NCBI GenBank assembly: GCA_020628475.1
Contig: JAHDFB010000002.1
Location: 21,483 to 85,482, forward strand
Reading direction: 5' to 3'
DNA length: 64,000 nt
From: Saprospiraceae bacterium
Lineage (GTDB): Bacteria; Bacteroidota; Bacteroidia; Chitinophagales; Saprospiraceae
In this document: positions 1 through 64,000 of the stretch, piece after piece
Position numbering within the stretch: the stretch's first letter is position 1
How the letters are laid out: each line of letters opens with the position of its first letter
Notes under the pieces: model-generated
What the model was told of the DNA's origin: nothing
What the model saw: the letters and a program-made list of their open reading frames with translations, nothing else
Database searches by the model: none
Program-made: the position numbers and the translations under genes

Positions 1-851
1 AAACGGCAGATCGCGCATATGTGGACATCTTATTAAATAAGTTGAATAAGGAAGGCATAGCATTTAGTTTCTATGAACCCTTTCACAAACTGCTGATCAA
101 AAAAAATCCTCAATTCATGGACCATCCGATTGTTCGGGTGGAAGATACGATGAATAAAAAAGATTTTGATTTTGTATTGAGCTTGGGTGGGGATGGAACG
201 ATTCTAAATGCAGTAACACTGGTTAAAAAGGCAGAAATACCCATCTGCGGTATCAACTTAGGAAGGCTGGGTTTTATGGCAACGATCGAAAAAACAAAAA
301 TCGAAGAGGCCATCGATAAACTGATTCGCAAAGAATATCGCATCGAAGATCGCTCGATGATCAAGCTAGAGTCAAATAAAGATCTGTTTAACGGATTAAA
401 CTTTGCGCTGAACGATTTCACCCTGCACAAAAGGGATACCTCTTCTATGATGATCATCCATACCTACATCAATGGTGACTTTATCAACTCGTACTGGGCC
501 GATGGTTTGATTGTCAGCACGCCAACCGGCTCTACAGGTTATACACTAAGCTGTGGCGGACCGATCGTTTTTCCAGAATCTACCAATTTTGTAATCACAC
601 CCGTAGCGCCGCATAATTTAAATGTGCGACCGATCCTCATTTCCGATGATAGTGAAATAGAATTCAAAATCGAAGGTCGAAGTAAGAATTATTTGTGTAC
701 GCTGGATTCTAGATCAACGAAAGTGACCAGAAAAATCGAACTCAAAGTTCGCCGAAACGATTTCAATGCAAGAATCGTACTTCTTGACACCATTTCATTT
801 ATTGAAACCATTCGTAAGAAACTAAATTGGGGCCTGGATAGTAGAAACTAA
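1..851 (+). CDS. nadK: NAD kinase, 5'-truncated at window edge
   Basis: SLGGDGTILNAV and GINLGRLGFMA motifs, SGSTGYTLSCGGP; reading frame stays open to base 3 upstream of the GTG at 21, so the gene starts before the window. Confidence 0.93.
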   Translation, partial: TADRAYVDILLNKLNKEGIAFSFYEPFHKLLIKKNPQFMDHPIVRVEDTMNKKDFDFVLSLGGDGTILNAVTLVKKAEIPICGINLGRLGFMATIEKTKIEEAIDKLIRKEYRIEDRSMIKLESNKDLFNGLNFALNDFTLHKRDTSSMMIIHTYINGDFINSYWADGLIVSTPTGSTGYTLSCGGPIVFPESTNFVITPVAPHNLNVRPILISDDSEIEFKIEGRSKNYLCTLDSRSTKVTRKIELKVRRNDFNARIVLLDTISFIETIRKKLNWGLDSRN

Positions 852-877
852 AATCATTCTTTCATCGTTATTAAAGC

Positions 878-1387
878 ATGCATATAATAATATCTAGTTT
901 ATTGATTTTTGTCCTAGGACTGAACGTGCTTCCTATGGAACATGAATTCCACCTGTCTAGAGCGGTCATTAAACATAATGCGGAAGAGCAAGCTGTTCAA
1001 ATCAGTTTGCATATGTACATCGACGATTTTGAAGATGCCTTGAAAGCAAGAGGTGCAGATTCTCTCCATATGTGCACAAAGATGGAAAGTGAAGAAACGG
1101 ATAAGTACATCTATCTCTACCTACAAGATCGACTTCGATTAAAGGTCGATAATCAAGATGTATACTACCATTATCTCGGAAAAGAGATTTCCGAAGACTT
1201 ACAAGGAGTATGGATGTATCTGGAAGTGTACGATATCGAAAACGTTCAAGAAATGACGGTCAACAACTCTTTACTCACCGAGATTTTTGATGATCAACAA
1301 AACATGATGAGTGTTCGGGCCAATGAAAAAGAGCATTACTTTATGCTCAACAAAGATGATAGCGTCAAAACTTTAACATGGAAATAA
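878..1387 (+). CDS. DUF6702-like periplasmic/exported protein
   Basis: N-terminal hydrophobic segment, [15 protein letters not shown]...[16 protein letters not shown] pattern typical of DUF6702. Confidence 0.6.
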
Positions 1388-1635
1388 TCATCAAGCTCAT
1401 TAAAAAGCTATTTATATTTCCTGTCCTTCTGTACAAATGGTTCATCAGCCCTGTACTCAATGCATTCTTTGGACCGAGTTGTCGTTACGAACCTTCTTGC
1501 TCTACCTACATGATTCAGGCCATCGAAGAATGGGGCCCGATCAAAGGCGGCTGGATGGGGCTCAAAAGAATTGCTCGTTGTAATCCTTGGGGCGGGCACG
1601 GACACGATCCTGTTCCAAAGAAGAACGCTAAGTAA
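1378..1635 (+). CDS. yidD: membrane protein insertion efficiency factor YidD
   Basis: 85 aa; [46 protein letters not shown]. Confidence 0.95.
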
Positions 1636-2689
1636 TCGATGCTTGCCATGCTTGCAAGCCACCTTTCAAACTATATATTTCGGCCGACTGATTTTCTTGT
1701 AACAAACGATTTATCAAGGCCCCGGAGCGTTTTCCGCTCATGCAATAAAATACCACGGCCTTCCCGTTTTCTTGACGGAACTGGTCGGATTTAAAGTCAG
1801 ACAAAGGCATACGAAGCACCGAGCTATCAATGGCTAGATGTTCATCATCTTCCAAAATGGAGATCAAATTATAATCTGTTCTGTTAGTCTGTAAATCGGC
1901 CACTGTCAATTCATGCATTGCAGAGCATTGGAAAGAAGTATAGGATGCGCTTTGATATACTTTTGAAAGATCTTCCTGATAATTTTTAACCAATTTCAAC
2001 TTCATTTGATCATTGCTTAAGGCATTATAATGTAGTAAAGTTCCTGTCAAAAGTGTACCACATGAGCTCAAATATTTAATCGCTTCATTCGCCTGCATCA
2101 ATCCAATAATCCCTGCCAGCGTTCCAAGAACACCTACTTCCGAACAACTTGGAATATTCGTGTTCGGTTCTGGAAAAATATCTCGGAGATGAATCGAATC
2201 ATCCGAAGCATTGTCAAAAAAACTGACATAGCCATCATACTTATGAATGGCTCCATAAACCATAGGAATATGATGCAGGTGGCAGTAATCATTCAGCAAA
2301 TACTTCGTCATGATTTGATCCGTGCATTCTAAAACCAAATCTGATGAGGCAATGATCTTATCAATATTATCCTTTTGTATGAATTCTGAAAATACTTGAA
2401 TCTCAATCTCAGGATTCATCTTAGCAATATGTTCTGCGAGATAAGCTGCCTTTGATTGACTAGCATGATGTACATGATAAAAAACCTGACGATGTAAGTT
2501 ACTTTCATCTGGAGCATCGGCATCCACTAATATCAGAGTCCCCACGCCTGAACCAGCTAAATAGGGCGCTGCAATCGACCCTAGTCCTCCACAACCAACC
2601 ACACAAACGGTCGATTCAAGTAACTTTTGTTGACCGGCTTCACCGATCGCATCCAAAATTAGCTGTCGAGCATATCGTTCCATATTCAA
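1628..2689 (-). CDS. moeB: HesA/MoeB/ThiF family adenylyltransferase with C-terminal rhodanese domain
   Basis: [29 protein letters not shown] nucleotide-binding motif; C-terminal [13 protein letters not shown]...LKGGLQAW rhodanese. Confidence 0.85.
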
Positions 2690-2698
2690 ACCTTGCGA

Positions 2699-3670
2699 TC
2701 AACCTCCAATGGTCGTCATACTATTAAAAATACGTTCTTCGCGCTTCGCTTCTTCATCAAAGCCACTTTTCAATTTTCCCTGAACCTGTTGAACGATCGC
2801 TTCACGAATCATATCATTATTATAACCTTCGTTTCTTAGAAGTTCTAAAAGATTCAAACCCTTTTTTGCGTACAGACAAGTCAGAAATTCTCCTTTGGGC
2901 GTAAGCCTGATTCGATTACACTGCCCACATAGAGATCTCGAATACGCTGGGATAATGCCAAATCGATACGCGCCTATTTGATATAAATTAGATGAAGAAG
3001 GCCCATCTGATGGTAAGATATTCATGGATGGATAATTCGCCTTGATATGAGCTTCTATATCTTGACAAGGCATAAAAACATCTTTGTTCCCGTCCACTTC
3101 ATTAAAGGGCATCGCCTCAATAAATCGTACTTCTACACCCTTATTCATCCCAAACTCAATAAAGTCAACCAACTCCATATCATTGATTCCCTTCATCACA
3201 ACAATATTCAGTTTGATCGATAACTCGGCATCCAAACATGCTTGAATATTCTGCATAACCCTGATATAATCATCTCGACGAGTTATACTAAAAAAGCGTT
3301 CTCGGTCCAGCGAATCTATCGAAATATTCAAACTGGCCACCCCCATATCTTTGAGCGCTTCAATGTACCCATCCAATAAGGTAGCGTTGGTGGTGATATG
3401 CACTTTAGGAAAAATAGAACAAAGCTGTTGGATCAATTGATCGATCCCCTTTCTCACAAAAGGCTCACCACCAGTAAGACGCACTTTCTCAACACCGAGT
3501 CCTCGAAAAATCTGAGCCAGACGCGTGATTTCCTCGTAAGAAAGTAAATCATTGCGATGTGCAAAATCAATGCCCTGTTCCGGCATACAATATCGACACC
3601 TCAAATTACAACGATCGGTCACTCCGATGCGCAAATAATTAGCAATACGTTGATATTGATCCAGTAACAT
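2699..3670 (-). CDS. moaA: GTP 3',8-cyclase MoaA (radical SAM)
   Basis: RIGVTDRCNLRCRYCMPEQG; C-terminal SLCGQCNRIRLTPKGEFLTC second cluster; start moved from 3703 to internal Met. Confidence 0.93.
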   Translation of the reverse strand: MLLDQYQRIANYLRIGVTDRCNLRCRYCMPEQGIDFAHRNDLLSYEEITRLAQIFRGLGVEKVRLTGGEPFVRKGIDQLIQQLCSIFPKVHITTNATLLDGYIEALKDMGVASLNISIDSLDRERFFSITRRDDYIRVMQNIQACLDAELSIKLNIVVMKGINDMELVDFIEFGMNKGVEVRFIEAMPFNEVDGNKDVFMPCQDIEAHIKANYPSMNILPSDGPSSSNLYQIGAYRFGIIPAYSRSLCGQCNRIRLTPKGEFLTCLYAKKGLNLLELLRNEGYNNDMIREAIVQQVQGKLKSGFDEEAKREERIFNSMTTIGG

Positions 3671-3873
3671 AATCCTCCATTGGTCACTGTTGTAAAAGTA
3701 CAATATTTTCTTTTTCTTGGGCGTCCGGGCGTGCTATCCGTTGTGTCGCGAGCTCATCCTTCATGGCAGATTGCCATTCAGGACCAGCCGATGGCTGGCA
3801 ACTTCTATCACTGACGCGGTAAACAATTTTGTTCCTTTAAGAGTCTTATTATTGTAGAATCTACATTCCACTA

Positions 3874-4050
3874 TTAAACCCGAAATATTCATTGGAACGT
3901 TGTAATGAGAGGTTAAAGTGCAATAAAATAAGTGATTTTTGCGAATGAGGCATAGCACCGTTCTGTTGATAGAGCAAAAACAAGTGAAATGTCTTATTTT
4001 GAAGCAGTTTGACCTCGTAATAGATTTTCTAATGCATATTTCGGGTTAAA
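3874..4050. mobile_element. 177-bp fold-back MITE-like element
   Basis: Terminal inverted repeats 3874-3893 (TTAAACCCGAAATATTCATT) and 4031-4050 (AATGCATATTTCGGGTTAAA), 18/20 complementary; internal inverted pairs GAGGTTAAA 3909-3917/TTTGACCTC 4008-4016 and AAAATAAG 3925-3932/CTTATTTT 3993-4000 at matching distances from the ends. Confidence 0.55.
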
Positions 4051-4068
4051 CGACTATTTTTAAATTCT

Positions 4069-6483
4069 ATGAAATATACCCTATTCTTTCTGCTCATTGC
4101 ACATGGTTTACTAGCTCAAATTCCTACGGATTTTATACATATCGATCAATTCGGATATCTTCCGGATGCGGATAAAGTGGCCGTTTTATCGAATCCAATC
4201 AATGGTTACAATACAGCTGATTCTTATACACCGGGAACAAGTTTTCAAGTCATCAATGCAGCCAATGGACAAGTAGCCTTTTCAGGAAGTCCCATTAGTT
4301 GGAATAGTGGCAATACCCATGATCAATCGGGAGATCAAGGTTGGTGGTTTGATTTCTCTTCGGTAAGCACTCCTGGAGAATATTATATACTGGATGTGCA
4401 AAATAATCTCAAATCCTATCATTTTGAAATTGCTACCTCGGTATATATAGATGTCTTAAAAGCTACGGCTAAAATGTTTTATTACAATCGGTGCAATGCT
4501 CCGAAAATATTGCCTTATGCGGATACGAATTGGGTAGATGGCAACAACTTCAACAATGCTTTACAAGATTCCTTTTGTCGATATTATACCGCACCGAATG
4601 ATGCTAGTTTGGAAAAAGACCTGAGCGGTGGATGGTTTGATGCCGGAGATTACAACAAATACGTAACTTTCACCACAACGGTGGTTCATAATTTACTCTA
4701 TGCTTATAAAGAAGCGACACCGCTTTTTCAAGATAATTGGAACATTCCAGAATCCGGCAATGGTATTCCTGATCTCCTCGACGAGCTCAACTGGGAATTA
4801 GCTTGGCTAGAGAAAATGATGAATAGTGATGGATCTGTCGTTCAAAAAATGGGAAGTATTAGCTACTCGGATAATGCCAATTCGCCACCGAGTGCGAATG
4901 TCGATCAACGATATTATGGACATACTTGTTCTTCAGCATCCATCGCTCTAGCTACGATGTTTGCCCATGCTGCTCTTGTTTACGAGCAAATCCCTAGTCT
5001 ACAAACGTATTCCACCACACTAAAGAATAAAGCCATCAGCTGCTTTGATCACGTACTGCCACAGCTTCAAAATGCCACTTTAGACCTAGATTGCGATGAT
5101 GGGACTATCAAGGCGGGAGACGCAGACTGGGATCAGGCCACTCAATATGAACATGCGCTTTTGGCAGCTACATACCTCTGGGAACTTACTGGAACACAAT
5201 CCTATCACGATTATATCATCGCGAATATCAATGATGCTCCTTTTGTGGCTAATAATTGGTTGGGGCATGGGACCAACAATCTATTGGAAGCCCTCCTGCA
5301 TTATACGACCTTAGCAGGCGCTGATCAAACGACCATCGATGAAATCATTAATTCAATAACACCGCATATAAGCCAAGATTGGAACAATTTTTTCGGATTC
5401 AATGAACTCGATCTTTACCGATCTTATATGCCAGAATGGGGCTACAACTGGGGAAGTACCAAAGCAACCGTTGACTTTGCGATGTTGAATATGATCATCA
5501 AAAAGTACAATGTCAATAGTACACAAAATGCTAGTTACGAAAAGAAAGCACACGAAATGATACACTACATGCATGGCGTCAATCCACAAAACATGGTTTA
5601 TCTTTCCAACATGTATCATCTCGGTGCCGATCTTTCTGTCAATCAGATTTATCACACTTGGTTTGCCGACAATACGGATTATGATCACGCCACGCAATCA
5701 TTATATGGCCCGGCCCCTGGCTTTGTCACAGGGGGTCCCAATAAAAACTATACCTACTCCGGTAACAATCCTCCGTATGGGCAACCTGATCAAAAAGCCT
5801 ATTTAGATTTTAATACAGGTTCAGAACCCTTTAATTCGTGGGAAATCACCGAGCCTGCCATATACTATCAAGCCGCTTTTCTTCGATTACTGGCCAATTT
5901 TACAGAAGATCCTTGCAATACCAGTACTGTCGTCTACATAGATCAAAATGCCACGGGAGCAGCCAATGGCCAAACTTGGATGGATGCCTTTCTAAGTATC
6001 GAAGATGCTTTATCTGCTTCTTGCATCGATGCGATTGACACGATACGCATTGCACAAGGAAGCTACATTCCCAACACCACGGATCGATCCTTCAGCTACA
6101 ATTGGAAGAGCAACCTTTGCATTGAAGGCGGTTACCAAACAGGCGGCACCAACTACGATCCTGATGTATATGAAGTTGTCCTGAGTGGTAATATCGGAAA
6201 CACCACCGCCAATAATGACAACCTTTATCATGTCTTAGATATCCAGTCAGATATTCAGAATCTAAGCTTCCGTTCCATCAGCATTTCCGACGGATATGCC
6301 AATGGAATCGGTGATGACATGGAAGGCGCAGCCATATTGAATCGTGGATCGATCATTCTAGATCGGGTAAAAATCACATCCAATAATGCCCTTGGAACTG
6401 CCACGGCGGTTGTACAGAAAAACACCGGTACGATGGACGTTAAAGACAATTGCACAATCGAGAATAACGTACAGATAGATTGA
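4069..6483 (+). CDS. Glycoside hydrolase family 9 endoglucanase with N-terminal CelD-type Ig-like domain and C-terminal beta-helix-like segment
   Basis: IPTDFIHIDQFGYLPDADKVAVLSNP Ig-like start; GGWFDAGDYNKYVTF and PESGNGIPDLLDELNWELAWLEKM GH9 motifs. Confidence 0.9.
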   Translation: MKYTLFFLLIAHGLLAQIPTDFIHIDQFGYLPDADKVAVLSNPINGYNTADSYTPGTSFQVINAANGQVAFSGSPISWNSGNTHDQSGDQGWWFDFSSVSTPGEYYILDVQNNLKSYHFEIATSVYIDVLKATAKMFYYNRCNAPKILPYADTNWVDGNNFNNALQDSFCRYYTAPNDASLEKDLSGGWFDAGDYNKYVTFTTTVVHNLLYAYKEATPLFQDNWNIPESGNGIPDLLDELNWELAWLEKMMNSDGSVVQKMGSISYSDNANSPPSANVDQRYYGHTCSSASIALATMFAHAALVYEQIPSLQTYSTTLKNKAISCFDHVLPQLQNATLDLDCDDGTIKAGDADWDQATQYEHALLAATYLWELTGTQSYHDYIIANINDAPFVANNWLGHGTNNLLEALLHYTTLAGADQTTIDEIINSITPHISQDWNNFFGFNELDLYRSYMPEWGYNWGSTKATVDFAMLNMIIKKYNVNSTQNASYEKKAHEMIHYMHGVNPQNMVYLSNMYHLGADLSVNQIYHTWFADNTDYDHATQSLYGPAPGFVTGGPNKNYTYSGNNPPYGQPDQKAYLDFNTGSEPFNSWEITEPAIYYQAAFLRLLANFTEDPCNTSTVVYIDQNATGAANGQTWMDAFLSIEDALSASCIDAIDTIRIAQGSYIPNTTDRSFSYNWKSNLCIEGGYQTGGTNYDPDVYEVVLSGNIGNTTANNDNLYHVLDIQSDIQNLSFRSISISDGYANGIGDDMEGAAILNRGSIILDRVKITSNNALGTATAVVQKNTGTMDVKDNCTIENNVQID

Positions 6484-6815
6484 TAATAAGAATTAGCTAT
6501 TCTGTATCTTCGAATAAAGGATTAAATATTTTACTACCTTTCAGAGGTCCAAGATCATTAAATGCTATGTTTGAATTTTCCTCTATGAATAATACCGCAT
6601 CCTGTAAGTTTGAAAAACTCTTGATGATATTTTTCGCACCATTTCTGAATTGCAACAGAAGATCAAACAACGCGCTCTTCTGTAATAAAAGAAAAGGTCT
6701 TTCCAAGTTGCTTTCCTTTCTCTATTTTACACAGCATTAAATCATCCATCATACCGTTTAGATAATTGTTTTTACTTTAAAGTTTTCTTCCCTCTAAGAA
6801 ATAAAATCATCTAGT

Positions 6816-7262
6816 TTAGCAATCTTCATTATCTTCCTGTTCTTCCCACCCCACATGATTTAAAGGGAATTCTAACCGATGTGGGGGCATAAACTTTTCA
6901 AGATCATATTCATTTTCCCTTAAATAGGCAATCGTCTCCTCTAAACTGTCAAAAAACAATTCCTTCTTATCCGAAATTTCGGGCCATGGCTCTTGTACAT
7001 AGTCTTCTTCAATCTCATCCGAAGAAAACCAAATAATAACAAAATCTCCAAGATCTCGACAAAGAAAAGGAGAATGAACTTTATAAAATTCAAAATTGTG
7101 TGGTTTGTCATATCCAATTAATTGATTGACCCTTTTCTTTACATCATAAACAGCCAACCAATGATACCTATTTGTATCAGGAATTCTATCCAACTTACAT
7201 ACAATAAAACCATATCCCCAGTTGATCAAACCATTCCATACGGAATTAATATACTTGTTCAT
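6816..7262 (-). CDS. hypothetical protein
   Basis: 148-aa ORF with soluble composition; acidic C-terminus; no family recognised. Confidence 0.55.
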   Translation of the reverse strand: MNKYINSVWNGLINWGYGFIVCKLDRIPDTNRYHWLAVYDVKKRVNQLIGYDKPHNFEFYKVHSPFLCRDLGDFVIIWFSSDEIEEDYVQEPWPEISDKKELFFDSLEETIAYLRENEYDLEKFMPPHRLEFPLNHVGWEEQEDNEDC

Positions 7263-7384
7263 GAATCATTTTTAGTCAAAGAAAATGTATATCCGTACTC
7301 ATTGACCTTTCTAGTCAGCTTTATAGAGTTGTCAAACATTTTGATAACGAATATAAAAACATTGAGCGATATGGATAGTAGTAG

Positions 7385-7484
7385 CTCAGCTTAGCTGAAA
7401 GCTAGGCTGAGTCCTGAGTAAGCGAAGGATGACCAAAGGGAAACTACGAATAGCCAGGTGCTGGATACAAGTTTTGTATCCAGC
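7385..7484. repeat. Pair of strong intergenic hairpins (REP/BIME-like)
   Basis: CTCAGCTTAGCT-GAA-AGCTAGGCTGAG (7385-7411) and perfect GCTGGATACAA-GTT-TTGTATCCAGC (7460-7484). Confidence 0.5.
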
Positions 7485-7667
7485 AATCGCCCAACAAAAT
7501 TTTGCAATTAAAAAACTATGAAAACATACTACTGATGTAGTAAATCGACACAAGGATTTAAGTAAAATTTTACGTAGTACGCCCTTCATTATACATTGAA
7601 AATCAAGATAATAATGTCATTTTACTACCATATTTTCAGGCTTTTCGTCACTGATCATTTTTTACAA

Positions 7668-7688
7668 TTGATGTAGTCTTGATGTAGT
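7668..7688. promoter_or_regulatory. Tandem TTGATGTAGT repeats upstream of susC-like gene
   Basis: TTGATGTAGT at 7668-7677 and 7679-7688 (11-bp period); related TGATGTAGT at 7533-7541. Confidence 0.35.
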
Positions 7689-7855
7689 GAATAAGAGTCC
7701 GTTCGTAATTATAATAAGTAGCTTTGGAACAGAATAAAATTTAGAATATTGAGTGCGTTGTCAAATATTATTCTTTCACACTCCTATTCCTTTCGATTCG
7801 CTTAACAAGTCCATCATGCAAACTACTTACTATTACATGCATTAAAGCAAAAATA

Positions 7856-10800
7856 ATGATGAAAAAACGACTATGCTTAATTTTTTGTGTCTGGCTCATG
7901 TGTCTTTACGCATCTGCTCAGGTCAGTGTTTCAGGAACGGTGCTCGATTCAGACAAATTTCCCCTGGTAGGAGTTACCATACTGGAGGCAAATACGACCA
8001 ATGGTGCCGTCACCGATATCGATGGTAATTTTCAATTGACTGTTGCTGATGAAAATGCTGAATTGGAATTTTCATATCTAGGGTATGCAAAACAAATGAT
8101 CAGAGTAGGTAGTCAATCCGTATTTAATATTGAAATGCTAACAGATACAGAACAGCTCGAAGAAGTTATTGTCGTTGGCTATGGAACACAAAAGAAACAA
8201 GTAGTAACAGGAGCCATTAGTAAGGTTTCTGCAGCTAGTATAGAAGATATGCCCGTGATGCGTATCGAATCAACGCTTCAAGGAAGAACATCCGGTGTAC
8301 GAGTCACTATGGGCTCAGGTCAACCAGGTGATGGAGGGCAGGTTCGTATTCGAGGTACTACCAATATTAATGGAGGAGATCCATTATATGTAGTAGATGG
8401 CGTGCCTATTGGTGGAGGAATTGATTTCTTAAACCAAAGTGATATCGAATCCATCGAAGTGTTGAAAGATGCTTCTGCGGCTATATATGGCGCTCGTTCT
8501 TCAGGAGGGGTCATCTTAGTCACAACGAAAAAAGGAACTAAAGATCAAATGACCGTAAACTATCATGGATATGTAGGTACCCAATCTCCTTGGAAGAAAC
8601 TTTCTTTGTTAAACGGGACAGAATATGCCACCTTAATGAACGAATCTTCCGTGGCTGCTGGCGGTGAGATACTGTTTGAAGATCCTCAATCCTATGGAGA
8701 AGGCACCGATTGGCAAAGCGCTGTATTTAGAGAAAATGCTCCTATACAAAGTCATGAATTAAATTTTTCAGCTGGTGGTGAAAAATCAAGCTATTATGCC
8801 TCATTCGGTTATTTTGATCAAGAAGGGATCGTGTCGGATGGAAATTCAAATTTTGAACGTTTTACAGCACGATTCAATTCCAATCATGAGGTGAACGATC
8901 GCATACGATTTGGCAATACTTTAGCCTACACCAATATTCAAAGTCAAGGTGTTGCAACCAATACGGAATTTGGTTCTCCATTGAGTAGAGCAATCAATTT
9001 AGATCCTCTAACGCCCGTATTAGAAACGAGACCAGAAGTATTAGAATCCAGCGTATTTCAAAATTTTGCTGTTGTAACAAATCCAGAAGGCATACCTTAT
9101 GGAATTTCCAATAATGTAACTTCTGAGATTTTAAACCCTCTAGCGGCATTGGCCGTACAACAGGGAGGCGGTTACAGTCATAAAATTGTGGGTCGTATAT
9201 TTGGAGAGTTGGATTTATTAAAAGACCTCTCTTTTAGGTCTTCATATGGAGCTGATTTAGCATTTTGGGGTGGAGAAGGATTTTCTCCCATCTATTATTT
9301 AAATGCAGCCAATAGAAATGACTTTACACGTTATAACCGAAATCAAAATAGAGGATTATACTGGATCATCGAAAACACCTTGAAGTATTCCAAAGTTTTT
9401 GGCAATCATGATGTACAAATTTTAGCGGGAACCGTCGCTGAGAATAATGCAGGTCAAGGAATCAGTGGAAACGTTAATAATTTACCTATTACTTCAATTG
9501 ATGAGGCGTCATTAGGTTTTCCAGTTGCTCCGGAAGATCAAACCTTCGGTGGGTATGAGTATCAAAGTCGAACCGCTTCTTATCTATCAAGAATAAACTA
9601 CAATTATAAGCAAAAGTACCTTTTGACTGCATTAATGCGAGTAGATGGTTCATCTCGATTTGGTCCAAATAATAAATTTGGATTCTTCCCGGCCGTTTCA
9701 GTAGGTTGGGTTATTAGCGAAGAAAATTTCTTCCAAAATAATCCATACATTAATTTCTTGAAACTTCGTGGTTCTTGGGGAATAAATGGGAGTGATAACA
9801 TAGGTGATTTCAGATATGTATCAACTGTGGGAGGTGGAAGGAGTTATGTTTTCGGTCTAAATGATGAACTCTCTAATGGTGTTAGTCCAAATGCTATTTC
9901 AAATCCAGATTTGCGATGGGAATCTACCTATCAAACCAATTTTGGATTTGATGCCAAACTATTCAGGGGATTGGAAGCGACCTTTGATATTTACCAAAAA
10001 AGAACGGAGGACATGTTACTTGGGATAGCAGTTCCTGGATTTGTAGGTAATGCTGGTCCCATTGGAAATATAGCAACCATGACGAATCAAGGATTAGAAC
10101 TGGAGTTATCTTATAAAAATAGGATTGGAAATTTAGTGTATGATGTTTCTGCGAATGCCGCGTATAATGAAAACGAAGTAACCTTTCTAGGAGACGATAA
10201 AACCTTCCTTCCTGGTCAGGGCTTTTCTCCACAAAATTTAGAGATTACTAGAATTACCGAAGGATTACCTATTGGTTACTTATTTGGATTCAAGACAGAT
10301 GGTATTTTTCAAAACCAAGCTGAAATTGATGCATATACTGGTCTTGACGGAGCATTACTACAGCCAGATGCCAGTCCAGGAGATTTTAGATTTGTGGATC
10401 ACAATGGCGACGGTATCTTAGACAACGATGATCGAACGATGATTGGAGATCCTACGCCAAAGTGGACTTATGGAACAAATTTAAGCCTAGAATATAAAGG
10501 ATTTGACCTCGTGTTATTTGGTCAAGGCGTTCATGGCGTGGATGTATTCAAAGCCACTCGACGATTTGATTTACAAATGGCCAACATGACCGGTGATGCC
10601 TTAGGGCGTTGGACTGGAGAAGGAAGTACCAACGAATACCCTCGTTTAGTGATGAATGATCCAAATAAGAACTTTAGTCGTAGTTCCGATTTCTATGTAG
10701 AAGATGCCTCTTTCTTTAGAATTCGAAATTTACAGATCGGATATAATTTACCGTCATCGGTATTAAATGCTATTAAATTAAGAGATGTTCGGGTATACGT

Positions 10801-10927
10801 TTCGGGTAACAACTTAGTTACACTGACTAATTACAGCGGCTTTGACCCAGAGGTACTCAATGGTGTGGATAGAGGTCTATATCCTCAACCACGTTTTTAT
10901 TTAGTTGGAGTCAACGCAAGCTTTTAA
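7856..10927 (+). CDS. SusC/RagA family TonB-linked outer membrane protein
   Basis: Carboxypeptidase-like N-terminal domain, EEVIVVGYGTQKKQVVTGAIS TonB box/plug, RGTTNINGGDPLYVVDGVP, C-terminal barrel ending in F. Confidence 0.96.
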   Translation: MMKKRLCLIFCVWLMCLYASAQVSVSGTVLDSDKFPLVGVTILEANTTNGAVTDIDGNFQLTVADENAELEFSYLGYAKQMIRVGSQSVFNIEMLTDTEQLEEVIVVGYGTQKKQVVTGAISKVSAASIEDMPVMRIESTLQGRTSGVRVTMGSGQPGDGGQVRIRGTTNINGGDPLYVVDGVPIGGGIDFLNQSDIESIEVLKDASAAIYGARSSGGVILVTTKKGTKDQMTVNYHGYVGTQSPWKKLSLLNGTEYATLMNESSVAAGGEILFEDPQSYGEGTDWQSAVFRENAPIQSHELNFSAGGEKSSYYASFGYFDQEGIVSDGNSNFERFTARFNSNHEVNDRIRFGNTLAYTNIQSQGVATNTEFGSPLSRAINLDPLTPVLETRPEVLESSVFQNFAVVTNPEGIPYGISNNVTSEILNPLAALAVQQGGGYSHKIVGRIFGELDLLKDLSFRSSYGADLAFWGGEGFSPIYYLNAANRNDFTRYNRNQNRGLYWIIENTLKYSKVFGNHDVQILAGTVAENNAGQGISGNVNNLPITSIDEASLGFPVAPEDQTFGGYEYQSRTASYLSRINYNYKQKYLLTALMRVDGSSRFGPNNKFGFFPAVSVGWVISEENFFQNNPYINFLKLRGSWGINGSDNIGDFRYVSTVGGGRSYVFGLNDELSNGVSPNAISNPDLRWESTYQTNFGFDAKLFRGLEATFDIYQKRTEDMLLGIAVPGFVGNAGPIGNIATMTNQGLELELSYKNRIGNLVYDVSANAAYNENEVTFLGDDKTFLPGQGFSPQNLEITRITEGLPIGYLFGFKTDGIFQNQAEIDAYTGLDGALLQPDASPGDFRFVDHNGDGILDNDDRTMIGDPTPKWTYGTNLSLEYKGFDLVLFGQGVHGVDVFKATRRFDLQMANMTGDALGRWTGEGSTNEYPRLVMNDPNKNFSRSSDFYVEDASFFRIRNLQIGYNLPSSVLNAIKLRDVRVYVSGNNLVTLTNYSGFDPEVLNGVDRGLYPQPRFYLVGVNASF

Positions 10928-10950
10928 CCGAACCCTTTAAAACGATTAAA

Positions 10951-12462
10951 ATGAAAATATTACATACAACAACATACTTCGCTGTGATCGCCTTATTTTT
11001 CCTTTCGGCCTGTACAGCGGATTGGCTAGAACTTAAGCCCCAAGGTCAAAAATTAGAAGTGAATTTCTACACGTCTGAAGAAGAAATATTAGAAGGTTTA
11101 GTGGCAGCTTATGACGTTCTTGCTTGGGGCGGCACCAATGGGTGGACCATGAAACTCGGCCTTTTAAATGCCGCTTCTGATGACACTTTTGCTGGGGGAA
11201 GCGATGCTTCGGATCAACCAAGCTGGGTAGCGTGGGATGAATTCAATCTTGATCCTTTTTTAGGCCCTCAACTCGGATTTTGGAACAAAGGTTATACCGG
11301 TGTTTATCGAGCCAGCTTAGTCATTGACAAGGCAAACGAATTAGAAGATATAACCCCAGAATTTCAAGCCAGAGTGATTGCAGAAGCAAAATTTTTACGT
11401 GCCTATTTCTATTTTGACTTAATTCGTTTATTTGGTAACATCCCAAAAATAGACAAAGTACTTTCTGCGGATGAGTTTGACCAAGTCGTACAAGCTCCGG
11501 CCTCTGAAATTTATGCCTTCATTGAGCAGGATTTAAGAGATGCTAAAAACACCTTTGAATTGCCTATTACGGTATCATCGGATGAATTGGGCCGAATTAC
11601 TCAAGGCGCAGTAACCGCATTACTAGGAAAGGTCATATTGTACCAAAATGAAGCCTCTAGAATGCAAGAGGCTGCCGATCTTTTCGAAGAAGTCATCAAT
11701 TCTGGCAATTACGATTTAGAGGTAAATTTTGGAGACATCTTCAGTAACTCCAATGAATATGGTATCGAATCGGTTTTTGAAATATCGCACTCAGGTGCCG
11801 CTCGAGCTGGATGGGATCGTTTTAGCAATGGTTCTGAAGGTAACTATAATGTTCAATTTTTTGGTATGCGAGATTTTGTGGGGCCAGATTATGCTGCTGG
11901 ATGGAGTTTTTGCCCGGTAACACAAAAATTAGCGGATAAAATGGCCAATGACCCTAGATTAGAACATACCATAATCAATGGTGAACATTTAAAACTATTG
12001 GGAGCTTCCTATACAGAAGGCTATCAAAACACCAACCTTTTTATTAAAAAGTATGCTGGCTTGGCCGATGAAGTCGCTTCTGATGGTGAACCAGCCTTGA
12101 ATTGGAGCAAAAACATTCGAGATATTCGATTTGCCGATGTCTTACTAATGGCTGCTGAAGCCAGAGCCAGAAATGGTCAAGACGCCGAAGCTCGAACACA
12201 TTTAAATCGAGTGCGTCAACGAGTATCTTTACAGCCAGTACAAGGAGCCAGTGGAGATGCATTGCTTAATTTTATTTACAATGAACGTCAACTTGAACTA
12301 GCAACAGAAGGTCATCGATTTTTTGATTTAGTCCGTACAGGAAGGGCAGCAGTGGAATTAGCAGATCAAGGATTTATTGAAGGCATTCATGAAGTTTTAC
12401 CAATCCCACAATCAGAAATCGACATCACTGTAGGTCGATTTGAACAAAATAATGGTTATTAA
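10951..12462 (+). CDS. SusD/RagB family nutrient-binding outer membrane lipoprotein
   Basis: FLSACTADWLELKPQG lipobox; AEAKFLRAYFYFDLIRLFGNIP; DIRFADVLLMAAEARAR; NERQLELATEGHRFFDLVRTG. Confidence 0.95.
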   Translation: MKILHTTTYFAVIALFFLSACTADWLELKPQGQKLEVNFYTSEEEILEGLVAAYDVLAWGGTNGWTMKLGLLNAASDDTFAGGSDASDQPSWVAWDEFNLDPFLGPQLGFWNKGYTGVYRASLVIDKANELEDITPEFQARVIAEAKFLRAYFYFDLIRLFGNIPKIDKVLSADEFDQVVQAPASEIYAFIEQDLRDAKNTFELPITVSSDELGRITQGAVTALLGKVILYQNEASRMQEAADLFEEVINSGNYDLEVNFGDIFSNSNEYGIESVFEISHSGAARAGWDRFSNGSEGNYNVQFFGMRDFVGPDYAAGWSFCPVTQKLADKMANDPRLEHTIINGEHLKLLGASYTEGYQNTNLFIKKYAGLADEVASDGEPALNWSKNIRDIRFADVLLMAAEARARNGQDAEARTHLNRVRQRVSLQPVQGASGDALLNFIYNERQLELATEGHRFFDLVRTGRAAVELADQGFIEGIHEVLPIPQSEIDITVGRFEQNNGY

Positions 12463-12478
12463 TCTTTAAAAACGAATA

Positions 12479-13345
12479 ATGATGAAAACATATATATATA
12501 TTCTCGTAGTCGGTTTTTTTACGCTTGCGGCTTGTACACCACAAATAGATGATAAAATTGAATTAGGTAATCTTCCAACGGCTAGTTTCAACATTAATGA
12601 AGGAGCAACAGCGAATGATTTTATATTAACCAATACCTCAGAAGGAACGTTCATAACGAAATGGGCCGTAGATCAATTGGGTTCTTTTTCTGGAGATGAG
12701 GTTGAAATTAGCATTCCGTTCAAAGGGGAATACAACGTAACCATGACTGTTTTTAATGATGGTGGTCATGCCTCTTTAAGCAAGATCATCGAAGTTACCG
12801 AAGATGCTTCTGGAGGTTGTATCGGGAATATGGAATTATTAACCAATTGTGATGAAAAAACCTGGGTACTTGCACCAGAAGCTAGTGCCTTACATGTAGG
12901 TCCTAGTCTTTTTGAAACTTGGTGGGGTAACTCTGAAGATGATGTCAATGCGCGTGCCTGTCATTTCAATGATCAATATATTTTCCGAGAAAATGGCGAA
13001 TACGAATATGACAATCTAGGGGATTTTTGGGCGGATACCGATGGGAATGGAAATGTCACTCCTGCCGACCTAGGACTTCCTGTAGGATGTAATAATGCTA
13101 GCGATTGGCCAGACCAATACAAGGTCTGGGATTCTGGAAAACATAACTTTAACATTACAGAATCCAATCTAACCGTCAGTGGAACTGGTGCTTGGTTGGG
13201 TTTATATAAAGTAGGTACTTCCTCGGAAGTTTCTTCTCCCCAAGAATCCGTGAGTCTACAAATCCTAGAAATATCTGAAGATCGCATGGTCCTATATGGT
13301 GATTATGGTGGTTTGGTTTGGAGACTAACCTTTGTATCTTTATAA
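12479..13345 (+). CDS. PKD-domain lipoprotein, probable surface glycan-binding protein of the PUL
   Basis: TLAACTPQ lipobox; PTASFNINE...FILTNTSEGTFITKW PKD-like; position directly after SusD. Confidence 0.7.
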   Translation: MMKTYIYILVVGFFTLAACTPQIDDKIELGNLPTASFNINEGATANDFILTNTSEGTFITKWAVDQLGSFSGDEVEISIPFKGEYNVTMTVFNDGGHASLSKIIEVTEDASGGCIGNMELLTNCDEKTWVLAPEASALHVGPSLFETWWGNSEDDVNARACHFNDQYIFRENGEYEYDNLGDFWADTDGNGNVTPADLGLPVGCNNASDWPDQYKVWDSGKHNFNITESNLTVSGTGAWLGLYKVGTSSEVSSPQESVSLQILEISEDRMVLYGDYGGLVWRLTFVSL

Positions 13346-13353
13346 AAAACTGT

Positions 13354-14532
13354 ATGAACATGAATTACAAGGCGTATTTCGTATTTATCCTCATTCTGGT
13401 ATTTTCTTGTAAGGAGCCTCCTCCTGAACCAGTGGATTTACCTAGAATTTCCATTCAAAATGTCACTAAATTTGAAGGAGACGATAATACCGTTTTTACC
13501 TTTCAAGTGTTTCTTGATAAAGCGGGAACGGAAGAAATAACGGTCGAATTCGCCACGCAAGAAGATACAGCAGAAGAAGGATTAGACTTTATTGAGAATG
13601 CGGGAACAATCAATTTTGCCGTTGGCGAAAAAAGTAACATGATCGATGTTGAAATTGTCACGGATATCAATAAAGAATTGGACGAAGTGTTTCATGTTCA
13701 GTTATCCAATCCAACCAATGCAACCATCGCCGTTGGAAAAGCTACTGGAACCATTCGAAATGAAGATACTTTTATCGAAATTCCAGATGATGGTTATATC
13801 ACTCCTGAATCTTATGCAGGATATACCTTGGCTTGGAAGGACGAATTTGATGGAGATTGTCTTAATCCTAATGATTGGACGCATGAAATCGGAAATTCAG
13901 GTTGGGGAAATAATGAATGGCAATATTATACCAATGAAAAAGATAATTCATTCTTAAGTGATGGCAATCTGATCATTGAGGCAAGAGAAGAAAATTATAA
14001 TGGAGCCGATTATACCTCTGCAAGAATTATCACTCAGAACAAACAGTCTTTTACACATGGTCGTGTGGACATACGGGCGATTTTACCAGAAGGACAAGGT
14101 ATCTGGCCGGCATTATGGATGCTGGGCGAAAATTTCTCTTCTATAGGTTGGCCTTTCTGTGGAGAAATTGATATCATGGAATTGATCGGACACCAACCTT
14201 CAACCGTTCATGGAACCGTTCATTGGCAAGGTAATGGCGGCCATACCTTCAAAGGGGGCGATTACACACTTCCAAGCGGAGAAAAATTTTCGGACCAATA
14301 CCATGTGTTTTCCATTATTTGGGAGCCAGGGGAAATTAAATGGTTCGTTAATGATAACTTGTATTATTCCATTGACAATGCTCAGGTCGACGGTAATTAT
14401 CCATTCGACCAGGATTTCTTCTTTATCTTTAATATAGCCGTTGGTGGAAACTGGCCTGGTTACCCTGACGCGACGACTGTATTTCCGCAACGAATGACCG
14501 TAGACTACATTCGAGTATTTGATAAAAATTAA
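13354..14532 (+). CDS. Glycoside hydrolase family 16 (laminarinase-like) with N-terminal Calx-beta-like domain
   Basis: GEIDIMELIGHQPSTVHGTVHW (ExDxxE catalytic motif); Calx-beta-like DTAEEGLDFIENAGTINFAVGE; lipobox VFSCKE; start moved to ATG 13354. Confidence 0.92.
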   Translation: MNMNYKAYFVFILILVFSCKEPPPEPVDLPRISIQNVTKFEGDDNTVFTFQVFLDKAGTEEITVEFATQEDTAEEGLDFIENAGTINFAVGEKSNMIDVEIVTDINKELDEVFHVQLSNPTNATIAVGKATGTIRNEDTFIEIPDDGYITPESYAGYTLAWKDEFDGDCLNPNDWTHEIGNSGWGNNEWQYYTNEKDNSFLSDGNLIIEAREENYNGADYTSARIITQNKQSFTHGRVDIRAILPEGQGIWPALWMLGENFSSIGWPFCGEIDIMELIGHQPSTVHGTVHWQGNGGHTFKGGDYTLPSGEKFSDQYHVFSIIWEPGEIKWFVNDNLYYSIDNAQVDGNYPFDQDFFFIFNIAVGGNWPGYPDATTVFPQRMTVDYIRVFDKN

Positions 14533-14535
14533 GGC

Positions 14536-17229
14536 ATGCGTTACGTTCTGCTTATTGTTCTAGTAATCTGCATTGCTCCCCAAGCAATGGCACAATCCTA
14601 TTTAAGAGCAGAAGGAAAACAAATCGTCAATGAAAATAATGAATCCATTATTCTTAGAGGAATGGGTTTAGGTGGGTGGATGGTCCAAGAAGGCTATATG
14701 CTGCAAACTGCCGAGTTCGCCAGCCCACAACATCAAATTAAAGCAAGAATTACAGAAATTATCGGAGAAGAGGCTACGGCTGAATTTTATGATGCTTGGT
14801 TAGAAAATTACTTACAAAAAGAAGATGTCGATTCCATGAAATCTTGGGGTTTCAATTCGATCCGTCTTCCAATGCATTATAATTTATATACACTTCCTAT
14901 TGAAGAGGAGCCGATTCCCGGAAAGAATACATGGTTAGAAAAAGGATTTGAGCTAACAGATTCCCTCATAGCTTGGTGTGCCCAAAACGAGATGTATGTT
15001 ATACTCGACTTACATGCGGCACCGGGAGGCCAAGGCTATGATCAGGGAATATCTGACTATGACCCAACAAAAGATTCATTCTGGGAAAATGCAGAAAATC
15101 GAAGTAAAGCTGCAGCCCTATGGAAAAAACTCGCAGAACGGTATGTCGATGAACCATGGATTGCAGGTTACGACTTGTTAAACGAACCCAACTGGAATTT
15201 ACCAGGTGGAACCCTTCTGCGAACGGCCTACATGCAAATGACCGATAGCATACGATCCGTTGATAATAAACATATATTATTTATTGAAGGTAATTGGTTT
15301 GCAAATGATTTTACTGGGCTAACACCACCATGGGATGATAATATGGTCTATAGTCCTCATAAATACTGGTCGATTAATGACCAAGCGTCCATTCAGTGGG
15401 TACTCGACTTACGCGAAGAACAAAATGTTCCCCTTTATCTTGGCGAAAGTGGAGAAAATTCTAATCAATGGTTTCATGATGCTATCCATTTACTGGAAGA
15501 ACATGAAATTGGCTGGGCTTGGTGGCCTCTAAAAAAAGTAGAAGCCATCGCTGGTCCTCTATCTGCTTCGAAAACCTTTGGTTATGAAGCATTGCTCAAC
15601 TATTGGAAGGGTATTGGCAGCATGCCGACGGAAGAAAGCGCTAAAACAGCTCTTATGCAGCTGACTGAAAACTACAAATTACAGAACTGTACATTCGAAC
15701 CCGGCGTAATCGATGCTATGTTTCGGCAAGTTACTACGGATGAAACAAAAGCCTTTCGCGATCATACGATTCCAGGAAAAATAAATGCCGTTGATTATGA
15801 CTTAGGTAAAAATCAATTTGCTTATTCCGACGTGGATTACGCTACCTTTCATGTTTCCACCGGAAATTTTACTGCTTGGAATACAGGCTGGTCCTATCGA
15901 AACGATGGAGTGGATATCGAACCTAGTCAAGACAATCAAAATACAGCAGGTCACAATGTCGGATGGACAGACGCGGGTGAATGGTTAAAGTACTCAATAA
16001 ATGATGTTGACCCTGGGATCTACAATATTGTTTTACGATACGCTGGAGGTGATTTTGGTGGTAAAATGCATTTTGCGGCCAACGGTGTGGACATCACCAA
16101 TGCGCAATTTGTTCCTTACACCGGTGGTTATCAATCCTGGGAAGAAATGACCCTTGAAAATGTACTTGTTTATGATGATTTTGATCATATTACTTTTCAT
16201 ATCGACGGAGCAGGTTTCAATATTAGTAGCTATGAATTCATCAAAACCGGTGACATCGAAGATTCAAGTACTCAATTTATATCTGGAATTACCGAAGATA
16301 AAAACACCGTTTCACTATTTATCAACAAGAAACTGGATCCAAATTCAAGTATGGATATCAACGATTTTTCTTTATTGGTGAATAATAGTAATTACACCGT
16401 GTCGGAGGTAGAAATCGATCCTATTGATACTCGAATTATACACCTGTCTGTAGAAGAAGAAATGATCTTTACGGACATTATAAAAGCAAGTTACATTGGT
16501 ACTAGTATAAACTCGTTGGATGGTGATGCTTTAGGGGCTTTCGCCCAAAAAGATGTCAATAATACGCTTCCTTCCTTCTTTAGTATTCCCTCAAAAATAG
16601 AAGCGGAAGACTTTATTTTGGAATCGGGAATTACTTTGGAAAATACAACAGATACAGGAGGAGGACAAAACATTGGTTATCTAGATGTAGGAGATTATTG
16701 CAAATACGATGTTTTCGTGAGTTTTGATGGCATCTATGAAATCAACTATAGAAACGCTTCAGATGGTCACGTCGGAGCCTTGAAACTAGCATTACAAAAT
16801 GAAAGTGGTGAAATAATCGATATACATAGCGTTGAGTTTTCGTCTACCGGTGGCTGGCAGGCCTGGCAAGACAGTAAATTCAACGCTTTTATTCCTAAAG
16901 GACGGTATATCATGCGATTAACCATTACCAAACCACAATTCAATCTAAATTGGATGGACTTCAAACTGATATCGTCCAATCAGGATCTTGCTCTTTCAAG
17001 TGTTCGTATTTACCCGAATCCAGTTAAGGATATTTGTTTCGTCGATGATCGAAACTGTAAAGATTGTTTTGATTCATATACCATATTCTCCATGCAGGGA
17101 AAACTGGTTTCAATGGGAGCACTAAGGAATAAAAATATACAACTAAATCATCTAGATGCCGGTGTATACCTACTTCGCTTATCCGATCAAAAAGGCCGCA
17201 GTACCGTTCAAAAGATCGTCAAATGGTAA
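14536..17229 (+). CDS. Glycoside hydrolase family 5 enzyme with two CBM6-like domains and T9SS type A sorting domain
   Basis: ILRGMGLGGWM, WGFNSIRLPMHYNL, DLHAAPGGQGYD, YDLLNEPNW, YLGESGE GH5 motifs; two CBM6-like segments (WTDAGEWLKYSI, LDVGDYCKYDV); C-terminal VRIYPNPVKD...GVYLLRLSDQKGRSTVQKIVKW. Confidence 0.92.
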   Translation: MRYVLLIVLVICIAPQAMAQSYLRAEGKQIVNENNESIILRGMGLGGWMVQEGYMLQTAEFASPQHQIKARITEIIGEEATAEFYDAWLENYLQKEDVDSMKSWGFNSIRLPMHYNLYTLPIEEEPIPGKNTWLEKGFELTDSLIAWCAQNEMYVILDLHAAPGGQGYDQGISDYDPTKDSFWENAENRSKAAALWKKLAERYVDEPWIAGYDLLNEPNWNLPGGTLLRTAYMQMTDSIRSVDNKHILFIEGNWFANDFTGLTPPWDDNMVYSPHKYWSINDQASIQWVLDLREEQNVPLYLGESGENSNQWFHDAIHLLEEHEIGWAWWPLKKVEAIAGPLSASKTFGYEALLNYWKGIGSMPTEESAKTALMQLTENYKLQNCTFEPGVIDAMFRQVTTDETKAFRDHTIPGKINAVDYDLGKNQFAYSDVDYATFHVSTGNFTAWNTGWSYRNDGVDIEPSQDNQNTAGHNVGWTDAGEWLKYSINDVDPGIYNIVLRYAGGDFGGKMHFAANGVDITNAQFVPYTGGYQSWEEMTLENVLVYDDFDHITFHIDGAGFNISSYEFIKTGDIEDSSTQFISGITEDKNTVSLFINKKLDPNSSMDINDFSLLVNNSNYTVSEVEIDPIDTRIIHLSVEEEMIFTDIIKASYIGTSINSLDGDALGAFAQKDVNNTLPSFFSIPSKIEAEDFILESGITLENTTDTGGGQNIGYLDVGDYCKYDVFVSFDGIYEINYRNASDGHVGALKLALQNESGEIIDIHSVEFSSTGGWQAWQDSKFNAFIPKGRYIMRLTITKPQFNLNWMDFKLISSNQDLALSSVRIYPNPVKDICFVDDRNCKDCFDSYTIFSMQGKLVSMGALRNKNIQLNHLDAGVYLLRLSDQKGRSTVQKIVKW

Positions 17230-17243
17230 TGGCTTGGTAGTTC

Positions 17244-18095
17244 TTACTTACTACTCTTTTTTGCCAATAAATTTACCAGCATACCTACGATGATTAACAC
17301 CATTCCGATGGAAGCATACAAACTGTATTTTTCTCCAAAAATGAAGAAGCCTAATAATAAGGCATATACCAATTCCATATATTTGAATGGAGCGATGGTA
17401 TTGGTCTCTCCTTTTTGAAAAGCTACCGTCATAAAAACCTGTCCAATCAATCCACAAATGCCCATTCCAGCAATGTAGTACCAATGATTGCCTTCCGGCA
17501 TGACCCAATAAGATATAGAGCTGAGACCCATTACAATAGCGGTCACCATAAAATAGTTTATGATGGTCAACGGATGTTCTCTGGTTGCCAAGTAACGAAC
17601 CATGGTAAATACGGCACCTACTGTAATGGCCGATATAAGTACCAAGACAAATCCTAATGTACTAATGCGTAGGTCAAAGCCTTTCAGAACAAATACACCA
17701 ACGATAGCTATTAAAAATCCTAGCCATTGGATCGATTTGACTTTTTCCTGCAGAAAATATATCGCTAATATAACGCTGATAATCGGTCCGACGTATCGAA
17801 TAGATACAGCCGACCCCAATGGCATCATCTGTACAGACATAAAAAAAGTTGTTAGTGAAATCGTACCAACAACTGCTCTCAATAATAGAATTTTTCGATG
17901 TGTACCAAGCAAGGGAATCTTGCGAATCAACATATAGGGCAAAATAAAAATGAAGGTACCTATAGATCTGAAAAACACAACCTGCAGAGCAGGGTAATTC
18001 GATAATTCCTTAGCAAAGGCATTCATGCAGGCAAACGAAAACGTCGCTATTAAAATATATGCAATCGCCTTCGTATTATTGATCTTTTCCTTCAA
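17244..18095 (-). CDS. EamA/DMT family transporter
   Basis: 10-TM hydrophobic profile; PYMLIRK, SVRYVGPIISVILAIYFLQEKV. Confidence 0.85.
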   Translation of the reverse strand: MKEKINNTKAIAYILIATFSFACMNAFAKELSNYPALQVVFFRSIGTFIFILPYMLIRKIPLLGTHRKILLLRAVVGTISLTTFFMSVQMMPLGSAVSIRYVGPIISVILAIYFLQEKVKSIQWLGFLIAIVGVFVLKGFDLRISTLGFVLVLISAITVGAVFTMVRYLATREHPLTIINYFMVTAIVMGLSSISYWVMPEGNHWYYIAGMGICGLIGQVFMTVAFQKGETNTIAPFKYMELVYALLLGFFIFGEKYSLYASIGMVLIIVGMLVNLLAKKSSK

Positions 18096-18131
18096 TGTTG
18101 TTCTTTATATTGAACGATCAAAGGTAATACT

Positions 18132-18145
18132 ATTATGATCATAAT
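18132..18145. promoter_or_regulatory. Perfect 14-bp palindrome upstream of the DMT transporter gene
   Basis: ATTATGATCATAAT, 37-50 bp upstream of the ATG at 18095 (minus strand). Confidence 0.3.
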
Positions 18146-18183
18146 GATCGCATATATTACATGAATTTGTTGTACGCATTTCT

Positions 18184-21162
18184 TTACGCGACGACACTAT
18201 AGCGGACATCTTCTACATAAGCCTGCCTTTCTATACGCATCACCTCTATACTCAAAAATCCAAACTCTTCGACAACCTTGCCCACAATCTTATAAATACC
18301 TTTTCCTCGGAAAGGATAGGTCTTGGCCACTGGTGGAAAATGTACGGTATCAATCCAAGCGCCATAATAATCCAAAAAGGTGCCAAATTGCATGCGCTTT
18401 TGATTGGAAGTAGTAGTATTCTTCACCGTGATTAGATAACCAAAAATAGTAATGACTTTATTTTTGTAGGCTTCCAAATTCTTTGACGCCACCACATTAT
18501 TCGGCACAAAATCTTTCAATAAAAGAAATGGATGACACAAAGGAAAGCCCAACAATTCAATTTCATCAAAGGCATTTTCCAAGGTTTCCACTTTGAATGC
18601 TGGCAATGTGAAAGCATGTGGCGTATATCCAAACAACTGTTGTTGATCCCCCTTAAAAGGACTGGTATTTAATCGATGATGTGCGTTCCACAATAAAGTT
18701 CGTTTATCCAAACCCGTAAATCGAAAAGCATTGATGCGAATCAAAATATCCAATTGCTGAATACTGATCAACACTCGATCTAAAAAATCGTCTAAAGAAC
18801 GAAAGGCTCCTTGTTCTTTACGATCCTCAATGATTCTCTGAGCAACATTGACCTCCAAGCCCTGTAATAAATGCATCCCCAGATAAATATCATCCCCATA
18901 AAGCCAGGTGTAATAAAAACTCTTATTAACACAAGGAGCATTGATATTTCCACCCAATCTACGCGCCTCATGAACATATAATTCCGTCCTGTAAAATCCT
19001 CCACCATTATTGATCACTGCCACCATATATTCCAACGGATAGTAACATTTCAAAAACAAGCTCTGATAACTTTCTACGGCGTAAGATGCACTATGTCCTT
19101 TCGCAAAGGCATATCCGGCAAAACTTTCAATCTGACGCCAAATGTCAAAGGTCGTCTCATCCGGATAGTTCTTGGCTCGGCAATTCGAAATAAATTTTTC
19201 TTTAACCTTCTGAAATTCCTCTCTAGAGCGATACTTTCCACTCATCCCTCGACGCAATACATCCGCTTCGCCCAGATCCAAACCAGCAAAATGATGCGCT
19301 ACTTTGATCACATCTTCTTGATAGACCATCACGCCATAGGTCTCCGGCATAATCTTTTGTAAAATAGGATGCGCCAATTTACGTCGATCTTCATCCTTAT
19401 GTCGCATGATATATTCCCGCATCATACCGCTCTTTGCTACCCCTGGTCGAATAATCGAACTGGCCGCCACTAAGCCATGATAATTATCTACACCCAACTT
19501 CATAAAGAGCATACGCATGGCAGGTGACTCCACATAAAAGCAACCAATACAATCTGCCAAACTGATCATGCGGTTGATTTTATCATCCCTGAAAAATGGT
19601 TTTACATCATGTATATCGATCAGAGCATCATTCGGTTTATTGACTCTGACAAGCTGCAAAGCATCCTTTATTTTTCCCAGGCCTCTTTGTCCTAATATGT
19701 CGTATTTATACAATCCAACATCCTCCGCAACAACCATATCAAACTGCGTCGTAGGAAAACCCTTCGGTGGTAAATCCGTTGCCGTAAAATAATGAATCGG
19801 TCGCTCGGAAATAATAATCCCTCCTGCATGTATACTCAGATAATTCGGCATCCCTTCTATTCGTTTGGCATACACAAGCACTAACTGAGACAACTTATCC
19901 AACTGCTCAAAACTAAATTTTCCACTGCTTAATTTATCCATTTCATGCTTCGGCAAACCAAAAACCTTCCCCAATTCACGCACCGCAGCACTATGCTTGA
20001 ACGTATTATACGTTGCTAATAAAGCAACCTGCCCCTCTTGACCAAAGCGCTCAAATATATAACGCGTCACATCTTCACGGTCTCTCCAAGAAAAATCAAT
20101 ATCGAAATCTGGCGGACTCGTCCGATACAAATTCATAAAGCGCTCAAAATAGAGATCCAACTCAATAGGATCTACATCCGTGATTCCCAATAAATATGCG
20201 ACGATACTATTCGCCCCACTCCCTCGTCCCACATGATAATACCCTTTGCGCTGTGCATAGTCCACGATATCCCAATTCACCAAGAAAAAAGGAACAAAAT
20301 CCATCTTCTCGATCATTTCTAGTTCCTTCTTCAATCGAGACTGTATCGTATCATTAAGCGTTGGATAACGATATTTCAAACCCTTTGCACATAAGTCCTT
20401 GATCAGTTGTTTGTCCTCTGCCTTATTCCCCGAATAGCTCCATTTGTTTTGATGAGGTCGATCCTTCGAAAAATCAAAATCTATACAACACTGATCCAAC
20501 AAACGCTGTGTATTATCAAGCATCCAAAGATCATTTCTGTATGCCTCCTTCAAGTCTTCCATCCGAAGGTACAAGTCCTTTTCGGAAGCCTGTTGTTCTG
20601 GAGTCAATTTGCTCAATAAGGTATTATTGTCAATCGCTCGAAGTAATCGATGTGTATTGAAATCCCGTTTATTTCTAAACGAAAAACTATTCAGCGCGAC
20701 CAACTTGTCCCGATACTTCGAATACTCAGAAAAAGGCAACTTTGATAATTCAAATCGATTGACACCTATGTATTCGTATGCTTCGAAATGCGTTTTATTC
20801 AGTGATCGTACTTGTTCAAAAGGGTAAATAACATAAACGTCCTCCATCGGAGGGGTACTCTCCGGAAAATCTGTTTTCGCGTGTTTATGTTGAGACAAGA
20901 AGGCATTAATGTTCTGAAAACCTCTATTCGTTTTAGCTAGGGTCAAATACAGTTGTCTAGGTCCTGCCCTGAAATCAACGCCCAAGATTGGCTTGATCCC
21001 TTTTGACTTCGCCACACGTACAAAATTCAGACAAGCCGACGTATTATTGACATCTGTTATGGCAACACATCTTGCTCCATCCGCAACCGCCATATCAACA
21101 AGCATTCGCTCCGAAATCGTACCATATCGCAAACTATAATATGTGTGACAACATATATACAT
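18184..21162 (-). CDS. dnaE2: DNA polymerase III alpha subunit-like, DnaE2-type (error-prone candidate)
   Basis: C-family pol catalytic motif PPDFDIDFSWRDR; YHVGRGSGANSIVAYLLGITDVDPI; GYAFAKGHSASYAVESYQSLFLKCYYP; OB-fold C-terminus; 993 aa; ATG overlaps upstream stop (TGATG). Confidence 0.88.
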   Translation of the reverse strand: MYICCHTYYSLRYGTISERMLVDMAVADGARCVAITDVNNTSACLNFVRVAKSKGIKPILGVDFRAGPRQLYLTLAKTNRGFQNINAFLSQHKHAKTDFPESTPPMEDVYVIYPFEQVRSLNKTHFEAYEYIGVNRFELSKLPFSEYSKYRDKLVALNSFSFRNKRDFNTHRLLRAIDNNTLLSKLTPEQQASEKDLYLRMEDLKEAYRNDLWMLDNTQRLLDQCCIDFDFSKDRPHQNKWSYSGNKAEDKQLIKDLCAKGLKYRYPTLNDTIQSRLKKELEMIEKMDFVPFFLVNWDIVDYAQRKGYYHVGRGSGANSIVAYLLGITDVDPIELDLYFERFMNLYRTSPPDFDIDFSWRDREDVTRYIFERFGQEGQVALLATYNTFKHSAAVRELGKVFGLPKHEMDKLSSGKFSFEQLDKLSQLVLVYAKRIEGMPNYLSIHAGGIIISERPIHYFTATDLPPKGFPTTQFDMVVAEDVGLYKYDILGQRGLGKIKDALQLVRVNKPNDALIDIHDVKPFFRDDKINRMISLADCIGCFYVESPAMRMLFMKLGVDNYHGLVAASSIIRPGVAKSGMMREYIMRHKDEDRRKLAHPILQKIMPETYGVMVYQEDVIKVAHHFAGLDLGEADVLRRGMSGKYRSREEFQKVKEKFISNCRAKNYPDETTFDIWRQIESFAGYAFAKGHSASYAVESYQSLFLKCYYPLEYMVAVINNGGGFYRTELYVHEARRLGGNINAPCVNKSFYYTWLYGDDIYLGMHLLQGLEVNVAQRIIEDRKEQGAFRSLDDFLDRVLISIQQLDILIRINAFRFTGLDKRTLLWNAHHRLNTSPFKGDQQQLFGYTPHAFTLPAFKVETLENAFDEIELLGFPLCHPFLLLKDFVPNNVVASKNLEAYKNKVITIFGYLITVKNTTTSNQKRMQFGTFLDYYGAWIDTVHFPPVAKTYPFRGKGIYKIVGKVVEEFGFLSIEVMRIERQAYVEDVRYSVVA

Positions 21163-21992
21163 CACTGATTAAATAAATCCAATTGATCGTTTTGCTTTCG
21201 TTTTCTAGCCGTTGTTTCACCCATACCCTGCAACTCCAACTCCTGATAAAAGATGTATTCAAATTCTTTTTTAAGTTGTTTTCCTACAGGTTTCAGCACC
21301 GCAACATCTTTATTCCTTCCAGATTTTATCGCGGTAGATATCGGATATGCATTGAACTCATGATCATCAAAAGGCTGCATCATCGCCGTTACCTCACTGA
21401 GTGGAAGATCCTTATCCAACCATCGACCCTCATCTTCTTCTGCCAGAATCAGCGGACTCCTATGGTGCGGAATTTTCTGTAATAGGGATGTTGGTGGTGT
21501 TGTAATAATCGCAAAACTTCTTGTAATTTCTCCACTTTGTTTATCGATCCATTCATCCCAAATACCCGCCATCGCAAACGGCCGTTTGTGATGTCTTCTA
21601 TAAACCAGATAAGGCTCGCTCAATTTCTTCGTTGTAGAGCCTTCTACAAAAGCATCCGCGATGACCAAACAACGCTGTGATCGGATGGCCTTTCGAAACA
21701 TGGGTTTCTCTATAATCCCCTTCGCGCCTTTATAGGCCGGATCATTTTCTTTATTGTGATTGCCCTCACTGCGCGCATTAATCACATAAGTCTTTTTGGT
21801 CGCCCAAGAAGGCGTAAAACCAAATCTAAACAACTGAGCTTTCTTCGGTTCATCACTTGTGATCACCAAGGCCTCATCATTCGTACTCACATTCGGATTT
21901 AACTCAAAACGATCCAAAATTTCCGATACATCGATTTGAAATTCCTTCTCAATAACTTTTAACTTCGTTATGACAGCGTATCTTCCACACAT
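21162..21992 (-). CDS. SOS response-associated peptidase (SRAP/YedK/HMCES family)
   Basis: MCGRYAVITK N-terminus with catalytic Cys2; FGFTPSWATKK; NARSEG; RCLVIADAFVE; SFAIITTPP; HHRSPLIL. Confidence 0.95.
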   Translation of the reverse strand: MCGRYAVITKLKVIEKEFQIDVSEILDRFELNPNVSTNDEALVITSDEPKKAQLFRFGFTPSWATKKTYVINARSEGNHNKENDPAYKGAKGIIEKPMFRKAIRSQRCLVIADAFVEGSTTKKLSEPYLVYRRHHKRPFAMAGIWDEWIDKQSGEITRSFAIITTPPTSLLQKIPHHRSPLILAEEDEGRWLDKDLPLSEVTAMMQPFDDHEFNAYPISTAIKSGRNKDVAVLKPVGKQLKKEFEYIFYQELELQGMGETTARKRKQNDQLDLFNQ

Positions 21993-22012
21993 ACTATTCT
22001 TATTTTATTGTA

Positions 22013-23224
22013 TTAAGCCGTTCGATGAGCCAACACGATCGGCGGCTCTCCATTAAATGGATTCATCATTCCTCCGATGCTCTTCGCCCCCATCGTAGAC
22101 GCACGAATCACACTACGACTTCCATATTTATTACGAATCACATCCATAGCCTGGTATAAATTGGCCGTACATTGCGTATTCTCAAAGAGGCTCATTTGAT
22201 AATTACCCGATACTAAACTACTAAATCGAACTCCAACCAAGCGTATAAGCAATCGCTTATTATACAATTGGTCAAATAATTCCAGCGTTTTACTGAGTAA
22301 ATTATGATCGGCCGAAGTATAAGGAATCTTTGCTTGCTTGGTATGTGTATTAAAATCTGAATATCGAATCTTGATGGTAATACAAGAAGTCAATTTCTGG
22401 CCATTTCTCAATTGAAAGGCAAGGTTTTCCACCATTGCACTGATCAAAGTCTTCAACTTCTTCACATCGGTTGTATCTCGACCAAATGTTCGCTCATTGG
22501 AAATAGATTTACGTTCGTGATATTGAACCAACTGACTATGATCGATTCCATTGGACTTTAACCAGATCGATTTTCCATGTTTGCCAAATACCGACTCCAT
22601 CATTTCAACAGGCATTTCTTGCACTGTTGCGACCTTTTTGATCCCCAAATGACAGAGCGTCTGAAAGGTTTTATTCCCCACCATCGGAATTTTCTTAACC
22701 GATAATGGAGCTAAAAAAAGCTTTTCATAACCCGAGTCGATTTTAATTTGATTATTGGGTTTTGCCTCTCCGGTAGCTACCTTCGATACTGTTTTATTAA
22801 TCGAGAGGCCAAAGGATATGGGCAATCCCGTATCGCGAATAATCTGGTGCCTCAACTCTTTGGCAAATTTATAACAACCAAAATGTCGATCCATTCCTGT
22901 CAGATCCGCATAGAATTCATCTATACTGGCTTTCTCCAAGACAGGTACTCGCTCCTTCAAAATCTCGGTAACCGCCTTCGAATACTTCGTATAGGTTCCA
23001 GCATTTCCCTTGATAACAACCGCCTCCGGACATAATTGTCTTGCCATTTTCATAGACATCCCTGAGTGCACACCAAAGGGCCGCGCTTCATAGCTCGCTG
23101 CTGATACGACCCCTCGATCTCCGGTTCCTCCTACCAAAATCGGGATGTTTTTCAAGCGGCTATCCAACAATCGCTCCACAGACACAAAAAAGGTATCTAA
23201 ATCTAAATGTAATATTGACCTCAT
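22013..23224 (-). CDS. dinB: Y-family DNA polymerase (DinB/Pol IV-like)
   Basis: MRSILHLDLDTFFVSVERLLD; VVSAASYEARPFGVHSGM; EKASIDEFYADLTG; SFGLSINKTVSKVATGEAKP. Confidence 0.95.
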   Translation of the reverse strand: MRSILHLDLDTFFVSVERLLDSRLKNIPILVGGTGDRGVVSAASYEARPFGVHSGMSMKMARQLCPEAVVIKGNAGTYTKYSKAVTEILKERVPVLEKASIDEFYADLTGMDRHFGCYKFAKELRHQIIRDTGLPISFGLSINKTVSKVATGEAKPNNQIKIDSGYEKLFLAPLSVKKIPMVGNKTFQTLCHLGIKKVATVQEMPVEMMESVFGKHGKSIWLKSNGIDHSQLVQYHERKSISNERTFGRDTTDVKKLKTLISAMVENLAFQLRNGQKLTSCITIKIRYSDFNTHTKQAKIPYTSADHNLLSKTLELFDQLYNKRLLIRLVGVRFSSLVSGNYQMSLFENTQCTANLYQAMDVIRNKYGSRSVIRASTMGAKSIGGMMNPFNGEPPIVLAHRTA

Positions 23225-23238
23225 GAAACTACAATAGA

Positions 23239-23314
23239 TTGGTAATAATTACAAATAAATGGAATATTTCCAACTTTATAGTAATTTTTACCAAAAAATT
23301 GGAAATATTACCAA
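23239..23314. promoter_or_regulatory. Four operator-like imperfect palindromes in the divergent dinB / S24-regulator promoter
   Basis: TTGGTAATAATTACAA (23239-23254), ATGGAATATTTCCAA (23259-23273), TAGTAATTTTTACCAA (23279-23294), TTGGAAATATTACCAA (23299-23314); centres about 20 bp apart. Confidence 0.65.
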
Positions 23315-23333
23315 AAATCAATATTTTTGATAT

Positions 23334-24095
23334 ATGGATCTCCCGATAGAATGTCAAAGACTCAGAATCGTTCGCGAAAGCTTAAACGAAACGCAAAGCT
23401 CGTTTGCGAAAAAACTAAACATTGGTAATAGTACGACTGATTTTGAGCGCGGTAGAACCAAACTTAGCGGTATACTTGTCCTCAAACTGCTCAGCGAGTA
23501 CCATATAAACCCCTTATGGTTATACGGTCAAAGCGAGCAAAAACACCTCAATCCAAATGCCCTCGAATTGCACCCAAAAGTCGTCACGATCAATGATACC
23601 GGCTACGAAAACATCCTCATGGTCAATGAGAAAGCAGCTGCAGGATACAGCGGCAACCTAAGTAACCCAGCTTATTATAAAGAACTCCCAGCCTTCTCCT
23701 TTCCCCTAGCGGAATATCGCAATGCCACCTTCCGAGGATTTCAAGTCGAAGGATTCAGTATGACACCGATCATACAACCTAGCGAATGGATTATCACCAA
23801 AGCCATTGCGAACATCGAACAAATCAAGGATGGTAACATCTATGTTATCGTGGAAAATGAAGGTATCCGGATCAAAAAAGTCATCAATAATAGTTCCAAT
23901 CAAACACTCAGTTTGATATCCATCAATCCCGAATACGCCCCAGATGTTATTCCCTATGCACAGGTGCAGGAAATCTGGGAATATCACAGTAAACTCACCA
24001 AAGAAATCGCCCATCAATCCCCGAATAAGAAGCTAGAAGAAATGCATGCCGATATTAAGACCCTGCAAGAAGAGGTCGCCAAACTCAAGCAATAA
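23334..24095 (+). CDS. LexA/CI-like transcriptional regulator (HTH + S24 peptidase)
   Basis: N-terminal HTH (LRIVRESLNETQSSFAKKLNIGNSTTDFERGRTKLSG); AAAGYSG cleavage-like segment; EGFSMTP nucleophile Ser and IRIKKV Lys. Confidence 0.85.
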   Translation: MDLPIECQRLRIVRESLNETQSSFAKKLNIGNSTTDFERGRTKLSGILVLKLLSEYHINPLWLYGQSEQKHLNPNALELHPKVVTINDTGYENILMVNEKAAAGYSGNLSNPAYYKELPAFSFPLAEYRNATFRGFQVEGFSMTPIIQPSEWIITKAIANIEQIKDGNIYVIVENEGIRIKKVINNSSNQTLSLISINPEYAPDVIPYAQVQEIWEYHSKLTKEIAHQSPNKKLEEMHADIKTLQEEVAKLKQ

Positions 24096-24102
24096 AAAAG
24101 CA

Positions 24103-24606
24103 CTACAAAGGAATCTGGCCCAACTTTTTCAAATCAACTTTTGTACTAAATCGATCCAATAATAATCGGAGTTTCGGATGAATATACGACTGACAAAAAG
24201 CCGCTTCCGGTCGCCTATACAGATAATTTAACCACTCCTCTTTGTTCTCCTTAAAATCATTAAACATCAAGACCTCGGTAATGATTTTCTTATCAAAATC
24301 AGTCTGCAAGGCACGAAGAATCTCCACACTTTCCATACACTGTTCCTCTGAGAAAACATACACCGCCGAACGATACTTCTCCCGAAAAGCATGCTCAGAC
24401 GTACTCGCATGGGTATATACATGAATCTCTATCAAATCCTTCAAACTGATTTCAAGCGGATCAAAAGACACCAAAACCGCTTCCGAAAAAGTCTCTTGCT
24501 TTCCAAAAGAAGCAATCCAACCCTGCCGCACCGCATTAATACCGCGCAACGACTGAAATACGCCTTCCGTACACCAATGACAACCACCTCCCAAACCTAC
24601 TTTCAT
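24103..24606 (-). CDS. msrA: peptide methionine sulfoxide reductase MsrA-like
   Basis: GLGGGCHWCTEGVFQSLRGINAVRQGW (GCFWC-type motif), HASTSEHAFREKYRSAVYVFSEEQ. Confidence 0.8.
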   Translation of the reverse strand: MKVGLGGGCHWCTEGVFQSLRGINAVRQGWIASFGKQETFSEAVLVSFDPLEISLKDLIEIHVYTHASTSEHAFREKYRSAVYVFSEEQCMESVEILRALQTDFDKKIITEVLMFNDFKENKEEWLNYLYRRPEAAFCQSYIHPKLRLLLDRFSTKVDLKKLGQIPL

Positions 24607-24904
24607 ACACGATAAATTTACCCTACTGTAAAGCTATTATTATTCTCCATATGGTTTAAAAGGGGGATTGCCAAGCTCCTATCGTCGCTTGCCACCGAGC
24701 TATGCAGGGGTTCGCCGAGCTCCGTGCTACGCACCAGTACTTCGTACTGCCCTTTCTATCTCTATCCCAAAAGAAACCACACGTTTATCCACGATTCAAA
24801 AACCTAGGTATATAAGAACTCGATTAAAATAAACACTCCGATTATAAAAAAGATCTTATTCTTTATATCTTAACACCGAAATAAAAACTCAAACGAAAAT
24901 ATCC

Positions 24905-25315
24905 ATGAAATTTAATGCTCAAAACTTACATCTTGCCAATGATTATATAATCAATAAGATCGTAGAAAACCCCCAAAATGTAAACGAAGAACTATTCACA
25001 ACGGCCAAAGCCATTTATGACGATAGAGCACTCCATTCTTACAGAAAACAAGCGTTTATATCTAAATATCCCGCTTTAAAAGACCAAGTCAAAGATGCAT
25101 TGAAGCGTGGCGAATCTATCGAAAGTCAAATCAAATTTATGGTCGACCATGGCATGCAGGAATCATTTGCAGAAAATTTAGTTGTAGAATTAGATTTCAG
25201 TGTTGAACAGGAATCACAAGAGGCCGTCAGTAATAATCGAAATATGCTTTGGGGAATCCTTGCTATCATACTGTTTGTAGCAAAATGTTCCGCAATAGCT
25301 CTTTCGCAACGATAG
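24905..25315 (+). CDS. hypothetical protein with C-terminal transmembrane segment
   Basis: 136-aa ORF; C-terminal MLWGILAIILFVAKCSAIALSQR. Confidence 0.55.
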   Translation: MKFNAQNLHLANDYIINKIVENPQNVNEELFTTAKAIYDDRALHSYRKQAFISKYPALKDQVKDALKRGESIESQIKFMVDHGMQESFAENLVVELDFSVEQESQEAVSNNRNMLWGILAIILFVAKCSAIALSQR

Positions 25316-25349
25316 AAAGTTAATGCAGGTACCGGTGTCACTATGCATT

Positions 25350-25961
25350 TTACGTTTCCATCATTTTATTAATCTTTGGTTGTACGATCCAAATACCCAC
25401 TGGATAAAACCAAATCATAAAAAACTCGCCTGCGAAGTCTCCGAAGTGAACTTCTCGTTGCAACTCTACCGTTTTAAATACCTTCGCTACAAAATACAGA
25501 GAATGGAAAATACAAAACATGGAAAAAAGGTGTAAAAGAAAAATTACTCCAAAAAGTCCTCCAATCCACTCAATAAATGGTTCAAAAATCGATTCCGGAT
25601 TTGAACTGGATAATACATGAAACATCCCACTAAAGAAGCTAATAAATAGAATCAAATATACTAGTGGAATAAAAAAGAATAGCTTAAACCGTTTCACATT
25701 CATTTTTACATGGTCAGGAAGCTTTTTCTGCAATCCAATCGCTATAGACCATAACCAAGCAAAAAGGATACCCATCGATAAAATCATAATCAGTGGAATG
25801 AATTTCCAATACTGAATCATCATGGCTATATCCTCAGGACCTGATGAAACCACAAAGTTGGACATCATCATTCCCATCATTATACATTGAAAAATCATGG
25901 GTATTGCAAAGTTCAAAAGAAAAATTTGCCAATGTTTTGCCTTTAAAAATATGTTTATCAT
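25350..25961 (-). CDS. hypothetical multi-pass membrane protein
   Basis: 203-aa ORF, about 4-5 hydrophobic segments. Confidence 0.6.
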   Translation of the reverse strand: MINIFLKAKHWQIFLLNFAIPMIFQCIMMGMMMSNFVVSSGPEDIAMMIQYWKFIPLIMILSMGILFAWLWSIAIGLQKKLPDHVKMNVKRFKLFFFIPLVYLILFISFFSGMFHVLSSSNPESIFEPFIEWIGGLFGVIFLLHLFSMFCIFHSLYFVAKVFKTVELQREVHFGDFAGEFFMIWFYPVGIWIVQPKINKMMET

Positions 25962-26158
25962 AGCCGTATTTACTTCAGTTGAATGAATCGATCCTTCTTG
26001 TCATTGTTTTATTGTTCGCTCCTATTGTCCCCCTTTTTCCATACCATGCGGGTATGTAAAGTAAAGAGTATTATATTTTGAGATAAAACAATTTGAATTA
26101 AATTTAACAAGTAAAACACGGTGCATCGATAAAAACGGAACTTATTCTATCAAATAAT

Positions 26159-26734
26159 ATGAAAAATCAAATCTGGTATACGGCTCTAGAATGCTTTGAT
26201 GCGGATAGTCCCTACGAGTTTAGCTGGGAAAAGTATAAAGCTTGGTCCAAATTGACCCATTTATCCGAGTTGGTATCTCTGGATGGATTGCTCCATGATT
26301 TAATATTTGAACCAGATTACAATTCAATGGAAGATTGGGAATTTATCATTACTGAAGGTGAATGGATCACTCCATTTTTCAATTCTTTGGAGTATGTACT
26401 TGAAAAAACAAAAGACATCCCCTATTTCAATTTATTAGCCGTTCGAAAAAGTCCGAATAAAACGAAACTGGGCATTTCTGATGTCTTCGAATTTGTCGGA
26501 TACGACCTCATTGAAAAAGACGGAAATATCAGTGCCTTAACAAATTGCGGTGGATTTGACGAATCTTTTTTACCGAGTGATCTGAACGAATTTGGATTAA
26601 TTTCAGATTGGACATTGGCCAAAAAAATTCAAGCAGATTTAATCGAGCATAACCCCGAGGAGCATCACGCTGATTGCTATTTGTATGAAGTGTGGAGACA
26701 TCAATCGATCGGAAGAAAAAATAAACCCCTCTAG
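26159..26734 (+). CDS. hypothetical protein
   Basis: 191-aa ORF, soluble acidic composition. Confidence 0.55.
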   Translation: MKNQIWYTALECFDADSPYEFSWEKYKAWSKLTHLSELVSLDGLLHDLIFEPDYNSMEDWEFIITEGEWITPFFNSLEYVLEKTKDIPYFNLLAVRKSPNKTKLGISDVFEFVGYDLIEKDGNISALTNCGGFDESFLPSDLNEFGLISDWTLAKKIQADLIEHNPEEHHADCYLYEVWRHQSIGRKNKPL

Positions 26735-26749
26735 TGTCCAAACGATTTA

Positions 26750-27283
26750 TCACTCAAAGGATCGTCGTTTTAGATCCTTTCGCTTCAGAATACTAGGAGC
26801 TAAGCGAACATATTCTTTTTCTTGAAGATCATAGCCTAATCCACGGTAAGCATGGTCATATGGGCAGGCTGGAAAGTCAGGAAAACCCTCCCTCCACTCA
26901 TAGCGTTCGACATCAAATGTATCGGCTAAAATCTTGCGCATACCGTACTGTCTTCGAATGGTAAACGCCTCATCCATCGATGACAAGCTTTGTACGGTTA
27001 CATTCACCAGTTCTGCATAATCTCCTCCTCTCAATCGATCCCATATATCAAAATCCACATCCATCACAGCTTTGAGCTTTGCTGCTGGTGCTGCAATGGC
27101 TAAAAGATATCGACCTTCATCTTCTATATGATATATAGCATCTACAAACAGTGTCGAATCTGGACCAAAGCATATCGGTTTTTCAGGGATACATAACTGT
27201 CCTTCTCGAAGTATCAATCGATCTTGATACCCTCTTTCCAGTAATTTGTTTTTGATATTTTCGATCAGAGATTTATCTGACAT
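26750..27283 (-). CDS. hypothetical protein
   Basis: 177-aa ORF upstream of ccmF on the same strand. Confidence 0.6.
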   Translation of the reverse strand: MSDKSLIENIKNKLLERGYQDRLILREGQLCIPEKPICFGPDSTLFVDAIYHIEDEGRYLLAIAAPAAKLKAVMDVDFDIWDRLRGGDYAELVNVTVQSLSSMDEAFTIRRQYGMRKILADTFDVERYEWREGFPDFPACPYDHAYRGLGYDLQEKEYVRLAPSILKRKDLKRRSFE

Positions 27284-27414
27284 ATTAAAATACTCTTAGC
27301 ATCATCTATACATTCCTATGCGCTAGGAACTCGGAAGGCTTGTCGCGCCGACAGGCGTGATGAGCGTGAGCGAAACCTGTAGAACTCCGCCCCTGAAAGG
27401 GGAGCGCCCTAATC

Positions 27415-30222
27415 CTAAGAAACGACCGTACGCTTCTTGATCAATCGCGTAAACATTCCTATGCCCAAGCCCAACATCATCAATATACAACCGATCCACA
27501 CCAAATTAATACCCGGAAATTCGAGCACCTCTATCGCAATCAAATCCTGTCGAGGCACATTATTCGCAATCTCAAGACTGACCATCTTTTTGACCAATTC
27601 ATCCTTAGAAATACTCACTGTCGCCGTACCATTGGATGGATCGATATAATCGACCTTGATATAAAATCCATCTTCCCACCAAACGTCTCGAATCGGAATA
27701 ATCTGCTTATCCCGAACAATGAATGTCGGCTGTAATGTCTTCGCTTTTCCTTCCTGATTCGTTATTAAGAACTTTCCATTAATGGACACGTCGCCCTCCT
27801 TTAAAAACGGATCTTTCTCCTCCTTATCCGGTTTTTCGAATCCGATGAATTTGATACTATAGTCCTTCCAACTAGAGGACTCGCCCATCTTGAGCGGAAT
27901 ACTCTCATATTTCAACATCGACTCCGGCTTGATTAAATTATCAAAGGTCTGTTCGTTGATTCGGTAGCGACTATTGAAATCATCAATCTGTCCGTGATAC
28001 TTATACACCACCGTGCTCCGAAGAATCGTCGCTGGATTCGCTTCGTAGGTTTTACCCAAACTATCCCGAATTTCAATTGAAATTTGTAACGGTACGTCGC
28101 CTACTTCCGGCTTGTAATCCGGATGATCTGCCTGTAAGGAGAGGTCATTGACTTTAATATAATAGCCATCGTATTCTTGTTCGACACCCAATGGCACTTC
28201 CACCAAGGTATAGTTCAAGGTATCTTCCATTTCCTTGGCGAATTTCACATCCTGCTGCGCATTTGGAAGAGAAGCAACACTGGTAAATATATCCTTATGC
28301 AGATAATGTTTCGTATCTGGGTTGGTCGCTGCGACCTTACTCAAATCATTCGAATACAATACATTGGGCCGTACAACGAATTCCTCGATGATGTTCTCCT
28401 GCTCATCTACCTGCTTGAAAGAAATATCGAAATAACGGTTTTGTCCGATGATGGTATCTCGCATATATTCAACCCAATAATCATTCATGAACATCGGTTT
28501 GTTTTTGAGTAGGGGAATATTGGATTTCAACTTATCCTCTTCCACCAGTCCGGTAAACATGAACGAATTATTCGAAATATTTCGTTTATTGATTCCGCTG
28601 GCCAACACCCCGATCACCAATAATCCGAATCCACAGTGTGCAATCGCACTCGCGAATAACTTACTATTACCCTTGGCTAATACAAATAGGTATTCCAAAT
28701 TAGCCACGATGGTAAACAACCCACTGAACAGCAACAAATGCCATTTGAAGTCCGTAAACTGCAACCAAAGATTCAGTAAAATATGAGCGACCAAAGCCAC
28801 CCCAAAACTGATTCCAATATGAACCAATGCTTTCTTAACGACGCGTTCTGGTTTCTTCTCATTGTATCGGAAAAAGACGGTAACTGCACTGAGTAAGCCG
28901 ACTAATATTCCAATCCATAGCTGATATTTATTATAATGCTCGATCGGGTCATTCAGTACGATACTGACAAAATCCGGATTGAATAATTGGACCGCTTTAT
29001 TGTATAAAGGAATCGAGGTGGACACCGTGATCATAATAGCCGAAAACAGGAGGACCAATGATCCAATAAACATCCAAAACTCCTTGCTATAAATGGATTC
29101 TTCTTGCTTTGGTTTGTCGATAGACTTTGATCTCGAAAAGTAATAATAAAAAGAAAGAAGCGTGAAAAATCCAATAAACACGGCCAATTGATTACCCAAT
29201 CCCATCTCCGTGAACGCGTGTATGGAGGTATCTCCTAATACTCCGGAGCGTGTCAATGTGGTCGAATAAAGCACCAATAAGAAGGATATAATATACAACC
29301 AATAGGTACTTCTTACGGAGTACTTTGTATTTCTTGCAATCAAATTGGTGTGTACACCAGCCACGATGGTAATCCAAGGAACCAATGAGGTGTTTTCTAC
29401 CGGATCCCATGCCCAATATCCACCAAATGTCAATGCTTCATAAGCCCATGCCGCACCCATTAAAATTCCGATACCGAAAATGGATCCTGAAAATAATCCC
29501 CAAGTTAAGGCTGGTTTTAACCAAGCTCTATGTTCTCGTTGCATGAGTCCTGCTAGTGCATAGCAAAACGGAATACTTACAGAGGCAAAGCCCAGAAATA
29601 GAATGGGCGGATGAATGGTCATCCAGTAGTTTTGAAGTAATGGGTTCAGTCCGCTTCCCTTTAATAAACCAACATATTCCGCATTGGAAAATATGGGAAT
29701 GTCCATCGTATCTCGTAATAAGGTCAAGGGGTTGCTCCCTAATTTGTACATCCAATCTCCGAATTCGAAATAAATCCCTTGGATCATACTAAGTATGAAA
29801 AATTGGATTAGCGACAAGAAAAACAATACGGGTGCTACCCATCTGGAATTCTTTAGCATGATCACCCATCCGAGGATGATGTGCCAAAACAGCCAGAGCA
29901 TGAAACTTCCTTCTTGGCCCTCCCAAAATGCAGAAAAAATATACTTGAATGGCAGATCATCATTGACGTGCGCTTGTACGTAGCTATATTCATAGCGCTT
30001 GACAATCATCACATAGAAAATCAATGCAATGACGGACAACATAGTTATTCCGTGAATACTAAAGGCTGCATTACCTAGACGTTTCCATTGACGATCTTTT
30101 TTCTGCGCCGATCGAAAATAAGAGTAGGCTGCCAGACCTGTAGTAATAAAACTTACCAGTAATAGAAGCTGTCCAACATGTTTTGGCCACAATAATTCAC
30201 CAATGTATTCTATATCTACCAT
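27415..30222 (-). CDS. ccmF: cytochrome c-type biogenesis protein CcmF/CcsA-like (heme lyase)
   Basis: WGGYWAWDPVENTSLVPWI, multi-pass; HPPILFLGFASVSIPFCYALAGLM; 935 aa. Confidence 0.93.
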   Translation of the reverse strand: MVDIEYIGELLWPKHVGQLLLLVSFITTGLAAYSYFRSAQKKDRQWKRLGNAAFSIHGITMLSVIALIFYVMIVKRYEYSYVQAHVNDDLPFKYIFSAFWEGQEGSFMLWLFWHIILGWVIMLKNSRWVAPVLFFLSLIQFFILSMIQGIYFEFGDWMYKLGSNPLTLLRDTMDIPIFSNAEYVGLLKGSGLNPLLQNYWMTIHPPILFLGFASVSIPFCYALAGLMQREHRAWLKPALTWGLFSGSIFGIGILMGAAWAYEALTFGGYWAWDPVENTSLVPWITIVAGVHTNLIARNTKYSVRSTYWLYIISFLLVLYSTTLTRSGVLGDTSIHAFTEMGLGNQLAVFIGFFTLLSFYYYFSRSKSIDKPKQEESIYSKEFWMFIGSLVLLFSAIMITVSTSIPLYNKAVQLFNPDFVSIVLNDPIEHYNKYQLWIGILVGLLSAVTVFFRYNEKKPERVVKKALVHIGISFGVALVAHILLNLWLQFTDFKWHLLLFSGLFTIVANLEYLFVLAKGNSKLFASAIAHCGFGLLVIGVLASGINKRNISNNSFMFTGLVEEDKLKSNIPLLKNKPMFMNDYWVEYMRDTIIGQNRYFDISFKQVDEQENIIEEFVVRPNVLYSNDLSKVAATNPDTKHYLHKDIFTSVASLPNAQQDVKFAKEMEDTLNYTLVEVPLGVEQEYDGYYIKVNDLSLQADHPDYKPEVGDVPLQISIEIRDSLGKTYEANPATILRSTVVYKYHGQIDDFNSRYRINEQTFDNLIKPESMLKYESIPLKMGESSSWKDYSIKFIGFEKPDKEEKDPFLKEGDVSINGKFLITNQEGKAKTLQPTFIVRDKQIIPIRDVWWEDGFYIKVDYIDPSNGTATVSISKDELVKKMVSLEIANNVPRQDLIAIEVLEFPGINLVWIGCILMMLGLGIGMFTRLIKKRTVVS

Positions 30223-30532
30223 ACACTTTTATTTAGACAACTAGGGCTGCCGAATGGACTGCAAAATTAGTTATTCGATGAGATTATGCTCCCTTTTTAT
30301 CTACTAATTAGAATAAATATAAATAAATAAGCTCGAACTGTCTGTACCTGTATGACGGATGGATATATGGAGGCAGAATCGAGTTCAAAATTTGGCTTCA
30401 TCTTTTTGAATGGATAAAAAATATCTTTATATTCATAGTGGAATAGAAAATATTATCTGACAACAGGTCATGTATTTATTCACGTACCAAAGTCCCACTA
30501 CCGTCCCTATTTCACGCACTAAAACAAGCAAT

Positions 30533-31204
30533 ATGAAATCTGTCATACTGATGTACTGCTTTATTTTATTCCTCATCAGTCCTGCTATCTCTCAAGATAT
30601 TTTAATTAAAAATGATAAGTCGAAATTAGAAGTCAAAGTAGAACAAATCAAACAAGATGAAATTACCTATCGAAAATACAGCAATCTCAATGGCCCGCTG
30701 TATATCATGCCTAAAAGTGAGATTTTCTTAATCATCTATGAAAATGGTGAACAAGAGCATTTTGGAGATTACGCTGGATCGACATCCAACGAAAAGGAGG
30801 AAAATGTTGAAAAAGAAGCGGAATTATTACACTTTGAAAAACGAGCCTTCAGTAAACGATTGTATTTCACGAAGAAATACGACAATAAAGAAGGAGAATA
30901 TGAGTATACCAAGATTTCCAGATCTGAGTTTGCCAGCATCTTAAAAGAAGTCGATCCAGAAAATTATCACGACTTCAAACGTACAAGTGGCTTCTATCTT
31001 TTTGGAAATGCTGTAGGAACAATCGGAGCCTTGATCTCTATCCCAATGATGTTAGCTGGTGTATCTATTGATGATTCGACGCTCACTTGGTCTGGAGTCA
31101 TTATATCTATTATATCTTCCTTATTTGGTCGTGCCTTTACCTGGCCCTCTATTCGTAAAACGGTACGTATCGTGGAGCGTCATAATACTACTTTGTTGAA
31201 TTGA
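30533..31204 (+). CDS. hypothetical exported/membrane protein
   Basis: Signal peptide MKSVILMYCFILFLISPAISQ; C-terminal hydrophobic segments; start moved from 30470. Confidence 0.6.
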   Translation: MKSVILMYCFILFLISPAISQDILIKNDKSKLEVKVEQIKQDEITYRKYSNLNGPLYIMPKSEIFLIIYENGEQEHFGDYAGSTSNEKEENVEKEAELLHFEKRAFSKRLYFTKKYDNKEGEYEYTKISRSEFASILKEVDPENYHDFKRTSGFYLFGNAVGTIGALISIPMMLAGVSIDDSTLTWSGVIISIISSLFGRAFTWPSIRKTVRIVERHNTTLLN

Positions 31205-31243
31205 GTGGAGAAGTGTCTTAAAGTGTATTGTGAGAAGAGAAAG

Positions 31244-31279
31244 AAAAAGCCCCGCAAACATGTTGTTTACAGGGCTTTT
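31244..31279 (-). terminator. Rho-independent terminator of tRNA-Gln
   Basis: Minus strand AAAAGCCCTGTAAAC-AACAT-GTTTGCGGGGCTTTTT; about 11-bp GC-rich stem then T tract. Confidence 0.85.
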
Positions 31280-31282
31280 AAG

Positions 31283-31354
31283 TTGACCTACAAGGACTCG
31301 AACCTTGAATGCGAGAACCAAAAACTCGAGTGTTGCCAATTACACCATAGGTCA
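31283..31354 (-). tRNA. tRNA-Gln(TTG)
   Basis: Minus strand TGACCTATGGTGTAATTGGCAACACTCGAGTTTTTGGTTCTCGCATTCAAGGTTCGAGTCCTTGTAGGTCAA; 7-bp acceptor stem, T-loop TTCGAGT, anticodon TTG. Confidence 0.93.
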
Positions 31355-31487
31355 ATCACGATTTTGGATCGCAAAAGTAATACTTTTATTAAAATAGCGA
31401 ATAATTTTTAACTATTTTTTTCTCTTTCAAGCATCCAACGAATTAAATCGTCTCCTCCCATTATTGTACTCATACATCAGGAGCTTG

Positions 31488-32339
31488 TTACGACACTTTC
31501 TTTTCTTTGAACGACTCTGTCAAAATATGATATAAAGCATTATGAAACTCCGAAAACTCAGGCAAATCGTTATGCCGTCCACCTTCGATTGGATAAAACT
31601 GCGCACGATCCGTATTCTCTTCATATAACATCTTACCATGTGAAAATGGAATTAATAGATCCTTGGTTCCATGAATAATATGAATGGGACATTGTACGAT
31701 TTTCAAGAATTGATTGCTCATAATATTATACCGCAGTATAAATCGAAGCGGCAATAAGAATCCTTGCCTCGATATCAACTTCTTAAAACTGTAATACGGT
31801 GAATCTAAAATTAACATTTTGGGAGAATTCCAACTGGCTATTCTTGCTGCTACCCCACTTCCAAAAGATCTACCCAATACAACAATGTTTTTCTCAGAAT
31901 ACTTTCTTTCCAACCATTTGTAAATATGTTGTGCATCTTGGAACAGTATCTGTTCGGAGCGTTTCCCTCTACTCTTTCCAAATCCTCTATAATCGACCAT
32001 GAAAAAATCATATCCCTTGCCTACAAAGTCTCTCGCAAACTTGCCCCATCCTTTTACACTCCTCGAATTACCCTTTAAATAATATACTACTCCTAGAGAA
32101 TTGGGAACCTCAAAATAGATTCCATTGATCGTACCGCCATCTTCCATATCGAAATGTACTTCTTCAAATGGAAAAGGGTATTTGTATTGAAAATTAGTGG
32201 GTAGCTTCTCTGGTCGAAAAAAGAAAAAGTCCTGTAGGAAATAGAACAAAATACTGATGGCAACATAAATAACTGCCAATAATCCGATCGTATAGACAAG
32301 GCTATGTACTGATATTAGTATAAGTGCGTAAATCAACAT
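31488..32339 (-). CDS. alpha/beta hydrolase
   Basis: VVLGRSFGSGVAARIAS nucleophile elbow; IIHGTKDLLIPFSHG; GGRHNDLPEF. Confidence 0.85.
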   Translation of the reverse strand: MLIYALILISVHSLVYTIGLLAVIYVAISILFYFLQDFFFFRPEKLPTNFQYKYPFPFEEVHFDMEDGGTINGIYFEVPNSLGVVYYLKGNSRSVKGWGKFARDFVGKGYDFFMVDYRGFGKSRGKRSEQILFQDAQHIYKWLERKYSEKNIVVLGRSFGSGVAARIASWNSPKMLILDSPYYSFKKLISRQGFLLPLRFILRYNIMSNQFLKIVQCPIHIIHGTKDLLIPFSHGKMLYEENTDRAQFYPIEGGRHNDLPEFSEFHNALYHILTESFKEKKVS

Positions 32340-32402
32340 TGAACCGAAGATATAAAATCTTTTAATGTCCTAGAAGTCTATCGCCCGAAAGATCCATTCA
32401 TT

Positions 32403-35400
32403 TTAGAAATCTGTTCCGAGAGATAAATGAATTCTTTGCGGTAAAATATCTCTGGTTTCAATTCCTCGTGCAAAATCAACTTTTAAGAAATACCCGAAAA
32501 TAGACGTTCTAAAGCCCCATCCGTATCCCAGCACAAGTGGATCTCTAAAATATTGTACATTCAGCACCACGGATTGCCCACTCGTAAACGTGGCTGAGTT
32601 AATTGGATTTTTGGAAGAATATGGACTGCTTCCATGCCAAGCCGTTCCAGAATCAAAGAATCCAACCAATTGAAACTCTCGAATAAAATCATAGCGCAAT
32701 TGATCTGAGAATAAATGTCTGAAAATAGGCACTCTTAACTCCACAGTAGACACTACATAGGAAGTACCATTTCGAATATTTCGATCAAATCCTCTTAGCT
32801 GAGGGGCAATATTTTCAAAAGCATAAACTTCATTCGGGATACCTGTAGATTGATCAAATCCTCCAAAAATGGATCGCTCCACACCTCCCGCATAAAACAA
32901 GGTTTTCTCCGAACCAAAATTAGTCCCTGCCGATATTCTTGCTGCCAAAACTGATTTTTCGAAAATCGGATAATAATATCTGCTGTCTAACCCAATGATC
33001 GTCATAAATCCGTTGCTTGGTTCAATGACAAAAGGATCTTCTACTTGAATTCGGAAGCGATTCATTGATTCAACGAAAAACTTCGATCGCGATCCGTTGT
33101 AAATATTTAAGGATCGTTGGGAGGAATTGTCATACACATATTCCACTCTAGCACCAATGCGTTGCGTATTGATCACCGGTGAAGCAAAGGTGGATTCGTT
33201 CGTAATAAGCGTATAATCACGATCACTTCTTAACGTTCCACTTAATCGTACACTTTGAAATTCATCCAGTGGATATTTGGCTTGATAATATGCTAAGTAG
33301 GTATTATCCCGATTGCGCTCCAAAATATTTTGATCCAATCTCCTATCCGAGCGCGAACGGTAATAGGCACCATATAAAAAGTCCCATTGATGTTTTCGAT
33401 CTTCGAAGGTTAGATACAATTCATAACCTGAAAAATTAGTGGCAAATCGAGCACCGCCCTCAAAAATATAATCTTCGAATGCATCTCCAATTTTCATTTT
33501 AAGTAATAAACCAAGCGGAGCTTGCCTGTAGGCATTTTGCCCTTGTCCACCGGCATACGAATTCATCCCCGTAAATAATGGCTCATTGTCCAAGTATGAG
33601 TTCATACTAAGCACTTTGAATCTCAATCGATCCGCAATCGCTCTTGTTTGGTCGAACCGATGTATAGAATTTTGGTTTTGGAGCGTGGTATTGGCGCTTT
33701 CTTGTGCTTCCAATAATTCTTCTTTAGGCACATTTTTAAACCTAGTCTGAAAAAACCATCCTTCTGGGATACCATCGATATCGTCAACATCCTTACTACT
33801 CTCTTCCTCTATAACAACTGGGCCAACAGCCATTTTTTGCAGCTGTTCTTGCTTAAAAATCGTATATCTAGGTTCTTTGTTTTGAAGGGTATCGCGAATC
33901 AAATAATCGCGATTGTTATAATTGGTACTGTAGATTATCTCCTTTCCTAGGTCCACTTTATCTGTAATATTCCCCGATACTTGGATGGACTCGATATTCT
34001 TTGATACTTGTCCATTCTGAATACCTTGCTTGATGACCGATTTCAAGCCATAACGATCAGAAATATAACTCAGTCGATTATCTCGAATTTGTCCTTTAAA
34101 CTCATCGGCATAGCTTGTATTTGTCAGCCGTTTTAACACGGTTGGATTTTCAAAATCCAAGAAATATAAGTCAAAGGTATTAATAGCTATGGTCGTGTCT
34201 ATTTCCTCTGGTATAATGTCTAATTTATCTCGATTAGAGCTAAATATGATTCCCTTTTTTCCATCCAGAGTGGTCACATCGGCATCCAAATCATTGTAGA
34301 AATCTTCCGTGATATTTGTTTGGATCCGTGTATTCAAATTATAGCTATATAAATCAGAAAAGCCATTAGTATTTCCACTAAAAATAAGATTTTCATCATC
34401 CTTGAAAGCAGCCGAATACACTCGATTAAATATCGGGTTTAATGTGTTTTTATATTTCTCTTTAGTCTCCAGATTCTGAATGCGCAATTGAAGTACATCT
34501 CTAAATTCGTAGATATAGCCAAGTTGATCTCCATTTTCAGACCAAAATAAAATAGGGTAATTTCGATCCGTTTCTCGATATTTATTATTGTATCCGCCCG
34601 ATTTAATTTTACGCTTTTTACCGGTCAATACATCTTGTACAAAAATGGTATACCGTCCATTTTTATTTCGAACATATGCCAGTTTAGACGCATCCGGACT
34701 CAGCTTCATTGCGCCGTATTCACCGCCTATAGAATTCTTGGCAAATGCCTCTGCTTTATCCTTACACAACAGACAATACGGACTGGTACTAATCTTTCGA
34801 TATGCATCCTTTTCTTGACTATATCGTTTTTCATAATAATCATAAAAGTCCTTCGTTATTTTCGAATACTCCTCCCCCAAAACATAATAGAATGCAGATC
34901 GAACACTTCGATTAATCCTAGTCAAGTAAATGATATTACTAATCGAGCTAATCCCGTAATTCTCTCCCAGAAAATACCAAAAGGCTTTTCCGGTAATCAA
35001 AGGTTCTTTCTTACTTAACTTCTTAAAATTTCGATATGGTCTTCTTTTTTCCTGAATGAGAAATCGCATTTTAGCATCATCTTCATCGGTCCATTCATTT
35101 TTAGTATAGGCAATAATGCCCGCTTTGAACCATTCAGGCATTTCACTCATAAAAGAGTTCTGAACAATTTCTTGAAAACTACTACCGTATATCATGGAAT
35201 AGATATAGACCTTCGCTATTCCTTCTCGTATACTTTCTCTTAAATGATTGGTATTCCCATCAAAATGAACATATAACTTCGTTCCAACCAATTGGATCGT
35301 TTCAACATTAATAGGATCGTCACTTTGTAGACCAATATTTGTTTGATATAATTCACCAATATCACCATAGACAATGAGTTCAATTTTCTCATTCATTCTA

Positions 35401-35648
35401 TGTTCTAAGATGTTTTGAATCTCGTTGAAATCATACTCCGCCAATTGCATGGAAGCGATGGCTACATTCCTTGACTTTCCGTACCAATAGGTCACAAAAT
35501 TCTGTGTTTCATACCGATACCAAGTATCAAAATCATCCGAATATTGAACCCTGTTTTTACCGAATCGGGTATTAATTTCCTGACCAGACAATATCAAAGG
35601 AAACAGAAAGGAAATAGTCAATATATAAATCAGTAATTTCAAATACAC
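32403..35648 (-). CDS. Outer-membrane protein with gluzincin-like N-terminus, TolB-like beta-propeller and BamA/D15-type C-terminal barrel
   Basis: Signal peptide; MPEWFKAGIIAYTKNEW; PDASKLAYVRNKNGRYTIFVQDVLTGKKRKI propeller repeats; C-terminal YGWGFRTSIFGYFLKVDFARGIETRDILPQRIHLSLGTDF. Confidence 0.75.
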   Translation of the reverse strand: MYLKLLIYILTISFLFPLILSGQEINTRFGKNRVQYSDDFDTWYRYETQNFVTYWYGKSRNVAIASMQLAEYDFNEIQNILEHRMNEKIELIVYGDIGELYQTNIGLQSDDPINVETIQLVGTKLYVHFDGNTNHLRESIREGIAKVYIYSMIYGSSFQEIVQNSFMSEMPEWFKAGIIAYTKNEWTDEDDAKMRFLIQEKRRPYRNFKKLSKKEPLITGKAFWYFLGENYGISSISNIIYLTRINRSVRSAFYYVLGEEYSKITKDFYDYYEKRYSQEKDAYRKISTSPYCLLCKDKAEAFAKNSIGGEYGAMKLSPDASKLAYVRNKNGRYTIFVQDVLTGKKRKIKSGGYNNKYRETDRNYPILFWSENGDQLGYIYEFRDVLQLRIQNLETKEKYKNTLNPIFNRVYSAAFKDDENLIFSGNTNGFSDLYSYNLNTRIQTNITEDFYNDLDADVTTLDGKKGIIFSSNRDKLDIIPEEIDTTIAINTFDLYFLDFENPTVLKRLTNTSYADEFKGQIRDNRLSYISDRYGLKSVIKQGIQNGQVSKNIESIQVSGNITDKVDLGKEIIYSTNYNNRDYLIRDTLQNKEPRYTIFKQEQLQKMAVGPVVIEEESSKDVDDIDGIPEGWFFQTRFKNVPKEELLEAQESANTTLQNQNSIHRFDQTRAIADRLRFKVLSMNSYLDNEPLFTGMNSYAGGQGQNAYRQAPLGLLLKMKIGDAFEDYIFEGGARFATNFSGYELYLTFEDRKHQWDFLYGAYYRSRSDRRLDQNILERNRDNTYLAYYQAKYPLDEFQSVRLSGTLRSDRDYTLITNESTFASPVINTQRIGARVEYVYDNSSQRSLNIYNGSRSKFFVESMNRFRIQVEDPFVIEPSNGFMTIIGLDSRYYYPIFEKSVLAARISAGTNFGSEKTLFYAGGVERSIFGGFDQSTGIPNEVYAFENIAPQLRGFDRNIRNGTSYVVSTVELRVPIFRHLFSDQLRYDFIREFQLVGFFDSGTAWHGSSPYSSKNPINSATFTSGQSVVLNVQYFRDPLVLGYGWGFRTSIFGYFLKVDFARGIETRDILPQRIHLSLGTDF

Positions 35649-35822
35649 TATTTTGAGTGAAGTTAGAGAATCATCATTAATTTACGAATAATAATCAAAA
35701 ATAAAACGAATATTTGTTCTAGTAGTTGCATTATTGAGAGCCTCTTTTACCATATCGTTTATAGAATAAACGCTTTAATGGAAAAATTACTCCAATAATA
35801 TCACCTAAAATAATTAACTCTT

Positions 35823-36473
35823 ATGTTGGAATATGCAGTATTAGCGGGAGGTCCTTTTTTAGAAAATACATATATCGTCAGCGACGAAACGAGGGAATGC
35901 ATAATCATTGATCCTGGATGTTCTAATGATGCCGAACAAAAACGATTATTGGATTACATCGAAGTAAAATGCCTACAACCCAAGCGACTCATCAATACAC
36001 ATTGCCACATAGATCATGTTTTAGGAAATCACTTTGTATTCAAACATTTTGGCTTAGTCCCAGAATACCACCCTTTAGAATCTGTTGTATTAGAATTTGC
36101 AGAAATTTCTGCTCAACGTTATCAGATTCCCTACAGCAAATCACCGGTAGCCAGTTCTTTTTTAGAAGTGCCCGGGTCTGTGGAATTTGGAAATACTCAA
36201 TTAGAACTTCGATTTACTCCAGGACATTCTCCCGGTAGCGTCAGTTTGGTTTCGCACGAACATCAGCTCATTTTTGCCGGAGATGTTTTATTCCGAGATA
36301 GTATAGGCCGTACCGATCTCCCAGGTGGAGACTTTGACACCTTAAGAAACTCTATTTGGGAACAACTCTATACTTTAAAAGACGACTATAAAGTCCTTTC
36401 TGGTCATGGACCAGAAACGACGATAGGATACGAAAAAAAGAATAACCCATTCGTTCCGGCAGCCACCACTTAA
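35823..36473 (+). CDS. MBL-fold metallo-hydrolase (glyoxalase II-like)
   Basis: INTHCHIDHVLGN (HxHxDH), LRFTPGHSPGSVSLV, IFAGDVLFRDSIGRTDLPGGD, SGHGPETTIGYEKKNNPF. Confidence 0.92.
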   Translation: MLEYAVLAGGPFLENTYIVSDETRECIIIDPGCSNDAEQKRLLDYIEVKCLQPKRLINTHCHIDHVLGNHFVFKHFGLVPEYHPLESVVLEFAEISAQRYQIPYSKSPVASSFLEVPGSVEFGNTQLELRFTPGHSPGSVSLVSHEHQLIFAGDVLFRDSIGRTDLPGGDFDTLRNSIWEQLYTLKDDYKVLSGHGPETTIGYEKKNNPFVPAATT

Positions 36474-36502
36474 TTACTGAAAATTAGATATACGCCAAGA
36501 GT

Positions 36503-37528
36503 TTACCTTGCTTCAACGAGCATTTTATTCGCGGATTTGTTGCCCATTTCACTGGCCTTTTTCAAATCGCTCACATATCCGTTTTTGCCTGCTCGCTTCT
36601 TAGAACTTCCCAAGTAGAAGTAGATATCTTCTAATGGTATATTGTCTATACTATCACTGATATCCAGCGCCGATTGGAATGCTTGGATCGCATCCACAAA
36701 TTTCTCAAGTTCAAACAACACCCGACCATAGTAGTAAAACGCATGGCGCTTCCATCCATAATTCGGATCCTCTTTCGTGAAATTTCTCTTAGTAAATAAC
36801 TTGAGATCAAATTCTGCCTTATCAAATTGCTTCAATTTAAAATGACAATCCGCTTTTGATCTTCTTGCCTTCCAATAGATTGGTTGCAGAGCTAATGATT
36901 TCTTACACACCAACTCCAAGTTATCGATGGCTTCCTGATACTCTCCCTTTAGGGTATGCACTTTGGATAGACCATAATAACCCATTGGATTCGATGCATC
37001 AATACCAATTGTTTTTTTGAAATCTCGAGCGGCATCCGAATACTTTTTCAAAATCAAGTTGATATTTCCTCGACGTTCATACGCTTGAGCATGGCGATCA
37101 TACTTTTCAATCGCTTTTGTCAACTCTTTGAAAGCTTCTTCTTCTTGACCAGCTTCTTTTGATAATTTCTTTCCTTTTTGGAAAGCCATGACAACGACCT
37201 TGTCGCTTTGTGGTTCAATATCACTATAGTTTAAAACTTTCCCACTATCGGTTTGCCAAGCTTTGATAACTCCAGTCACGGCAAACTGCGCACAATATTC
37301 CAACAAACTGGCCGTGTTTTTGAATGTTTTCTCAAACGCCTGCCCTACATATCTTGGAATTTCCAAGGATAAATCTTCTTCTTTGAAAATTTCTTCTGAA
37401 AGCTTAAAAATGGAATCCGTCTTGAAATAATTTTCAAGTCTATATTCATACATTTTTTTTGCCTTATCAAAGCTTTTTTGGTTTCCAAAGTCCAATTTGC
37501 CTTGTATAATTACTCTAAAAAGTGACAT
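36503..37528 (-). CDS. tetratricopeptide repeat protein
   Basis: AYERRGNINLILKKYSDAARDFKKTIGIDASNPMGYYGLSKVHTLKGEYQEAIDNLE TPR repeats. Confidence 0.85.
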   Translation of the reverse strand: MSLFRVIIQGKLDFGNQKSFDKAKKMYEYRLENYFKTDSIFKLSEEIFKEEDLSLEIPRYVGQAFEKTFKNTASLLEYCAQFAVTGVIKAWQTDSGKVLNYSDIEPQSDKVVVMAFQKGKKLSKEAGQEEEAFKELTKAIEKYDRHAQAYERRGNINLILKKYSDAARDFKKTIGIDASNPMGYYGLSKVHTLKGEYQEAIDNLELVCKKSLALQPIYWKARRSKADCHFKLKQFDKAEFDLKLFTKRNFTKEDPNYGWKRHAFYYYGRVLFELEKFVDAIQAFQSALDISDSIDNIPLEDIYFYLGSSKKRAGKNGYVSDLKKASEMGNKSANKMLVEAR

Positions 37529-37751
37529 TAAATACGGTTCTTTTTTCTAAAAACTATCCGTCAAGCAGATAAATTCTTAAATAATTTTTATTCGATTTGT
37601 TTGTTAAGATGGTTGCAATTACCGTTCCATCTTTACAAAAAAACAGATCAAAATAATTAAATACTAATAGGGATTGAACTCAAATATACGGATTACAACT
37701 CATAATCAATTCTTTATATTGACTTAAGCGATACATATTTTTATTTTTAAT

Positions 37752-38768
37752 TTATTTCCACACCTCACAGCCTTCCGTACAATTTGTACAAATATCAATT
37801 TGATCTCGACCTTTTAATAATTTAGTTCGAAAATCAACATAGGGTTCACTGTGCCAAACCTCTTGAAAAGAATTATTTTTTAAATCGCCCAAGGTGTGTT
37901 CTGCGTCTTTGTCAAAACAGCATGGGACCACCAATCCATCCCAGGTAATTACGCAGGAATGCCACAACTTCCAACAATGATTAATAAGAACATGTTTCAG
38001 ACTATATTTTCCATCTTTTCCTTTAATATATCTCGAATACTTTTCTTGTTCTGGAATTAAAGGGTTTCCATTTTCATAATCATATATCTGAGCGGTCTTT
38101 AACTTCACCTCATCCACACCTATTTCTTCGGCCAATTTGTAGATTTCTGGAATTTGATGTTCATTTGGCTTTACCACCAAAAATTGAAATATGATATGCG
38201 GGGTAGAAGCATTCATTTTTTTCTTCCATTTCACCATATTTCGAGCACCCATTAACACATTATCCAGACTTCCTTCTTTTCTATATTGTTCATATACTTC
38301 CTGTGTCGTTCCATCCACAGAAATAATCAATCGATTCAACCCAGATTCGATTGTTTTTCGAGCATTTTCATCATTTAAAAAATGAGCGTTGGTAGAAGTG
38401 ATCGTATAAATTCCTCGGTCACTCGCATATTTAACCATGTCTAAAAACGATGGATTAATATAGGGTTCACCTTGAAAATAAAAAATGAGATATATAAGGT
38501 CCTTGGCTAGCTCGTCAATAGATTTTCTAAAAAAATCTTCTTTCAAATTACCAGTAGGTCGCGTGAATGCTCTCAACCCACTGGGACACTCAGGACATCG
38601 GAGGTTACAAGCGGTCGTTGGTTCAAAAGAAACGGTCATGGGCTTACCCCATTGCACCGGCTTTTTCGTCCAGCGTGTTACGTAAAAAGAACTCACAATT
38701 TTAATGGCATTCCATACGCGCCTTGGAGTCAAGTTTTTAATAAAATTGAGACTATCTTTTAGGTACAT
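37752..38768 (-). CDS. radical SAM/SPASM domain protein
   Basis: EPTTACNLRCPECPSG; C-terminal CCFDKDAEHTLGDLKN...CTNCTEGCEVWK. Confidence 0.92.
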   Translation of the reverse strand: MYLKDSLNFIKNLTPRRVWNAIKIVSSFYVTRWTKKPVQWGKPMTVSFEPTTACNLRCPECPSGLRAFTRPTGNLKEDFFRKSIDELAKDLIYLIFYFQGEPYINPSFLDMVKYASDRGIYTITSTNAHFLNDENARKTIESGLNRLIISVDGTTQEVYEQYRKEGSLDNVLMGARNMVKWKKKMNASTPHIIFQFLVVKPNEHQIPEIYKLAEEIGVDEVKLKTAQIYDYENGNPLIPEQEKYSRYIKGKDGKYSLKHVLINHCWKLWHSCVITWDGLVVPCCFDKDAEHTLGDLKNNSFQEVWHSEPYVDFRTKLLKGRDQIDICTNCTEGCEVWK

Positions 38769-38839
38769 GGAGCAAATATATAGATGCCTAGATGGTAAAG
38801 TATATATTTTTATTAATTTCGCCTAAATTTTCACGACAC

Positions 38840-39550
38840 ATGGCTATAAGATACAAAAGAATCCTGCTAAAACTCAGCGGAGAAACCTTGATGGGAGACA
38901 AATCTTACGGAATTGATCCTAGCAAGCTTGTCTATTATGCGCAGCAAATCAAAGAGATCGTAGATATAGGAGCCGAGGTTGCTATAGTCATAGGTGGTGG
39001 CAACATATTTAGAGGCTTACAAGCTGCCGATTCAGGAATTGAACGAGTTCAAGGTGATTACATGGGTATGCTAGCGACTTGTATCAATGGTATTGCTTTA
39101 CAAGGAGCCTTGGAAAACCAAGGAATTTACACCCGGTTGGTTACGGCCATAGAAATGCGAGAAATAGCAGAGCCTTATATTCGAAGAAGAGCTATCCGGC
39201 ACTTGGAGAAAGGTCGAGTAGTCATCTTTTCTGCTGGAACTGGAAGTCCATACTTCACCACCGATTCTGCCGCCGCCCTACGAGCAAATGAAATGAATGC
39301 CAATGTTCTATTAAAAGGAACACGCGTTGATGGAATATATACCGCTGATCCAGAGAAAGATCCCAATGCTACGAAATACGAAAACATCAGTTTTAATGAA
39401 GTCCTTTCCAAAAACTTAAATGTAATGGATATGACGGCATTTACCCTGTGTAATGAAAACAAACTACCGATTGTCGTTTTTGACATAAATACCCCTGGCA
39501 CCTTATTAAAAACGGTTCTGGGCGAATCCATTGGCACCTTAGTTAGCTAG
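38840..39550 (+). CDS. pyrH: UMP kinase
   Basis: [54 protein letters not shown]; start moved to ATG 38840. Confidence 0.96.
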
Positions 39551-39554
39551 AGTT

Positions 39555-40163
39555 ATGGAAGGCATGTTCCAAGTATTCTTCAACTTAGGTTTAGATCATA
39601 TTCTAGATATTCAAGGCTATGATCATATGCTCTTCTTACTGGCTTTGTGTATACCCTTTGTATTAAAAGATTGGAAAAAAGTACTCGTTCTAGCTACAGC
39701 ATTTACAATAGGGCATTCTATTACTCTAGGCTTAAGTGCCCTTGACATCGTGACATTCCCTTCAGCATGGATCGAATTTTTAATTCCATTGACAATTGTT
39801 TTGACAGCCATCATCGACTTAATTTATCAAAACAATATTAAATCTAGTTATCATTATTTACTCGCCATGTTTTTCGGATTTATCCATGGAATGGGATTTA
39901 GCAACTTTTTCAAAAGTAGTATGATGCCGGGTGAGGAAAGTCGCTTAATTACACAATTATTATCCTTTAACATTGGCATTGAAATAGGCCAGATCATCAT
40001 TGTAATCCTATTGCTGATTGTATTTGAAGGCTTATATAGAATCAATAAAGGCCTTCTTGGCCCCGATTCCACATCAAAAAAGATGCATTATCGAACCGTG
40101 CTTTCTATTATCGTAATCCTGTGGGCGGGATACATGTGTATAGAACGTATTCCATCCTTTTAA
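39555..40163 (+). CDS. HupE/UreJ-like membrane protein
   Basis: GLDHILDIQGYDHMLFLLALC; ATAFTIGHSITLGLSAL; GFIHGMGFSN. Confidence 0.85.
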   Translation: MEGMFQVFFNLGLDHILDIQGYDHMLFLLALCIPFVLKDWKKVLVLATAFTIGHSITLGLSALDIVTFPSAWIEFLIPLTIVLTAIIDLIYQNNIKSSYHYLLAMFFGFIHGMGFSNFFKSSMMPGEESRLITQLLSFNIGIEIGQIIIVILLLIVFEGLYRINKGLLGPDSTSKKMHYRTVLSIIVILWAGYMCIERIPSF

Positions 40164-40164
40164 T

Positions 40165-40270
40165 TTGGATAAGGGCGATCACCACGCCTATCGTTGTGGT
40201 GCCGGGCTATTCATTGTTTCATCCCTACGGGACCACCTCCTTTGTCGCTGGCAATTACTATCCCTATCGC
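40165..40270. repeat. Palindromic intergenic repeat sharing a core with 3719-3744
   Basis: GGGCG-atCACCAC...GTGGTG-CGGGC-TATTCATTGT then TCCC-TAC-GGGA; compare GGGCG...CGGGC...TATCCGTTGT at 3719-3744. Confidence 0.45.
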
Positions 40271-40603
40271 ATTCGTTTCAGACTTATAAAATACTTATAA
40301 ATAAAAAAGGCCAAACATAAAGAAGTGATGATGCCAACAAGCCGTCTTTTGCGAAGAACCTCAAAGTCATATTCTTTTATGCTTAAAATACGTTCCTTTA
40401 GTGTTAAGGATATTCCTTATTCTTTTTTACTCATTTAGTGCTTCTAAAATAATCACCCCAGCTACCAAGGTATTATTTGTATGCACTGAATTCATATAGT
40501 TTGATATGGGACATTTCTTCATCTTTCAATCATTAAGAGATTGTTATTGAAGAAGAAATGAATCGGAAGGTGACAAGGCCTTTATGGTGTGAGCGATTGG
40601 GTT

Positions 40604-41263
40604 TTAGCTTGAATTGGTGGGTTTAGATGGAGGAATTAGGGAGTTGTGAAGATTTAATGTGAAATCTACCATTTTCTCTCCTACTACATTTGCAACTATC
40701 CATTTTTGTTGAACTTTCTTCCCAGAACGCCCTCTCTTCCAATCCCTCCAAATCTCCTTTGAACACAAAAATATCGAACCGCACCCCGCCTCTTTTTTTA
40801 TCCGATAATGACTTTTAATTCCTCGATACTTTTTTCTTCTTTGATATAACCTAACCTGTTGGTTTCTCATAGCTTCCAAATGTCCTAGAGCCTCTTCTTT
40901 CGATTCAAAATAATATTTCCTAAATTTCTCTCTAACCAAGACTCCCTCCCGCTTTCTCCCAAAATTAGCACTACGTACATATGTTGACAACCATAATCGT
41001 ACCCTCTCAGAAATAATACGCCAGGTTTCTATGCCATCATATGGTTTTTCAAATTTTTCTCTATCCAAAATCTCAACAGCCATTTGCCAACCGTGTCGAG
41101 TAATGACATAATCATGAATAAGCAAATAGCCTTTAAGATAATACTTAGCATAAGCCATAAGCCTTTTAGCTTCACCCAAACTTTCAATATAATTACTATT
41201 TCCTGACGATCTACTTTCGAAAATATAAATCCCTCTCGAAAAAATCTTTTTCGTTTTAATCAT
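40604..41263 (-). CDS. hypothetical protein, possibly a degenerate Y1/HUH (RAYT-like) transposase relative
   Basis: LLIHDYVITRHGWQMAVEI aligned by eye with (A)YVIMPNHxHLL; KREGVLVREKFRKYYFESKEEALGHLEAMRNQQVR resembles the Y1 C-terminal helix region. Confidence 0.35.
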   Translation of the reverse strand: MIKTKKIFSRGIYIFESRSSGNSNYIESLGEAKRLMAYAKYYLKGYLLIHDYVITRHGWQMAVEILDREKFEKPYDGIETWRIISERVRLWLSTYVRSANFGRKREGVLVREKFRKYYFESKEEALGHLEAMRNQQVRLYQRRKKYRGIKSHYRIKKEAGCGSIFLCSKEIWRDWKRGRSGKKVQQKWIVANVVGEKMVDFTLNLHNSLIPPSKPTNSS

Positions 41264-41450
41264 ACACAAATACTTTTCTATTAGTGTAATCAACCATGCA
41301 TTTCGTTCCAGAAATTAGAATGTTTTTTAAAATTATTTTTGAAACTCCAATAAATACAGTGGTTTCAAGAATTTACTAATCCCAATTTATTCTACAAGTT
41401 TTAACTAAAAATTGAAAATTTCTGCCAACTTTTCTGTCTGAATCTAATTC

Positions 41451-41870
41451 TTACGGTCTGGCACCAACCCAATAACTCCCATCCTCCAAAAATTCCTTCT
41501 TCCAGATGGGCACGGTTTCTTTTAACTGATCAATACAATATTGACAAACTTCGAATGCTATTTTACGATGGATCGAAGATACTGCTATGATTACAGCAAT
41601 ATCCGATATGCCAACATATCCTGTTCTATGATAAATACTAATATGATTGGCACCCATTTTATGAATGCCTTTTTCTGCTATTTTCTTCATTTCTTTTAAG
41701 GCCATCGGCTCATAGCTCTCAAAATCAAGATAAGTGACTAGCTTTCCTTTATTTTGATTGCGAACGGTTCCAACAAACAAACATATTCCTCCACATGCTT
41801 CGTCCACAACAGAAGAATAACATCGATCTATCGACAACTTTTCTTTAGATAATAATACTTCAATATTCAT
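41451..41870 (-). CDS. moaE: molybdopterin synthase catalytic subunit MoaE
   Basis: GGICLFVGTVRNQNKGK; HRTGYVGISDIAVIIAVSSIHRKIAFEVCQYCIDQLKETVPIWKKEF. Confidence 0.95.
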   Translation of the reverse strand: MNIEVLLSKEKLSIDRCYSSVVDEACGGICLFVGTVRNQNKGKLVTYLDFESYEPMALKEMKKIAEKGIHKMGANHISIYHRTGYVGISDIAVIIAVSSIHRKIAFEVCQYCIDQLKETVPIWKKEFLEDGSYWVGARP

Positions 41871-41875
41871 ACAAA

Positions 41876-42112
41876 CTATCCTCCACTTACGGGTGGAATA
41901 ATCGCCACCTCATCGTTATTTGACAATACTTGAGAATCCAAGGCATAGACTTGATTCACGGCAACCATATACCCTTTAATAGTTGCAAATTCTGGAAACT
42001 TTTGTTGGATTAATGTTTTAAATTCTGAAATACTAAGTCCCTCTATTTCCATTTTGAGCCTCTGATCCCCTACGATCTCTTTTGCAACTCCAAAACATCG
42101 AACACTATTCAT
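41876..42112 (-). CDS. moaD: molybdopterin synthase sulfur carrier subunit MoaD
   Basis: 78 aa, ubiquitin-like, C-terminal DEVAIIPPVSGG. Confidence 0.94.
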   Translation of the reverse strand: MNSVRCFGVAKEIVGDQRLKMEIEGLSISEFKTLIQQKFPEFATIKGYMVAVNQVYALDSQVLSNNDEVAIIPPVSGG

Positions 42113-42711
42113 ACGTACTCATTATCTTCATCCAAAGGTAAATCAATTAAATCAGAAGGGCTATCTAAATCTTTCCATCCATTAGCGAAGGGTACGAAGC
42201 ACAACTTATCCTGGTGTGTATTCAATATTTTTCGAGCTCCTATGTCCCCATCAATTGATTCTAATAGTCCAAAAGTATTCTTTGGAAATAGACAAGGAAC
42301 TCCCAATATTCCTTGATATAAACTGGCCACTATGAACTCTTTATTCGCTTCGTGTTTGTCCATTAGCGCATTAAAATTAATGGATCGAAGATAAAACTGG
42401 TCGGACACCGAAATAATAACTGCATCCACGGAGTAGTTTAGTTTAACATATTGTAAACCAGCTTTTATTGAACTCGCAATACCAGTACTGTAATTTGGGT
42501 TATGGGTAACATCTACAGGATATTTTTCTGCAGTCCGATGCACCACATCTGGATAAGCTCCTGCCACTACAACCGTATGATGTGCTTGAGATTCAATGGC
42601 AGCTGTAATCGCATGTTCCAATAATGTTTTCTGCTCATATCTAATCTCTAACTTACAAGAACCCATCCTAGTAGATTGTCCCGCAGCCAATAATATGATT
42701 GCATATCTCAT
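42109..42711 (-). CDS. MocA/MobA-like molybdenum cofactor nucleotidyltransferase
   Basis: ILLAAGQSTRMGSCKLEIRYEQKTLLEH; SGIASSIKAG; VSDQFYL. Confidence 0.9.
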   Translation of the reverse strand: MRYAIILLAAGQSTRMGSCKLEIRYEQKTLLEHAITAAIESQAHHTVVVAGAYPDVVHRTAEKYPVDVTHNPNYSTGIASSIKAGLQYVKLNYSVDAVIISVSDQFYLRSINFNALMDKHEANKEFIVASLYQGILGVPCLFPKNTFGLLESIDGDIGARKILNTHQDKLCFVPFANGWKDLDSPSDLIDLPLDEDNEYV

Positions 42712-42714
42712 TCC

Positions 42715-43911
42715 CTAATTCCTATATTTTATCAATGGATATGCGCTTCCCTTTTTATATAAAACAGGTCCTTTAGGTAACTCAATAAAAGCATCTGTAA
42801 GTACTAGATTTGCTAAATCTCCTGATCCATTTCCTTTTTTTGGTGTAGCGATTAGTTTTCCCAAAGGATCATATTGTAATGCTACTTCTAAAAAATACTG
42901 CAAATCTGGTTTAAAATGGACATCCGCACTTAATTCGGCATAGAGCGTATCTTCTAAGTATCCTGGAATGCACGTATGTAACCAATGCGAAAAATACTTT
43001 TGCATACATAGAAATGATGAAATTGGGTTTCCTGGTAATGCAAAGACTGTACAGGATGCTCTAACTCCAAACCAAAATGGTTTCCCGGGTCTCTGTTTAA
43101 CACCATGAAATTTTTTCTCCACGCCAAGATCTTTAAAAATCTGAGGTAAAAAATCATACTTCCCTTTCGACACCCCTCCACTTAATATTATGGCATCATA
43201 CTGATTCAAATAGTCTTCTATTTCAAGCTTTAATTGATCTTTATTATCCAATAAGTGGAATCCATCACTTTCAATTCCCCATTCTTTAAGATAAGCCTGA
43301 ATTGCATAAACATTGGATCGTCGAATTTGATGATCCTGCGGTATTTGCTCTATTTCAACCAATTCATCACCAGTAGATATTACAGCAATCTTTGGCATCT
43401 TATATACTAAAGGAAAAGTTTTCCCAATACTTGCTCCCACAGCTATTTCTGATGGAGAGATCTTTTTACCCGATGGCACAACTAAACTATTCTTTGTACG
43501 ATCTTGCCCCTTAAAATGAATATTTTGATGACGTTTAACCTCATCAATTAAAACGTTGGCCACCCCTTGTTCTATTTGAACATCCTCATATCGAATAATT
43601 ACATCGGCTCCCTCCGGACATACACCACCTGTCATCACTTCAATACAAGCTGTGCTCTCGTTTAGTTTTGCCTGCGGCATTCCTGCAGCAGAAATTTGTT
43701 CTACTTGAAAACTTCTTTGTCCAGTTTTAAATTGTTCGTATTGAATAGCAATGCCGTCCATAGTCACACGATCGTAGGGTGGCAAATCTCTATCTGTGTG
43801 CCAAGCTTCTGCAAGAACTCTACCTAATGCATGTTGTAAAGGAACCGTTTCTACCCCAAATTCTTGGCGTTCTCCTTCAATGATCCGTAATGCTTCTTGA
43901 ACTTCAATCAT
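42715..43911 (-). CDS. moeA: molybdopterin molybdotransferase MoeA
   Basis: DLPPYDRVTMDGIAI; VISTGDELVE; ILSGGVSKGKYDFLP; FALPGNPISSFLCM. Confidence 0.95.
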   Translation of the reverse strand: MIEVQEALRIIEGERQEFGVETVPLQHALGRVLAEAWHTDRDLPPYDRVTMDGIAIQYEQFKTGQRSFQVEQISAAGMPQAKLNESTACIEVMTGGVCPEGADVIIRYEDVQIEQGVANVLIDEVKRHQNIHFKGQDRTKNSLVVPSGKKISPSEIAVGASIGKTFPLVYKMPKIAVISTGDELVEIEQIPQDHQIRRSNVYAIQAYLKEWGIESDGFHLLDNKDQLKLEIEDYLNQYDAIILSGGVSKGKYDFLPQIFKDLGVEKKFHGVKQRPGKPFWFGVRASCTVFALPGNPISSFLCMQKYFSHWLHTCIPGYLEDTLYAELSADVHFKPDLQYFLEVALQYDPLGKLIATPKKGNGSGDLANLVLTDAFIELPKGPVLYKKGSAYPLIKYRN

Positions 43912-43922
43912 AGCGAAATATT

Positions 43923-45020
43923 CTATATCCTTTGATGAATCGTTCCAATTCTATTTTTTAAAAAATGACCATCTCTTTTGCGAAATACTGCAATTATTTC
44001 TGCGGCAATAGACAATGCAATTTCTTCTGGTGTTTCTGCACCTATATCTAATCCTATGGGAGAATGAAAATAATGCAAATTATCTAGATCTACATGATCT
44101 AACTCTTCATCCATTTTACGCAATCTTTTTTTAGGTCCTAGCATTCCGATATATGGCAAGGACATCTCCAATATCGTTGGTAGTAATTTTTTATCCCAAT
44201 TATAATCATGTGTCATCAATACAACAGCTGTGTATTCGTCTCTAGGTATCGTATCAATTTCTTCATAATCTAACACGGCGTTCGATAGGGTAAATATAGC
44301 TTGTGACATTTTTTTCTTTCTCCCTACAACAAATATATTCCAACCCAATTCCTTCGCAATACGAATCATTGATAAAACATCGTAGTTATCTCCTATAATG
44401 ACCAATTTGGTTTCTGGTCTAATATATTCAACCAAAATTCGCAATTGATGCCCTAACTTGTTATATAATTGAACAATTTGAGGCCTTCTTTTTAATCTAG
44501 TTTTTTGAATTTCTTCGATTAAAGTACGGGCATCTATCTCACAAAATTCCAATGTCTCTAATGAATTATCTACAATAATTTCTTGAGCCAAATAATTCTT
44601 TTCGTCAGGAGATTCAATGACCTTTAATAAGATACTTGCCCGATCATGCATCACCAGTTTTTCCAAATTTTGAATCACCTTAAAACGATCGTCTTTATCA
44701 ATCGGTGTAAGTAAAACTTCTATTTTTCCATTGCATCCTAGACCTATACCAATTTCTTGATTATCACCATCTAATGTGTCATAGATCACTCGAGATGGTT
44801 CATCCTTAAAGATCGCCTTTTGTGATTGTCTTAATGCGTCTCCTTCTAAACACCCTCCACTTATTCCACCGATCCAATTCCCATCTTCACATACCAACAT
44901 TCTAGCCCCAATTCTACGATATGAAGATTCTTCTATATTAACAACTGACGCCAAAGCCATGCGTTTATTTTTTTGGGCGTAAGCCTTATAACCGGTAATA
45001 ATATTTCGAATTTCCTTCAT
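43923..45020 (-). CDS. XdhC/CoxI family protein
   Basis: RRIGARMLVCEDGNWIGGISGGCLEGD; IGLGCNGKIEVLL; GLDIGAETPEEIALSIAAEI; start moved from 45053. Confidence 0.92.
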   Translation of the reverse strand: MKEIRNIITGYKAYAQKNKRMALASVVNIEESSYRRIGARMLVCEDGNWIGGISGGCLEGDALRQSQKAIFKDEPSRVIYDTLDGDNQEIGIGLGCNGKIEVLLTPIDKDDRFKVIQNLEKLVMHDRASILLKVIESPDEKNYLAQEIIVDNSLETLEFCEIDARTLIEEIQKTRLKRRPQIVQLYNKLGHQLRILVEYIRPETKLVIIGDNYDVLSMIRIAKELGWNIFVVGRKKKMSQAIFTLSNAVLDYEEIDTIPRDEYTAVVLMTHDYNWDKKLLPTILEMSLPYIGMLGPKKRLRKMDEELDHVDLDNLHYFHSPIGLDIGAETPEEIALSIAAEIIAVFRKRDGHFLKNRIGTIHQRI

Positions 45021-45157
45021 AATTGAATTCCAAATGTAAATCAATATTGACAATGTTTATAGTCTAATAATTTCAATTCTGAAGTAGTTTTAAAGAAGGC
45101 CTAGCTTACTTTGTACTAAATACAATTCATCTAATAAATTAAAAGTAATTTCGCCTC

Positions 45158-45913
45158 ATGGATTTTGAATTGATTCAATTAATCATTCTATTCGGGATAA
45201 TCGCTATTTTTTACTCCTCTGCAGGATTTGGTGGCGGTTCAAGCTATCTGGCAGTGTTGGCTTTAGTAGGATATAGTTTTCCAAGTGTTAAAATGTTAGC
45301 GCTTCTTTGTAATATCACTGTAGTCTTGGGAAGCGTGATATTGATGTATCGGCATCAATTTTTACATTTAAAAAAGTCTCTACCATTAATTGTACTAAGC
45401 GTTCCACTAGCCTATTTTGGAGGCCAATATAATCTAGATCAAAAGACCTTTTTTATAGTTCTTGGAATCTGTTTATTACTCAGCGCACTTTTCATGTTCT
45501 TTTTTGATTCGAATAAATCTTATAAAAAAAGAAATATCTCTATTTTCAAAACAGGTATTATTGGCGGAGGAATCGGCTTTCTATCAGGAATGGTAGGGAT
45601 TGGTGGAGGGATATTTTTATCACCAATATTGCATCTCTCACAATGGGCTACCGTCAAACAAATTGCAGCCACAACCGCTTTTTTCATTCTGGTTAACTCC
45701 ATCGCTGGGCTAGTCGGACAATTTTCTACACATGGTTTGGCCATCAATCCTACACACGCGCTTTCTCTGATGTTGGCCGTTTTTATAGGTGGTCAAATTG
45801 GAATCAGACTCACAATTAAAAAACTCAATCCTCTATGGATCAAGAAAATTACAGCAATCCTAATTTTTATTGTTGCTATACGCATTCTCTATGAAAATTT
45901 AGTCCTATCCTAA
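45158..45913 (+). CDS. TauE/SafE family sulfite exporter-like permease
   Basis: SSAGFGGGSSYLAVLAL; GFLSGMVGIGGGIFLSPIL. Confidence 0.9.
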   Translation: MDFELIQLIILFGIIAIFYSSAGFGGGSSYLAVLALVGYSFPSVKMLALLCNITVVLGSVILMYRHQFLHLKKSLPLIVLSVPLAYFGGQYNLDQKTFFIVLGICLLLSALFMFFFDSNKSYKKRNISIFKTGIIGGGIGFLSGMVGIGGGIFLSPILHLSQWATVKQIAATTAFFILVNSIAGLVGQFSTHGLAINPTHALSLMLAVFIGGQIGIRLTIKKLNPLWIKKITAILIFIVAIRILYENLVLS

Positions 45914-46011
45914 TGCGTCTTGTTAGAGATATTATTTTGAATTTCGATCTAAATACAACATATTTACACTATACCACACCATTTATAGAGATAGAATAAA
46001 TAATACGAGAT

Positions 46012-47688
46012 ATGAATAATCCAAAACCGTGGCTTGATAATTATCCAAGTGGAATACCTGTTTCAATCGATCCAGATAAATACCCAACTTTATTGGATTT
46101 CACCAAAGAATGTTTTGAAAAATTTAAAAATAATGTGGCCTATGAAAACATGGGCAAATCCATGACATATGCACAAGTGGACAAGTATTCAACCAATTTT
46201 GGGGCATATCTTCAAAGTCGCGGATTAGAACCGGGTCAAAAAATAGCTTTAATGATGCCCAATTTGTTGCAATATCCTATCGCAATTTTTGGGGCTTTGA
46301 AAGCAGGTTTAATAATCGTAAATACCAATCCTCTGTATACACCAAGAGAAATGAAACATCAGTTTTGTGATTCCGAGGTAAGTGCAATTGTAATTGTTGA
46401 AAATTTTGCCAGCAACTTAGAAAAAATAATTTCTGAAACTGACATTAAAACTGTAATCGTTACCAGTATTGGTGAAATGCTCGGCGGTATCAAAGGAACC
46501 ATAACGAATTTTGTAGTACGAAAGGTAAAACGAATGGTACCTAAATTCGATTTAGCCAATACCGTTTCGTTTAAAGAAGCCTTGAATCAAGGAGCTAAGT
46601 TTAAAATAAAACCTTTCGAAAATAAGGCTGAGAGCGTTATTCTACATCAATATACGGGTGGCACAACGGGTGTCTCAAAAGGCGCTATGTTAACAAATCG
46701 AAATTTGGTTTCAAACATGCTTCAAATCAAAGCATGGATTTGTTCAGATTTAGAAGAAAATAAAGAGGTGGTGTTATCACCCCTTCCAATGTATCATATT
46801 TTTGCCTTTACAGTCAATTGTCTATCCATGATGGGAATTGGAGCAAAAACGGTACTTGTAACAAATGCCCGCGATTTGAAATCTGTCATTAAAGAATTTA
46901 AGAATCATGATATTAATGTATTGACAGGAATCAATACCCTGTTCAATGCACTCCTTAATCAAGACGACTTCAAAGCCGTCGATTTTTCTCCGTTAAAAGT
47001 TACTGTTGGAGGAGGTATGGCAGTCCAACGGGCCATAGCGGAAGAGTGGGAACGAGTCACAGGTTGTCAATTAGCAGAAGGCTATGGTATGACCGAAGCA
47101 TCTCCCGTTGTATCGGTGAATCCCATAGCAAAAGGAAAAGCTAGAATTGGAACAATTGGTCTACCCGTATCGAGCACGAATTGCCGAATTGCCGGAGAAA
47201 ATGGGGAGACTTTAGGAGCGGGTGAAATTGGAGAGATCCAAGTTCAAGGACCTCAGGTAATGAAGGGTTATTACAACCGACCGGATGAAACCGCCAAAAC
47301 CATTGTGAATGGTTGGTTATGTACAGGGGATATTGGAATGATGGATAATGATGGATTCTTCAAAATTGTCGATCGTAAAAAAGACATGATCTTAGTCTCT
47401 GGTTTCAATGTTTATCCAAATGAAATTGAGGATGTCATTGTGAATCACCCAAAAGTTGATGAAGTTGCGGCTATCGGAGTTCCTGACAATAAATCAGGAG
47501 AGGTCGTGAAGGTGTTTGTTGTGCGAAAAGATAAGTCGTTGACAGAAGATGAGTTGAAAGAACATTGTCGTGGTGGATTGACAGGTTATAAAGTGCCGAA
47601 ACATATTGAATGGCGAGATGAATTACCGAAGTCGAATGTCGGAAAAATAATTCGAAGAAAATTAAAAGAAGAAGAACAGACTTCATGA
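46012..47688 (+). CDS. fadD: long-chain fatty acid--CoA ligase (AMP-binding)
   Basis: LHQYTGGTTGVSKGAMLTNRNL; EGYGMTEASPVVSVNP; GWLCTGDIGMMDNDGFFKIVDRKKDMILVSGFNVYPNEIEDV. Confidence 0.95.
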   Translation: MNNPKPWLDNYPSGIPVSIDPDKYPTLLDFTKECFEKFKNNVAYENMGKSMTYAQVDKYSTNFGAYLQSRGLEPGQKIALMMPNLLQYPIAIFGALKAGLIIVNTNPLYTPREMKHQFCDSEVSAIVIVENFASNLEKIISETDIKTVIVTSIGEMLGGIKGTITNFVVRKVKRMVPKFDLANTVSFKEALNQGAKFKIKPFENKAESVILHQYTGGTTGVSKGAMLTNRNLVSNMLQIKAWICSDLEENKEVVLSPLPMYHIFAFTVNCLSMMGIGAKTVLVTNARDLKSVIKEFKNHDINVLTGINTLFNALLNQDDFKAVDFSPLKVTVGGGMAVQRAIAEEWERVTGCQLAEGYGMTEASPVVSVNPIAKGKARIGTIGLPVSSTNCRIAGENGETLGAGEIGEIQVQGPQVMKGYYNRPDETAKTIVNGWLCTGDIGMMDNDGFFKIVDRKKDMILVSGFNVYPNEIEDVIVNHPKVDEVAAIGVPDNKSGEVVKVFVVRKDKSLTEDELKEHCRGGLTGYKVPKHIEWRDELPKSNVGKIIRRKLKEEEQTS

Positions 47689-48023
47689 TCATTTATCATA
47701 ATCCACGATGCGGTACCAGTAGAAAAACACTTTCCTTGATAACAGATGCTGGGATTGAACCAGAAATTATTCTATATATGAAGAATCCATTATCTGTTGA
47801 AGAATTAGGCGAGACCATAGAAAAATTAGGTATATCGCCGGAAGCTTTGGTTCGAAAAAAGGAAAGTATCTACAAAGAAGAATTCAAGGATAAAACACTT
47901 ACAGATAAAGCTTGGATTCAAGCTATGATCGATCATCCCAAACTGATGGAAAGGCCGATAGTAATCAAAGGGAATAAGGCTATCTTAGGACGACCTCCAG
48001 AAAATGTTGAAGAATTATTATAG
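47685..48023 (+). CDS. arsC: ArsC/Spx-family glutaredoxin-like arsenate reductase
   Basis: IIYHNPRCGTSRKTLSLI; ERPIVIKGNKAILGRPPENVEELL; 4-nt overlap with upstream gene. Confidence 0.9.
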   Translation: MIIYHNPRCGTSRKTLSLITDAGIEPEIILYMKNPLSVEELGETIEKLGISPEALVRKKESIYKEEFKDKTLTDKAWIQAMIDHPKLMERPIVIKGNKAILGRPPENVEELL

Positions 48024-48030
48024 ATAATAT

Positions 48031-48065
48031 GAAACCCTTTGAATGTTGATTCCGAGGGTTTTCTT
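48031..48065 (+). terminator. Probable Rho-independent terminator after arsC
   Basis: AAACCCT-16 nt-AGGGTTT followed by TCTTATTTC. Confidence 0.4.
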
Positions 48066-48204
48066 ATTTCGTATCCATGAATACCCATTTCATTTTCAAG
48101 ACAATATCTTCGTATTTTATCTAAACAAAAAAATACGCATTCCATTGATAGTATAGACAATCGTGAAAAATGGTAATTTTACGATTCTAACCTAATCAAG
48201 TCTT

Positions 48205-51200
48205 ATGCAAGAAGAAGTCTATTCAGCGTCCAATAAAATTCGGATTGTAACTGCCGCCTCATTATTTGATGGGCATGATGCAGCGATAAATATCATGCGT
48301 CGAATCATGCAACGATCTGGTGCCGAGATCATTCACCTCGGTCATAATAGATCGGCTAAAGAAATCGTTGATACGGCTATTCAAGAAGACGCACAGGGCA
48401 TTGCTATAACTTCTTATCAAGGTGGACATATTGAGTATTTTAAATATATCTATGATCTATTAAAAGAGAGAAACTGTTCGCATGTAAAGATTTTTGGAGG
48501 TGGTGGAGGAACCATTCTCCCTTCGGAAATCGAAGAATTACACGATTATGGAATTACTAGAATTTATGCTCCCGATGATGGCCGAGCAATGGGTTTACAA
48601 GGCATGATTAATGATGTTCTCCAAAAGTGTGATTTCCCATTGGGGCAACATATTAATGGCGAATTAAAATCATACAAAAATCAAGATTTCCACGCCGTGG
48701 CGAGATTGATTACAGCCATTGAAAATTACCCCAAAGAAAATGAACAATTTCTTGATGACATCGAACAAGAAGTTAAATCCTTAAATATTCCAGTACTAGG
48801 TATCACCGGAACAGGAGGCGCTGGTAAATCTTCTTTAGTAGACGAACTCATTCGTCGTTTTATCATCGACTATCCCAATAAAAAAATGGGTATTATTTCC
48901 GTCGATCCTTCCAAAAGAAAAACGGGTGGAGCCTTACTAGGCGACCGAATCCGGATGAATTCGATTAATTCGGAGAACGTCTACATGCGTTCTCTTGCTA
49001 CTAGGCAATCCAATTTAGCCTTATCAAAACATATTCAAGGAGCCGTCAATATTTTAAAGTCGGCCCAATTTGATTTTATCATTCTTGAAACTTCTGGAAT
49101 CGGTCAATCGGATACAGAAATCGTAGATCACTCTGATGTTTCATTGTATGTTATGACACCAGAATACGGTGCAGCCACACAATTGGAAAAAATTGACATG
49201 CTCGATTTTGCCGATATCATAGCCATTAATAAATTTGATAAAAGAGGCGCTTTAGATGCTCTTCGAGATGTAAAGAAACAATACAAAAGGAATCACAATC
49301 TTTGGGATATTAAAGATGAAGATATTCCTGTATTTGGAATCATTGCATCTCAATTCAATGATCCTGGAGTCAACACACTTTTCCTATCCCTTATGGGTAA
49401 AATCAATGAAAAATTAAATGTTTCGTTTGACATACAATCTGAATGGATCAAAGGAGAAAGTGAAAAAATATATATTATCCCACCCGCTAGAGTTAGATAC
49501 TTGTCTGAAATTTCAGAAAGAATCCGAGCATATAATGATCAGGTAGAAAAACAAGCGAAGCTAGCATCAGAATTATATGCTTTGGACAAAGCAAAATCGA
49601 TTTTAGCGGACCAACCGGAAGCAGATGTACTTCAGGCCAAGTTTGATGAAAAATATCGCTATTTAGATGGAAACATTGCTCAAAATTTAGATCAATGGGA
49701 GGAAACAATTCAGGCGTATCAACAAGATGAATTTGTTTATAAAGTACGTAATAAAGATATCCGTGTTCAGACGTACACCAATTCTTTAAGCCACTCTAAA
49801 ATACCAAGAATTTCTGTTCCAAAAATTTCGGATTGGGGCGATATCATACGTTGGCAAGGGCAAGAAAATTTTCCAGGTTATTTCCCTTATACCGCCGGAG
49901 TATTCCCTTTTAAACGGAAAGGAGAGGATCCGACAAGAATGTTTGCAGGAGAAGGTGGACCAGAAAGAACAAACAAACGTTTCCATTACCTATCATTGGG
50001 AACACCTGCAAACAGATTGAGTACAGCCTTCGATTCCGTAACATTGTACGGTGAAGACCCAGATAGACGTCCCGATATTTACGGGAAAATTGGTAATTCT
50101 GGTGTAAGTGTATGTTCTTTGGATGATGCAAAAAGACTCTATTCAGGATTTGACCTTTGTAATCCGAAGACTTCCGTTTCGATGACGATCAATGGACCAG
50201 CAGCTATTATTTGTGCTTATTTTATGAATGCCGCCATCGATCAACAATGTGAATTGTACATCAAAGAGCATCAACTGGAACATCTCGTAGAAAAAAAGAA
50301 AAAAGAAGTATACGATGATAGAGGTTTAGAAAGGCCTACATATCGTGCGGATATTCCAGAAGGGAATAATGGTTTGGGCTTACTACTATTAGGTCTTACC
50401 GGAGATCAAGTCTTACCAGAAGAAACATATAAAGAAATTAAAGCGCATGCGCTTTCTCAAGTACGAGGAACCGTTCAAGCGGATATTTTAAAAGAGGATC
50501 AAGCACAGAATACTTGTATATTCTCCACAGAATTCTCCTTAAAACTAATGGGGGATGTTCAACAATACTTTATCGACCACGGTGTTCGAAACTTTTATTC
50601 TGTTTCAATTTCTGGATATCACATTGCAGAGGCAGGTGCAAACCCAATTACGCAATTGGCGTTCACCTTGGCCAATGGATTTACCTTTGTAGAATACTAC
50701 TTAGCACGAGGAATGGACATCAATGATTTCGCTCCAAATCTCAGTTTCTTTTTCAGTAATGGAATCGATCCTGAATATGCCGTCATCGGTAGGGTTGCCA
50801 GAAAAATATGGGCAAAAGCTATGCGTGAGAAGTACAACGCTAATGCTCGTTCACAAAAATTAAAGTATCATATACAAACAAGTGGACGGTCATTGCATGC
50901 TCAAGAAATATCCTTCAATGATATCCGTACTACCTTGCAAGCTTTGTACGCGATTTATGATAATTGCAACTCATTACACACCAATGCATATGATGAAGCC
51001 ATCACCACGCCTACCGAAGAAAGTGTTCGAAGAGCTGTTGCAATACAGATGATTATTAATCATGAATTGGGATTAGCTAAAAATGAAAATCCTCTTCAAG
51101 GTTCTTTCATTATAGAAGAACTAACCGATTTAGTAGAAAAGGCTGTTTTGGAGGAATTTGATCGAATTACGGAGCGCGGTGGTGTATTAGGTGCAATGGA

Positions 51201-51564
51201 AAGTATGTATCAACGAGGTAAAATTCAAGACGAAAGTCTCTATTATGAAACCCTCAAGCACACCGGTGAATTCCCTATTATTGGAGTGAATACTTTCTTA
51301 AGTAAAGATGGATCACCTACTGTACTACCAAAAGAGGTCATTCGGGCAGAAGTAGAAGAAAAAGAACTTCAGATTTCTTCTAAAAATGCCCTACATAAAG
51401 CCTTCGAAAAACAACGAGCTACATCCAAATCATCTATCCAGCTGGCTGCTACTAATCATCAAAATATATTTGATGAATTAATAGAAGCTACCAAAGTTTG
51501 TAGTTTAGGTGAGTTGACAAATGCCATGTATGAAGTGGGTGGACAATATCGTCGAAACATGTAA
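48205..51564 (+). CDS. icmF: fused isobutyryl-CoA mutase IcmF (B12-binding + G3E GTPase + mutase domains)
   Basis: N-terminal [16 protein letters not shown]12 domain; [22 protein letters not shown]-loop; [29 protein letters not shown] mutase; 1119 aa. Confidence 0.92.
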
Positions 51565-52732
51565 AAATTGCGCTTTGAATTCAATTAAACCATACGGAGT
51601 TCTTGTAATCCTTGTTTTATGCTTTGCATATGGGTGCAAAATCAATGTAAATACTGCGGGAACCATGAACCCCTTTCGTAAATCTCAAACAGATTTACCC
51701 CTAAACCTGATAAACCTGCCGCCCGGATTTGATATAGATATCTATGCTTCGAATGTTATCAACGCACGAGGCATGTCATTAAGTCCCAATGGAACCTTAT
51801 TTGTAGGTTCGAGAGGAGAAGGAGCGATATATGCGATTAAAGATATGGATGGTGATTTTCATGCGGATACCATCATTACTATTGATACCGACTTAAAAAT
51901 GCCTGTTGGTGTAGCTTTCAATGACGGTGATTTATATGTTTCTGCGGTTAGTCAAATTTTAAAATACCCAAATATTGAGCAAAATCTTGGCCAATCAATA
52001 GAGCCTGTAGTCGTCTATGATGCCTATCCTACCGATACACATCATGGCTGGAAATATATTGCTTTTGGTCCAGATGATAAATTATATGTTCCTGTTGGAG
52101 CACCTTGTAATATTTGTGAATCAGAAGATCGTATTTACAATACCATCACGAGAATCAATAAGGATGGATCGAATATGGAAATCATCGCAGAAGGTGTTCG
52201 TAATACAGTTGGTTTTGACTGGGATCCAAAATCTGGAGATCTATGGTTTACGGATAATGGACGAGATATGCTGGGAAATGACAAACCTGCCTGCGAATTG
52301 AATCACTTAAAAAAGGAAGGAGAACATTTTGGATATCCGTACTGCCATCAAGGAGATATTTCCGATCCTAAATTTGGTTCAAAGCGTTCGTGTGATGAAT
52401 TTAGTAAACCATTTCAAAACTTAGGACCACATGTGGCTCCTCTCGGAATGGAGTTTTACGAAGGAAACAGCTTCCCTGATGAATATTCAAACCGAATTTT
52501 GATAGCGGAACACGGAAGCTGGAATCGAGACGAACCAATAGGATATAGACTTAGTACGGTACCTAGAAAATCAGATGGCAGTTCTGCTGGATATGAGATT
52601 TTTGCAGAGGGTTGGTTACAAGATGGAAAAGCTTGGGGCAGACCAGTAGATATCGAACATCTCAAGGATGGTTCTATCCTCGTTTCGGATGATTTTGCAG
52701 ATGTTATCTACCGAATTTATTATAAAGGTTAA
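51521..52732 (+). CDS. PQQ-dependent sugar dehydrogenase/L-sorbosone dehydrogenase-like lipoprotein
   Basis: LCFAYGCKI lipobox; [21 protein letters not shown]-type propeller, [34 protein letters not shown]; overlaps icmF 3' end. Confidence 0.85.
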
Positions 52733-52743
52733 TATTCCTCTGA

Positions 52744-53475
52744 ATGAAAGCCAATTTAGAAATAGCGCAATTAGCCTTTATAGATCACTTGCTGTTCTTC
52801 TTCTTGGCCATTCTATTACCGGTATTGGGATTTATATCCTCAAAAGGAATCGAAAATTTTAGCTTCGATCGCGAAACCAAATTGAATCTATATTATTCCA
52901 ACGGTTTTTTTCTTTGGATTACCGCTGGCGTCATGTTAACTTCTTGGAATTTCTATGAAAGATCATTTGTGGATTTAGGATTTAGCACCCCTCTTTGGAA
53001 CGGAATGGTTTTACTATTAACGATATCCTTTGCCCTGCTTTACTTGCTTGAATTATTTTCTAAAAAGCTGTTCCAATTATTAAATAAAAAAATGGATTGG
53101 GCTAAAAATCTACGCTTTTTACCTGAAAATGGAAATGAATTTAAGCATTATCTATTTCTTGTCGTAGCAGCAGGTTTTTGTGAAGAAGTATTATTTCGTG
53201 GTTTTTTAATTAACTATTTATACACCTTCTTCGATGGCGGCAACTATGCCCTTTGGTTGGCTATTATCCTACCGGCCATATTTTTTTCGCTTGGACATAT
53301 TTATCAAGGCGCTTGGGCAGTAGCTAAAATTACAATCGGTTCCATTATTTTATCTGGAATATATCTTTGGAGTGGATCGCTATACATCGTGATTCTACTG
53401 CACATTTTTGTAGATATAATCAGTGCCTTATACGCACGTTTTCTTATTAACAAAGAAGAACAAATCTTCGATTAA
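52744..53475 (+). CDS. CPBP-family intramembrane glutamic endopeptidase
   Basis: GFCEEVLFRGFLINYL (EExxxR) and FSLGHIYQG, multi-pass. Confidence 0.9.
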   Translation: MKANLEIAQLAFIDHLLFFFLAILLPVLGFISSKGIENFSFDRETKLNLYYSNGFFLWITAGVMLTSWNFYERSFVDLGFSTPLWNGMVLLLTISFALLYLLELFSKKLFQLLNKKMDWAKNLRFLPENGNEFKHYLFLVVAAGFCEEVLFRGFLINYLYTFFDGGNYALWLAIILPAIFFSLGHIYQGAWAVAKITIGSIILSGIYLWSGSLYIVILLHIFVDIISALYARFLINKEEQIFD

Positions 53476-53499
53476 ATGACAATCATTAAATAAAACAAT

Positions 53500-54267
53500 A
53501 TGACGACAAAGCCAGCTGCATATGTACAGACTGAAAATACAAATGGCCTTCTTAAAATTGAATTCTTTCATCCGGCTCATAATTCTTTACCAGGTGATAT
53601 CCTTCAAAAAATCAAGGAAGCCATCGACGAGGCAGGCCAAGATGAATCCGTAAAACTAATCGAATTGAGAAGTGGTGGGGCTAGAACATTCTGTGCTGGA
53701 GCAAGTTTTGACGAATTGGTAGCAATCGAAGATGAACAAAGAGGTAAAGCGTTTTTTATGGGCTTTGCTTCTGTTATAAACGCCATCAGAAAGTGTCCTA
53801 AACTCGTCATTGGAAGAATACAAGGAAAAGCCGTTGGCGGAGGTGTAGGATTGGCCAGTGCTGTAGACTACTGCGTAGCTACTAAATACGCATCCATTCG
53901 ATTAAGCGAATTAGCTGTCGGTATTGGACCTTTCGTAATCGGTCCAGCAGTACAGCGAAAAGTAGGATTATCTGGCTTTAGTCACATGGCCGTAAGTCCA
54001 AATGATTGGCAGACGGCAGAGTGGGCCAAACAGCATGGTATGTATTTCAGAGTATTCGATTCTACCGAAGAAATGGATGCCTACATTGATCATTTTAGCA
54101 AAGAGCTCATTTCTATGAATCCATTAGCGCTAAAAGGTCTGAAAAAAGTGTTCTGGGAAGGTACCGACCATTGGGATCAATTGTTGGAAGAAAGGGCCGA
54201 AATGAGCGGACAACTGGTGCTTTCAAGCTACTCCAAACAGGCCATAAGTGCCTTTTTGAAAGCGTAA
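53500..54267 (+). CDS. enoyl-CoA hydratase/isomerase family protein
   Basis: GARTFCAGASFDELVAI; GRIQGKAVGGGVGLASAVDYCVATKYASIRLSELAVGIGP. Confidence 0.92.
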   Translation: MTTKPAAYVQTENTNGLLKIEFFHPAHNSLPGDILQKIKEAIDEAGQDESVKLIELRSGGARTFCAGASFDELVAIEDEQRGKAFFMGFASVINAIRKCPKLVIGRIQGKAVGGGVGLASAVDYCVATKYASIRLSELAVGIGPFVIGPAVQRKVGLSGFSHMAVSPNDWQTAEWAKQHGMYFRVFDSTEEMDAYIDHFSKELISMNPLALKGLKKVFWEGTDHWDQLLEERAEMSGQLVLSSYSKQAISAFLKA

Positions 54268-54337
54268 AAGTAAATTCCGAGAAACCACTTTTTATACTAT
54301 ATTTGCGGCCTATTCCTAGCCCAATCAAATAGTTTAT

Positions 54338-56395
54338 ATGCTCTCTAAATCAATCTTGAAGAAAGGCTTTACCTTAATGGCACAAGCCAAAGCCATGACT
54401 GCATTATACGAGGAAAACTTTTCTATCGTCTCAAAATATGTTCATGCGACATCGAGAGGTCATGAGGCTATTCAAATTGCCTGCGGTATGCAATTACTTC
54501 CTCAAGATTTCGTAGCGCCATACTACCGAGATGATGCCATGCTATTGGGAATAGGAATGCGTCCCTTCGATCTGATGTTGCAACTACTTGCCAAAAAAAC
54601 GGATCCATTTTCTGGTGGAAGATCTTATTATTCGCACCCGAGCTTACGAGATGAAGACAAACCTAAAATACCGCATCAGTCTTCTGCAACAGGTATGCAA
54701 GCCATTCCAACAACAGGTGTTGCAATGGGTATTCAATACAAGGAATTACTTAAAATAGATCAAGCAAAAACCAATACAAAAAAACCGGTGGTGGTCTGTT
54801 CTTTAGGAGATGCTTCTGTTACCGAAGGAGAAATTGCCGAAGCCTTCCAAATGGCAGCACTGAAACAACTACCAATTTGTTTTTTAGTACAAGATAACGA
54901 ATGGGATATTTCTGCCTCCAGTGATGAAGTGCGCGCTATGGATGCCTATGAATATATCAAAGGGTTTCCAGGTATCGAAGCCAGAACCATCAATGGAAGC
55001 AATTTTGAAACCTGTTACAATACACTGAAAGAAGTGTTTGCAACCATACGTAAAGAAAGAAGACCATTCTTAGTGCACGCAAAAGTACCGCTTCTTAATC
55101 ACCATACTTCCGGTGTACGTATGGAGTGGTATCGAGATGATTTAACCGAACAGAAAAAAAGAGATCCCTATCCGAAAACAAAAACCTTGTTAAAAAAAGC
55201 AGGGTTTACCAAAGAGGCCATCGCAAAAATCGAACAACAGGCCTTGGAAACCGTTAAAAAGGATTTTGATCTTGCTCAACAAGAACCAAATCCAGAACCG
55301 AGCGACCTGTTCACACATGATTTCGCTCCCACTGAAATTACGGAAGAAAAAGGAAATCGAAGTCCTGAAAATGGCGAGTCAAAAGTGATGGTAGATAGTG
55401 CTCTATTTGCCTATAAAGAATTATTGGCTGCCGACAAACGATGTCTAATTTACGGACAAGATGTAGGACACCGATTAGGGGGGGTATTTAGAGAAGCAGC
55501 AACCTTAGCCAATGTCTTCGGGAAAGAACGCGTCTTCAATACGCCGATACAAGAAGCCTTCATCATCGGGTCTACTGTTGGAATGAGTGCTGTAGGATTA
55601 AAACCCGTGGTTGAAGTACAATTTGCCGATTATATCTGGCCAGGACTGAATCAACTATTTACGGAAGTTTCAAGATCTTGTTATCTAAGTAATGGCAAGT
55701 ATCCGGTTTCCATGATCCTACGTGTTCCAATTGGAGCTTACGGTAGTGGCGGCCCTTATCATAGTTCCAGCGTTGAATCAATCGTCGCAAATATACGAGG
55801 TGTGAAAATTGCTTATCCAAGTAATGGCGCTGACCTCAAAGGACTCATCAAGGCAGCCTATCACGATCCGAATCCAGTGGTATTCTTCGAACATAAAGGC
55901 TTGTACTGGAGTAAGGTTCGAGGAACGGATGCCGCTAAAACCATCATGCCCGACGAAGATTATATCTTACCTTTTGGAAAAGCAAATATTGTTCAAGAAG
56001 CTTCCGCACAAAGGAAAGCTGATGGAAACTCCATTAGCGTCATATGCTATGGAATGGGGGTACACTGGGCATTGAATGCGTCTAAAAAATATAAAGGACA
56101 AGTAGAGATCGTCGATCTTAGAACCTTATATCCGCTAGATGAAGAAACCATCTTCAAGTCTGTTCGAAAACACAACAAATGCCTCGTCATCACAGAAGAA
56201 TCCAAAAACAATAGTTTTGCCCAAGCCTTGGCAGGTAAAATACAAGAACAATGCTTCGAACAATTAGATGCTCCGGTCATGGTAATTGGCGCTGAAAATA
56301 TGCCGGCCATTCCATTGAATGAAACCTTGGAAAAAACCATGATTCCTTCCATTGAAAAAGTAGAAGCGGCCATAGATACACTGATAACCTATTGA
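54338..56395 (+). CDS. branched-chain 2-oxo acid dehydrogenase E1 alpha-beta fusion
   Basis: TSRGHEAIQIACG, GDASVTEGEIAEAFQMAALKQLPICFLVQDNEWDIS (alpha); GQDVGHRLGGVFREA...FNTPIQEAFIIGSTVGMSAVGLKPVVEVQFADYIWPG (beta). Confidence 0.93.
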   Translation: MLSKSILKKGFTLMAQAKAMTALYEENFSIVSKYVHATSRGHEAIQIACGMQLLPQDFVAPYYRDDAMLLGIGMRPFDLMLQLLAKKTDPFSGGRSYYSHPSLRDEDKPKIPHQSSATGMQAIPTTGVAMGIQYKELLKIDQAKTNTKKPVVVCSLGDASVTEGEIAEAFQMAALKQLPICFLVQDNEWDISASSDEVRAMDAYEYIKGFPGIEARTINGSNFETCYNTLKEVFATIRKERRPFLVHAKVPLLNHHTSGVRMEWYRDDLTEQKKRDPYPKTKTLLKKAGFTKEAIAKIEQQALETVKKDFDLAQQEPNPEPSDLFTHDFAPTEITEEKGNRSPENGESKVMVDSALFAYKELLAADKRCLIYGQDVGHRLGGVFREAATLANVFGKERVFNTPIQEAFIIGSTVGMSAVGLKPVVEVQFADYIWPGLNQLFTEVSRSCYLSNGKYPVSMILRVPIGAYGSGGPYHSSSVESIVANIRGVKIAYPSNGADLKGLIKAAYHDPNPVVFFEHKGLYWSKVRGTDAAKTIMPDEDYILPFGKANIVQEASAQRKADGNSISVICYGMGVHWALNASKKYKGQVEIVDLRTLYPLDEETIFKSVRKHNKCLVITEESKNNSFAQALAGKIQEQCFEQLDAPVMVIGAENMPAIPLNETLEKTMIPSIEKVEAAIDTLITY

Positions 56396-56484
56396 TCCAA
56401 TAACGTTCGTCAATGATCTTATTTTCGATGCAACCTCTGCTGTGATCCTGCATCCTTATTTCTATAATCCAAAGGACAAGGTAT

Positions 56485-57513
56485 ATGGAATTAAGCACTG
56501 GCCTCGGTAGTCTCCTATTGATCATTAAAATACTTCATAAAAAGAGCCGAATACTTCTTTTTATTCTATTAGCGATGCTGGCTTTATTGGCCATTGCCTT
56601 GCCCAGTTATGTCAATCATTGGCGCCAATCATCCACGATCAATACCTTTGAAAGCTTTCAAGCTTCGCCGAACCTCTCATTTAGTAAAATCATTTGGAAA
56701 AGTGATTATCTGGGTGATCAACTTATCGAAAAAATAGCCTTCTATATTCCCATTCGAATGGAAGGCATCGAAGAAAAGCTATATATGCAATTTGATAGTG
56801 GGACACAAAAGACACTACTCTATGGTAAGACACTGAACCAACTTGAAAAATCCACTCGTTTCCAAGAAAATATACAAGAAAAAAACGGACGTCGTTTTGC
56901 TAGCTCCGTACAACTTCAAATGGCCGACAACCGATTCGAAGCCAGTGAAATCCGAATCGCTTCTACATTAGGGGAAGATACGTTGGATACTTCGTTTATT
57001 GTCATCGGAACCATGGGATTCGATGCTTTTGTAGATCGCACACTGATACTCGATTTTAAAAATGATCAACTCGCTATTACGGATCAAGCATCTTCTGATC
57101 TCGAATTCAATTTAGAAAAAATTCGAGGAGCCAGTGTCAATAAATTTCCACTATTGATACCCGCCAAGATCGGCACTAAAAAAACCAAGTTATTTTACGA
57201 TACTGGATCCAGTATGTTTTCTATTATTACCAGCAACAAACGCTTGAAAAAAGTCAACAAGCACCAAACGGACACCTTATGTTGTATTAGTAATTGGGGA
57301 AGACAACTCCCGGTTCACAAAAAGCTACTCGATAAAGAAATACAGATTGGCAAACAAGTATTTAGCCATGCATCCATCTATGGATGTGAAGTGCTAGATA
57401 TGGTTAATTATGTCCCCAGTTGGTATCTATATGGGATGACCGGAAACCGATTATTTGATCAAACGATTGTGGTCATCGATACCAAAAACAACAGCTTTTC
57501 CTTAGAATATTGA
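56485..57513 (+). CDS. membrane-anchored bilobal aspartic protease-like protein
   Basis: N-terminal TM; two DxG motifs, LYMQFDSGTQ (56791-56802) and LFYDTGSS (57196-57210); each lobe ends in a matching MGFDAFVDRTLILDFKNDQLAI / GNRLFDQTIVVIDTKNNSFSL segment. Confidence 0.65.
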   Translation: MELSTGLGSLLLIIKILHKKSRILLFILLAMLALLAIALPSYVNHWRQSSTINTFESFQASPNLSFSKIIWKSDYLGDQLIEKIAFYIPIRMEGIEEKLYMQFDSGTQKTLLYGKTLNQLEKSTRFQENIQEKNGRRFASSVQLQMADNRFEASEIRIASTLGEDTLDTSFIVIGTMGFDAFVDRTLILDFKNDQLAITDQASSDLEFNLEKIRGASVNKFPLLIPAKIGTKKTKLFYDTGSSMFSIITSNKRLKKVNKHQTDTLCCISNWGRQLPVHKKLLDKEIQIGKQVFSHASIYGCEVLDMVNYVPSWYLYGMTGNRLFDQTIVVIDTKNNSFSLEY

Positions 57514-57729
57514 ATACTGAAATCCACTCAATAGCGATAGTAACATGCAGTGCTTGTCCCGAGTTTTACGAGCGGATGAGCCGAATGGCGAACACGGAAT
57601 ACTACGCCGATCGCCTTCGACAGCGGAGAGGCGAGCGGATCGCCCGCACAAAAAGACACTAAAATTATTGATTCAACACAGGCATTATACAATTTATGTA
57701 TTAATTTAACCCATCAAAAGTCGATTCTT

Positions 57730-58119
57730 ATGCCAAAACGTTCAGAACATCATATCAAAAAAACCATCAAATTACTTCCGCTCCAACGATATCAATACGC
57801 CATCCGTGAAATTTTGGAAGACCAACGACTCTATGTCTTGGAACAATCTCCCGGAGCCTATGCAGTATCCTCCTTTGAAGATAAGACCATCCTCGCCATG
57901 TGGCCAGGAGAGGAGTATGCCAGCAAATTAGCAGAAGGAGATTGGAGTGAATTTACAGCTCGAGAAATACCGCTTAATCAAATGGATCCCATTCTGGATA
58001 AAATAGAAGATATGGGCTGGAATATCGACATGTTTCCTGTTGACGGTAAAACCGGATATCTTGTCACTGTAGAAGAATTTATCACTGATCTCAATAGTGC
58101 TGCTAAGACTTTGACCTGA
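57730..58119 (+). CDS. DUF2750-like protein
   Basis: YAVSSFEDKTILAMWPGEEYASKLAEGDWSEFTAREIPLNQMDPILDKIEDMGWNIDMFPV. Confidence 0.75.
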   Translation: MPKRSEHHIKKTIKLLPLQRYQYAIREILEDQRLYVLEQSPGAYAVSSFEDKTILAMWPGEEYASKLAEGDWSEFTAREIPLNQMDPILDKIEDMGWNIDMFPVDGKTGYLVTVEEFITDLNSAAKTLT

Positions 58120-58165
58120 TTGCAGCGGGCAACTTTATGGAATAAAGTCTGTGAAAATCATAAAA

Positions 58166-58188
58166 AATTCCTTTCTTTATAAGGAATT
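58166..58188. promoter_or_regulatory. Inverted repeat upstream of HTH regulator gene
   Basis: AATTCCTT-TCTTTAT-AAGGAATT. Confidence 0.3.
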
Positions 58189-58269
58189 GCTATGTGATCA
58201 TTTCATTAAAAATATATTTATGGAACGGATCGCATACATCCATGTAAAAACAATCATTAAAACAATGCT

Positions 58270-59292
58270 ATGGATAGTTTTGAATTGCAACGAAAGATAT
58301 TCGAGTTGATCGAGATAAAAACGGAAAATTCGAAAGATTTAAAGGATGATCTAGCCAAACTACTCTGCATCAGTAAAGGAGCCGTTTATAAAAGAATTAA
58401 TGGCACAACAGCGATCTCGTTAGCCGATCTCGCCACACTGATGAAGCACTATAATATCAGTTTTGACAACCTGATTTATCCTGAAAAACAAGATATTTTA
58501 TTCAGTTTCCCACAAATTGAAAAGAAAATTGTTTCCTTTTTTGAATACACACATACCTTTAAGGCTGCGGTGGATAACTTTGCCAGTCTTCCCAATCCGC
58601 AAATTTATTACGCCACCAACGAATTACCGTTTTTCTATTATTTCTTAGATCGAGATCTTACCTACTTCAAGTTTTACATCTATGCTAAAACAGTCTGGTC
58701 GCTGGATTCCTATAAAGACCGTAGTTTGTCTTTAAAGGATTTTGCCGAAGAACATGGGGTGATGGGGATTCTTACAGATTCTTTGAAAACCTACTACAAC
58801 CAACTTCCAAATATTGAATTTTGGAATGAAAATGTACTGAACAACACACTCAATCAAATCGTCTATTTCCTTTCAACAGGATATTTCGAACTTCCAGAAG
58901 AGGCCTTCATACTATGTGATAAACTGGACGACATTATGATTCATGTGGAAAAAATGGCTGAATTGGGACAGAAGTTCATGCCGGGTAAAGAACCGACTGA
59001 ACATTCGCCTGAATTTAGAATGTATTACAATGAAATATCGCACACCAACAACATGCTGCTGATTCAAAATTCATTACAAAGTGCGATCTTCACCTCTTAC
59101 GACAACCCGAACTACATTATCAGTACGGATGCGCGATTGATTGATTATACGCTCAAATGGTTTAAAAACATTCAAAAAAGTTCTTTACCAATCTCCAGAG
59201 ATGCCGAAAAAACAAGAAGAGAGATGTTTGGTAAAATTCATAAACGAATTGATGTTACAAGATCAGAAATTGAGAGTATATTAGCCCAATAA
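58270..59292 (+). CDS. helix-turn-helix DNA-binding protein
   Basis: DLAKLLCISKGAVYKRINGTTAISLADLATLMKHYNISFDNLI HTH pattern. Confidence 0.75.
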   Translation: MDSFELQRKIFELIEIKTENSKDLKDDLAKLLCISKGAVYKRINGTTAISLADLATLMKHYNISFDNLIYPEKQDILFSFPQIEKKIVSFFEYTHTFKAAVDNFASLPNPQIYYATNELPFFYYFLDRDLTYFKFYIYAKTVWSLDSYKDRSLSLKDFAEEHGVMGILTDSLKTYYNQLPNIEFWNENVLNNTLNQIVYFLSTGYFELPEEAFILCDKLDDIMIHVEKMAELGQKFMPGKEPTEHSPEFRMYYNEISHTNNMLLIQNSLQSAIFTSYDNPNYIISTDARLIDYTLKWFKNIQKSSLPISRDAEKTRREMFGKIHKRIDVTRSEIESILAQ

Positions 59293-59311
59293 ATCACAAA
59301 TCAAACAAACA

Positions 59312-60241
59312 ATGAATCATTTATGGGGAATTGATCTTGGTGGAACCAAGATTGAATGCGCGGTCATTTCATTCAACAAGAAATTATCGACCGAAAACGA
59401 ATTCGACATTATTCATCGAGAACGCATACCTACTGAATCACATAAGGGTTACCAACACATCATCCAACAAATAAAAATTCTCCTCCAACGAATTTCTGAA
59501 AAACTGGGCTATCTACCTGAAAAGATCGGTATTGGAACACCTGGTACGATCGAACCGGATACTGGTTTGATGAAAAACTGCAATTCTACCTGTTTAAATG
59601 GAATGCCTTTTCTGACCGATCTGCAAGAAGCTCTGGGCATGCAAGTTCGCATGGTCAATGATGCCAATTGTTTTGCCATTGCCGAGACTAAACTGGGAGC
59701 GGTGCAAGCTCTAAAAGAAAACATTCCATGTGTATTTGGCGTGATCATGGGTACCGGCGTGGGAGGCAGTATCGTGATCGATGGAAAGGCCCTACAAGGC
59801 GTACATGGTATTTGTGGAGAATGGGGACACAATTTTCTGCATGAATCCGGAGGACAATGCTACTGTGGTAAGATTGGCTGCACAGAAACGTTGATTTCAG
59901 GCCCAGCCCTGGAAAGATATTACCGGTCATTAAGTCAACAATCGATCCGTCTGAAAGATATCGTTGAACGATATCGGGCCAACGAAGATCCACATGCGAC
60001 TCAAACGATGGAGCGACTCTTTCAAATGTTTGGCAAAGGTATCGCACAGATCATCAATGTCATCGATCCTTCGGTGATTGTCATTGGTGGTGGAGTAGGT
60101 AATATTGATGAATTGTATACGCTCGGTGTAGAAGCGGCCCTTCCCCATGTTTTCAACCCGGTAATTAAAACCAGATTCATGAAACCAAAACTAGGAGACA
60201 GTGCCGGAGTCTTTGGTGCGGCATTATTGTTTGAACACTAA
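59312..60241 (+). CDS. ROK family sugar kinase
   Basis: GIDLGGTKIECAVI; GIGTPGTI; GVIMGTGVGGSIVIDGK; HNFLHESGGQCYCGKIGCTETLISGPALER; PSVIVIGGGVGN. Confidence 0.95.
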   Translation: MNHLWGIDLGGTKIECAVISFNKKLSTENEFDIIHRERIPTESHKGYQHIIQQIKILLQRISEKLGYLPEKIGIGTPGTIEPDTGLMKNCNSTCLNGMPFLTDLQEALGMQVRMVNDANCFAIAETKLGAVQALKENIPCVFGVIMGTGVGGSIVIDGKALQGVHGICGEWGHNFLHESGGQCYCGKIGCTETLISGPALERYYRSLSQQSIRLKDIVERYRANEDPHATQTMERLFQMFGKGIAQIINVIDPSVIVIGGGVGNIDELYTLGVEAALPHVFNPVIKTRFMKPKLGDSAGVFGAALLFEH

Positions 60242-60490
60242 AATCAATTCACATTTTTTCAAATATATAAGCTTCGATGCTGGTACCGTCTCCAAATAAT
60301 TCTAGAAGCTGGCTAAATCTTAATTTTTCAAGCAAATACAGATATAAAAATTTATAAACAATAACATATTAAACATATATACAATATTTAATGTATTGAT
60401 TTTCATAAGTTTTTTAACATTTTTTTTGGTTAAATAAAACATATATCTATATCTTAGTGGCGCAAAATGACCCAAAGAATTTTGCTTCAA

Positions 60491-60522
60491 TCAATACACA
60501 ATGTTTGACAGCATTGTATTGA
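60491..60522. promoter_or_regulatory. Hairpin in ftsK leader
   Basis: TCAAT-ac-ACAATG-TTTGACAG-CATTGT-ATTGA. Confidence 0.35.
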
Positions 60523-60558
60523 TTTTCCAGAAACAGCTATCCTTAAACCGATTTATTA

Positions 60559-63096
60559 ATGGCTAGAAAAAAGACTAGACAGAAGGCCAAGGTATCTCGT
60601 TTTCCAAAATTTTTGAAAGATGAGCGCCTTCCTAAGATTGGTGGAATACTTTGTTGGCTTACGGCAGCGTTTCTGAGTATTGCATTCCTATCTTACTTCT
60701 ATACGTGGAAAGTGGACCAAGATAAAGTACTGAAGTACTCTTGGCAAGTGATTTTTGAAGGAGATCTTACCGTGTCCAATTGGCTTGGACGTTTGGGTGC
60801 TATTACATCCAATTTCTTCATCTACTGGGGAATAGGTATACCTTCTATTGTCTTTATCATTCTATTCCTTCGTTTAGGATATGTATTGATCAAGAAAAAA
60901 TCCATCTTCAAGTTTTTATTCACCGCTATTAATTACTTAATTATAGCTTGCTTTGCATCACTCATCTTAGAATTCATTTTCTCAAGTTCAGAGTTTGCAT
61001 GGGGAGGTGCCTTTGGGTCGAGCACGTTCATCTGGCTGAGCCGATTTCTCGGTACCATGGGATTGTTCTTTTTAATCATCGGACTGTCCTTCATGTTGAT
61101 CGTTTGGTTTTTCAACCCAACGATGCCACAACTACAAGCTATAACAACCGGTAAAGTAAACGTCGCTTCGTTGAAGAATCTATTCGTAGGTTCCTTGTCC
61201 GAAGATGTCGACATAAAAGAAAAAAAGAAGAAAAATCCATCTGTCACAACGTCCAAATCGGATGATGGATGGGACGATATCACGAGCTCCCAGGCTACGG
61301 ATATTAATACAGCGAACGAGGCTGTCACAAAAACCGAAATAGAAGCACAAACTCAGGAGGATCCGATTAAAACAGGAGATATGTTGGAATTGGATTTTCC
61401 TGTAACTTCTACGCCTACCAAGAAAAAGAAACACACATCCAATGCCGATGCGGAATTTGAAATCGATATTACTGGAGGGAGTAGTACCGAAGACAATCTC
61501 AATCCAGTCGAGGCACATCCATTTGATGTTTTAGAAAAATCAGAAGAAGAAGCCAAGAAGTCCCATTTTGGTCTTGACACGCCATTTGATCCACGAGCAG
61601 AACTTGCAGGCTACACCTTTCCAGATGTAGAGCTTCTTAACGATTATGATGAATTAAAAGTCGAAATCGATCACGATGAATTGAAGGCAAAAAAAGATCA
61701 AATTGTTACAACGTTAGAGCACTATAATATTCGTATCGAAAAAATACGTGCGACCATCGGACCTACAGTAACCTTGTACGAAATCGTACCTGCTCCAGGT
61801 ATTAAAATCAGCAAGATTAAAAATTTGGAAGACGATATCGCACTGTCTTTAGCCGCTCTGGGTATACGTATCATAGCACCGATTCCTGGTAAAGGAACCA
61901 TCGGTATTGAGGTGCCGAATAAAAAGCCACAGATCGTTTCCTTAAAAGAAGTGTTGAAATCACCGAAGTATACGGATACCAAAATGGATCTTCCAATCGC
62001 ATTGGGTAAGACCATTTCCAATGAAGTGTTTGTTGCGGATTTAGCTAAAATGCCGCACTTACTAATAGCGGGAGCAACGGGACAGGGTAAGTCTGTTGGT
62101 ATCAACACCATCTTGATGTCTTTATTGTACAAGAAACACCCTTCTGAATTGAAGTTGGTACTGGTCGATCCGAAACGGGTAGAGCTTCCGATTTACGCAG
62201 ATATCGAGAAACACTTCTTAGCAAAACTTCCAGATGAAGCAGAGTCGATCATTACGGATACTACCAAGGTAGTCCATACGATTAATTCCCTTTGTATTGA
62301 AATGGATAATCGATATGGTTTACTGCAAAAGGCTCGGGTTCGTAATCTGAAAGAATACAATAAAAAATTCATTGAACGGAAGTTGAATCCGAATGACGGA
62401 CATATGCACTTACCGTATATCGTATTGATCATTGATGAGTTTGCCGATTTGATCATGACTGCCGGCAAAGAAGTAGAGCTTCCAATCGGACGATTAGCTC
62501 AATTAGCCAGAGCCGTTGGTATTCACTTGATCGTGGCAACTCAACGTCCGTCCGTAAAGATTATTACCGGTTTGATCAAAGCCAATTTCCCGGCGCGATT
62601 AGCCTTCAAAGTAACATCGAATGTAGATTCCCGAACGATTCTTGACGGAAAAGGAGCGGAGCAATTGATCGGGCGTGGGGATATGTTATTATCTGTTGGT
62701 GGCACCAGCATGATCCGTTTACAATGTGCTTTTGTAGATACACCAGAGGTAGAAGATGTCATTGGAGAGATCAGTACACAACAAGGATTTTCAACACCAT
62801 ATTTATTGCCAGAATTTAAAGGCGATGACGATGGAGCTGGAGGCTCTAATGGACTTACTTGGTCCGATTTAGATCCGATGTTCGAAGATGCGGCACGATT
62901 GATTGTTGGAAACCAGCAAGGTTCTACCTCGATGATTCAGCGAAAACTGTCCTTGGGTTATAACCGAGCAGGACGTATTATGGACCAAATGGAAGCCCTT
63001 GGAATTGTAGGAGCTGCCAGAGGAAGTAAACCGCGTGAAGTATTATTCTTCAGCGAAATGGAATTAGACGCATTCATCGAAACGATGAAACCATAA
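60559..63096 (+). CDS. ftsK: FtsK/SpoIIIE family DNA translocase
   Basis: N-terminal TM helices; HLLIAGATGQGKSVGINTILMSLLYK Walker A; YIVLIIDEFADLIM Walker B; C-terminal gamma winged helix QGSTSMIQRKLSLGYNRAGRIMDQMEALGIVG. Confidence 0.96.
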   Translation: MARKKTRQKAKVSRFPKFLKDERLPKIGGILCWLTAAFLSIAFLSYFYTWKVDQDKVLKYSWQVIFEGDLTVSNWLGRLGAITSNFFIYWGIGIPSIVFIILFLRLGYVLIKKKSIFKFLFTAINYLIIACFASLILEFIFSSSEFAWGGAFGSSTFIWLSRFLGTMGLFFLIIGLSFMLIVWFFNPTMPQLQAITTGKVNVASLKNLFVGSLSEDVDIKEKKKKNPSVTTSKSDDGWDDITSSQATDINTANEAVTKTEIEAQTQEDPIKTGDMLELDFPVTSTPTKKKKHTSNADAEFEIDITGGSSTEDNLNPVEAHPFDVLEKSEEEAKKSHFGLDTPFDPRAELAGYTFPDVELLNDYDELKVEIDHDELKAKKDQIVTTLEHYNIRIEKIRATIGPTVTLYEIVPAPGIKISKIKNLEDDIALSLAALGIRIIAPIPGKGTIGIEVPNKKPQIVSLKEVLKSPKYTDTKMDLPIALGKTISNEVFVADLAKMPHLLIAGATGQGKSVGINTILMSLLYKKHPSELKLVLVDPKRVELPIYADIEKHFLAKLPDEAESIITDTTKVVHTINSLCIEMDNRYGLLQKARVRNLKEYNKKFIERKLNPNDGHMHLPYIVLIIDEFADLIMTAGKEVELPIGRLAQLARAVGIHLIVATQRPSVKIITGLIKANFPARLAFKVTSNVDSRTILDGKGAEQLIGRGDMLLSVGGTSMIRLQCAFVDTPEVEDVIGEISTQQGFSTPYLLPEFKGDDDGAGGSNGLTWSDLDPMFEDAARLIVGNQQGSTSMIQRKLSLGYNRAGRIMDQMEALGIVGAARGSKPREVLFFSEMELDAFIETMKP

Positions 63097-63145
63097 AAAC
63101 AACCGATTTAAAAAATATTAATTAATCATCTAAAACCCATTTATA

Positions 63146-63241
63146 ATGATGATATCTGTATTTCTATGCCTGATAGCGATTGTATTCGCCAACGAAATTC
63201 TTCATAAAGGCATTCCGACCGATCAGTCTGACAAAATATAA
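63146..63241 (+). CDS. candidate 31-aa small membrane protein
   Basis: MMISVFLCLIAIVFANEILHKGIPTDQSDKI*, not in the ORF track because it is short. Confidence 0.25.
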   Translation: MMISVFLCLIAIVFANEILHKGIPTDQSDKI

Positions 63242-63457
63242 ATTGTACTCGTTACGTGTACAGAACAAGAAATCGATTTCCGCTCTCCTGAGAAGGAGCA
63301 GAAATCATCTAGTGGATCCCTCCCAAAGGCAGTTACCACTGGTACTCTGGGATAGTTTTTAAAAGCATCTTAAAAACCGATGATCTTTTAACTCTTGAAA
63401 CTATAATGGAGTGATAATTGAACGCCCCGGTGCATATTTATGCATCGGGTTTTTTTT
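63241..63457 (+). ncRNA. Structured RNA candidate ending in an intrinsic terminator
   Basis: Hairpins 63275-63306 and 63355-63377, possible pseudoknot AGTGG/CCACT with ATCCC/GGGAT (63311-63353), long-range closing pairs AATT+ACTC (63241-63250)/GAGT+AATT (63409-63419), terminal hairpin plus T8. Confidence 0.4.
63426..63457 (+). terminator. Rho-independent terminator
   Basis: CCCGGTGCAT-ATTT-ATGCATCGGG followed by TTTTTTTT. Confidence 0.9.
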
Positions 63458-63715
63458 ATGTTTTGGGCGGCCTCTTTTCCGTCTAAGGACGAAAAAAGAG
63501 ACAGAGTATTCCATGGTTCGCTTTGCTCCGTACCGCCTACGTCGGCACCTCTCCCATAGGGTCGAGCATTCCATGTTCTTGCCGCAATACCATCCGAGTG
63601 AAATCACTAGGATAAAATAAGAAGCGCCCATGTGCGTTATTCTATTTTAGTTTCGAATCATTTTTCACAACGAAAGATTCAAAGCTCATTCTACCAATCG
63701 TCAAGAATCTATACT

Positions 63716-64000
63716 ATGAAACCATCTATACTATTTACTTGCATCGTCTTGTTTTCTACACTCTTCATCACCTGCGAAGCTGTTTCCAATCAATCCGAAA
63801 AAGAAATACCACATTATTTACGCAGGGATAATTTTACCGTATTGCGCATGATCATACTCAACGATCAAAATCAAATGCTCATGGTCAATGACCAAGGATT
63901 TTGGGGTATGCCTTGGATCAACATGACCAAAAGACAATATCTTAAAGAATCGATCGACAGTCTTGCTAGCGCCTATGGGATTGAATTGTCAGACATCGAG
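63716..64000 (+). CDS. lipoprotein, 3'-truncated at window edge, weakly Nudix-like
   Basis: MKPSILFTCIVLFSTLFITCEAVSNQ lipobox; LMVNDQGFWGMPWINMTKRQYLKESIDSLASAYGIE; open to the window end. Confidence 0.6.
   Translation, partial: MKPSILFTCIVLFSTLFITCEAVSNQSEKEIPHYLRRDNFTVLRMIILNDQNQMLMVNDQGFWGMPWINMTKRQYLKESIDSLASAYGIELSDIE

Follow-up and report, generated by a model that had tools for sequence, protein, structure and literature searches.

A putative LexA-type damage switch over two translesion polymerases and an SRAP protein in a Saprospiraceae-like genome

Described systems and the composition of the cassette

The core of the locus analyzed here, an active Y-family polymerase together with DnaE2 and a LexA-like S24 protein, is already known in Bacteroidetes, for which a PolY-DnaE2-RecA module has been predicted (PMC6511836, PMC12926913). 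According to the available text of PMC8565304, non-canonical LexA proteins of this group (COG2932 S24 repressors) fall into two groups, one of which has GGA-N5-TCC as its site; these S24 proteins bind such motifs, mitomycin C induces their targets, error-prone polymerases among them, and SRAP genes elsewhere in Bacteroidetes are predicted to be regulated by the same motifs. Aravind and colleagues reported in 2013 that SRAP genes share DinB operons with LexA or a DnaE paralog, so that the same set of gene kinds has already been named; the available part of that article proposes an autopeptidase switch and does not mention a clamp-type tail, a separate clade, or a link to non-canonical LexA (PMC3765255). 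As to the activity of SRAP proteins, the accessible text of PMC10250235 states that crosslinked HMCES is a block to Y-family as well as replicative polymerases and suppresses mutagenesis at abasic (AP) sites, and this source and the accessible text of PMC9436759 state that HMCES caps prevent breakage and act as a barrier to translesion polymerases. What appears to be new at the present locus is the combination of the known core with a distinct SRAP clade, a clamp-type SRAP tail, and a four-box operator array. We consider it an even chance that two translesion polymerases and an abasic-site shield are here under the control of a LexA-type damage switch.

The window, that is, the whole stretch of 64,000 nucleotides that was analyzed, belongs to a Saprospiraceae-like genome assembly of 110 contigs that is 61% complete. 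Its features are compiled in Table 1. The four open reading frames given in a preliminary description were present at their positions, and the families agreed with the Pfam assignments, which exceeded the curated cutoffs for all four products. The gene junctions described there were likewise right: on the minus strand the order is dinB-SRAP-dnaE2, dinB and SRAP are separated by 20 bp, and the TGA of the SRAP gene and the ATG of dnaE share one base (TGATG). The HTH-S24 gene is divergent from dinB. The recA gene is located on the same contig, 13 kb outside the window, and no long repeats or RNA elements were found near the cassette.

Table 1. Positions of the cassette genes, protein motifs, and putative operator boxes in the window
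Feature	Position	Strand	Basis or remark
dnaE2-type C-family polymerase, 992 aa	18184..21162	-	Pfam DNA_pol3_alpha, finger, PHP, HHH_6
DnaE clamp-binding-type motif QQQLF, residues 840-844, just past HhH region	18631..18645	-	Aligned columns
SRAP (YedK/HMCES family), 276 aa, cassette clade	21162..21992	-	Pfam SRAP, 157.9 bits
SRAP clamp-binding-type motif QLDLF, residues 270-274, low-confidence tail	21171..21185	-	Conserved in close relatives
SRAP extension ELQGMGETTARKRK	21195..21236	-	Cassette clade only, by tails and alignment with canonical SRAPs
dinB, Y-family polymerase, 403 aa	22013..23224	-	Pfam IMS, IMS_C
DinB RecA-NT-like motif LYQAMDVIRNKYGSRSVIR	22103..22159	-	Matches own RecA N-terminus; kept in relatives
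DinB clamp-binding-type motif QMSLF, residues 343-347	22184..22198	-	Q(M/I)xLF kept across relatives
Putative operator box 1, core GTAATAATTAC	23242..23252	.	Palindromic core, four-box array
Putative operator box 2, core GGAATATTTCC	23261..23271	.	Exact GGA-N5-TCC
Putative operator box 3, core GTAATTTTTAC	23281..23291	.	Near variant, four-box array
Putative operator box 4, core GGAAATATTAC	23301..23311	.	Near variant, array spacing 19-20 bp
HTH-S24 gene, non-canonical LexA-type repressor, 253 aa	23334..24095	+	Pfam Peptidase_S24

Alignment of DinB to Pol IV structures showed that the catalytic residues D8, D102, and E103 are intact. Next to its clamp-binding-type motif, the protein carries the segment LYQAMDVIRNKYGSRSVIR, the counterpart of which is the N-terminus of the RecA of this genome, LKLAVDKLDKTYGKGTIMK. 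In DnaE, the catalytic residues D352, D354, and D356 are invariant among 106 homologues, and in the columns of its clamp-binding-type motif, the leucine is found in 103 and the phenylalanine in all 106. The clamp motifs in the cassette proteins are short. Scores of DnaE against NCBIfam models were below the cutoffs, except for the superfamily model; by this protein, the closest named relatives are Saprospiraceae metagenome-assembled genomes, followed by Flavobacteriaceae and Cytophagales. Since relatives in the family sample possess the copy of ~990 aa alongside a separate DnaE1 of ~1,180 aa that it matches at ~30% identity, the cassette DnaE is not the replicative enzyme.

Like ImuA-ImuB-DnaE2, the locus is a presumably damage-regulated cassette that pairs a DnaE2-type polymerase with a Y-family protein, but it has neither ImuA nor an inactive ImuB. 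The Pfam domains of the intact DinB are IMS, IMS_C, and IMS_HHH_1 only, as opposed to the inactive Y-family protein with an ImuB-C domain that defines ImuB, and the search of the 61%-complete genome with a RecA-family model returned a single match, RecA itself. Because DinB is catalytically intact and has a RecA-like tail, SRAP is not a substitute for ImuA or ImuB, and the initial proposal that it sits where these proteins would be is not supported; a variant of ImuA-ImuB-DnaE2 with SRAP as the replacement was rejected. The intact DinB, with its clamp and RecA-NT-like motifs beside a short second DnaE, instead places the cassette in the PolY-DnaE2-RecA kind, in which RecA would fill the role of ImuA. 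The PolY2-DnaE2 (DnaE2B-PolY-RecA) modules have the same active PolY with clamp and RecA-NT motifs and also do without ImuA and ImuB, whereas here a gene for an SRAP of a distinct clade is inserted between the two polymerases (PMC6511836, PMC12926913).

The S24 protein and its putative operators

The S24 protein shares with non-canonical LexA, as far as the available text of PMC8565304 describes it, (i) divergence of its gene from dinB, (ii) the Ala-Gly cleavage site and Ser-Lys dyad, (iii) a phage-repressor-type N-terminal HTH, and (iv) an exact GGA-N5-TCC sequence. The cleavage segment and Ser/Lys dyad noted from the letters of the sequence were borne out by an alignment of 40 homologues, in which A103, G104, S142, and K181 are invariant. 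The N-terminus is a weak match to an Xre regulator, and the predicted structure, which is of moderate confidence (pLDDT 77.6, pTM 0.54), matches lambda CI, LexA, and P22 c2.

Four palindromic cores lie in the 109-bp gap between dinB and the S24 gene, with starts spaced by 19, 20, and 20 bp; this array was absent from the preliminary description. Measured against the operators of Bacteroidetes non-canonical LexA, namely, GGA-N5-TCC or CTAA-N5-TTAG at the repressor's own promoter, the gap holds one exact site and three near variants; a GGA half-site is lacking in two of the boxes, which are of the GTAA/TTAC type. The four boxes, their 19- to 20-bp period, and the mixed GGA/GTA half-sites differ from the described operators, and we found no mention of tandem boxes in the available text of PMC8565304. 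After shuffling of the gap region, at least four such cores were obtained in 0.45% of the trials, under a scoring rule that was set after the sequence had been read. Stronger support for the array comes from its conservation and period in the relatives, since most of their divergent S24-dinB gaps contain two to four cores that are 19 to 20 bp apart (21 to 23 bp for the outermost).

An exact pair of cores spaced by 19 bp was found only at the cassette locus of the 61%-complete genome. Matches to the single box are near background, at 36 compared to 29 per strand for the reversed pattern; the two other exact matches both fall inside genes, and the region upstream of recA showed no clear box array, only weak 7/8 matches. 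For these reasons, a large regulon in this genome was rejected. The original view of a set of DNA damage polymerases accompanied by an S24 repressor of its own is supported. That this repressor is dedicated to the cassette is plausible, given that the exact double-box array occurs once and that recA is without a clear array, with the reservation that the genome is 61% complete. The four-box array offers a simple model for the repression of divergent promoters by non-canonical LexA.

The SRAP protein, its neighborhood, and its C-terminal tail

The active-site residues C2, N72, E117, and H176 are present in the SRAP of the window and are conserved in 72, 73, 71, and 72, respectively, of 73 aligned sequences. 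In a Foldseek search, its predicted fold matched 2f20 (E value, 3.7e-19), HMCES (1.1e-16), and YedK (4.6e-15). The protein is thus like HMCES and YedK in its fold and in its catalytic Cys2, Asn, Glu, and His but differs from them by an extension of ~30 residues and a C-terminus of the bacterial clamp-binding type. The cassette-linked proteins form a single clade, with a support of 100/100, in a phylogeny of 68 SRAPs, and they have a conserved segment of their own between core and tail. The one further member of this clade (G004) is encoded apart from the cassette and has lost active-site residues. The long branch of the clade and its own extension point to coadaptation.

Cassette-type SRAPs (>200 bits) were detected in 12 of the 90 genomes of the family sample, and in 9 of these 12 the gene immediately precedes dnaE2 in the same orientation, at distances from a 1-base overlap to ~240 bp. 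Among the canonical SRAPs of the sample, two were seen within ~3 kb of dnaE2 and none was adjacent to it. SRAP remains beside dnaE2 where dinB has moved or was not seen (G087, G041, and G133). Independent SRAP lineages have become associated with these polymerases in other gene orders, namely, dnaE-dinB-SRAP (L061 and L063), dinB-dnaE-SRAP (L079 and L188), SRAP-dinB-dnaE on an Adhaeribacter plasmid, and SRAP beside S24-dinB-dnaE on pEMTOL01, a conjugative plasmid of Emticicia. The repeated recruitment of SRAP to the same polymerases argues for a functional link, in agreement with the initial view of SRAP as a recurrent partner of both. Of the nearest dnaE2 loci, 70 offered 12 kb or more of DNA; dinB was within 5 kb in 66 of them, and an S24 gene was also present in 35. 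An SRAP gene was carried by 9 of the 80 loci nearest by dnaE2. The core is therefore common and SRAP is an extra, optional component, as most such cassettes do without it.

HMCES docks on PCNA. The SRAP of the window ends in QLDLFNQ, and the close relatives have QLDLF, QLGLF, or QMDLF in this place; the clamp consensus quoted in PMC12926913 is QxxLF. Most cassette SRAPs end in a motif of this type, and five members of the clade lack an xLF end (L004, L069, L090, L093, and L189). In the structural model the core is confident and the tail has a pLDDT of 54 to 68, as expected of a flexible docking peptide. Among Bacteroidota, [LMI]F was present in the last 12 residues of 39 of 73 SRAPs, which are related sequences and hence not independent events, compared to 4.9 on average and at most 11 for shuffled tails and to 5.0 for internal SRAP segments. 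Of seven SRAPs of other phyla sampled on plasmids, six lacked such an end, and the seventh, from Priestia, yielded no full reading frame; a clamp tail universal to bacterial SRAPs was thus rejected, and this feature may be confined to Bacteroidota. We found no paper linking YedK to the sliding clamp, in a literature coverage that was incomplete. Judged by these motifs, the SRAP seems to be tethered to the sliding clamp like both polymerases. A broader proposal, which we regard as tentative and on balance improbable, is that Bacteroidota SRAPs are clients of the sliding clamp through a C-terminal QxxLF, with HMCES-PCNA as the counterpart, and that the cassette clade acts as a gatekeeper between capping and copying of abasic sites on the clamp used by DinB and DnaE2.

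Proposed mechanism and the role of SRAP

In the proposed mechanism, the S24 protein would bind the four-box array and repress both divergent units. RecA on single-stranded DNA would then trigger its self-cleavage between A103 and G104, as suggested by the conserved residues and published relatives, and the freed array would permit induction of dinB-SRAP-dnaE2, the products of which would be made together. DinB and DnaE2, by virtue of the motifs observed, would dock on the sliding clamp, DinB would also bind RecA, and the resulting PolY-DnaE2-RecA mutasome is expected to copy past lesions. With its C-terminal QLDLF, SRAP may attach to the clamp that both polymerases use, and its Cys2, in view of the residues and fold, would crosslink abasic sites where single-stranded DNA is exposed. 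It could thereby prevent breakage at abasic sites and withhold these sites from the induced low-fidelity polymerases, which would bypass other lesions.

By analogy to HMCES, a protective role is thus the most likely one for SRAP. As HMCES crosslinks block translesion polymerases, a brake or shield that is made together with the error-prone enzymes is the simplest reading, rather than a helper subunit. The coupling of AP-site shielding to error-prone synthesis in the preliminary description is for this reason doubtful in its sign, given that, in the accessible text of PMC10250235, Y-family polymerases are halted by such crosslinks and mutagenesis at AP sites is suppressed. The same block, together with the lack of SRAP in most dinB-dnaE2 cassettes, makes it unlikely that SRAP is a true mutasome subunit that recruits or licenses DnaE2 and DinB at abasic sites and so couples crosslinking to error-prone bypass, even though SRAP is linked most tightly to dnaE2 (also where dinB is elsewhere or was not seen), the clade has its own segment between core and tail, and SRAP-like subunits have been predicted for some UmuC-like polymerases (PMC12926913). 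Bacterial SRAPs are widespread, and the clamp-type tail and the clade adjoining dnaE2 bear on their access to the fork and on their relation to translesion polymerases, raising the question of whether a clamp-bound shield restrains or aids the polymerases that are induced alongside it.

Two further readings compete with that of a protective SRAP. A mobile mutagenesis cassette, exchanged between plasmids and chromosomes and of use chiefly to its carrier, would agree with the similar sets on pEMTOL01 and the Adhaeribacter plasmid, but we consider it very improbable, since the unit is set among ordinary chromosomal genes both in the window and in most close relatives, and no mobility gene was seen beside the cassette in the window. 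Alternatively, SRAP may cluster with the polymerases just to share a damage-inducible promoter and act independently, like any YedK. This reading is possible though doubtful: the cassette SRAPs constitute one long-branched clade with its own extension and keep their place by dnaE2 when dinB moves. In its favor are the motif-based prediction of SRAP regulation elsewhere in Bacteroidetes in the available text of PMC8565304 and the varying gene orders (dinB-SRAP-dnaE, SRAP-dinB-dnaE, dnaE-dinB-SRAP, and dinB-dnaE-SRAP). It is also favored by a DUF72 gene, for which we found no paper joining it with SOS polymerases, that takes the place of SRAP directly upstream of dnaE2 in two close relatives.

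DUF72 gene and possibly displaced SRAP in close relatives

In two close relatives (G004 and G032), a DUF72 gene is located directly 5' of dnaE2 and takes the position held by the SRAP gene in the window. From its position, the DUF72 gene may be linked to the damage response. The SRAP gene of G004 is located apart from the cassette of that genome, and its product has lost active-site residues, with NIPME in the NARSE region and Ala at the Glu position. This SRAP looks as if it had decayed following displacement by DUF72. Among 73 Bacteroidota SRAP proteins, the putative clamp-binding-type C-terminal end ([LMI]F, e.g., QLDLF) is frequent in canonical members as well as in those of cassettes.

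Gene content of related cassettes

At one related locus (L006), a gene of the DinB_2 family lies between SRAP and dnaE2, as does one for a DNA-alkylation-repair-like HEAT protein. Short ORFs resembling 23S-rRNA-intervening-sequence four-helix proteins were repeatedly found close to cassettes. Similar sets are present on the Emticicia plasmid pEMTOL01 (L226; SRAP, S24, dinB, and dnaE) and on an Adhaeribacter plasmid (L227; SRAP-dinB-dnaE).

Other genes of the window and its genome

The recA gene of the window's genome (G000) is found on the same contig, ~13 kb past the window, and no clear operator array was found upstream of it. Two further genes of the window are included in the table.

Coordinates of features in the window, its genome, and related loci
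Feature	Location	Remarks
MsrA-like gene	window 24103-24606	convergent; Pfam PMSR, 68.8 bits; under NCBIfam MsrA cut-off
tRNA gene	window 31283-31354 (-)	sole Rfam match within window
recA, G000	G000:C80:98311-99102	
SRAP, G004 (L094)	G004:C63:33292-34089	
DUF72 genes, G004 and G032	L208:5050-5949, L207:3600-4499	
DinB_2-family and HEAT genes	L006:8510-9808	
Four-helix short ORFs	L006:7173-7526, L203:5396-5761, L202:145-510, L201:2185-2580	23S-rRNA-intervening-sequence-like
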